Below, in pieces: positions 1 through 37,909 of a DNA stretch of 37,909 nucleotides (within the stretch, counting starts at the first letter, position 1; each line of letters starts with the position of its first letter). A program made the translations under genes and the position numbers. The DNA lies in the NCBI GenBank assembly GCA_022827025.1, contig JAJDTT010000300.1:1-37909 (forward strand), given 5' to 3'. Under the pieces are notes generated by a model. It was not told the DNA's origin and did no database searches. It worked only from the letters and a program-made list of their open reading frames with translations. This DNA comes from Acidobacteriota bacterium (lineage in GTDB: Bacteria; Acidobacteriota; UBA6911; RPQK01; JAJDTT01).

Positions 1-450
1 GACCTCCTGGTTCAGAACCTCATGGGTTTCGACGGCGCCGTGACAGGCGCTGCAGGGCTGTTGGGCGTTCACGTGGTTGGCGTGACTGAAGAAGACGAAG
101 TCGGGAAGCTGGTAGACCCGGACCCACTCGGGCTCCTTCCTCTGCCGATGCAGGAGCTTGAGCGCCTGGATTCCGGGATGGTTCCTCCGGACGGTATTGT
201 GGCAGGTCAGGCAGGCGGCGGGCGCCGGAAAGCCGGCTCGCGCTCCTTTGGACGCTTTCGCGTGACAGCCCCCGCAGGTCAGGCCGAGGCGGGAGTGGAG
301 CTTGTGGCTGAAGGGAATCGGCTGGGGGGCCACGACGCGGGGGAGATTCTCCTTCTTGCCCTTGTATTGCGGCACCACTTGGGCAAGGCTCAGGACAGCG
401 AAACCGGAAAGGACCGGAAGGAGCAGCCATGCCGACCCCTGGGCGTGCAT
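1..450 (-). CDS. Multihaem cytochrome c (partial, runs off the window)
   Basis: Reading the minus strand from the ATG at 450 gives 150 codons open to the window edge, so the C-terminus is missing. The protein starts with a hydrophobic stretch (residues 8-23) ending in a plausible signal peptidase site near Ala23-Gln24, so it is exported. Three CxxCH haem motifs follow, at Cys59, Cys80 and Cys133, together with F-S-H and H-x-x-H histidines (His49, His52, His123, His126) that could be distal haem ligands. This is the pattern of small class III/c7-like electron-transfer cytochromes acting in the periplasm. An in-frame stop lies just upstream of the ATG, which fixes the start region. It is divergent from the haem-containing PSD1 gene at 531, with 80 bp between them. 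The exact electron partner cannot be inferred. Confidence 0.8.
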   Translation of the reverse strand, partial: MHAQGSAWLLLPVLSGFAVLSLAQVVPQYKGKKENLPRVVAPQPIPFSHKLHSRLGLTCGGCHAKASKGARAGFPAPAACLTCHNTVRRNHPGIQALKLLHRQRKEPEWVRVYQLPDFVFFSHANHVNAQQPCSACHGAVETHEVLNQEV

Positions 451-530
451 CGGCAGATAGTACCATCACCCCGAAATCTCTTCTCTCGCTCAGGCCGGGC
501 GGTTGAACTGCCTGCGGCCGCTGGATAGAG

Positions 531-3500
531 TTGGGCGATCCCATGCCTGATTCGGACCTTGCCGCTGCCTCGTCGGGAACACGCTGCCCCCATCCCGGAT
601 TCCCGTACCGTACCGGCGGATTGGTGGCTCGGATCCAATGGACGGTCACACGGGCGGGAACAGCCGGCCTTCAGATGCTGTTCCTGGCGGTGACGGCACT
701 CGGCAGCGAATCCGCACCGGCCGCTACCGCCGGAGAAGTCTCTTCCGTCCTGGCAAAATGTCAGGTCTGTCACCGCGGGATCGGCGCCGTGGCCGGTCTC
801 GATCTGTCGAGCCGGGAGGGGGCCCTCTTGGGAGGGAATTCGGGTCCGGCGCTGGAGCCGGGCGAGTCCGGACAAAGCCTCCTCTTTGCAAAGGTTCGAT
901 CCGGCGAGATGCCGCCGAGTGGTCCCCTGTCGAAAGCGGAGGTGGACCTGGTGCGGCACTGGATCGATGAGGGCGCCGTCTGGCCGTCTGGGGACCAGGA
1001 TGCGTCCGCGGCCGGCACCGCTGCGCCTGAATCGCTCTGGTGGTCCCTCAAGCCGGTGCACCAACCGGCCGTTCCCGCGGTGAAACAGGCGGCGTGGGTC
1101 CGAAAACCCCTCGATGCCTTCATCCTGGCGGCTCTGGAGGAGAGGGGGATGGAGCCTTCGGCTCCGGCGTCCCGGGAGGTGTTGATCCGGCGGGCGACCC
1201 TGGATCTGATCGGGTTGCCTCCGACGCCCGGGGAGATCGAGGCGTTCGTTTCCGATACGTCGCCCGGAGCCTACGAGAATCTGGTGAACCGCCTTCTGGC
1301 CTCGCGTCACTACGGGGAGCGCTGGGGCCGGCATTGGTTGGATCTGGCCCGCTTCGGAGAGAGCCAGGGCTACGAACGGGACAAGATCCGGGATCATGCC
1401 TGGCCCTACCGCGACTATGTGATTCGGAGCTTCAATCAGGACAAGCCCTATGCCCGGTTCGTCCTGGAGCAGCTTGCCGGTGATGTTCTGAAGCCCCGGA
1501 CCCGGGACGGGATCGCGGCCACCGGTTTCCTGGTGGCGGCTCCCTGGGACGAGGTGGGGCACACGCAGCAGAGCGACATCATGCGAGCCCGGGTCCGGGC
1601 CGTGGAGATGGAAGAGATGGTGGGGACCGTGGCCCAGACCTTCCTCGGCATGACGGTCAACTGCGCGCGATGCCATGACCACAAGTTCGACCCCATCTCC
1701 CAGCGGGATTACTATCGTCTGAAGGCCTGCCTGGACGGAATCCGCGCCGGAGACCGGCCCTGGCTGACGCCGGCGGAGACGGCTGCCCACGAGGAACGAA
1801 CCGAGCCTCTCAGGGATGGAATCCGTCGCCTGAAGCGGCGGCTGGCCCAGCTCCAGGACGAGGTCCGGGAGCGGGTCCTGACGAAGCGGGGGATCGCTCC
1901 GCAACCGGCCCCCGGACCCGTCTCTCGTTGGACCTTTGATCTGAACGGGATCGACTCGGTGGGCGACGGGCACCTGTCCCTGGAATCGGGGGCGTTGGGC
2001 GAAGACGGGGAGATCCGGTTCGAGGATGGCGGGATCCGGTTCAAGGATGCCGAGGGCCGATCCGGGCCGTTGACCGTCGACTTGGCGGAAAAGACCCTCG
2101 AGGCATGGGTCCGGGTCTCGAAAGAGAACCATCAATTCCACTTCTTCAAGGTCGACGATACCGATTCGCCGCTGCCCCGGGGGCGGTTCGATGCCATCTA
2201 CTACCACCACAAATCCCGCACTTGGCGAAACCTGAGCGAGTTCAAGAACCGCACGGTCAGTCCCAAGCGGCACAAGGAGACGAAGACAGAGACTCCGATT
2301 CACATCGCCATTGCCTATGACTCGCAGGGCGGCATCCGAATCTATCGTGAGGGGCTGCTCTATTGGGCCCAGGATCCCAAGGGAGAGGGTCCCGAGTCAG
2401 CGCTCCAGGCCTTTGCCCGGGGCCGGGTCAGAATCGTCTTCGGCGGGGGCAGGACGGGGATGGTGGAGGAAGCCCGGCTCTATGATCGGGCCTTGTCCTC
2501 GGAGGAGATCGCTGCCTCCTTCCGGGCCGGCATCCAGCGAGTGACTCCCGACGAGTGGAACGCCGAGGCCAGCTCTCAGGAGCGGCGCGCCAGAGATGAA
2601 CTGTTGGAAGAGGCGGCACGCCAGGAAGGGCTGCTGAAAGGGGCTCCCGAGGTTCCTCTCGTCTACGCTGTCCGGACTTATCGGGCTGGGCCGCCGGTGG
2701 TCATGGAGCGGGGGGACCCCGCGACGCCGGGGGATCCGGTCGAGCCTGGGGGACTCCTCGCCATCTCTTCTCCGGAACCTGAATTCGGGTTGCCTCCCGA
2801 CGGGAACGAAGCCCAGCGCCGCCTTCGACTGGCGAAATGGATCACCGACCCGGACCATCCCCTCACGGCGCGTGTCCTGGTGAACCGGGTCTGGCACTAT
2901 CACTTCGGACGGGGAATCGTCTCGACCCCCAATGATTTCGGATTCAACGGCGGCCGCGCCTCACATCCCGAGCTTCTGGACTGGCTGGCGCACACCTTCC
3001 TCCGGCAAGGGGGCAGCCTGAAACAGTTGCACCGGGAGATCATGCTCTCCAACACCTACCGGCAGTCCTCCGGGTTCCGGGCGGACGCGGCGGACGCCGA
3101 CGCGGAAAACCGGTTGCTCTGGCGCTTCTCCCCCCGGCGGCTGGAGGCCGAAGTGATCCGGGACGCGCTGCTCGCCGTCAGTGGCCGCCTGAATCGGGAG
3201 CCCGGCGGACCCGGATTCCGCCCCTTTGAGGTGAGGTTTTTCAACAGCCACTTCTATGACCTGGTCGACTCCGCCGATCCGCCGATGCGGAAACGCACCA
3301 TCTACCGGATCGTGGTCCGATCCGGGCACGACCCCATGTTGGAAGCCTTCGATTGCCCTGACGCCTCCAGCAAGGCGCCCCGGCGCAGCAACACGACGAC
3401 TCCGATCCAGTCCCTGGCGCTCATGAACAGTCCCTTCGTCCTGCGCCAGGCAGATCATCTGGCCACGCGGCTCCGCCAGGAGGCGCCCGGCGACAGCGCG

Positions 3501-3650
3501 GGGCAGATCGAACTGGCCTATCGGCTGAGCTTGGGGCGAACGCCCGGCCCGGAGGAAACGATCCGGGCCGTGACCCATGCCGGCGAGCATGGACTGGAGA
3601 GCTTCTGCTGGGCGCTCCTGAACTCGAGCGAATTCCTTTATCTCAACTGA
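531..3650 (+). CDS. PSD1 / DUF1549-DUF1553 cytochrome c protein with inserted LamG-like domain
   Basis: A 1039-residue exported protein. A hydrophobic signal segment lies at about residues 42-58, then a cytochrome-c-like domain with haem motif CQVCH at 77-81. The DUF1549 (PSCyt2) domain starts near 188, with G-E-R-W-G-R-H-W-L-D and a second CxxCH-like motif (CARCHDHKFDP, about 380). DUF1553 occupies about 770-1020, including L-T-A-R-V-L-V-N-R-V-W. Between them, about 462-665, is a concanavalin/LamG-like insert opening with SRWTFD and ending in ARLYDRALSSEEI, which suggests glycan or surface binding. The first open codon is TTG at 531. A GTG at 624 would put the signal peptide right at the N-terminus and may be the real start. 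It overlaps the next DUF1501 gene by one base (TGATG), the usual partner. The family function is unproven; an oxidative or carbohydrate-related surface role is inference. Confidence 0.88.
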   Translation: MGDPMPDSDLAAASSGTRCPHPGFPYRTGGLVARIQWTVTRAGTAGLQMLFLAVTALGSESAPAATAGEVSSVLAKCQVCHRGIGAVAGLDLSSREGALLGGNSGPALEPGESGQSLLFAKVRSGEMPPSGPLSKAEVDLVRHWIDEGAVWPSGDQDASAAGTAAPESLWWSLKPVHQPAVPAVKQAAWVRKPLDAFILAALEERGMEPSAPASREVLIRRATLDLIGLPPTPGEIEAFVSDTSPGAYENLVNRLLASRHYGERWGRHWLDLARFGESQGYERDKIRDHAWPYRDYVIRSFNQDKPYARFVLEQLAGDVLKPRTRDGIAATGFLVAAPWDEVGHTQQSDIMRARVRAVEMEEMVGTVAQTFLGMTVNCARCHDHKFDPISQRDYYRLKACLDGIRAGDRPWLTPAETAAHEERTEPLRDGIRRLKRRLAQLQDEVRERVLTKRGIAPQPAPGPVSRWTFDLNGIDSVGDGHLSLESGALGEDGEIRFEDGGIRFKDAEGRSGPLTVDLAEKTLEAWVRVSKENHQFHFFKVDDTDSPLPRGRFDAIYYHHKSRTWRNLSEFKNRTVSPKRHKETKTETPIHIAIAYDSQGGIRIYREGLLYWAQDPKGEGPESALQAFARGRVRIVFGGGRTGMVEEARLYDRALSSEEIAASFRAGIQRVTPDEWNAEASSQERRARDELLEEAARQEGLLKGAPEVPLVYAVRTYRAGPPVVMERGDPATPGDPVEPGGLLAISSPEPEFGLPPDGNEAQRRLRLAKWITDPDHPLTARVLVNRVWHYHFGRGIVSTPNDFGFNGGRASHPELLDWLAHTFLRQGGSLKQLHREIMLSNTYRQSSGFRADAADADAENRLLWRFSPRRLEAEVIRDALLAVSGRLNREPGGPGFRPFEVRFFNSHFYDLVDSADPPMRKRTIYRIVVRSGHDPMLEAFDCPDASSKAPRRSNTTTPIQSLALMNSPFVLRQADHLATRLRQEAPGDSAGQIELAYRLSLGRTPGPEETIRAVTHAGEHGLESFCWALLNSSEFLYLN

Positions 3651-3664
3651 TGCGGGAGGGTCCC

Positions 3665-5107
3665 ATGGAAAACTCCAATCCCAAGGCAAACTCCCTGCTG
3701 CCCAGAAGGCACTTCCTCTGGAACTCAGGCAGCGGCTTGGGCGCCATCGCTTTGGCCTGCCTGCTCCAGGACGAAACCCGGGGAAGCGACACCGGGTCCA
3801 GGTTCGGGGCCCGTCCCGCCCATTTCCCGGGTCCCGCCAAGAGGATCCTGCACATCTATGCCGCGGGGGGCGTCAGTCACGTGGACACCTTCGACTACAA
3901 GCCCGAGTTGACCCGGTTGGATGGCAAGACCATGGCCGGGAAGCGAAAGGTCGACACCTTCTTCGGGCAACCCGGAACCTTGATGCAGAGTCCATTTGAA
4001 TTTCGACGTAGGGGCCAAAGTGGGCTCTGGGTGAGCGATCTTCTGCCCCACCTGGCGGAGTGCGCCGACGACCTCTGCATGATTCGGTCCATGGTGGCCA
4101 AGAGCTCCAATCACACGCCGGCCACGTTCCAGATGAATTCGGGATTCACCCGCAACGGATACCCCTGCATGGGTTCCTGGGTCACCTACGGCCTGGGCTC
4201 CGAAAACCGGGACCTGCCCGGTTTCATCGTGCTGCCCGATCCCCGGGGTCTTCCGGCCGGAGGGTCCATCAACTGGACCGCCGGGTTTCTGCCGGCGTCC
4301 CACCAGGGTGTGGCGTTCCGCAACTCGGGCGATCCCCTGCCGTACCTGTCGACTCCCCCCACCGTCTCCTCCCGGCGCCGCGCCAGCGAGATGGAACTGC
4401 TGGCCCGGATGAACCGGGAACACCTGGAAAGCAATCCCGGAGACAGCGCCCTGGAGGCGCGGCTCCAGTCCTACGAGCTGGCCGCCCGCATGCAGATGAC
4501 CATCCCCGACATCGTGGATCTGGACACGGAGCGGCCGGAGACGCGGCGGCTCTACGGCCTGGACCAGGAGAAGACGGCCGCCTTCGGCCGGAATTGCCTG
4601 CTGGCTCGCCGGCTGCTGGAAAAAGGTGTCCGGGTGGTCCAAGTCTGGATCGGAGGCGCCTTCGGCCGGCCCCGCATCAACTGGGACGGGCACGAGGACA
4701 TCCGGGAGAATCACACCGATCAGGCCGACACCATGGATCGTCCCCTGGCCGGACTCCTGAAGGATATGAAGGAGCGGGGCATGCTGGAGGACACCCTGGT
4801 GGTCTGGTCCACGGAATTCGGCCGGACCCCGTTCACCGAAGGGCTGGGAGCCAAGGGCCGCGACCATCACCAGCTCGCCTTCACCTGCTGGCTGGCCGGC
4901 GCCGGTGTCCGGAAGGGATTCAGCTACGGCGCTTCAGACGAAGTGGGCTACGACGTGGCCCGCGACCCGGTCACCATCTATGATTTCCACGCCACCATCC
5001 TTCACCTGCTGGGGCTGGACCACAAGAAGCTCACCTTCTACCACAACGGCATTCAGCGCCGCCTCACCGACGTCCACGGCCACGTGGTCAAGGGTGTGTT
5101 GGCGTAA
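3665..5107 (+). CDS. DUF1501 family Tat-exported protein (partner of PSD1)
   Basis: About 480 residues. The N-terminus carries a Tat-like signal, L-P-R-R-H-F-L-W followed by a hydrophobic run (GLGAIALACLL). The body has the DUF1501 hallmarks: the H-V-D-T-F-D-Y-K-P segment near the start, Q-S-P-F-E-F-R, and near the end W-S-T-E-F-G-R-T-P-F and G-R-D-H-H, which resemble metal-binding residues of the alkaline phosphatase/sulfatase fold. An upstream ATG at 3650 overlaps the previous stop. The ATG at 3665 is preferred because GGAGGG (3654-3659) lies at a good distance and the Tat motif is then nearer the N-terminus. It is co-transcribed with the PSD1 gene. DUF1501 proteins are almost always encoded beside PSD1 proteins; the substrate is unknown. 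Confidence 0.88.
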   Translation: MENSNPKANSLLPRRHFLWNSGSGLGAIALACLLQDETRGSDTGSRFGARPAHFPGPAKRILHIYAAGGVSHVDTFDYKPELTRLDGKTMAGKRKVDTFFGQPGTLMQSPFEFRRRGQSGLWVSDLLPHLAECADDLCMIRSMVAKSSNHTPATFQMNSGFTRNGYPCMGSWVTYGLGSENRDLPGFIVLPDPRGLPAGGSINWTAGFLPASHQGVAFRNSGDPLPYLSTPPTVSSRRRASEMELLARMNREHLESNPGDSALEARLQSYELAARMQMTIPDIVDLDTERPETRRLYGLDQEKTAAFGRNCLLARRLLEKGVRVVQVWIGGAFGRPRINWDGHEDIRENHTDQADTMDRPLAGLLKDMKERGMLEDTLVVWSTEFGRTPFTEGLGAKGRDHHQLAFTCWLAGAGVRKGFSYGASDEVGYDVARDPVTIYDFHATILHLLGLDHKKLTFYHNGIQRRLTDVHGHVVKGVLA

Positions 5108-5187
5108 AACCGAATCACCGGCATCGAGACCGAAGATTGGGAGCCGGTCCCGCAAGGTCTGTTTGATCCAGGAGTACGCATTTCAGG

Positions 5188-7515
5188 ATGGATGCCAAAA
5201 CACTCGAAGATCTGCTGCATTCCATTGACCGCCCGGGAGACTTTTTCGTCCACGACCGGTTGCTGGTCCCCATGCCTGTGCTGGAGGTCGACGGTGTCGG
5301 ATCGCTCTCATTCCCGGTTCCCGACGTCCAGGTTCGCGCATTGATCGAGGTGGCGGAGCGCGCCCCCTATGGCAAGGGAGCGGAGACGTTGGTCGACACC
5401 TCCGTCCGCGACTGCTGGCAGATCGACGCGGAACGGGTCCGCCTCGGCGGCCGCGCGTGGCCGGAGACGTTCTCGGGAATCCTGGGCGCGTCTGCGACCG
5501 GTCTCGGTTGTCCCGTCGAACGGCTGGACGCGCAACTCTACAAATTGCTCGTCTACCCGTCGGGAGGGTTCTTTTCTTCTCACCGCGACACCCCGAAAGC
5601 GGACGGCATGATCGCCACCCTCACGATCTCGCTGCCGACAGCCGGCGCCGGCGGCGAGTTGGTCGTTCGCCACCGGGGCCGGGAGGCGACCCTCGACATG
5701 AACGCCGACGAGCCCTCGGAACTGGCCTTCGCGGCGTTCTACGCCGATTGCTCCCACGAATCGCGGCCGGTTCGCCGGGGCCACCGGCTGTCGCTCGTCT
5801 TCAACCTCTGCCTTCGTCCCGGTGACGCCGACACGCCGCGGCGCGCTCCCGACTACTCCGGTCAGGTCGAAAGCGTCACCGAGTTTCTCGTCAATTGGCG
5901 GAAGAGCGATCATCCGCCCGAGAAGTACGCCTGGGTCCTGGAGCACGACTACAGCGAAGCCGGACGCTCCTTCGCGGCGTTGAAGAATACCGACGCGGCG
6001 GTGGCGCGGGTTCTGTCGGTGTCGGCGGACCGCGCCGGGTGCGAGTTGTATATGGCGATCGTACACGTCAACGAGGAAGGCATCGCCGTCCCCGACATCG
6101 ATTATGGCGACTGGCAGGATATGGAAGCCGATGAGATGGTGATGGACGAGTTGCTCGAACGCAGCCGTTGGCTCGACGGCTGGATGGACGGGGACGGACG
6201 CCGCCCGTCTTTCGGCGAGGTTCCGTTGCTCCGGGAGGAGCTTTTGCCGGAGAACGCGCTCGACGACGCCGAACCGGACGACCAATGGGTGCACGAAGCG
6301 ACGGGCAACGCAAACATGACCATCGAGCAGGTCTATCGCCGTGCGGCCTTCGTGATCTGGCCGCGGTCGAAAGCGCTCGTCATCATCAGTAGGGGCGGAA
6401 TCGAGGCAGCGGTGGCCTGGGTTTCCGAGCAACTCGATGGTGCGGATCCGATTGCCGGCAAGCAAATCGGCGATCTCGTGAACCGGTTGATCGGGATCTG
6501 GCCCCCCGAACCATACGTTTCCGATAAGAAGGCTCGCGCCAAGATGCTTCGCCTGCTGGCTGCGGTCGGAGACGAAACCCTCACCATCCGCTTTCTTCGC
6601 GACGTCGTGCTGCACAAGTATGACGGCCGTGAAAACGAAGACTTGGTGGCGGCGATGGACGGGATCGGAACGGATGCCGGCGGGAGGTTCCTGGCCGGGT
6701 TCGTCAAAGCGCACTTGGCGTACCGCCCCGTCGATACGCTGGCGCTGCTGCGGCGTGTCGGTGAGACGGCAGGTCCCGCTTGGGACGGCGCCCTCCGGGA
6801 AGGCGTTCGTCAGGCTCTCGAGGAATGGCCGGCAGTGATGAATCCTCCCACGGAGTCTGATCGGACGACGTGGCGGAGAGAGGACAAGCAGCGGAAACCC
6901 GTCAACCATCGAGCGATTCATGATCTTTTTGGACTGGCTCTGAGTTGCGGGTTGGCGGACGAAGCCAAGACCGCGGCGGCGGCCGTCAACGAGTATCCAA
7001 AGGTGGTCAGACCGGACCGGATTATTCCGGCGGCATTGGACCGGCTGCATCGCCAAGAGGGGCTGACGGGATCAGCCGCCTACGCTATGTTGTGGCGCCA
7101 CGCCGTAGCTTCGTTGCTGGCGCGTAGCGCAACGGCGCCCGAGGAGCCGCGGGATTGGAAGATTGCGGGTCCCGCCGGGTGCGAATGCCAGCACTGCGCC
7201 AAGCTCCGGGCCTTCTGCCAGAACCCCGCCGCCAGGGTGGAGCGGTTCCCGTTACGAAAGGATCTGCGCAAGCACCTGCACCGGGTCATCGACGCACACC
7301 GACTCGACATGTCCCACGTGACCGAGCGCAGGGGCAGGCCGTATACCCTGGTCTGCACCAAGAACCGGGAGAGCTACCGGCGCCGGCTCACCGAGTATGG
7401 CAAGGACGTCTCCTGGATGCGTTCATTGATCCGTTCTGCGCCCGGTGGAGAATGGACCGAAGTTTGTGCCGCTGAATTGGAGCGGTTGGGCGAAGCAGTG
7501 GCGAAAACGGACTGA
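5188..7515 (+). CDS. Large 2OG-Fe(II) oxygenase with cysteine-cluster C-terminal region
   Basis: A 775-residue soluble protein without signal peptide. Residues about 105-210 form a prolyl-4-hydroxylase-like double-stranded beta-helix: HRD gives the iron ligands His132 and Asp134, the third ligand is His190 in CSHESRP, and Arg200 ten residues later is the expected 2-oxoglutarate anchor. All catalytic residues are therefore present. About 550 further residues have no domain I can name. They include a cysteine cluster C665-x-C667-xx-C670-x6-C677 that could bind zinc. The start is ATG at 5188 with AGGAG about 13 bases upstream, and TCAGG directly before it. The gene follows the DUF1501 gene by 80 bp, without a clear terminator between. 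The substrate (protein side chain or small molecule) is unknown; the long C-terminal part may select it. Confidence 0.82.
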   Translation: MDAKTLEDLLHSIDRPGDFFVHDRLLVPMPVLEVDGVGSLSFPVPDVQVRALIEVAERAPYGKGAETLVDTSVRDCWQIDAERVRLGGRAWPETFSGILGASATGLGCPVERLDAQLYKLLVYPSGGFFSSHRDTPKADGMIATLTISLPTAGAGGELVVRHRGREATLDMNADEPSELAFAAFYADCSHESRPVRRGHRLSLVFNLCLRPGDADTPRRAPDYSGQVESVTEFLVNWRKSDHPPEKYAWVLEHDYSEAGRSFAALKNTDAAVARVLSVSADRAGCELYMAIVHVNEEGIAVPDIDYGDWQDMEADEMVMDELLERSRWLDGWMDGDGRRPSFGEVPLLREELLPENALDDAEPDDQWVHEATGNANMTIEQVYRRAAFVIWPRSKALVIISRGGIEAAVAWVSEQLDGADPIAGKQIGDLVNRLIGIWPPEPYVSDKKARAKMLRLLAAVGDETLTIRFLRDVVLHKYDGRENEDLVAAMDGIGTDAGGRFLAGFVKAHLAYRPVDTLALLRRVGETAGPAWDGALREGVRQALEEWPAVMNPPTESDRTTWRREDKQRKPVNHRAIHDLFGLALSCGLADEAKTAAAAVNEYPKVVRPDRIIPAALDRLHRQEGLTGSAAYAMLWRHAVASLLARSATAPEEPRDWKIAGPAGCECQHCAKLRAFCQNPAARVERFPLRKDLRKHLHRVIDAHRLDMSHVTERRGRPYTLVCTKNRESYRRRLTEYGKDVSWMRSLIRSAPGGEWTEVCAAELERLGEAVAKTD

Positions 7516-7532
7516 CATTGGAGAGTTTTCGG

Positions 7533-7757
7533 ATGAGCCCGGAACTGATCGGTATTCTCGGACTGGCGGGAATAAGTGTGACTTTGGGTCTGTTCATGAT
7601 GAAACGGATCGACCGAGTCGGGGATCGTGTCACCCGGCTTGAAGTCGCGTTCACGGATCGCACGGCCAGACGGGAAGATCTCCTTCGAAGGCTGCACGCG
7701 CCAGTAACAGCGTCTTGTTACAGGCTGCTACGCCGTGCGAACCTGCCAGTGCCGTGA
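7533..7757 (+). CDS. Small membrane protein, hypothetical
   Basis: A 74-residue reading frame. It starts with a good ribosome-binding site, GGAG at 7520-7523, nine bases before ATG 7533 and only 17 bases after the oxygenase stop, so the two are probably co-transcribed. Residues about 4-20 form one transmembrane helix, followed by a charged, heptad-like segment (KRIDRVGDRVTRLEVAF). This is the usual make-up of tiny predicted membrane/coiled-coil proteins. The last 30 residues lose this character and run 30 bp into the 3' end of the convergent ABC gene, so the natural C-terminus may have been altered by a frameshift or deletion. No function is assignable. Confidence 0.5.
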   Translation: MSPELIGILGLAGISVTLGLFMMKRIDRVGDRVTRLEVAFTDRTARREDLLRRLHAPVTASCYRLLRRANLPVP

Positions 7758-9500
7758 CGTGTCCTGGGCCGTCCAGAGACGTTCATAGAGGCCTCCGGCG
7801 TGAATCAGCCGCGTGTGGGTTCCCGTCTCCGCGACCCGTCCCTCTTGGAGCACCACGATCCGGTCGGCGTTGCGGACCGTAAAGAGGCGGTGAGCGATGA
7901 CCAGGACCGTCCGGTCCCGGGTCAGGCGGGTGATGGCTTCCCGGATCTCCACCTCCGACTCGGTGTCCACGCTCGAAGTGGCTTCGTCCAGGATCAGGAT
8001 CGGCGCATCCTTGAGGAGTGCGCGGGCGATGGAGATCCGCTGTTTCTCCCCACCCGAGAGCCGGGCGCCCCTCTCCCCGACCATGGTGTCGTAGCCCTGG
8101 GGCAGGGAGAGGATGAATTCCTCGGCGTTGGCGGCTCGGGCGGCGTCACGAATTTGGGCTTCGGTGGCGTCGCGTTTTCCCACCAGGATGTTCTCCCGGA
8201 TGGTGGCGTGGAAGAGATACACGTCCTGCATGACGTGGGCCACGCTCCGGCGCAACGGTCCCAGAGCCAGGTTCCGAACGTCGATCCCCCCGATCTTCAC
8301 CGCTCCGAACTGCGGTTCGTAGAACCTGGGGACCAGGTTGCAGGATGTGGTCTTGCCGGCGCCGGTGGGACCGACGAGGGCCAGCACTTGGCCCGCCTCG
8401 GCCCGGAAGCTCACCTCCCGGAGGACGGGAGTCTCCGGCGCGTAGCCGAAGGTGACCCGGTCCAGTTCCACCGACCAGCGGAAGTCGCCGGGAATGACGG
8501 CCAGGCCGGTCTCCTGTGATTCCACCGGCAACTCCAGGAGCTCGAAGACTCGTCTCGCCGAGGCCGCCGCTTTCTGGATGACGTCGTTCAGGTTGGCCAG
8601 CCGCAACAGGGGCTGGAAGATCTGCCCCAGGTAGAGAATGAAGACCACCAGGTCGGCCAGGGCCACGTCTCCTCCCAGGGCCAGGTATCCCCCCGCGGCG
8701 ACGACCAGGAGGTAGGCCAGGCCGGCCGCGAATTCGATCACGCCCGCCGGGATCAACGACCAACGGTTGGCTCTCACGATGCTGTCGCGATAGCGGGCGC
8801 TGGCCTGCCGGACCCGCCGTAGCTCCGATTCTTCCCGGACGAAGGACTTGATGACCGTGTGGCCGCCGATCCGGTCCAGAATTTCGGCCACCAGGTCGGC
8901 GCGGCGGCCCCGGGTTTTCCTCCAGGCTCGACTGGTTCGTCCCGAGAGCCGGTACACCAGCCAGGCGATCACCGGCAAAGGCAGCGTGACGATGACCGCC
9001 AGCTCGAAGTGGATGTTGAAGAGGATCAGGAGCATGGCCGCCGGCATCACCGCCGCCAGGAAGATCTCCGGCACCCCGTGAGCCAGAAAGTCCTCGATGA
9101 CCTCCACGTCGTTGACGGTCCGGGACATGAGGGAGCCGCTGCGGCGATGCGTGTTGGCTCCCGGTGGGAGGGCCTGAACCCGGGCGTAGGTGCGGCCCAG
9201 GAGGTTGTGCAGCGTCCGGTAGGCGGCCACGTGGGAGTAGACTCCGTAGCCGTAGCGGAACACTCCCCGCAGCAGAAAGAGTCCGGCCAGTCCGAGGGCC
9301 ATCCAGATCAGCGTGGACCCGGCCAGGCTCCCTTCCTGAAGCAACTGGATCAGCCGTCTCAGGACCAGGGGAGGGAAGAGGCCGACCACCGAGAAGAGGA
9401 GGCCGCACAGGAGGGACAGGGCCAGCAGTCTCCGGCTCTCCACCGCCAGATGGAACAGGCGGACGATGAGGGTACGAGTCGAGTTGCCGCTAGTCCGCAA
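7728..9500 (-). CDS. ABC exporter half-transporter (MsbA-like, fused membrane and ATPase domains)
   Basis: A 590-residue fusion. About residues 15-310 hold a six-helix type-IV ABC exporter membrane domain, followed by a nucleotide-binding domain. Walker A is GPTGAGKT (Lys383), the signature LSGGE is near 480, and Walker B is ILILDEATSS near 505 with the H-loop after it (VIAHRL). It would work as a homodimer in the inner membrane, driving lipid, peptide or drug export; the substrate cannot be read from sequence. The start is a TTG at 9500. An in-frame stop lies two codons upstream, so the protein cannot begin earlier; a GTG a little downstream is the alternative. A hairpin (GCGGT/ACCGC, 9527-9540) lies in the leader. 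The gene is separated by 171 bp from the MacB-like operon upstream on the same strand, so it may be read from that operon or from its own promoter. Confidence 0.9.
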   Translation of the reverse strand: MRTSGNSTRTLIVRLFHLAVESRRLLALSLLCGLLFSVVGLFPPLVLRRLIQLLQEGSLAGSTLIWMALGLAGLFLLRGVFRYGYGVYSHVAAYRTLHNLLGRTYARVQALPPGANTHRRSGSLMSRTVNDVEVIEDFLAHGVPEIFLAAVMPAAMLLILFNIHFELAVIVTLPLPVIAWLVYRLSGRTSRAWRKTRGRRADLVAEILDRIGGHTVIKSFVREESELRRVRQASARYRDSIVRANRWSLIPAGVIEFAAGLAYLLVVAAGGYLALGGDVALADLVVFILYLGQIFQPLLRLANLNDVIQKAAASARRVFELLELPVESQETGLAVIPGDFRWSVELDRVTFGYAPETPVLREVSFRAEAGQVLALVGPTGAGKTTSCNLVPRFYEPQFGAVKIGGIDVRNLALGPLRRSVAHVMQDVYLFHATIRENILVGKRDATEAQIRDAARAANAEEFILSLPQGYDTMVGERGARLSGGEKQRISIARALLKDAPILILDEATSSVDTESEVEIREAITRLTRDRTVLVIAHRLFTVRNADRIVVLQEGRVAETGTHTRLIHAGGLYERLWTAQDTSRHWQVRTA

Positions 9501-9671
9501 TTCTCACCAGGGGGGGCGCGCCCAGCGCGGTGTGTACCGCAGGAACCTTGGCAAAATCTGTGTAAACGCTCAAAAACAGAATGTTTTCCATCATATGCGT
9601 AGCGGCCTGGTGAGAAATGCGGGCTACGGTCCATCCGTGTCCCCGTTCCCTCGTCCGGACCCGCGCGGAGC

Positions 9672-10892
9672 CTACTCGTAGTGGAGCGCTTCGATGGGGT
9701 CCAGCCGGGCCGCCTTGTGGGCCGGATAATATCCGAAAAAGACCCCGATGGCAGCCGAGAAGAGGATGGAAACCACGATGGCGTTGGGGGAGATCTGGGT
9801 CGGCCATCCCATGCCCTGGGAGACGAGGAAGGACCCCCCGATCCCCATTCCAAGACCGATGAAGCCGCCCAGCAGGCAGAGCACGATGGATTCGGCCAAA
9901 AACTGGATTCTCACGTGTCCGGGCCGGGCGCCGATGGCCATGCGGATGCCGATCTCCCGGGTCCGTTCGGTCACGGAGACCAGCATGATGTTCATGATGC
10001 CGATGCCGCCTACCAGAAGGGAGACGGCGGCAATGCTGGCCAGCAGGCTGGTCATCACTCGATTGGTGGACTCGGCGGCTTCGGCAAACTCGCTCAGGTT
10101 TCGAACCCGGAAGTCGTCGGCCTGCCCCGCACTCAGGTCGTGCCGCTGGCGCAGGAGCGCGCTGATCTGCTCTTGGGCCGCGAAGCTGGCGCGGGCGCTC
10201 ACGGCGGAAATGAGCCCCGACTGGACATAGAGGACCCCTCCCTGAAACTTCTTCTGGACCGTGGTGTAGGGGACGATGATGGTGTCGTCCTGGTCCCGGC
10301 CCCAGTTGTTGGCGCCCTTCTTCTTGAGGACGCCCAACACCTGGAACGGAAGGTTCTTGACCCGGATCGTCTGGCCCACCGGATCGCCTCCGCCGAAAAG
10401 CTCATCCACCACGGTCTGGCCCACGACGGCGACTCGAGCCGCCGTCTTCACGTGACTCTCTTGAAAGAATTCGCCCTGGGTGAGGGGCCAGTTGCGCAGC
10501 AGCTGGTATTGCTCGTTGTAGCCTTCGATGCGGGTGTTCCAGTTCTGGTTGCCGAACACGACCTGGGCCATGGTGGAGGCGCTGGGGCTCACGGCCTGGA
10601 CCGTGGGAACCTCCTGGGCGATGGCTTCGAAGTCGGCGGCGGTGAGGGTGTTCTGAGTTCCCGATCCACTCCGGATCCCCCACGAGCGACGGCTGCCGGC
10701 CCGGATCCAGAGGGTGTTGGTGCCCATGGCGGCGATCTCCTCCTGCACCTGCCGCTGGGCCCCCTGACCCAGGCTGACCATGGTGATGACGGCGGCGACG
10801 CCGATGATGATCCCCAGCATGGTGAGAATGGAGCGGATCATGTTCCGGCCCAAGGACTTGATGGAGATTTTCAAGATCATCCAGAAACCCAT
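9672..10892 (-). CDS. ABC transporter permease, MacB/FtsX family
   Basis: A 406-residue MacB-type permease. An N-terminal transmembrane helix (about 15-40, MIRSILTMLGIIIGVAAV) is followed by a large periplasmic core domain (about 45-275) and three C-terminal helices (about 280-400) with the family motif R-T-R-E-I-G-I-R-M-A-I-G-A. Unlike E. coli MacB, the ATPase is a separate gene. It is the third gene of an adaptor-ATPase-permease operon, 10 bp after the ATPase stop. Such type VII exporters couple cytoplasmic ATP hydrolysis to mechanical movement in the periplasm and push substrates (lipoproteins, toxins, macrolides, siderophores) through an outer-membrane channel. No TolC-like gene is in the window. 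Confidence 0.9.
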   Translation of the reverse strand: MGFWMILKISIKSLGRNMIRSILTMLGIIIGVAAVITMVSLGQGAQRQVQEEIAAMGTNTLWIRAGSRRSWGIRSGSGTQNTLTAADFEAIAQEVPTVQAVSPSASTMAQVVFGNQNWNTRIEGYNEQYQLLRNWPLTQGEFFQESHVKTAARVAVVGQTVVDELFGGGDPVGQTIRVKNLPFQVLGVLKKKGANNWGRDQDDTIIVPYTTVQKKFQGGVLYVQSGLISAVSARASFAAQEQISALLRQRHDLSAGQADDFRVRNLSEFAEAAESTNRVMTSLLASIAAVSLLVGGIGIMNIMLVSVTERTREIGIRMAIGARPGHVRIQFLAESIVLCLLGGFIGLGMGIGGSFLVSQGMGWPTQISPNAIVVSILFSAAIGVFFGYYPAHKAARLDPIEALHYE

Positions 10893-10902
10893 GGCGATTC
10901 TC

Positions 10903-11643
10903 CTAGTGAATCCTGTCGCTGACGATAAGACCGTCCCGCAACTGGATCGTGCGCCTGGCGTGAGCCGCGACGGATGCCTCGTGGGTCACCATGATCAGCG
11001 TGATGCCCTTGTCCCGGTTCAGATCCACGAGGAAGCGCATGATCTCTTCCGAAGTGGCCGAGTCCAGGTTGCCCGTGGGTTCGTCGGCCAGAAGGATGGC
11101 GGGCCGGTTGACCAGGGCCCGGGCCACGGCGACCCGCTGCTGTTGTCCGCCCGAGAGCTGATTGGGCATGACCTGGGCCTTCTCCGGGATGCCCACCACC
11201 TCCAGCGCTTCCTCGATCCGTCGGGATCGTTCCTGGCGCGCCACGCCGGCGTAGAGCATGGGGGCTTCCACGTTTTCCCAGATGGAGGTCCGGGGCAGCA
11301 GGTTGAAGCTCTGGAAGATGAATCCGATTTTCTGATTCCGGATGTCGGCCCTCTGGGACGCCGAGAAGGTGGAGACGTCGATCCCGTCCAACCGGTACCG
11401 TCCCCGGGTCGGCCGGTCCAGGCAACCCAGCAAATTCAGCAGGGTCGACTTGCCCGATCCCGAAGCCCCCATGACGGCGACGAACTCGCCGGATGCCACA
11501 TCCACGGAGACTCCCCTCAGGGCTTCGACCTGGACCTCTCCCAGGTCGTAGATCTTCCAGACCTCTTCCAGGGAAAGGAGGCTCTCTCCGCTCGGAGGCA
11601 CGGTATGGGGGAGATTCTGCTCCGCGCGAGCCAATTGAACCAT
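10903..11643 (-). CDS. ABC transporter ATP-binding protein, MacB/LolD-type
   Basis: A 246-residue ATPase. It shows Walker A (GASGSGKS, near 60), Q-loop (FQSFNLLP), signature LSGGQQQR, Walker B with ILLADEPTGNLDS, and the H-loop (VTHE). The EPTGNLDS wording is typical of the LolD/MacB/FtsE branch. A longer frame is open upstream, but the true start is the ATG at 11643. It overlaps the stop of the adaptor gene as TGATG, which suggests translational coupling, and it gives the usual family length. It energises the permease encoded just downstream. Confidence 0.92.
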   Translation of the reverse strand: MVQLARAEQNLPHTVPPSGESLLSLEEVWKIYDLGEVQVEALRGVSVDVASGEFVAVMGASGSGKSTLLNLLGCLDRPTRGRYRLDGIDVSTFSASQRADIRNQKIGFIFQSFNLLPRTSIWENVEAPMLYAGVARQERSRRIEEALEVVGIPEKAQVMPNQLSGGQQQRVAVARALVNRPAILLADEPTGNLDSATSEEIMRFLVDLNRDKGITLIMVTHEASVAAHARRTIQLRDGLIVSDRIH

Positions 11644-13385
11644 CAGCGGCCTCGACTGCCGGTGCCGCCGCCTCGGGCGCCGCTCCCACCCCCTCGGGCG
11701 CCGCTCCGGCTGCCCGAGCTCCGGCCCCGGCGCGGCCCGAAGGCTCCGCTGAAGGGGGAACTGCTGCCACGCTGGACCTGGCCCGATTCGTCCAGTTTCC
11801 AGGTGATGATGCTTTCGCCCTCCTCCAGATCTCCGCGCAGGATGGCGGTCTCCCTGCCGTCGGTGATACTCAGGAGGACGCGGCGTGGCTGGGGCTCGGC
11901 GTTCTCGTCCAGCACCCAGAGCAGACCGGGCCGGGGCCGGGTCCGCTCGGCGCGGGGAAACCGGATCTTGGGACCCGGACGGATGCCATACTGTTCGATG
12001 GTTGAGATTCCGATCTCGGCATGGGATATCTCGTCGCCGCCCCGGCGCGGTCCCCGCCGTTGCCCTCCCGGGCCTCGTCCTCGTCCGCCCCACCCTGGGC
12101 GGCCGTCTCCACCAGCAGCGTCGGCCATGGCGGCCCGGTCGGCTTCCGGGCCTCGTCCGGGACCGGCCATGGCGGTGCCGGGTCCGCCTCCCGAAGGCCG
12201 CCGTCCGCCGCCTCGCATCAGCGCTCGAATCTCTTCCGGAGACATTCCCTCCGGCCGGAAACGAAGCGCCGAGTTGGCCACCTTCAGCACGTCCGCTTCC
12301 TGGGCGACCACGAAGTTGACGGTGGCCGTCATGGAGGGCCGGAGCTTCAATTGCGTGTTCTCCACGTCGATGATGACGTTGTAGACCACCACGTTGGTGG
12401 CCCCGCCGCCGCTCTGCGCTCCGCCGCCCTGGGAGTCGGAGTTGGGGAGTTTGGAACTCAAACGGATCTCGGAGATCTTGCCCTCGAAGGACTGTCCGGG
12501 AAAGGCGTCCACGGCAAAATCGACCTGGGCCATCTCGGAGATGGCGCCGATGTCCGCTTCGTCAATCTGGGCGATGACCTGCATCTTGGTCAGGTCGTTG
12601 GCGATGAGAAAGAGGACGGGCGCCTGGAAGCTGGCGGCGACGGTCTGGCCGATGTCCACGTTGCGCTCGATGACGACGCCGTCGATGGGAGAGGTGATGT
12701 CGGTGTAGTGCAGGTTGACTTCGGCCATCTTGAGGCTGGCGCTGGCCTGCTGCACGTTGGCGGCGGCCTGGTCGTTCTGGGCGTGGGCCGAACGGATGGA
12801 GGCTTCCACCTGGCTGACCTGGGCGCGGTTCTGGCTCAGGCGCGCCTTGGCCTGATCGAAGAGGGCCTGGGCGTTCTCCAGATCGCGATCCGAGATCACC
12901 TCGGCTTCGTAGAGTTCGCGGCTCCGTTTCAGCTCCCGCTCGGCTTCCTGCAGGTTGACCTCGCCCACCTCCACGTTGGCCCGGGCGCTCTCCAATTCAG
13001 CCTTCCGGTTGATGAGGTTGGCCGCGGCGCTCTTGACGGCCGCCTTGGCCGTAGCCAGCGAGGCCTTGGCCCGCTCCAACTGGGCCTCGAAGTTGGCCGG
13101 GTCGATGATGGCCAGGGTCTGCCCCTTCTTGACCACGCTGTTGAAGTCGGCGTGGAGCTCCTGGATCCTTCCCGAGACCTGACTTCCCACCTGAACCGTC
13201 ACCACGGCCTGGAGCAGACCGGTGGAGCTGACGGTTCGCCTCACGTCTCCGCGGCTCACCGGGACGGTCAGGTAGTCTTCGCCCGGCTGGCTGTCGGAGG
13301 GGCCCAGGTAAAGGTAGCCGGCCGCGGAAACGGCCAGGACCAGGATGACGGTGACGACAGTGCGGAGGGTGCGCTTTTTTCTCAC
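11643..13385 (-). CDS. Periplasmic adaptor (membrane fusion protein, MacA/RND-type) with Gly-Arg-rich segments
   Basis: A 580-residue adaptor. It has an N-terminal membrane anchor (about residues 9-28), a lipoyl/barrel-sandwich half, and a long alpha-helical hairpin (about 90-215, rich in Ala, Gln and Glu). The second lipoyl half (LHYTDITSPIDGVVIERNVDIG) and the beta-barrel follow. It links the MacB-like pump encoded downstream to an outer-membrane duct. Compared with ordinary MacA (about 370-400 residues) it is long. The extra length comes largely from a Gly/Arg/Pro-rich insert at about 390-452 and a C-terminal tail (about 550-580) of G-A-R-G-G-G units, encoded by a 16-bp DNA repeat (11671-11686 and 11692-11707, 21-bp period). 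The stop overlaps the ATPase start. It is the first gene of the operon. Confidence 0.9.
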   Translation of the reverse strand: MRKKRTLRTVVTVILVLAVSAAGYLYLGPSDSQPGEDYLTVPVSRGDVRRTVSSTGLLQAVVTVQVGSQVSGRIQELHADFNSVVKKGQTLAIIDPANFEAQLERAKASLATAKAAVKSAAANLINRKAELESARANVEVGEVNLQEAERELKRSRELYEAEVISDRDLENAQALFDQAKARLSQNRAQVSQVEASIRSAHAQNDQAAANVQQASASLKMAEVNLHYTDITSPIDGVVIERNVDIGQTVAASFQAPVLFLIANDLTKMQVIAQIDEADIGAISEMAQVDFAVDAFPGQSFEGKISEIRLSSKLPNSDSQGGGAQSGGGATNVVVYNVIIDVENTQLKLRPSMTATVNFVVAQEADVLKVANSALRFRPEGMSPEEIRALMRGGGRRPSGGGPGTAMAGPGRGPEADRAAMADAAGGDGRPGWGGRGRGPGGQRRGPRRGGDEISHAEIGISTIEQYGIRPGPKIRFPRAERTRPRPGLLWVLDENAEPQPRRVLLSITDGRETAILRGDLEEGESIITWKLDESGQVQRGSSSPFSGAFGPRRGRSSGSRSGARGGGSGARGGGTGSRGR

Positions 13386-13452
13386 AAAATGATTATACGC
13401 CTGCCGATCTCACATGTTTCAACGAAAAATGAAGAGCTGCCGGAGAATCCGG

Positions 13453-15249
13453 TCAACGCCCTTCGGAGGTCCCGGAGCCGGGCTGGATCAGGGAGACTTC
13501 CACGTAGCGAACACCCACCCGGTTTGAGCCCATCTGAAGCACGGCCTCCAGGCGGGTGTCACCCTCATCCAGCCGGACCTGGTCAAACATGACCTCGGCC
13601 GTCCCGGGGACGAAGGTTCGGGTTTTTCGGACTTGTTGAATCCTCAACTCGGCTTTCCCGCCAGCGGATGCCGGACCGAAGAGGAACCGGATCCGATAGG
13701 TGCCCGCGGTATGGACCTGGATTTCCCAAAACCCCAGGTCGGTGTCTCTCCATCCGTCGGGACCCACCATGCGCCAGTCCTGGCGAGTGAGGATGACGGG
13801 GTCCTCGTGGACGGTGCCCACCGCGATCCGCGGAGGAGCGTAGCCTCGGGTGGAGGAAACGTCCTGGAGCCAGTCCGCATACGCGGAGCGAAGCCGCGCC
13901 ACCACTTGGGGATGTCCGTCTGAAATGTCCTGTCTCTCTCCCGGGTCGGCCTCGAGATCGTAGAGTTCCAGGGGATAGTCCTGGAATGTCTCGCCGGGGG
14001 GCAGACCCCGGGTGGCGAATGCCACCGGCTGGACCAGCTTGTACCGCTGCTCGATGGCGGCGAAGTGGCGGAGGGGTTGGGGCTCGTTCCCCCGGTGGGA
14101 CTGGATGAAAAGGGTCCGGCCGGCCGGAGCCCCGTTGTTGCCGTCGAGCCGGCTCATGAGGCTGACTCCGTCGAAGACAGCCCCGTCGGGGGCCGCGATT
14201 CCGGCCGCCTCCAGCAGCGTGGGCATGAGGTCGATGTGGGCGGCGATGCCGTCGTCGGCGCCCGGCTTGAGCCGCCCCGGCCAGCGAAGCAGGAAGGGCA
14301 CCCGAATTCCCCCGTCGTAGACCGTCCCCTTGAGTCCTCGGAGTCCGGCGGTATAGCGCTGCGTGGTAGCTCCGTTGTCGGTCATGAAGATGAGGATCGT
14401 GTTCTCCTCCAGCTCCAGCCGATCGAGGCCCTCCATCAGCCGGCCCACGTTGTCGTCGATGTTGCTGATCATGCCGTAGATGCGCGCGTCCTTGTCCTCC
14501 AGACCGGCCTCCAGGTAGGACTGGCGGTAGGACTCGGGGACGTCGTAGGGAGAGTGGGGCGCGTTGGTGGGAATATAGGCGAAGAAGGGGCTCTCCCGGT
14601 TCTGCTCGATGAACTCCAGCGCCTCCCGGAAGAAGATGTCGGTGCAGTAGCCCGGGTATGGCTTGGCCTCTCCGTTGTGCTGCAGTATGGGGTCGAAATA
14701 GGAAGTTTCGGGAGGATCGGAAGGCTGGCCGATGCCGCCGCCCTTGTGGACCACCGACTCCTGGAAGCCCTGGTCCATGGCCCGGAGCGGGTAATTGTCT
14801 CCCAGATGCCACTTGCCGAAGATGCCGGTCCGGTAACCTGCCGCCGAGAGAGTCTCGGCCAGTGTGACCTCGTCCGCGTGCATCATGGCCCGTCCCACGT
14901 AGGTGTCCACCACCCCGGTCCGGTAGTTGTAGCGGCCGGTCATGAGGCTGGCCCGGGTGGGGGCGCAGACGGGAGAGACGTAGAAGCGAGTCAGCTCCAT
15001 GCTTTGTGCCGCCAGGCGGTCCAGGTGGGGCGTGCGGAGGACGTCGTCGCCATGGCTTCCCAACTGGGCCCAGCCCTGGTCGTCGGTGATGACGAGAACG
15101 ATGTTGGGCCGGCGGGATTCCTGAGCCGGGGGAGGTGAGCAGCCGAACCACAAACAGCACAACAGGAGCAGGAGTCCGGATCGGCGGCCGGGCCCGCGAG
15201 GGTGACCGCCGCCAGTGGAGGCAATTGGAGAATCAGTTGTAGCCGACAT
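13453..15249 (-). CDS. Sulfatase (arylsulfatase family), lipoprotein
   Basis: A 598-residue type I sulfatase. The N-terminus has a hydrophobic run and lipobox ending at Cys37 (LWFGC), so it is probably a membrane-anchored lipoprotein in the periplasm or at the surface. The metal site opens with NIVLVITDDQG. The formylglycine motif is C95-A-P-T-R, the Cys-type that needs oxidation by a formylglycine-generating enzyme not seen here. Other conserved pieces are G-K-W-H-L-G and F-M-T-D-N-G. The last 130 residues are an extra beta-rich C-terminal domain. It hydrolyses sulfate esters, and the likely substrates are sulfated polysaccharides. Its start overlaps the end of the upstream gene by 17 bp, so the two form an operon. 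Confidence 0.92.
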   Translation of the reverse strand: MSATTDSPIASTGGGHPRGPGRRSGLLLLLCCLWFGCSPPPAQESRRPNIVLVITDDQGWAQLGSHGDDVLRTPHLDRLAAQSMELTRFYVSPVCAPTRASLMTGRYNYRTGVVDTYVGRAMMHADEVTLAETLSAAGYRTGIFGKWHLGDNYPLRAMDQGFQESVVHKGGGIGQPSDPPETSYFDPILQHNGEAKPYPGYCTDIFFREALEFIEQNRESPFFAYIPTNAPHSPYDVPESYRQSYLEAGLEDKDARIYGMISNIDDNVGRLMEGLDRLELEENTILIFMTDNGATTQRYTAGLRGLKGTVYDGGIRVPFLLRWPGRLKPGADDGIAAHIDLMPTLLEAAGIAAPDGAVFDGVSLMSRLDGNNGAPAGRTLFIQSHRGNEPQPLRHFAAIEQRYKLVQPVAFATRGLPPGETFQDYPLELYDLEADPGERQDISDGHPQVVARLRSAYADWLQDVSSTRGYAPPRIAVGTVHEDPVILTRQDWRMVGPDGWRDTDLGFWEIQVHTAGTYRIRFLFGPASAGGKAELRIQQVRKTRTFVPGTAEVMFDQVRLDEGDTRLEAVLQMGSNRVGVRYVEVSLIQPGSGTSEGR

Positions 15250-16909
15250 GGAGCAGAATCTGCTTGAGGACCAGTTTCCCGCCGTCCCGGGAACTGCGCT
15301 TCGCCACGCCGACCTCGAACCGGTTCATCCCCTGGCGGACCTGGTCGGCGGAGAGCGTCCCGGACCGGAAGGGAACCCCCGTTTCCCCCTCCTTGCGAGG
15401 CGGCCGGACCCCTTCCGATACCAGCTCCACGGGCGTCTGATTCAGGGTCACCTCCAAGCGTTCGCCCGGCCTCAGGTTGGGGACCTCCAACTCGATGTCC
15501 ACGCGCGCCAATCGTCCCGCCTTCTCGGCCGCGGGCAGGTCGTCCCCCACCCGCATCTCGACCGCTGTCCGGTCCTGACCGGGATTCCCCGCCAGGTCCA
15601 CCGGAACCTGTCCCGGGTAGCTGGCGATGGAGTAGGGACCCACGTTGCCCATGACGTCCACCGTCTGCACGTAGTCGATGGCGAAGGTCTTGTCCTGGTA
15701 GCGGAGCGCGCCGCTGGAGCCGATGTGGTTCAGGACCTCGTATCCTTCGGCGGTGGGCCGCCCGTAGGAGATCCTGGGGACCCTCCGGTATTGGAAGTTC
15801 CAGAGATAGATGCCGTCGGCTCCGGCCCAGAGGATGTTGGAGGCCGCTCCCCGGAACGCGGCGTCGGAGCCGAACATCTGGGTGCCGCAGTTGATGCAGG
15901 GGTAGACGGGGACTTGGTGCTTGTGGCCCAGCCGGACCAATTCTTCGGCCGGGTTGGTGAAGGGGACGTAGCCTCCGCCGATGAGGAGACGGTCCACCAG
16001 TCCCTCCTTGAGCCAAGTCTCGATGTCGATGCCGATGCGCCGGCAGGCGGCCACCGTGCCCGGGCTGCGGATTCCCAGCAGCAGAGGTCTTCCCTTCCGC
16101 TCCGACTCCCGGTCCAGGACCTTGCGGGCCGAGCGGATCAGGTCGGTCATGAGGGGCATCCCCTCCTCCTCCTTGCCCGACTTGAAGTACCAGGGCATGC
16201 GGAAGAAGTTCAGGTCGACGCCGGCAACGTCGTATTTCTCGACCGTGTTGCGGATCCACCAGAGCCGGTCCTCCCGGACCTGGGGAACGGCGTAATCCAG
16301 GCCCGACCAGATGGCGGCCGCCTGGCTGCTGAAGACCGGTCCCTTCATGCTCTCGTCCCCCAGCAGCCATTCCGGGTGCTCCACCTTGAGGGGATAGATC
16401 AGCTTGCCCGCCGGCATGCCGTAGGAGTCGTGGGTGTCGTTCATCCGCAGGGAGCCGAAGAGCTCGATGTCCCGGCTGCGTGCGGCGTCCACCATGACGG
16501 GAGTGGGGTCGGAGATGACCGAATTCAGGGGCTTGCCCAACTGCTGGGTCTCCCAGTAGCGGGTCTTGCCCTTGCCGATGGCGATGGCCCACATGATGCA
16601 CCAGGCGATGCTGTCCACCGGGACTTCCAGGATGGGAACGAAGCGCTGCGCCAGGAAGGCCTCCACGCTCTTTTCGGCGTCCTCGCTGTAGCAGAGGTCG
16701 CCGTCGTCGTCCAGGATGACGCGGCGACGGCGCCAGGCGGCCTGCCGCCGTTGTTCCACGAGCCGGACCGCCGCATTGCCGCCGCAGCCGGTCAGCGCTC
16801 CGGCCAGAGAGGCGGACAGCGCCAATCCCGTTCCTCGCAGAAACTGGCGGCGGGAGGGAGACTTGAGGATCGGAGCGTTCTTGGGATCGGTCGCGGACGA
16901 GTTCGTCAT
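15233..16909 (-). CDS. Tat/lipobox secreted protein, possible TIM-barrel glycosidase-like
   Basis: A 558-residue protein. The N-terminus carries a Tat motif (S-R20-R21-Q-F-L-R) followed by a lipobox Cys42 (ALTGC), so it is an exported lipoprotein that folds before export. The body contains segments such as ILDDDGDLCYS, GVDLNFFRMPWYFKSG and GADGIYLWNF, spaced as in the strands of a beta/alpha barrel of the glycoside hydrolase type, then a beta-rich C-terminal part (about 440-558). I do not recognise a named family, so a hydrolase role is inference. The ATG at 16909 gives the shorter protein; an ATG at 16945 with AGGA 12 bases upstream is possible. It precedes and overlaps the sulfatase gene, suggesting joint polysaccharide breakdown. 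Confidence 0.72.
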   Translation of the reverse strand: MTNSSATDPKNAPILKSPSRRQFLRGTGLALSASLAGALTGCGGNAAVRLVEQRRQAAWRRRRVILDDDGDLCYSEDAEKSVEAFLAQRFVPILEVPVDSIAWCIMWAIAIGKGKTRYWETQQLGKPLNSVISDPTPVMVDAARSRDIELFGSLRMNDTHDSYGMPAGKLIYPLKVEHPEWLLGDESMKGPVFSSQAAAIWSGLDYAVPQVREDRLWWIRNTVEKYDVAGVDLNFFRMPWYFKSGKEEEGMPLMTDLIRSARKVLDRESERKGRPLLLGIRSPGTVAACRRIGIDIETWLKEGLVDRLLIGGGYVPFTNPAEELVRLGHKHQVPVYPCINCGTQMFGSDAAFRGAASNILWAGADGIYLWNFQYRRVPRISYGRPTAEGYEVLNHIGSSGALRYQDKTFAIDYVQTVDVMGNVGPYSIASYPGQVPVDLAGNPGQDRTAVEMRVGDDLPAAEKAGRLARVDIELEVPNLRPGERLEVTLNQTPVELVSEGVRPPRKEGETGVPFRSGTLSADQVRQGMNRFEVGVAKRSSRDGGKLVLKQILLHVGYN

Positions 16910-16949
16910 GCTCCAGAGAATAGCACCTGGAAGTGCCTTCGACATGACT

Positions 16950-16980
16950 TTGGTCAGTTCCTGAAGGGGCGGCCTATAAT
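16950..16980 (+). promoter_or_regulatory. Probable promoter of the CAP-domain gene (leaderless)
   Basis: A perfect TATAAT lies at 16975-16980. A weak -35 (TTGGTC, 16950-16955) sits 19 bp upstream. The GTG start of the CAP gene is at 16988, seven bases after the -10 box, so transcription would begin at about the start codon. No Shine-Dalgarno sequence can be placed. This suggests a leaderless messenger. Confidence 0.45.
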
Positions 16981-16987
16981 CGGACCA

Positions 16988-17881
16988 GTGCGTCTCATCT
17001 GCGGCATTTCACTGCTGTCGGTTTTGTTAGGGAACCAGACCGTGTCCGCCCGGGATCTGACGGAGAAATCGATCCGGGAGTTGCGGTTGATGGTGGTGGA
17101 GTTCATCAACCAGGACCGGAAGAAGGCCTCGGCGCCGCCGGTGGCGTACTCCGAATCCCTATCCCTTCTGGCCGACCAGCACTGCCGGGAGATGCTGCGG
17201 GAAGGCTACACCAGCCACTGGAACCGGGCCGGCTGGAAGCCCTACATGCGGTATTCGCAGGGCGGGATCACGGACCACACCTCCGAGAACATCTCCAGCA
17301 TGAACAGCACCCGTTTCGAGGTGAGCTTCGACTCCGTGAAGGCCGAATTAACTGCACGCCACGAAGGCCTCATCGGCGAGGAACCGCCGTACGACTCACA
17401 CCGCCGGAATATCCTGGACCCCCACCACACCCACGTCGGTGTCGGCATGGCCTACAGCACGGCGGGTCTGCGGATGATCCAGATCTTCGCCCGGCAGTAT
17501 GTGAGCCTGGAGCCGATTCCCCGGAAACAGGAACCCTCCTCCGGAGTTCAACTCAAGGGCAAGGTGCTCCAGCCGGGATACCAACTCCAGGCGATTTCCG
17601 TCTTCTACGAACCCCTGCCGGAAGAGATGTCCCTGGCGAAGCTGATGGGGACCTATTCCTACGGATTGCCTGGTGACGAGCGGATCTACAGGACCCGGTT
17701 GCCCTCGATCATGCGCTACGCCGACGGCACCCGGGGATCGGTGGAGGTTCGCGGCCGGTCCTTCTCCCAGACCATAAAAATCCCCTCTCGAAGGGGCGTC
17801 TACACCCTGGTCGTCTGGCTCGAGAAGGATTCCGAAACCAAAGGCTTTATGACCACCAACGCCACGGTCTTCGTGGAGTGA
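16988..17881 (+). CDS. Secreted CAP/SCP-domain protein
   Basis: 297 residues from a GTG start. A classic signal peptide (RLICGISLLSVLLG...VSA) is followed by a CAP domain at about 30-175. It carries conserved elements including T-S-H-W-N-R-A-G, H-T-S-E-N-I-S and S-H-R-R-N-I-L, which hold the two His and the Glu of the CAP cavity. A C-terminal beta-rich extension of about 120 residues follows. CAP proteins are extracellular; roles range from lipid or ligand binding to possible peptidase activity, so the task is open. The frame is open much farther upstream, but only this start gives a signal peptide. It is divergent from the Tat protein/sulfatase operon with only 78 bp between, so the promoters overlap. 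Confidence 0.85.
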   Translation: MRLICGISLLSVLLGNQTVSARDLTEKSIRELRLMVVEFINQDRKKASAPPVAYSESLSLLADQHCREMLREGYTSHWNRAGWKPYMRYSQGGITDHTSENISSMNSTRFEVSFDSVKAELTARHEGLIGEEPPYDSHRRNILDPHHTHVGVGMAYSTAGLRMIQIFARQYVSLEPIPRKQEPSSGVQLKGKVLQPGYQLQAISVFYEPLPEEMSLAKLMGTYSYGLPGDERIYRTRLPSIMRYADGTRGSVEVRGRSFSQTIKIPSRRGVYTLVVWLEKDSETKGFMTTNATVFVE

Positions 17882-17926
17882 GCGAAGTGGATTCCGATGA
17901 CCTGGGACGTGCTCGTCATTGAGGTG

Positions 17927-17978
17927 AATTTCCAAATGGACAAGACTCTTGACGGAGCCCAAACTATATTTGGAAATT
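17927..17978. repeat. 11-bp inverted repeat in the CAP-AAA intergenic region
   Basis: AATTTCCAAAT (17927-17937) and ATTTGGAAATT (17968-17978) are perfect inverted copies 30 bp apart. They are AT-rich in a GC-rich setting. They lie 46 bp after the CAP stop and 141 bp before the AAA ATPase start, so they could be an operator or the edge of an insertion. The rest of 17882-18118 holds no gene I can support. Confidence 0.5.
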
Positions 17979-18118
17979 GGACCGGCAAGTTCTCGAAGGG
18001 AGCATTTGTCGGAAATGAGGACGAGTCATTTGGAAGGCTATCAGGCTAACGGCTATTAGGTTGAGCGTGGAGCGCCATTCGTAGGCGTCGATGGCTTTGT
18101 TGAGGTGCTGGAGGAGTC

Positions 18119-19330
18119 GTGGCAACGGAACGCCGACTGCTGACCCGGGTTCTGCTGAGGAATTACAAGAGTATCGCTGCTTGTGATGTCTCGCCCGCAC
18201 AAATCTCTTTTCTGGTTGGCCCCAACGGCTCGGGAAAGAGTAATTTCCTGGACGCACTCCGCTTTGTGGCGGATGCGCTCCGCTTTTCCATCGATCATGC
18301 ACTGCGCGACCGTGGCGGGATCAATGAAGTGCGGCGGCGCTCCGGCGGGCACCCTACGCACTTTGGGATTCGAGTTGAGTTCGAATTGGAAGACGTGCAA
18401 GGACACTATGCGTTCACCGTTGGGGCCAAGCCGCACGGTGGGTACACGATTCAGCGGGAAGAGTGCTATTCGGTTCAGCGCTCTGGTGGGGGTGCGCACT
18501 TCTTCAGGGTGGAGCACGGGAACGTCCGCAAGAGTACTCTTTATCCACCGCCGGCTGCCGCTTCGGATCGTCTCTATCTGGTCAACGTTTCGGGCGTGGG
18601 CGCATTCCGTTCCGTCTACGAAGCATTCTCAAGCACAGGGTTTTACAACCTGAATCCAGAGGTGATTCGGGACCTGCAATCGCCCGATCCGGGTCTGCTC
18701 CTCAGGAGGGATGGAAGCAATATTGCAGGTGTCCTGTCGAACCTCGCGAAGCGATCGCCAAGTTACAAGGAGAGGATCGAGGACTACCTTAGACAAGTCG
18801 TTCCTGGTGTCGTCAGGGTCGATCGCAAATCCGTCGGTCACAAGGAAACCCTTGAGTTCCGGCAAGAGATCCGAGGCGCGCAGCATCCCTGGCGTTTTTA
18901 TGCGAGTGGGATGTCTGATGGGACGCTGCGGGCGGTAGGCGTGTTGGTGGCGCTGTTTCAAGCCGCTGGCGACGGGAAATCAAGTCCGAGACTCGTGGGT
19001 ATTGAAGAGCCCGAGGCCGCGCTGCACCCCGCCGCCGCGGGGGTTCTCATCGACGGTCTCCGGGATGCCGGAGAGCACACGCAGATCCTCGTGACGAGTC
19101 ACAGCCCTGATCTTCTCGATAACGACGAAATTTCTGCGGACTCCATCTTCGCCGTCGTTGCAAAGCATGGAGAGAGCCATATCGGTCCCTTGGATCAAGC
19201 CGGCCGTTCGATATTGAGAGATCATCTCTATACCGCCGGTGAACTGCTCAGAATGGATCAACTCGATCCCGACCCGGATCTTTCGAATTTGAAACCCAAC
19301 CAGCTAAGGCTATTCGGGCCCGAACCCTGA
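18119..19330 (+). CDS. AAA family ATPase (OLD/RecF-like ABC ATPase), defence-type
   Basis: A 403-residue ATPase of the AAA_21/OLD-like group. Walker A is GPNGSGKS (residues 34-41, Lys40). A degenerate signature is at SGMSDGTLR (about 263). Walker B is G-I-E-E-P-E-A-A-L-H-P, and the switch histidine is in V-T-S-H-S-P. The region between holds a variable insert without coiled coil. The GTG start at 18119 follows GGAGGAG, which sits very close to it. The gene ends 3 bp before a DUF4276 gene, and the two are surely one operon. Ring or clamp ATPases of this group are typical sensor/motor subunits next to a TOPRIM nuclease (as in Gabija or PARIS-like arrangements); here the partner differs. Its lower GC than the flanks suggests transfer. 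Confidence 0.88.
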   Translation: MATERRLLTRVLLRNYKSIAACDVSPAQISFLVGPNGSGKSNFLDALRFVADALRFSIDHALRDRGGINEVRRRSGGHPTHFGIRVEFELEDVQGHYAFTVGAKPHGGYTIQREECYSVQRSGGGAHFFRVEHGNVRKSTLYPPPAAASDRLYLVNVSGVGAFRSVYEAFSSTGFYNLNPEVIRDLQSPDPGLLLRRDGSNIAGVLSNLAKRSPSYKERIEDYLRQVVPGVVRVDRKSVGHKETLEFRQEIRGAQHPWRFYASGMSDGTLRAVGVLVALFQAAGDGKSSPRLVGIEEPEAALHPAAAGVLIDGLRDAGEHTQILVTSHSPDLLDNDEISADSIFAVVAKHGESHIGPLDQAGRSILRDHLYTAGELLRMDQLDPDPDLSNLKPNQLRLFGPEP

Positions 19331-19333
19331 ACC

Positions 19334-19921
19334 GTGCGCAGAATCGCGACGATTGTTGAAGGCCATGGCGAGGTCAAGGCCGTTCCGATTTTGCTTCGCC
19401 GTCTTGCTCGGCGTCTTTCCCCCGGATCTGTCTTACAGATTCTCAGACCTATCCGCGTTGGTCGTTACAAGATATTGAAATCAGGTGAATTGGAGCGTGC
19501 AGTCGAGCTTGCTGCGCGTCAGTCGGGCGCACGTGGGTGCATCTTGATTCTGCTGGATGCCGATGACGCCTGTCCGGCGGAGCTTGGCCCCGAATTGTTG
19601 GACCGTGCGGCAGCCGCCCGGCCAGACCGTGACATCCGCGTTGTCATGGCCAAGTCCGAGTACGAAGCATGGTTCTTGGCTGCCGCGGACTCGATAGTCG
19701 GACATCGCGAAATTCGCCCACTCGATGATCGGCCATCCAATCCCGAATCGGTCAGAGATGCGAAAGGATGGTTGACTGCGCGTCTGCCGTCCGGCCAGTC
19801 CTACCGTGAGACTCTTGACCAACCCGCTCTCACGGAAATTTTCGATCTCGACGCCGCGCGGGCGGCTCCCTCATTCGATAAATTGTGGCGGGATGTGAGC
19901 TGGTTGCTCCGGACCTCTTGA
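19334..19921 (+). CDS. DUF4276 family protein, TOPRIM-like putative nuclease
   Basis: A 195-residue protein from a GTG start 3 bp after the ATPase stop. The opening I-V-E9-G-H-G-E carries the invariant TOPRIM glutamate, and L-D75-A-D77-D78 is the DxDD metal motif. A later acidic position is in K-S-E-Y-E-A-W-F. This matches the small TOPRIM-like DUF4276 family, usually encoded beside an AAA/ABC ATPase. The expected role is DNA or RNA cleavage controlled by the ATPase; activity is inferred, not seen. No signal peptide or transmembrane helix is present. Confidence 0.87.
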   Translation: MRRIATIVEGHGEVKAVPILLRRLARRLSPGSVLQILRPIRVGRYKILKSGELERAVELAARQSGARGCILILLDADDACPAELGPELLDRAAAARPDRDIRVVMAKSEYEAWFLAAADSIVGHREIRPLDDRPSNPESVRDAKGWLTARLPSGQSYRETLDQPALTEIFDLDAARAAPSFDKLWRDVSWLLRTS

Positions 19922-19980
19922 CGCGCCCCCGTCAATTCCACCGAAGAGGGTGACCCCGACTCTTCCCGGGACGGCATCCG

Positions 19981-20418
19981 CTCAGGCCAAAGCTCCCTCG
20001 ATCACCTGCCCCCGCTGACCGGTGAGGCGCTCTTCCAAGCCGTGGTAGAAGTAGGTCAGCTTGGTGTGGTCCAAGCCCATCAGGTGCAGCACCGTGGCGT
20101 GCAGGTCGGAGACGTGGTAGGGGTCTTCCACCGCCTCGAAGCCCAGCTCGTCGGTGGCTCCTATGGCCTGCCCGCCCTTGACCCCGGCGCCGGCCAGCCA
20201 CATGGTGAAGCCGAGCCAGTTGTGGTCGCGGCCCGGTTTGCCGACGCCCTCGCTGGTGGGAGTTCGCCCGAACTCGCCGCCCCAGATCAGGAGCGTCTCC
20301 TCCCAGAGGCCGGTCCGCTTCAGGTCTTCGATCAGAGACGTGCTTGGCGCGCGTCGGGAAATGAGGCAGCTTGGGAGCCTAGGAGCGCCGGAGGGGCGCC
20401 GTCGACTGAAGCTCCTTT
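19981..20418 (-). pseudogene. Broken DUF1501 gene copy (internal 899-bp deletion)
   Basis: On the minus strand this is a defective duplicate of the intact DUF1501 gene at 22759-24231. Bases 19981-20337 match 22758-23114 without gaps, and I count about 15 differences in 357 bp. Bases 20338-20418 match 24014-24093 apart from one extra T after GAGCC. The 899 bp between the two blocks are gone, which breaks the frame, and the 5' end of the gene is also missing. The C-terminal about 115 residues (from [16 protein letters not shown]) still read through and end at the same stop. Most differences are silent, which suggests the copy was once under selection. Its remaining open frame extends to 20488 with unrelated sequence. 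Confidence 0.85.
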
Positions 20419-20446
20419 GATAATCCCCTGAAATGTCCCCCGTCCC

Positions 20447-20462
20447 ACGATTTGTGAATCGT
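20447..20462. repeat. Short hairpin ACGATT-TGTG-AATCGT
   Basis: A perfect 6-bp inverted repeat with a 4-base loop, in unassigned sequence (20419-20546) between the broken DUF1501 copy and the ATPase promoter. It could mark an old insertion edge. No open frame of note surrounds it. Confidence 0.4.
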
Positions 20463-20546
20463 CGCAGCGCGATCCACCGGAAGCCCACTGATCGTTGAAA
20501 GGTCCTTTGTCCGACGACAGCCGCGGGTCGGGAGCCCGGTGTCGAG

Positions 20547-20575
20547 TCGACAAAACAGCGTTCTCATCCTATCAT
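20547..20575 (+). promoter_or_regulatory. Predicted promoter of the ATPase pair
   Basis: TCGACA (20547-20552) and TATCAT (20570-20575) are separated by 17 bp, each one base off the sigma-70 consensus. Transcription would begin near 20582, inside the palindrome that follows. A later TATGAT (20610-20615) lacks a well-spaced -35 box. Confidence 0.5.
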
Positions 20576-20576
20576 T

Positions 20577-20607
20577 TGCCAACGGATCTGTTGCCAACAG
20601 ATCCGTT
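20577..20607. promoter_or_regulatory. 27-bp palindrome with overlapping direct repeats (operator or leader hairpin)
   Basis: AACGGATCTGTT (20581-20592), spacer GCC, AACAGATCCGTT (20596-20607) form a perfect 12-bp dyad. The same bases also read as two 15-bp direct repeats, TTGCCAACGGATCTG and TTGCCAACAGATCCG. It lies at the predicted transcription start and 30 bp before the ATG of the first ATPase gene. It could bind a dimeric repressor or form a strong stem at the 5' end of the messenger. Confidence 0.7.
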
Positions 20608-20637
20608 TGTATGATGGGCTGCGTCGAGGAACCAATC

Positions 20638-21174
20638 ATGAAAGGACTCAGGAACGCAGGTGGCAACTGGGTCGACGGAGACCGATTTTTCGATCGAGAG
20701 GTCGAACTCGAGGCATTGAGCGAGCGTGTCAAAGAAGGAATCCACACTCTGTTGACGGCACAGCGGCGGATGGGCAAGACCAGCTTGATCCGGGAATTAC
20801 AGCGTCGACTGGCGGACGAAAGCAGCTTCGAGACCGTCTTCGTCGATCTGGAGCACTATGAGAGCCGGCTGAGGATGATTCTGGGAACCGAAAGCTACAA
20901 GACCGCACTCAGTCTGTTGACGGAGACCGCGGTAGGAGATGCTCTACTGACGTGGAAATCGATCGAGAAGTACCGCGGCGCTCATCGGTCAGGTTCTGGG
21001 GATTCGGCGGGAATCGACGATGTCCTGTACACCCTGGAGCATGATGGGTATCTGGCCGCCGACTCCGACGGTTATCGGTTCGTTTCGGGTCTGCTTGAAG
21101 ACTGGTGGAAGGCCCGGCACGGCGCGTACTTCATTCCGATCGACAAGCGAAGATCGAAACAAAGGGCGGAGTGA
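20638..21174 (+). CDS. AAA ATPase with internal loss of its core (remnant or mini-protein)
   Basis: 178 residues from ATG 20638. The N-terminus (NWVDGDRFFDREVELEAL) and P-loop AQRRMGKTS (Lys47) belong to an archaeal-type AAA/STAND ATPase family. After FVDLE (residue 72) the sequence jumps straight into what is normally the C-terminal part: HYESRLRMILG, then V-L-Y-T-L-E-H-D-G-Y-L and V-S-G-L-L-E-D-W-W-K-A-R. Family members as I remember them are about 400 residues, so roughly 220 residues with Walker B, sensor and lid are missing, apparently in frame. It cannot hydrolyse ATP in the usual way. Its stop overlaps the next ATPase start (GTGATG). Either an early pseudogene or a retained regulatory half. 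Confidence 0.75.
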   Translation: MKGLRNAGGNWVDGDRFFDREVELEALSERVKEGIHTLLTAQRRMGKTSLIRELQRRLADESSFETVFVDLEHYESRLRMILGTESYKTALSLLTETAVGDALLTWKSIEKYRGAHRSGSGDSAGIDDVLYTLEHDGYLAADSDGYRFVSGLLEDWWKARHGAYFIPIDKRRSKQRAE

Positions 21175-22757
21175 TGAAAACACCTGCCAAGAAATACAAT
21201 CCGGGGTTCCTGACCGACGACGAACTGGTGACATCCTTCTGTGTGCGGACCAACGAATTTGAATCGATCATCGAGACTCTGAGCGAGAGCACCGGAAACT
21301 CGAATCCGCACATGATCGTCATCGGTCCACGTGGCAGCGGCAAGACCCACCTGTTGCTGCGGGTCGCGGCCGAGATACGGCGCAAGTCCGAATTGGAGCG
21401 GTTCTTTCCCGTCGTATTCGCTGAAGAGAGCTACGAGGTCACGACCTGCGGCGAATTTTGGTTGGAATGCCTTGGACGTCTCGCCGACCAGACAGCCCAC
21501 ATGGATGGTGTCGAACTGCACCTGCACCGTACGTGGGAAGACCTGAGAACCAGTCAAGACGACCGCATATTGGCGGAGCGTTGTCTCGGGGTGCTCCTGG
21601 ATTTCGCCGACCGTCACAGCCGACGCTTGGTGCTGGTGGTCGAGAATCTGAACACGTTGTTCGCGGACATGCTCGACCCGGACGCCGGATGGCAGTTGAG
21701 AAAGACGTTCCAGACCGAGCCCCGGATTTTTATTCTCGGGAGCGCCACCAGCCGGTTCGAGGAGATCGACCGTCCCGACAAGGCTCTCTATGCGTTCTTT
21801 CGGACGATCACACTGCATCCACTCAACACGAGTGAGTGCGCCGTCCTATGGCAGACGGTATCCGGAGAAACCGTCACGTCGCGGGCCATAAGACCGCTTC
21901 AGATCCTCACTGGCGGCAACCCCCGCTTGGTCACCATTGTCGCCCGGTTCGGAGCGGACGAATCACCAGGTGAACTTATGGGGAACTTGCTCGATCTTGT
22001 CGATGATCACACGGAGTATTTCAGGAGCCATCTTGACTCACTGCCGGCCCAGGAACGACGTGTCTACCTGGCACTTGCCAAGCTGTGGAAGCCGGCAGCC
22101 ACGAAGGAGATCGCTGACTTGGCCCGCCTTGATACGAACCGCTGCAGTGCTCTGCTCCGGCGTCTCGTCCAGCGCGGAGCGGTGACCGTCGAAGGTGGAA
22201 CCGCCCGGCGCAGGCAATACTATTTGACCGAGCGTCTGTACAACATCTACTACCTGCTCCGCCGAGGCGCCGGAGGGTCCTCCACGGTGGAGACGCTGAT
22301 TCAGTTCATGGCGTCCTACTATTTGCCTGTCGAGCAGCCGGACACAGGTGAGGGGATCGCGGCCGAGGCCGGATCTACCTATCACGAGAGAAGTAATACC
22401 GTCCGGTCCAATATCGGACTTCTTCCTGGGTCCCATTCTCTCGACTCGTATTCCGACCCACGCCCAGCGGATGTGAATTGTGTCAGTGAGAATAATGTCG
22501 AGTCATTGCTTGCGCACGTTGCGGCGATGAACAGTCTTCCGGTGGGTTGCGTGGCGCGGTTGATCCGATATTCCGCTGTGGCTGGCCCCGCCCGCGCGCT
22601 CGAATTATTTCAAGATTCACTGTGCGCAGACCCGCTGCTGCCTCTCATTACGGCGTTGGAGCAGATGAATGGCCGTTCGCCCCGGGTCGCGCGGGAAATC
22701 CAAGAGATTGCGGCTGATATCCGTCAGCAACTAGAGCGAGAGATGGCTCTCGCCTGA
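21174..22757 (+). CDS. AAA/STAND-like ATPase with winged-helix region (second of pair)
   Basis: 527 residues from the ATG at 21174, which overlaps the previous stop. A longer open frame upstream is not used. Walker A is IGPRGSGKTH (Lys57). The Walker B region reads LVLVVENLNTLF, with Glu in place of the usual Asp pair. A sensor-like segment follows at F-I-L-G-S-A-T-S-R-F. Residues about 290-365 look like a winged helix (E-I-A-D-L-A-R-L-D...LLRRLVQRGAV) ending in the family's L-T-E-R-L-Y-N-I-Y-Y-L-L-R-R-G. The last 150 residues are helical. This family is usually found beside the preceding type of ATPase, so the two likely form one system. The stop is one base from the stop of the convergent DUF1501 gene. 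Its biological role is unknown; a defence or conflict role is inference. Confidence 0.8.
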   Translation: MKTPAKKYNPGFLTDDELVTSFCVRTNEFESIIETLSESTGNSNPHMIVIGPRGSGKTHLLLRVAAEIRRKSELERFFPVVFAEESYEVTTCGEFWLECLGRLADQTAHMDGVELHLHRTWEDLRTSQDDRILAERCLGVLLDFADRHSRRLVLVVENLNTLFADMLDPDAGWQLRKTFQTEPRIFILGSATSRFEEIDRPDKALYAFFRTITLHPLNTSECAVLWQTVSGETVTSRAIRPLQILTGGNPRLVTIVARFGADESPGELMGNLLDLVDDHTEYFRSHLDSLPAQERRVYLALAKLWKPAATKEIADLARLDTNRCSALLRRLVQRGAVTVEGGTARRRQYYLTERLYNIYYLLRRGAGGSSTVETLIQFMASYYLPVEQPDTGEGIAAEAGSTYHERSNTVRSNIGLLPGSHSLDSYSDPRPADVNCVSENNVESLLAHVAAMNSLPVGCVARLIRYSAVAGPARALELFQDSLCADPLLPLITALEQMNGRSPRVAREIQEIAADIRQQLEREMALA

Positions 22758-22758
22758 C

Positions 22759-24231
22759 TCAGGCCAAAGCTCCTTCGATCACCTGGCCCCGCTGCCCCGT
22801 GAGGCGCTCCTCCAGGCCGTGGTAGAAGTAGGTCAGCTTGGTGTGGTCCAAGCCCATCAGGTGCAGCACCGTGGCGTGCAGGTCGGAGACGTGGTAGGGG
22901 TCTTCCACCGCCTCGAAGCCCAGCTCGTCCGTGGCGCCGATGGCCTGCCCTCCCTTGACCCCGGCGCCGGCCAGCCACATGGTGAAGCCGAGCCTGGTGT
23001 GGTCGCGGCCCGGTTTGCCGAGGCCCTCGCTGGTGGGCGTTCGCCCGAACTCGCCGCCCCAGATCAGGAGCGTCTCCTCCCAGAGTCCGGTCCGCTTCAG
23101 GTCTTCGATCAGAGCCGCCATGGGCTGGTCGGTCTCGTATCCATGGAGCGAGTGGTTGTTGATGCAGTCCACGTGTCCGTCCCAGGTTTCGGGTCCGTGC
23201 CCGCCGCCCGAGTAGAGTTGAACGAAGCGGACCCCCTTCTCGATGAGCCGCCGCGCGATGAGGCACTTGCGGCCGTAGTCGGCGGTGAGCCGGTTGTTGA
23301 GTCCGTACATCTCCCGGGTCTTCTCGCTCTCCTGCTCGACGTCCACCACCTCGGAGGCCGTGGTCTGCATCCGGTACGCCAGCTCGTAGGAGTGGATCCG
23401 GGCGGCCAGTTCCGACTCCTGCTCACGGTCTTTCAGGTGCTTCCGGTTCAGGCGCTGCAGCAGGTTCAAAGAGTTGCGCTGGGTCCGGGGGCTGACGTCC
23501 TCCGGCGTCGCCAGGTTCAGGAGGGGATTACCCTTGCTTCTGAACAGGGTCCCCTGGAAGGCGGCCGGCATGAAGCCGGCGCTCCAGTTGGAGGTCCCGC
23601 CGATGGGTCCGCCGCGCGGATCGGTCATGACCACGAAACTGGGCAGGTCGTTGCCCAGCGTGCCCAGACCGTAGCTGAGCCAAGAGCCCAGGGAGGGTCT
23701 CCCGATGATGACGTTGCCCGTGTTCATCTGGATGTTGCCCGAGGCGTGGGCCGCCGTGTCGGTGTACAGGGAGCGAATCACGCAGAGGTCGTCGGCGAAG
23801 CGGGAGAGGTGGGGGTAGACGCTGCTGATCTCCAGGCCGCTCTGGCCGTGATTCTTGAACTCGAACGGAGATTGCATCAGGTAGCCGATGGGACGGTTGT
23901 TGGATCCCACCTTCACCTTGCCCTTGTAGGGGGTGCCGTTGTACTTGGTCAGCGCCGGCTTGGGATCGAACAGGTCGACGTGGCTGGGCCCGCCGTTCAT
24001 GAAGAAGAAAATGACGTGCTTGGCGCGCGTCGGGAAATGAGGCAGCTTGGGAGCCAGGAGCGCCGGAGGGGCGCCGTCGACTGAAGCTCCTTTCAGTTGT
24101 CCGAAGAATCCGTCTGTAGAGAGGAGGTCGATGAGGGCCAGCCCGGCGAATCCTCCGCCGGTCTCCCACAAGAACTCCCGCCGCGTCCGGCCACAGGGCG
24201 GATTGTTGCGTGTGAACCGCTTCGTCTGCAT
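22759..24231 (-). CDS. DUF1501 family Tat-exported protein (second copy, intact)
   Basis: 490 residues. The Tat motif R-T-R17-R18-E-F-L is followed by a hydrophobic run. The body has the DUF1501 pattern: FFFMNGGPSHVDLFDPKP, Q-S-P-F-E-F-K, then W-G-G-E-F-G-R-T-P and G-R-D-H near the end. It lies 39 bp after the PSD1 gene on the same strand and is its partner. Compared with the first DUF1501 gene (3665-5107) it is a diverged paralogue, not a recent copy. A recent partial copy does exist at 19981-20418. Confidence 0.92.
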   Translation of the reverse strand: MQTKRFTRNNPPCGRTRREFLWETGGGFAGLALIDLLSTDGFFGQLKGASVDGAPPALLAPKLPHFPTRAKHVIFFFMNGGPSHVDLFDPKPALTKYNGTPYKGKVKVGSNNRPIGYLMQSPFEFKNHGQSGLEISSVYPHLSRFADDLCVIRSLYTDTAAHASGNIQMNTGNVIIGRPSLGSWLSYGLGTLGNDLPSFVVMTDPRGGPIGGTSNWSAGFMPAAFQGTLFRSKGNPLLNLATPEDVSPRTQRNSLNLLQRLNRKHLKDREQESELAARIHSYELAYRMQTTASEVVDVEQESEKTREMYGLNNRLTADYGRKCLIARRLIEKGVRFVQLYSGGGHGPETWDGHVDCINNHSLHGYETDQPMAALIEDLKRTGLWEETLLIWGGEFGRTPTSEGLGKPGRDHTRLGFTMWLAGAGVKGGQAIGATDELGFEAVEDPYHVSDLHATVLHLMGLDHTKLTYFYHGLEERLTGQRGQVIEGALA

Positions 24232-24270
24232 CGTTATTCTCCCGGCAGCCCCGATCCTTTCGGCCCCTCC

Positions 24271-26811
24271 TCAGTTGGGGTAGACGAATTCATTGAGGTT
24301 GAAGACCACCCGGCAGAGTTGAACCAGGCTCTTCTCCCGGGCCACGAGCCGGTCCCGGTTCCGGGCGCTCACCTCCCAGAGGTAGGCCTCGGTCTCCCGG
24401 TTCAGGAAGTCCACCATCTCCCGGAGTTCGCCGGGGGTCGGTCCGCGGGCGAGCGCCAGGCGATAAACCAGGTCCACCTGCCGGGCCGGGTCCGGACCCG
24501 CCTCCTCCCGGACTCTGCGAGCCAGGTGGAGGGACTGCTCGTTGGCGAAGTCTCCGTTGAAAAGCGTCAGAGCCTGGGGAGCGATACTGGTGACCGGCCG
24601 CTGGGCGGAGCTCCGGGTCGTGTCGCACAGGTCCAGGACCTCCAGCATGGGGATCAGCATCGAGCGCTTGATGAAGGCATAGACGGTCCTGCGGGCGGCC
24701 TCCCGTTCATCGGAGGTATGCCAGATCTTGTCCGGGTCCGGATGGCCCTCCAGCGCCGCCTCCGGAATGGGCGGCACCATGCTGGGTCCGTACATCTTCC
24801 GGTTGAGCTGCCCGCTGGCCGCCAGCATCGAGTCCCGGATGGCCTCGGCCTCCAGCCGCCGGTAGTGGACCCGCCAGAGGAGGCGGTTCTCCGGGTCCGC
24901 CTCCAGGTACTCGTCCACCGGCTTCTTGTCCATGCGGTAGGTGTTGCTGGTCATGATCAGCGTGTGCAGCTTCTTGAGGGACCAGCCCTCCTCAATGAAA
25001 CGGCTGGCCAGCCAGTCCAGGAGCTCGGGATGGCTGGGCCGGTCTCCCATGCTGCCGAAGTCGCCGCCGGTGCGGACCAGCCCCTGGCCCAGGTGCTGCT
25101 GCCAGACCCGGTTGACCAGGACGCGGGCGGTGAGGGGGTTCTCGGGGCTGGCGATCCAGCGGGCCAGGGCCAGTCTCCGCCCGCTGCTGCTTCCCTGGGC
25201 GGAAAACGCGGGCTGGGAGGTGACTAGGGCCGCGGGAAGAGCCGGGGCGGCCACGTCGCCGGGACTGGACGCCCGGCCTCGCATCAGCACGTGGACCACC
25301 TCCGGCGGCTTCGACTCGTAGAGGTAGTAGCCGCGGTCCAGGTCGGGAGTGGATCGGCGTATCTGGGCGATCTCGGCTTCCAACTCGGCGATCCGGCCCA
25401 CCAACTCGGGAGGAAGAGCCTCGGCCGTTTTGGAGATCATTTCCGTGGTGTATTGCCGGGCCAGTTCCTTCTGCTCTTCGGTTCTTTTCTTGTAATCTTT
25501 CAGCAGGGCAGCTACGGCCTTTTCGGGGAGCCCGCTCTGACCCGAGCGGAGCCGCTCGATTCGGAAATCTTCCCGCAGCTTGTCGATCCGGGCTTCCACC
25601 TCCTTGATTCGATCGTCCCGCTCACCCTGCCGGTCCATTTGGACGTGATCCCCCACCGGCAGGCTGACTTCCCGCCGTCCGTTCTGGGAGCGGCGGAGGC
25701 CGTTGAAGAGGGCGACCATTCCGTAATAGTCCTGCTGAGTGAGGGGGTCGAACTTGTGATCGTGGCAGCGGGCGCAGCCCATGGTGAGGCCCAGGAAGGC
25801 CTCGGAGGTGGTTCGGACCACGTCATCCAGTTGATCGAAGCGATCCTGATCGAAGTCGGCCGGCTCGTCATCCCAGGGGCCCAGCCGGTTGAAACCCATG
25901 GCGATATGGGTCTCGGCGGTGGTGTCCTCCAACTCGTCTCCGGCCAGTTGCTCCAGAATGAACCGGTCGTAGGGCTTGTCCTGGTTGAAGGACCGGATCA
26001 CGTAATCCCGGTACTTCCAGACCTCCGGCTTGGTGGCGTCCCGCTCGTAGCCGTTGGTTTCGGCGTAGCGGACCACGTCCAGCCAGTGCCGGCCCCATCT
26101 CTCCCCGTATCCGGGCCGATCCAGAAGTTCGACGATAAGACGGTCGAACCGCTCCGGCGAACTATTGCCAAGGAACTCCTGCTGTTCCTGAGGCGTGGGC
26201 GGAAGGCCGACGAGATCGAGGTAGATGCGCCGCAACAGCGCTTCGTCGCCCGCAGGAGAAGACGGTTTCCAACCCCGGCCTTCGAGCTTGGCCAGGACGA
26301 AGGCGTCGATGGGGTTTCGGACCCAGCCGGAGTCCTTCACCTGGGGAACCGGAGGTGAGGTCAGCGGTTGGAACGACCAGTGATCCTTCGCTTTCGCCAG
26401 AGGACTCGAATCGGCCGATTCGGTGTATTCGGCGCCGGCGTCGATCCAGGCCCGGAGCAGGCCGACCTCTTCGGAAGTGAGCCGATCGCCGGTCTTGGGC
26501 ATGATCCGGTCGGGATCCAGACCGGCCACGGTCTGAATCAGCAGACTCCGGGCGCTGTCGCCGGGGATGACCGAGGGGAGGCCCGAGTCGCCTCCTTTCA
26601 GAGCGTGTCTGCGCTCGTCGAGGCGCAGGCCGTTCATCTGGACGGTGGCTCCGTGACAGGCGTAGCAGCGGTCGCGGAGTATCGGCTCGACCTGCTCGGA
26701 GAAGTCGACGCCGGCGGGAGCTGGTGGAGGGAGATCCCGGCTCCCCGCGACGGCGACCGTGGCCGGGAGGAGCAGCAACAAACCGAGCCACGGAAATTTG
26801 AGTATGCTCAT
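24271..26811 (-). CDS. PSD1 / DUF1549-DUF1553 cytochrome c protein (second copy)
   Basis: 846 residues from ATG 26811. A signal peptide (FPWLGLLLLLPATVAVA) leads into a cytochrome-c-like domain with haem motif CYACH (49-53). DUF1549 follows, with GERWGRHWLDVVRYAETNGYERD and the second CxxCH (CARCHDHKFDP). A short coiled-coil-like linker comes next (rich in Arg, Glu, Lys; IDKLREDFRIERL), then DUF1553 (LTARVLVNRVWQQHLGQGL). Unlike the first PSD1 gene it has no LamG insert. The open frame continues 53 codons upstream, but only this start gives a signal peptide. It is divergent from the DarG-like fragment. Confidence 0.9.
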   Translation of the reverse strand: MSILKFPWLGLLLLLPATVAVAGSRDLPPPAPAGVDFSEQVEPILRDRCYACHGATVQMNGLRLDERRHALKGGDSGLPSVIPGDSARSLLIQTVAGLDPDRIMPKTGDRLTSEEVGLLRAWIDAGAEYTESADSSPLAKAKDHWSFQPLTSPPVPQVKDSGWVRNPIDAFVLAKLEGRGWKPSSPAGDEALLRRIYLDLVGLPPTPQEQQEFLGNSSPERFDRLIVELLDRPGYGERWGRHWLDVVRYAETNGYERDATKPEVWKYRDYVIRSFNQDKPYDRFILEQLAGDELEDTTAETHIAMGFNRLGPWDDEPADFDQDRFDQLDDVVRTTSEAFLGLTMGCARCHDHKFDPLTQQDYYGMVALFNGLRRSQNGRREVSLPVGDHVQMDRQGERDDRIKEVEARIDKLREDFRIERLRSGQSGLPEKAVAALLKDYKKRTEEQKELARQYTTEMISKTAEALPPELVGRIAELEAEIAQIRRSTPDLDRGYYLYESKPPEVVHVLMRGRASSPGDVAAPALPAALVTSQPAFSAQGSSSGRRLALARWIASPENPLTARVLVNRVWQQHLGQGLVRTGGDFGSMGDRPSHPELLDWLASRFIEEGWSLKKLHTLIMTSNTYRMDKKPVDEYLEADPENRLLWRVHYRRLEAEAIRDSMLAASGQLNRKMYGPSMVPPIPEAALEGHPDPDKIWHTSDEREAARRTVYAFIKRSMLIPMLEVLDLCDTTRSSAQRPVTSIAPQALTLFNGDFANEQSLHLARRVREEAGPDPARQVDLVYRLALARGPTPGELREMVDFLNRETEAYLWEVSARNRDRLVAREKSLVQLCRVVFNLNEFVYPN

Positions 26812-26951
26812 GGGTGGATCAGACCAGCAAACTGTCGATATCGTAGGTATTCTAGCAGCGTGCGGTGAACATCGCCAAGACGTTGGACCGGCCGACAACT
26901 CGCCAAAGAAGTCGGAGCAGGTCACAGGGGAGTCCAAGTGGCAAGGAAGAA

Positions 26952-27506
26952 ATGACTCCGGGGCGGGCAACTCTGGTTGGACTGATGGACGTCTATCTAC
27001 GAGGCTTGTTGGATCCGTTCGTGACGCTGCTCGAGGTCCACAAGCTCATGTACTTCATGCAGGAAGCTGGAGAACGCTTGCGACTCAGTTATGTGAAAGG
27101 GCTCTACGGACCCTATGCGTCAAATCTGCGCCACGTTCTGCTCAAGGTTGAGGGGCACTACGTCTCTGGATATACCGGCGGGGACGATACGCCCGGTATC
27201 CACCTTGAGCTGGTCGCCGGCGCAATTGAGGACGCCACTCGTTATCTGGACGGGTATCCTGCCACGCAGCAGCGTTTCAACAAGGTCCGGCAACTGGTCG
27301 AGGGGTTCGAGTCTTCATACGGGCTGGAGTTGTTGGCCACAGTCCACTGGGTCGTCACCCGGGAGGAGGCACAGACCTTTGCCGATGTGATTGAGCGCAC
27401 CTACGCATGGAACGACCGGAAGGAGCAGTTCACTCAGCGGCAAATCAAGATCGCATACGAAACACTTGCGGATCAGGGCTGGTTCGCGAATCCTGACTCG
27501 GCATAG
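26952..27506 (+). CDS. Detached C-terminal domain of a DarG-type antitoxin
   Basis: 184 residues from ATG 26952, preceded by AAGGA. A GTG at 26865 gives 29 more low-complexity residues. The whole protein matches what I remember of the C-terminal half of DarG, the antitoxin of the DNA ADP-ribosyltransferase DarT: G-R-A-T-L-V-G-L-M-D-V-Y-L, L-L-E-V-H-K-L-M-Y-F-M-Q-E-A-G, G-L-Y-G-P-Y-A, and near the end A-T-V-H-W-V-V-T-R-E. In normal DarG a macro domain of about 150 residues precedes it and removes ADP-ribose from DNA; none is encoded here, and no DarT follows. The C-terminal domain is the part thought to bind and block DarT directly. So this may be a free toxin-blocking protein or a relic. GC is lower than the flanks. 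Confidence 0.78.
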   Translation: MTPGRATLVGLMDVYLRGLLDPFVTLLEVHKLMYFMQEAGERLRLSYVKGLYGPYASNLRHVLLKVEGHYVSGYTGGDDTPGIHLELVAGAIEDATRYLDGYPATQQRFNKVRQLVEGFESSYGLELLATVHWVVTREEAQTFADVIERTYAWNDRKEQFTQRQIKIAYETLADQGWFANPDSA

Positions 27507-27537
27507 CGGTGCGCAAGAGGCTCAATTTTCCGTGGCG

Positions 27538-29304
27538 ATGATACGTTTGGATCCCACGAAGCTGGAAGGCTGGCAGTTGGCCGAGGCCGCTGAGAAGGTG
27601 GCCAGGCCAATCGACCGATTGGGTTCGGAACTGGGTCTTCGCGCGGACGAATTGCTTCCCGCCGGCCGGGGACTCGCCAAGGTGGATCACCGGGCGGTCA
27701 TGGAACGGCTCAAAGGCTCCACCCGCGGGCGGTACGTCGACGTCACCGCCATCACCCCCACCCCTTTGGGAGAGGGAAAGACCACCACCACCATCGGACT
27801 GGTGCAGGGTCTGGCCCGGATCGGCAAGCGAGTGGCGGGCGCCATCCGTCAGCCCAGCGGCGGACCCACCTTCAACCTCAAGGGGTCGGGCGCCGGCGGC
27901 GGCCTCTCCCAGTGCATTCCCCTGGCCCCGCTCTCGATCCGGCTCACCGGAGATCTGGACTCCATCACCAACGCCCACAACCTGGCCATGGTGGCCCTGA
28001 CGGCCAGGATGCAGCACGAACGGAACTACGACGACCGGAAGCTGGAGTCGCTGGGGCTGAGCCGTCTCGACCTGGATCCCGGTCGGGTGGAGATGAAGTG
28101 GGCCATCGATTTCTGCGCCCAAACCCTGCGTAACATCAACATCGGAAACGGCGGCAAGATGGACGGCTATCCCATGGCGTCGGGATTCCAGATCACCGCC
28201 TCCAGCGAACTCATGGCGATTCTGGCCGTTTCCCGGAACCTGGCGGACCTTCGGGAGCGGATCGGCAAGATCGTCGTGGCTTGGGACCGCCGGGGCAGGG
28301 AAGTCACCGCCGACGACCTGGAGGTGGCCGGCGCCATGACGGCATGGATGGCGGACGCGGTCCACCCCAACCTGCTCCAGACCATGGAAGGGCAGCCCAT
28401 GCTGGTTCACGCGGGTCCCTTCGCCAACATCGCCCTGGGTCAGAGCTCCGTCATCGCGGACCGGATGGGAACCCTGTTGACCGACTACCTGGTCACCGAG
28501 AGCGGGTTCGGGTCCGACATCGGCTACGAAAAATTCTGGAACCTCAAGTGCCGGTACTCCGGCCTCCGGCCTGACGCCGTGGTGATCGTGGCCACGATCC
28601 GGGCTCTCAAGAGCCATGGGGGCGGGCCGCGGGTTCGACCGGGCCAGCCCCTGGACCCCGCCTACACGGAGAAGAACCTGGAGCTGGTGGATAAGGGATG
28701 CTCCAATCTTCTGGCCCACATCGACATCGTCCGGAAGAGCGGGATCGAACCGGTGGTCTGCGTCAATCGGATCGTCACCGATTCCGACGAGGAAATCGCC
28801 TTGGTGAAGCGGACCGCGGACCAGGCCGGGGCTCCCTTCGCCATGTCCGACCACTGGCTCAAGGGAGGCGAGGGGGCCGTGGAGTTGGCCGAGGCGGTGG
28901 TCGCGGCCTGTGAGCAGAAACCGGACTTCCGGTTTCTCTATGACCTGGAGAGCACCTTGGGCGAACGGATCGAGCGCATTGCCACCGAGGTCTACGGGGC
29001 AGCGAGCGTGAGCTACTCGCCGGAGGCCCGCCAAAAGCTGGAGCGGCTGGACAGCGATCCCCGGAACCGCTCACTGGGGCTCTGCATGGCCAAGACGAAT
29101 CTGAGCATTTCTCATGATCCCCAGTTGAAGGGCCGTCCCCGGGGCTGGGAGCTTCCGATTCGCGACATCCTGCTCTATCGCGGCGCCGGATTGGTGGTCC
29201 CGGTGGCGGGCGGGATTCTTCTCCTGCCCGGAACCGGTTCCCGGCCCGCTTACCGCGGGATTGACGTCGATACGGAGACCGGCCGGATCCAGGGATTGTT
29301 CTGA
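27538..29304 (+). CDS. fhs: Formate-tetrahydrofolate ligase
   Basis: 588 residues from ATG 27538. It joins formate to tetrahydrofolate using ATP, giving 10-formyl-THF for purine and formyl-Met synthesis or for C1 assimilation. The nucleotide-binding segment TPTPLGEGKTTTTIGL, G-A-I-R-Q-P-S-G-G-P-T-F-N-L-K-G and the C-terminal G-I-L-L-L-P-G all fit the family, whose usual length is about 560. The open frame extends upstream through unrelated sequence; the ATG chosen begins just before the conserved N-terminus. It follows the DarG-like gene by 31 bp and is followed 5 bp later by an SDR gene. Confidence 0.96.
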   Translation: MIRLDPTKLEGWQLAEAAEKVARPIDRLGSELGLRADELLPAGRGLAKVDHRAVMERLKGSTRGRYVDVTAITPTPLGEGKTTTTIGLVQGLARIGKRVAGAIRQPSGGPTFNLKGSGAGGGLSQCIPLAPLSIRLTGDLDSITNAHNLAMVALTARMQHERNYDDRKLESLGLSRLDLDPGRVEMKWAIDFCAQTLRNINIGNGGKMDGYPMASGFQITASSELMAILAVSRNLADLRERIGKIVVAWDRRGREVTADDLEVAGAMTAWMADAVHPNLLQTMEGQPMLVHAGPFANIALGQSSVIADRMGTLLTDYLVTESGFGSDIGYEKFWNLKCRYSGLRPDAVVIVATIRALKSHGGGPRVRPGQPLDPAYTEKNLELVDKGCSNLLAHIDIVRKSGIEPVVCVNRIVTDSDEEIALVKRTADQAGAPFAMSDHWLKGGEGAVELAEAVVAACEQKPDFRFLYDLESTLGERIERIATEVYGAASVSYSPEARQKLERLDSDPRNRSLGLCMAKTNLSISHDPQLKGRPRGWELPIRDILLYRGAGLVVPVAGGILLLPGTGSRPAYRGIDVDTETGRIQGLF

Positions 29305-29309
29305 CCGGT

Positions 29310-30110
29310 ATGGCAGGGTCCGATCGTTTCAGTCTCAAGGGCAAGGTTGCAGTCGTCACGGGAGCCGGATCGGGTCTCGGAGAAGATCTCGCCCTGGCGC
29401 TGGCCGAGGCTGGCGCCGGCGTGGCCGTCGGTGACCGGAACGGGACTCTGGCCGAAGCCGCCGCCCGGCGAATACGCCGGCGGGGTCGGGACGGGTTGGG
29501 AGTGGAGGCGGACGTCTCTCGGACCGAGGACGTCGACCGCATGATGGCGGCCATTGAGGAGCGTTTCGGGCGCCTCGACATCCTGGTGAACAACGCCGGG
29601 ATATCCATTCCCGCCGCCACCCTCGACGCCCCCCTGGAGGTCTGGCAGAGGGTCTTCGACGTCAACTCCACCGGGACCTTTCTCTGTTCCCAGCAAGCCG
29701 GCCGGATCATGGTCCCCCAGGGTGGCGGGTGCATCATCAACATCGCCTCGGTCTACGGGCACGTGGGAGTGGATCCCTCAGTCTCCCATCCTCCAGGAAA
29801 CCCGACCCGCGAGGACCTGGCCTACTCGGCCAGCAAGGGCGCCGTCATTAGCATGACCCGGGCCCTGGCCACCTACTGGGCGGAGTTCAAGATCCGCGTC
29901 AACGCCATCAGTCCCGGAATGATCCGGACCGAGCGGCTGAAGACGGCGGTCCCCGGGGACACCTGGTCCCGGTTGATCGAGCGCACGCCGTTGAAACGCC
30001 CGGGCACGGGGGAGGACCTGCAAGGGGCCGTCATCTACCTGGCGTCGGACGCGGCTTCTTTCGTCACCGGTCAGGTCCTGTGCGTGGACGGTGGCTGGCT
30101 GGCCTGGTAA
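29310..30110 (+). CDS. SDR family NAD(P)-dependent oxidoreductase
   Basis: 266 residues, a classical short-chain dehydrogenase. It has T-G-A-G-S-G-L-G for the cofactor, N-N-A-G-I-S, the catalytic serine in N-I-A-S-V-Y-G, and Y172-S-A-S-K176. The C-terminal G-Q-V-L-C-V-D-G-G-W is standard. An aspartate in the second strand (V-G-D-R-N) favours NAD over NADP. The substrate is unknown; resemblance to gluconate-5-dehydrogenase-like sugar enzymes is only general. It starts 5 bp after fhs, so the two are probably co-transcribed, although no functional link is obvious. Confidence 0.93.
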   Translation: MAGSDRFSLKGKVAVVTGAGSGLGEDLALALAEAGAGVAVGDRNGTLAEAAARRIRRRGRDGLGVEADVSRTEDVDRMMAAIEERFGRLDILVNNAGISIPAATLDAPLEVWQRVFDVNSTGTFLCSQQAGRIMVPQGGGCIINIASVYGHVGVDPSVSHPPGNPTREDLAYSASKGAVISMTRALATYWAEFKIRVNAISPGMIRTERLKTAVPGDTWSRLIERTPLKRPGTGEDLQGAVIYLASDAASFVTGQVLCVDGGWLAW

Positions 30111-30188
30111 GGGTTCTTGCCACGGCGCCGCCCGGAGAGAGAATGAGCTGTTGACGGACAATTCAACTACGGACGGGAGGTCGAAAGA

Positions 30189-30569
30189 ATGAACAAGGAC
30201 AGTTCCAAGGCATGCAAACCGGTTCGTTTCGTGGATCTGGCGGACATCGCCGCGAATCAGGAGACGCTGGAGCACAAGTCGTTCAACGATGCCTTCGGGC
30301 TCCCCGGCCATCTGCGGATGTCGGTGGGCCGGTTGGCCCCTGGTGGAAGCGTGGAGCATCACCGCCACTTCACCATGGAGGAGGTCTACTACCTGATGAA
30401 GGGCCGCGCCATGGTGCGAGTCGATGACGACGAGTACGAGGTGGAGGAGAACACGGCCATCTACTTTCCCCCCGAGCCCATGCGGTCGGTCTACAACCAC
30501 ACCGACGAGGACTGCTGGTGGCTCTTCGTCGGCGCCCCTCCCGACGTGAAGCCGCAGGATCAGAGGTAG
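30189..30569 (+). CDS. Cupin domain protein
   Basis: 126 residues. A single small beta-barrel cupin with motif 1 G-G-S-V-E-H-H-R-H-F-T-M-E-E-V-Y-Y (two or three His and a Glu as metal ligands) and motif 2 near P-M-R-S-V-Y-N-H. GGGAGG (30175-30180) is a good ribosome-binding site. Likely an isomerase, dioxygenase or sugar-binding protein; the metal and substrate cannot be told. It sits between an SDR and a lipoprotein gene, fitting a sugar or polyol pathway. Confidence 0.88.
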   Translation: MNKDSSKACKPVRFVDLADIAANQETLEHKSFNDAFGLPGHLRMSVGRLAPGGSVEHHRHFTMEEVYYLMKGRAMVRVDDDEYEVEENTAIYFPPEPMRSVYNHTDEDCWWLFVGAPPDVKPQDQR

Positions 30570-30617
30570 CGACGCCCCGGCCACGACGCCCCGGTCGGAT
30601 TCCAACTTGGAGGAGTC

Positions 30618-32234
30618 ATGTATTTGAAACAACGGATCCACCCGTATCTCTTCGTTCCGCTGATCCTTTGCTTGGCCGCCGGGTGCTCCGGCAGCGGACC
30701 GGACGCGACAGAACCCGACGGATTCCGTTTCGAGACGGTTCCCGGCGTAGTCCGCGGCGAGGCGCCGCTCCTGGCCATCGACGACCACCTGTTGCCGCTG
30801 TGGCGGAACGTCTCCCTCTACTATTCCAAGCCGGAGGTGAGGCTGGAGCCGGTATTGACCCCCAGCCGCGACGATCCCGACAAGCCGGATTACATCGGGA
30901 CCCATTTCTACGGGACGGTTCTCTTCGACGAGGGGAAGTACCGCATGTGGTACTACCCCCTGGGGACGGGAGAGACCGAGAGCGGGTTCACCGTGGGCCC
31001 GGTCTCCTACGCCGAGAGCGACGACGGGGTCCACTGGGTCAAGCCGAATCTGGGCCAGGTGGAATACAAGGGGAGCCGTGAGAACAATCTCCTGGATCTG
31101 CCCGGCGAGCGGATGTACGGCGGCCACGTCCTCAAGGAAGAGGAGGAACCGGACCCGCAACGCCGCTACAAGATGGTCTACAACCTCCACAACGGCACGA
31201 CCTGGGTCTTCCGGACGGCCACGAGCCCCGACGGAATCCGCTGGAAGGTCAAGGATCGGGACGCCGTCGACAAGTTCATCGAGATTGCGGGGGTCTACAA
31301 GCACAATAATTTCTACGCGGTCCACGGGCAGGCCAGCGGGCACAGCGAAGGGGGCCATGTCCATGGGCGCCAGGGCTATGCCGCCGTCTCGGCCAATTTC
31401 GAGGACTGGGTATCGGGGTACGCCCCGGCGTTTCTGATTCGCGAGCCGGAAGATCCCGCCAAACGGGGCGGACGCAAGCCCTATGATCAGGTGCACCTGG
31501 GCATCGGGGCCCGCAGCTACGGCAGCGTCCTGGTGGGCCTGTTCGGCCTCTGGCACAACTTTCCCGGGGACACGACCCGGAACGTCCCCGCGGCCTGGTT
31601 CGGGCACGGAAAGATCTCGGCCGACTTCGGCCTGGTGGTCAGCAACGACGGAATCCATTTCCGCGAGCCGGTGAAGGGGCACGTCTACCTGCATCGGGAC
31701 GATTCTCCGGTGACCAACGATCCGGGGAAAAACTACCCGACGATCCTCTGCCAGTCAGGCAACGGAATCCTCAATGTGGGGGACAAGACCCTCATCTACC
31801 ACGGACGCTGGCGCAACGCCGAGTACGGCGAGGAGTACTACGCGGAAGTGGGGCTGGCCACACTGCCCCGGGATCGCTGGGGAGCCCTGGGGCTCTATCC
31901 CGAGGGCTCGACGCGGCTGGACGAGCCGAAGGGTTGGGTCTGGTCCGCTCCGGTGACTCTCCCCAGAGGCGGTTTCGAAGTGGTCCTCAATGCCGACCAC
32001 GCCCGGCTCATGAAGGTGGAGATCTCCGACTCCGCGTTCAATCTGTTGCCTGGGTATTCCGGGGAGGCGAGCGGCGTGCCTCAGGGAGAGGGTGGACTCG
32101 ACGTTCCCGTTCAATGGTCCGGAGGAGATCTTTCCGCCCTGGCGGGTCAGACGGTGCGCCTGCGGGTCCACATGGAGCGCGAGGCGGACGCCGATCCCCG
32201 GCTCTACGTGGTCTACCTGAGGCAACTCGACTGA
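30618..32234 (+). CDS. Lipoprotein, GH43/GH32-like beta-propeller candidate
   Basis: 538 residues. The signal peptide ends in the lipobox L-A-A-G-C23. The middle has repeated blade-like phrases typical of five-bladed glycosidase propellers (YRMWYYPLG, YAESDDGVHWVKP, YKMVYNLHNGT, VVSNDGIHFREP). A C-terminal jelly-roll-like part follows. No catalytic triad can be named with certainty. GGAGG (30609-30613) precedes the ATG. It may bind or cleave a polysaccharide at the cell surface. It is convergent with the TonB receptor gene, with 22 bp between. Confidence 0.75.
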   Translation: MYLKQRIHPYLFVPLILCLAAGCSGSGPDATEPDGFRFETVPGVVRGEAPLLAIDDHLLPLWRNVSLYYSKPEVRLEPVLTPSRDDPDKPDYIGTHFYGTVLFDEGKYRMWYYPLGTGETESGFTVGPVSYAESDDGVHWVKPNLGQVEYKGSRENNLLDLPGERMYGGHVLKEEEEPDPQRRYKMVYNLHNGTTWVFRTATSPDGIRWKVKDRDAVDKFIEIAGVYKHNNFYAVHGQASGHSEGGHVHGRQGYAAVSANFEDWVSGYAPAFLIREPEDPAKRGGRKPYDQVHLGIGARSYGSVLVGLFGLWHNFPGDTTRNVPAAWFGHGKISADFGLVVSNDGIHFREPVKGHVYLHRDDSPVTNDPGKNYPTILCQSGNGILNVGDKTLIYHGRWRNAEYGEEYYAEVGLATLPRDRWGALGLYPEGSTRLDEPKGWVWSAPVTLPRGGFEVVLNADHARLMKVEISDSAFNLLPGYSGEASGVPQGEGGLDVPVQWSGGDLSALAGQTVRLRVHMEREADADPRLYVVYLRQLD

Positions 32235-32241
32235 AAGGGAG

Positions 32242-32255
32242 CCGGCTGGAGCCGG
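32242..32255. terminator. Hairpin between convergent genes
   Basis: CCGGCT-GG-AGCCGG is a perfect inverted repeat in the 22-bp gap between the convergent lipoprotein and TonB receptor genes. It could serve both as a terminator stem, but there is no T-run on either side. Confidence 0.35.
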
Positions 32256-32256
32256 A

Positions 32257-35200
32257 TCAGAACGAATACTTGAGGGCCACCTGCACCTGCCGGGCGGGGG
32301 AGGCTTCGCCCAGCGCACCGAAGTCGGCCGTGCCGAACTGATTGACTCTGGCTTTTCGGCGCAGCACGAAGTTGGCGCGGTTGGCGGCGTTGAACATCTG
32401 CAGCCGCAATTCCAGGTTCTGTCCTTCGCCCAGGCGGAAGGAGCGCCGCAGCGAGAGGTCCACGTTGGCCAGGCCGGGTCCCTCCACCGTGGTCCGGCCC
32501 GCGTTGCCGTAGCGGAGGCCGTCGGGCCGGACGAAGGCGTCCGTGTCGAACCACCGGCTGGGCGTACGCTGGTCCGGCGGCAGGTTCGGGTTTCCGATCC
32601 GGTCCGGCCACTGGGAAAACTCGGATCCCACGTCCAGCGCGTCGCCCGGGAGGTAGACGCTGAACCAGGGACCGTCCTGGAAACTGGAGATGGCCTGCAG
32701 GGACCAACCGCCCAGAATCGCCCCCATGAGCCCACTTTGGAAGTAGGGCTTTCCCCGGCCGAAAGGAGGCTCGTAACCGGTGGTGAGGACCAACCGGCGC
32801 CGGACATGGAGCTCGGAGAGTCCGCGGTTGTCGTGCAGCGGCAGGTTCCGGCTCCTGAAATAGCGCCGCTCATACGACCCTTCCCAACCGCCGCCGGTGT
32901 TGATCTGGCTCGACCAGGTCAAAGAACCGCTGAGATGGAGTCCTTCCGCTCCGGGACGCCGTTCCACCCGAAACTGCATGCCGTGGTATCGGGAGTCGGC
33001 GTCTGCCATGGGGATATGGACGGCCTGAAGCTGGGGAAAGGGACGGCGGGCCTGCCGGTCGCCGGTGCCGGGCCGGGCGTCGTTGATGGACACGGTATCC
33101 AACTGGTTCGCCGTGTGGGACCCCAGATAGCCCGCCTCCAGCATCAGGAGAGGAGTGAACTTGTGCTGCATTGAGAGGCCCCAGACGTGTGTCGATGAGA
33201 GGGGCAGCGGGCTCTCCACTCCATAGATGGTGGGAACGGCCGATCCGGCCAGGGTTTCGGGAAACGGGTCCGACAAGCTCAGGCTGGGAATTTCCAGGGG
33301 TGCGTTGAAGGTCGAGCGGATGGCGCCCTCCCGCGGAGTCCGGGTCAGGCGATAGAGCATCCCGGTGTCCAACTCGTTGGCATAGATGCCGTAGCCAAGC
33401 CTCACCACCGAACTAGGGCCCACCCGCCATGCCATTCCCGCGCGGGGCAGGAAGCCCTCGCTTCGCCGCCAACTCACCAGAGGAATTCCCGCCGGGAAGC
33501 GGCCGGTCTCGCCCGGTTTCAGGTCCAGGTCCAAGGGGGGCGCCGCAATGGTCCCCCGGTGAGGATCGAAGTTGGAGACGAACCCCCGTTTGTCCTTCCA
33601 CGGGAACCGCCCCTCGTAGCGCAGCCCCAGAGTCAGTGTCAGCGTCGAACTCAGCTTCCAGTCGTCCTGGACAAACAGATAGAGGGCATTCTGATGCAGG
33701 TTCGCCCGGTAGGACTCCCCTCCCAAAGTGGTGCGGGCCGGATAGCCGAGAAGGAAGTCTCCGAACGCGCGCCCGGAGTAGCGATCGAAGAAATCGAACT
33801 GGGACCGGGCCTCCATGTTGATGAAGAGGTAGTGCTGACGGAACTCGGCGCCGGCTTTCAGAGAGTGGTCACCCCGCTGGAAACTGACCAGTTCCTTGAT
33901 TTGCCAGTTTCCGGTGATGGACGGTCCCTGAAGGCTGATGTCTCCCAGGTTGGTGTAGCCCTGGATCTGGACGATGGGGATTCCCATTCGATCCACTTCG
34001 CTGGCTTGGAGCTCAGGGACGCCCAGTCCCTTCGAAGCCTCGGACTTGGGATTGGAAGGCGCCGCTTTGTAGGGCCTTCGCGTCCAGTGCAGGCTGGCCA
34101 CGTTGGTGAGGCCTCCCGCCAGGGTCCGCGTGTTGGTGATGCTCTGGCCGTACGCGCGGAGAGGCTGGACGGCGGTAAATGCGGAGATGGGGCGCACGGT
34201 GACGTAGGGTCCCGAATTCCAGACGAAGCGCCCAGACCAGCGGCTCTGTTCCGAATCCTTGAAATCGACCCTCGTGATGAGCTGAGGGTTGTCGTAGGGT
34301 GCGAAGGAGTCGGGGCTGGTGAAATTGAGCGCCCCCGCCGTGTTGGGCCGGGGATAGAAGGCCAGAAGCCTCTTTGCCACCGGATTGATCCGGTCCGGAG
34401 GAATAGTGTTGTTGGGGAAGGGTTTCCCCGAAGCCGGATCCATCAGGGTGCTGGAGAAACGGCCTTCCCGTTCCGCATCCGTGGGCACGACTCCCGTCAG
34501 CGGCCGAATCTCCCGGATGGATTCGAGCTGGTATGAGACGAAGAACCAGGCCCGGTCCCGCCCATCCAGCAGACGGGGAATCCGGATCGGTCCCCCGAAA
34601 GTGGCTCCCAGTTGGTTGCGCTTGTACTCCTGTTTTTCGTGCGCGAAAAAATTGCGTGCATCCAGGTTGTCGTTGCGGTGGAACCAGAACAGGTTGCCGT
34701 GGTAGTCGTTGCCGCCGCTCCGGGTCACGGCCACGATCTGGCCGCCGGGACGGATTCCGTACTCGGCTCCGTAGAGTCCCGTCTTGACCTCGAACTCCTG
34801 CAAGGCGTCGGTGCTGGGCTTGAAGTTGGAAAAGCGGGGAAACAGAGCCCCGTCCACATAGGTGACGTTGTCCCGCTGCCGCATGCCCTGGACCCGGATG
34901 TTCCCCATGGCGGTTCCGGTGGTGCTGGTGCTGCTGGCGGGGGCGGTCCCTGGAGCCAGGGTTGCCAACTTGGTGAAGTCGCGGTCGTTCAACGGCATGT
35001 CTTCCAGCTTCTGGCGGCCGATGACCTCTCCCAGTTCGGCGTCCTCCGATTCCAATTGGAGAGCCTGCGCCTGGGTTCGATGGATCTCAGCCGAGTCTCC
35101 GGACAACAGGTGGAAGTCCTGTCGGACTGTCTGCCCGACTTGAAGCAGGACTCCGGTGCGAATCTCCGTCTGGTAGCCGGCCAAAATCACGTGGATTTCG

Positions 35201-35448
35201 TAGTCGCCGACGAGTAACCCATCCAGACGGTAGTTGCCGTTCGTGGCGGTCAAGGCCACGAAGACCTCGTTGGTCTGGATCCGGGTCAGGGTCAGCTCCG
35301 CACCAATGAGGGGCCCGTTCCGGCCGTCCTGCACGGTTCCCAGAAGAGTCCCCGTGCCCGTCTGTGCGGTGACGGGATGTCCGGTCAGCAGCAGGAGTCC
35401 TGCAGCCAGAACCAGGATGGGGAGAAGGGAGCGCGGCGGCGTGTGCAT
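32257..35448 (-). CDS. TonB-dependent receptor, Oar-like with carboxypeptidase-regulatory domain
   Basis: 1063 residues from ATG 35448; the open frame runs 30 codons farther, but this start gives a signal peptide (LLPILVLAAGLLLL...VTAQ). Residues about 35-125 form a carboxypeptidase-regulatory-like domain (G-T-V-Q-D-G-R...G-A-E-L-T-L-T-R). A plug domain (about 130-250) with Y-V-D-G-A-L and the outer-membrane barrel follow, ending in Y-S-F, the usual terminal Phe. This build is a hallmark of acidobacterial Oar/TonB receptors that import or display large ligands. No SusD-like partner is adjacent. Confidence 0.92.
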   Translation of the reverse strand: MHTPPRSLLPILVLAAGLLLLTGHPVTAQTGTGTLLGTVQDGRNGPLIGAELTLTRIQTNEVFVALTATNGNYRLDGLLVGDYEIHVILAGYQTEIRTGVLLQVGQTVRQDFHLLSGDSAEIHRTQAQALQLESEDAELGEVIGRQKLEDMPLNDRDFTKLATLAPGTAPASSTSTTGTAMGNIRVQGMRQRDNVTYVDGALFPRFSNFKPSTDALQEFEVKTGLYGAEYGIRPGGQIVAVTRSGGNDYHGNLFWFHRNDNLDARNFFAHEKQEYKRNQLGATFGGPIRIPRLLDGRDRAWFFVSYQLESIREIRPLTGVVPTDAEREGRFSSTLMDPASGKPFPNNTIPPDRINPVAKRLLAFYPRPNTAGALNFTSPDSFAPYDNPQLITRVDFKDSEQSRWSGRFVWNSGPYVTVRPISAFTAVQPLRAYGQSITNTRTLAGGLTNVASLHWTRRPYKAAPSNPKSEASKGLGVPELQASEVDRMGIPIVQIQGYTNLGDISLQGPSITGNWQIKELVSFQRGDHSLKAGAEFRQHYLFINMEARSQFDFFDRYSGRAFGDFLLGYPARTTLGGESYRANLHQNALYLFVQDDWKLSSTLTLTLGLRYEGRFPWKDKRGFVSNFDPHRGTIAAPPLDLDLKPGETGRFPAGIPLVSWRRSEGFLPRAGMAWRVGPSSVVRLGYGIYANELDTGMLYRLTRTPREGAIRSTFNAPLEIPSLSLSDPFPETLAGSAVPTIYGVESPLPLSSTHVWGLSMQHKFTPLLMLEAGYLGSHTANQLDTVSINDARPGTGDRQARRPFPQLQAVHIPMADADSRYHGMQFRVERRPGAEGLHLSGSLTWSSQINTGGGWEGSYERRYFRSRNLPLHDNRGLSELHVRRRLVLTTGYEPPFGRGKPYFQSGLMGAILGGWSLQAISSFQDGPWFSVYLPGDALDVGSEFSQWPDRIGNPNLPPDQRTPSRWFDTDAFVRPDGLRYGNAGRTTVEGPGLANVDLSLRRSFRLGEGQNLELRLQMFNAANRANFVLRRKARVNQFGTADFGALGEASPARQVQVALKYSF

Positions 35449-35826
35449 CTTGGGTGCCTGGTGGGGTCCAGAATAGCACGAAACCCCCGGCGCCACGGCG
35501 TCTTCGTTTTGAGGAGAGGCCATAGTCCCTCCCCCCAAATCACCTCCGAAGGCCGAAGACCGCGGCGGAGAATTTTGCCGACTGCGAAAAAATATGTGAC
35601 CAGTGGCAGTTTCAAACGTTGCACTGGATAGAAGGAGAGATCACGAGACTTCAGACAACAGTCAACGAACGGAAAGGGACCTGGAATGATCTCAAGCCAT
35701 GCCATGGGGCAATTCAAGGAAAAGGAACGTCCACTTGAAGCTGGAGGATGGGCGGCGGTTGGCGCTGGACCGATCGTGCGGGTCTGGAGACCGGTCGGGC
35801 AAGTCGGAATCCGACCCTTCAGGTGC
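35449..35826. other. Intergenic region between divergent TonB receptor and VWFA genes
   Basis: 378 bp that must hold the promoters for both genes. I see no strong -35/-10 pair, no tRNA and no convincing small gene. An open frame from ATG 35686 joins the VWFA gene in frame and has GGAAAGGGACC upstream, so part of this could be coding if the longer start is used. Confidence 0.5.
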
Positions 35827-37500
35827 ATGAGGTCTCTCGGCCGCACTCTCCCCGTGTGTCTGGTGGCGCTCTGCTTGGGATGGTCGTGGATGATCCACGC
35901 GCAGGATCAGACTCCCACCTTCCGAGCTGAATCGGATGTGGTGCTCGTAGACCTCATCGTCACCGACCGGAAAGGTAACTCTGTGGACGATCTGAAGCGG
36001 AAAGAGGTCGAGTTGTTCGAGGACGGCAAGCGTCAGAACATTCGATTCTTTCGACTCGAACGCAAGGATGGCCATGACCGAAGGGACCAGACAAGGGAGG
36101 TATCGGATCGCAGCAGCGGATCGCCCGGAGGCAGGTCCGACGGCGACACCAGTTCCGCCGTGGGCGGCTACTATGCATTTCTCATGGATCTGCAGGCGAT
36201 GGACCACAACTCGTTGGAGAGAAGCAAGGATTCGATTCGAGCGTTCCTCCGTTCGGAGATCGATCCCAGGGACCGGATCATGCTGGCCACGATTCGCCCC
36301 CAGTTTCGAGTGGATCAATCTTTCACCCGTGACCTCACCAAGCTGACGCAAGCTCTGGATCAGATCTCCTACCGCCGAGAGAAGGCGAATTTGGCACAGT
36401 TCGCACTAGACCTTCTGGAAGGCAGGGCTTCTTCCCGGATGAGTCCGCGGGAATATCTCGACGTTCTGGCTATGCAGATAGACCTTTCGTCCAGAGCTCT
36501 CTCGGCTTTGTCCCGCCATCTGGGCTCCTTGCCGGGCCGAAAGCACGTCCTTTATTTCTCGAACGGATATCCCCTGAACGCGGCATTACGGATTGCGAGG
36601 ATCATGTCCAAGGCGGCGTCTGCCCGTATGACTGGACGAGGCATGTCCTCGCAGCTCGGAGGTCTGGCCAGATCGGAATCCCCCCTCTTTTTCACTACCC
36701 GTGAACTGACCGAAAAGTTGCGCTCAGCGGTGGACCGCGCCAATCGCAACCAGGTGTCGGTTCACAGCATTGACCCTCGCGGCTTGATGGTCGTTCCCTT
36801 CGAGTTGGGCACAGTCTTGGACATCGGGGATCTGGAAGCCTCCCAGGAGTTCCTGGCTGAGCTTTCGAAGGACACGGGCGGACTTCTTGCGACCAACGAG
36901 AACGACCTGCTCCGCCCCATCCGGGAAGCCTACCGGGATGGCCGAACCTACTATCTCCTGGGATACGTTCCGGATACGAAGAGGAAGATCGGCAAGTTTC
37001 ACGAGATCACGGTTCGCGTCGGGAGGGAAGGCCTCCAGCTCCGGCACCGCAGGGGATACATGGATCAGGATCCGCTGGTCGCCGCACAGTCGGAGCTGGC
37101 GAATGCATTCAAGTTTCCGGATCTCTACAGGGACTTTCCCTTCGATCTTGACGTGGTTCCGAAGGGCGGAAAGCTGGGCGTACGTGCCCGGGTTCCTACC
37201 AACGTGCTTCGCTTTACTTCGGAAGGTGAGAAGAGTCGTTGTCTCCTGGAGATCTTCGGAGTCGTATTCGACGAGTTCGATGGGCCCACAGGGAAAGAGT
37301 TTTTCCTGACCAAGAATATAGATCTCGACTTCGATGCCAAAGGGCTGGAGACTTTCCGAAGTTACGAGGCCCTCGGGCCCTGGATGGAGAAGGATTTTCC
37401 GAAAAAGGGCAACTATCTCGTGGTCGTGCTCCGACAGAAACTCACGGGCGAACTCGCCGCCGGAAAGGCCGCTCTTGAGATGGCCAAGCTCGCCGATTGA
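35827..37500 (+). CDS. VWFA-related protein of the acidobacterial type
   Basis: 557 residues from ATG 35827. A signal peptide (LPVCLVALCLGWSWMIHAQ) is followed by the opening strand block F-R-A-E-S-D-V-V-L-V-D-L-I-V-T-D-R-K-G, which is the characteristic start of the acidobacterial VWFA-related family. The VWFA domain follows (about 100-380), with F-L-M-D-L-Q-A-M-D in place of a standard DxSxS MIDAS. It has D-R-I-M-L-A-T, Y-F-S-N-G-Y, and Y-Y-L-L-G-Y-V-P. An upstream ATG at 35686 would add 47 residues and bury the signal. The family is secreted or surface-exposed with unknown ligand. Confidence 0.88.
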   Translation: MRSLGRTLPVCLVALCLGWSWMIHAQDQTPTFRAESDVVLVDLIVTDRKGNSVDDLKRKEVELFEDGKRQNIRFFRLERKDGHDRRDQTREVSDRSSGSPGGRSDGDTSSAVGGYYAFLMDLQAMDHNSLERSKDSIRAFLRSEIDPRDRIMLATIRPQFRVDQSFTRDLTKLTQALDQISYRREKANLAQFALDLLEGRASSRMSPREYLDVLAMQIDLSSRALSALSRHLGSLPGRKHVLYFSNGYPLNAALRIARIMSKAASARMTGRGMSSQLGGLARSESPLFFTTRELTEKLRSAVDRANRNQVSVHSIDPRGLMVVPFELGTVLDIGDLEASQEFLAELSKDTGGLLATNENDLLRPIREAYRDGRTYYLLGYVPDTKRKIGKFHEITVRVGREGLQLRHRRGYMDQDPLVAAQSELANAFKFPDLYRDFPFDLDVVPKGGKLGVRARVPTNVLRFTSEGEKSRCLLEIFGVVFDEFDGPTGKEFFLTKNIDLDFDAKGLETFRSYEALGPWMEKDFPKKGNYLVVVLRQKLTGELAAGKAALEMAKLAD

Positions 37501-37568
37501 GGGACTCAAAGAAATGAAATCCTGGGTCAAGCAGATACGAATTCGCCTGCTTCGGCTCTCGTGACACA

Positions 37569-37579
37569 ATGTATTACAT
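37569..37579. promoter_or_regulatory. Palindrome ATGTA-T-TACAT at the RHH gene start
   Basis: A perfect 5-bp inverted repeat around one base, overlapping the ATG at 37578. Antitoxins of the ribbon-helix-helix kind usually repress their own promoter through short palindromes like this. It is also where the alternative ATG at 37569 lies. Confidence 0.4.
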
Positions 37580-37835
37580 GAAGGCAGTCTTTACGATACG
37601 ACTCGAACCCGAGTTGCAGCGCGAACTCGACGAACTGTGCGGCGAACTGGGCCGGACCCGGAGCGATGTGATGAGAGACGCGTTGCGGAGACAGCTAAAT
37701 CTGATGCGTTTTGAGCGCACGCGGCGCCGTATCCTCCCGTTTGCAGAATCTCAAGGATATCTAACCGCAATTTCTCATCACCGACACGATAATCGGTTTT
37801 TTAGCAGCACTTCAGTGCTTTTCTTATCCACATGA
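37578..37835 (+). CDS. Ribbon-helix-helix (CopG-like) antitoxin, orphan with altered C-terminus
   Basis: 85 residues from ATG 37578; an ATG at 37569 adds three. The first 60 residues are a clear RHH/CopG protein: the strand K-A-V-F-T-I-R-L, then helices E-L-Q-R-E-L-D-E-L and R-S-D-V-M-R-D-A-L-R-R-Q-L. The following L-P-F-A-E-S-Q-G-Y-L-T normally leads, as I remember this family, into a D-E-D-V-F-R ending and then a PIN toxin gene. Here the sequence turns to unrelated residues after L-T and passes through two terminator-like hairpins. The remaining 74 bp of the window hold no toxin start I can support, so the partner was probably lost or lies beyond the edge. Confidence 0.7.
   Translation: MKAVFTIRLEPELQRELDELCGELGRTRSDVMRDALRRQLNLMRFERTRRRILPFAESQGYLTAISHHRHDNRFFSSTSVLFLST
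37780..37802 (+). terminator. Rho-independent terminator
   Basis: ACCGA (37780-37784) and TCGGT (37793-37797) form a stem with an 8-base loop, followed by six T (37797-37802). It lies inside the 3' end of the open RHH frame, which supports the idea that the natural gene ended earlier. Confidence 0.55.
37806..37822 (+). terminator. Second terminator-like hairpin
   Basis: AGCAC-TTCA-GTGCT followed by T's (37806-37822). A tight 5-bp stem with a four-base loop, a few bases after the first terminator. Confidence 0.4.
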
Positions 37836-37888
37836 ATTCGAGAGCCGTCCTGCCGGCTCGAATGCGGTGACGAAAGCCGAAATTCGGC
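37836..37888. repeat. Two further inverted repeats near the window end
   Basis: ATTCGA-GA-GCCG (37836-37847) pairs with CGGCTCGAAT (37854-37863) as a 10-bp stem with a two-base bulge. GCCGAA-A-TTCGGC (37876-37888) is a second perfect repeat. Together with the two terminator hairpins this makes four stems in about 110 bp. Confidence 0.5.
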
Positions 37889-37909
37889 GAGGTCCAGGGG
37901 CATTTGACC

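Follow-up and report, generated by a model that had tools for sequence, protein, structure and literature searches.

In STAND NTPases an NBD, a helical domain and a winged helix are followed by a repeat sensor, and the Walker B motif has the consensus hhhhD-[D/E]. Generally, at least one effector domain is present at a protein end (PMC6468293). Sensors built from TPRs are known in the STANDs MalT and PH0952, and the Avs/bNLR proteins are antiphage STANDs. Here we examined a pair of genes which resembles these systems in part. The window, a stretch of 37,909 nucleotides from an Acidobacteriota bacterium, contains genes A and B, which a first-pass annotation had proposed as an uncharacterised conflict operon starting at 20547 and consisting of two P-loop ATPase reading frames that overlap by one base. 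The overlap was confirmed: the TGA stop of A (21172-21174) and the ATG start of B (21174-21176) have one base in common and the frames are co-directional. The likely start of gene A is the ATG at 20638, not 20547, and A is not a complete ATPase as its Walker B motif is lost. The features of the pair in the window are as follows.

20580..20593, plus strand: operator-like unit 1, CAACGGATCTGTTG, from a motif search.
20595..20608, plus strand: operator-like unit 2, CAACAGATCCGTTT, with one mismatch and at a 15-bp step from unit 1.
20638..21174, plus strand: remnant of gene A, 178 aa, an N-terminal part with Walker A joined in frame to a C-terminal winged-helix part.
20843..20852, plus strand: deletion junction TCGATCTGGA, from comparison with the intact congener locus L013.
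21174..22757, plus strand: gene B, 527 aa, an AAA_16/ORC-like NTPase with winged helix, most of the TPR region deleted.
22330..22480, plus strand: segment of gene B with no clear match, replacing a TPR region of about 766 nt in the intact homologue.

The main finding is the family to which this pair belongs, not the damaged copy in the window. With A as a query, 84,980 species genomes (GTDB) were scanned and 169 relatives were obtained, of which the best 80 loci were read. B was directly downstream of A in 80/80. Clustering of the 1166 ORFs of these loci yielded no third conserved operon gene; besides A and B, shared neighbours were confined to a handful of loci, and the genes following B vary. 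In the loci read the pair is an obligate, self-contained two-gene unit. According to record titles the best 80 relatives represent at least 11 phyla. The distribution is patchy, e.g. A was present in 6 of 396 genomes of the window's own phylum. A tree of the relatives clustered only partially by phylum, with 18 label changes against a minimum of 10. Horizontal transfer of the module across phyla is the likely reading of these sequence comparisons; misbinning (e.g. L025/L026) or paralogy may also contribute to the pattern. Most record names point to symbionts of marine sponges as carriers. Names of the jk18x/p16x type account for 37/80 loci; the jk18x bins originate from Ircinia sponges (PMC9531527), and by the common accession series the p16x bins presumably have the same origin. 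Six loci belong to the Aplysina aerophoba bin series (MPNC according to PMC5649159, the others probably so), and a further 20 have other names that appear to be of sponge type. Twelve are on chromosomes without a named source and five look non-sponge. The pair had no match in IMG/VR or phage records and a single weak one in plasmid records (22.6% identity); carriage by phages or plasmids was rejected on these grounds.

Intact A and B were then compared with the described systems. A model of intact A (L028, pLDDT 91) had its best PDB fold matches in 2qen, Cdc6/Orc1 (2qby) and 2fna. The ATPase motifs are conserved in 48 A proteins and the Walker B D-E is invariant. Thus A shares the fold and the order of ATPase and winged helix with archaeal ATPase_2 proteins (2qen, 2fna) and Orc1/Cdc6. 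It differs in that it is from bacteria and has B as its partner at every locus read; moreover, the intact congener A scores 28.5 bits against Pfam ATPase_2, below the gathering cut-off of 33.2. A is best read as an ATPase of the ORC/ATPase_2 type whose winged helix is C-terminal. Intact B consists of an NTPase, a winged helix and a TPR array; profile searches recognised no other domain. The model of intact B (L028) had a pLDDT of 81 and a pTM of 0.47, with the domain arrangement uncertain and low confidence between winged helix and TPRs. The best solved fold was 6mfv, a STAND with a TPR sensor, then Orc1, Apaf-1 and CED-4 and, at a lower rank, EfAvs5 and Avs4; TM-scores were low. In 46 B proteins a P-loop, the sequence E-N at the Walker B position (invariant E155-N156) and a GGxPRL motif are conserved. 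B has the domain order, the 6mfv fold and the GxP-like motif in common with PH0952 and MalT. In contrast to these, it is accompanied by an obligate second ATPase encoded upstream and a dedicated cis array, has E-N at Walker B and a tandem array of 43-aa units, and no effector or LuxR domain is recognised. Although NBD, helical domain and winged helix are followed by a repeat sensor as in a STAND, we do not file B as a strict STAND because Walker B deviates from the consensus and because profile searches recognised no effector domain on B (or on A). The module likely works like a STAND.

The TPR array is variable. In some B proteins up to 13.6 copies of a 129-bp unit follow one another in tandem. 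Between several related B proteins the difference is a whole number of 43-aa units (3.0, 7.0, 2.0 and 8.0): L040 and L043 are 3.0 units apart while their NTPase parts are 98% identical, L055 and L065 differ by 7.0, and L095 and L099 by 8.0. Array differences in other B pairs are non-integral.

Comparison with defence ATPase models, as suggested in the first-pass annotation, supported the view that the pair is uncharacterised: intact A and B match no PADLOC system profile and no Avs profile over the whole protein. Nor did a check for a known non-defence family turn up a family-wide match. Profile searches found no curated family covering intact A or intact B over full length, and literature searches found no description matching the pair. 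With Avs/bNLR proteins B shares an NTPase with a repeat sensor and the fold matches to EfAvs5 and Avs4, yet the pair is a two-gene unit without nuclease, SIR2 or other effector domain, and no Avs profile comes close to the cut-off (Avs2 E 0.09 for the truncated window copy only, none for intact proteins). A recurrent weak PADLOC match of A and B is the MADS ATPase mad8 (P-loop region, E ~1e-4 to 1e-7); however, coverage is partial and the remaining MADS genes are not recurrent near the pair. Membership in MADS, DS41, DS8, PtuA, Avs2, ORC1/Cdc6 or Sll1717 families was rejected, all matches being weak and mostly limited to the P-loop.

The strong palindrome in front of the pair, pointed out previously, was verified (13-bp arms, 1-nt centre, 20581-20607). 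It consists of a 15-bp unit, CAAC-N6-GTTG-N, present twice in tandem at a 15-bp step. With at most one mismatch the unit is present in 82 of 83 regions upstream of A (shuffles: mean 4.2, maximum 9), and most regions contain at least two copies at 15-bp steps. Across the 1.39 Mb of loci, tandem sites number 105 immediately before A and 10 at other places. Among the latter, one directly precedes a solo B homologue without gene A (L056:2-2452, minus strand), two are near a B remnant (L033), two are before a second pair (L038), and some have neither A nor B nearby. The exact tandem pattern occurs in the window's own genome at 20580-20607 only; in G000, G002 and G003 it was found solely before pairs, and in G001, a congener without the pair, it was not found. 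Viral contigs contained no three-copy motif. Even before the distant A of L128, related units are present, in this case with a 16-bp step; L129 has none. Because the array is situated about 30-100 bp before A, a putative operator is the simplest reading. Probably, A and/or B bind there and the module regulates itself. Tandem sites with no intact pair behind them were noted at L033:15115, L047:14007, L061:664, L095:19416 and G189:C22:177463, the last being a second site in G189 with no A or B within 1.5 kb. Apart from L033 with its B remnant nearby, these may be relics or further targets.

How was the window copy damaged? The intact pair in congener G003 (L013, G003:C42; A of 422-431 aa, B of 732 aa) is at the same place and its flanks are about 90% identical on both sides. 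Compared with intact A (L013:7855-9123), the window gene is about 730 nt shorter with the frame kept. The central ATPase core is missing, about 249 residues including the Walker B D-E; Walker A is the sole ATPase motif left, and Pfam still recognised the P-loop part of ATPase_2/AAA. In L013 the 10 nt of TCGATCTGGA occur at each end (8060 and 8792) of the segment that the window lacks, and the window junction has a single copy. The deletion may be an assembly error; against this, a genuine loss mediated by the 10-nt repeat agrees with its position at either end. Gene A is likewise broken in a second pair of a congener (G002:C350, deletion of about 1 kb), and at seven loci (L045, L060, L067, L074, L088, L091, L094) it is split into two open frames, by sequencing error or real inactivation. 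In window gene B about 615 nt (about 205 aa) of the TPR region are gone and a 151-nt stretch is in place. Pfam recognised AAA_16 and a stretch resembling ORC-CDC6, together with a TrmB winged helix (residues 293-349, E 3e-5), which bears out the winged-helix region assigned to B in the first pass.

For these reasons the window copy is probably inactive, and we consider it quite likely that it is a decaying pseudo-operon without present function, which is compatible with our reading of the intact family. The loss of Walker B in A and of most TPRs in B, the deletion in the adjoining second DUF1501 copy and the broken A at G002:C350 point in this direction. On the other hand, both frames are still open and dN/dS is 0.12-0.32 for the aligned remaining parts, although this may reflect mostly selection predating the deletions. 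Between the window (20638-22757) and L013, dS was 0.64 for the A N-terminus, 0.73 for the NTPase part of B and 0.19 for the A C-terminus, and 0.25-0.35 for flanking genes, i.e. below the first two. Such a mosaic fits exchange by recombination, judged from the sequences.

The chromosomal site itself exchanges its contents. Its left border is a gene ending at 17882, its right border a DUF1501 gene, and between them the window contains HEC-01 and the ATPase pair in tandem.

18119..19330, plus strand: HEC-01A, OLD/RecF-like ATPase, alternative cargo of the site (PADLOC PDLC04178, E 7.1e-161).
19334..19921, plus strand: HEC-01B, DUF4276 (PADLOC PDLC04196, E 1.9e-76).
19981..20418, minus strand: remnant of a second DUF1501 copy between the two cargoes, internal deletion of about 899 nt.
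22759..24231, minus strand: intact DUF1501 gene, conserved right border (profile match and congener comparison).

The adjoining ATPase and TOPRIM module noticed earlier is this ATPase-DUF4276 pair, HEC-01, a PADLOC candidate system. In a congener HEC-01 takes this site, and in the window it adjoins the pair, but it is unrelated (OLD-like ATPase plus DUF4276). G003 has the ATPase pair alone, and G002 (L116, G002:C528) has HEC-01A with a broken frame and a truncated HEC-01B but no pair. Thus in three congeners one conserved site is occupied by alternative (candidate) defence cargo, as in an accessory defence hotspot. DUF1501 paralogues are very numerous, with 60-71 DNA matches per genome (G000-G003). 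The antitoxin remnant reported nearby was identified as the C-terminal domain of DarG alone (26958-27506, E 5e-48, model positions 163-328); it lies in window segment 26878-27512, which is missing from L013.

Do the loci at large associate with defence? PADLOC identified as nearest neighbours JetA (L042, L087), HmaB (L068), HmaC (L037), a type IIG R-M enzyme (L063), DSR2 (L092), PDC-S39 (L071) and a methyltransferase (L098); PtuA adjoins the B remnant at L033. Matched families numbered 170 near the pair and 72 in the far flanks of the same loci, which served as the control. The enrichment is only suggestive because these far flanks contain defence genes, too. Housekeeping genes flank many loci, yet neighbourhood analysis revealed no widely recurrent neighbour other than A and B, and a conserved housekeeping context was not family-wide. 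A variable downstream effector was considered and rejected; the downstream genes examined were parts of other systems, housekeeping or unrelated.

We propose, with a probability of about 0.5, that the pair is a self-regulated, horizontally shared, STAND-like two-ATPase sensor-switch module which probably acts in intracellular conflict. A and/or B would bind the palindromic array before A and the module would control itself. The TPR array of B would bind a ligand, perhaps a product of a phage or mobile element or some other danger signal, upon which the B switch would open and multimerise. Multimerised B would then engage A and evoke a cell response in intracellular conflict or defence. The window copy lies at an accessory-gene site next to HEC-01 and was probably inactivated by internal deletions. 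For the original proposal of an uncharacterised conflict operon this means that the novelty, the obligate pairing, the patchy cross-phylum spread, the alternation with HEC-01 and the defence neighbours speak in its favour; missing are a recognisable effector and, probably, an active copy in the window. Against a conflict role also count the many loci beside housekeeping genes, the limited control for the defence neighbours, the near absence from viral and plasmid records and the E-N at Walker B of B.

Alternatives were considered. The pair may be ligand-responsive transcription regulators of the MalT type, governing themselves and sometimes adjacent metabolism, symbiosis or defence genes, and not a defence system. 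This agrees with the STAND-TPR architecture of MalT and PH0952 (PMC6468293), the tandem palindromic sites, the match of the B winged helix to MarR/TrmB and the Wadjet JetA gene directly after B on the same strand (L042:13002-14432, L087:13654-15171). We regard it as rather doubtful since, within the three congeners, exact copies of the tandem pattern are found only before the pair, a LuxR or other output domain is missing and no recurrent neighbour is available for control. A domesticated replication or mobile-element module, in which ORC/Cdc6-like initiators and an iteron-like array spread selfishly, appears unlikely. Both folds do match Orc1/Cdc6 on origin DNA, the 15-bp tandem repeats are iteron-like and the family crosses phyla; but several separate chromosomal loci exist per genome, the 80 loci contain no recurrent transposase, integrase or replication partner, plasmids and phages essentially lack the pair, and the TPR sensor would be left unexplained. 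Very unlikely is that B is a 'eukaryote-like' TPR protein directed at the sponge host. Such proteins are enriched in sponge symbionts and have been proposed to act on the host (PMC8163846, PMC9531527), and most homologues are in sponge-type MAGs. However, B is fused to an NTPase switch and its gene usually overlaps a second ATPase gene, homologues are also in non-sponge-looking MAGs (L080, L082, L083, L096), and few lineages encode secretion systems (PMC8163846).

The sensor-switch reading can be extended tentatively. The pair would be an undescribed two-gene, immune-like system, widespread in marine symbionts, composed of an ORC-like ATPase and a STAND-like ATPase whose TPR array varies by whole 43-aa units; a 15-bp tandem operator would be dedicated to it. 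In that case some of the TPR 'eukaryote-like proteins' known from sponge symbionts would serve as its sensor subunits and would not be aimed at the host. Sponge symbionts are reported to carry many defence genes and many TPR 'eukaryote-like' proteins, and these proteins are usually explained as host-handling tools (PMC8163846, PMC5649159, PMC9531527). The module would connect the two: it crosses phyla, lies partly among defence genes and joins a modular TPR sensor to an NTPase switch. Operator binding, or a reporter, can be approached directly through the conserved 15-bp array, and specificity through the changes by 43-aa units. If the module acts in defence, the STAND-like systems would gain a two-ATPase design; should it be a regulator, a recurrent gene pair annotated merely as 'ATPase' would be explained.
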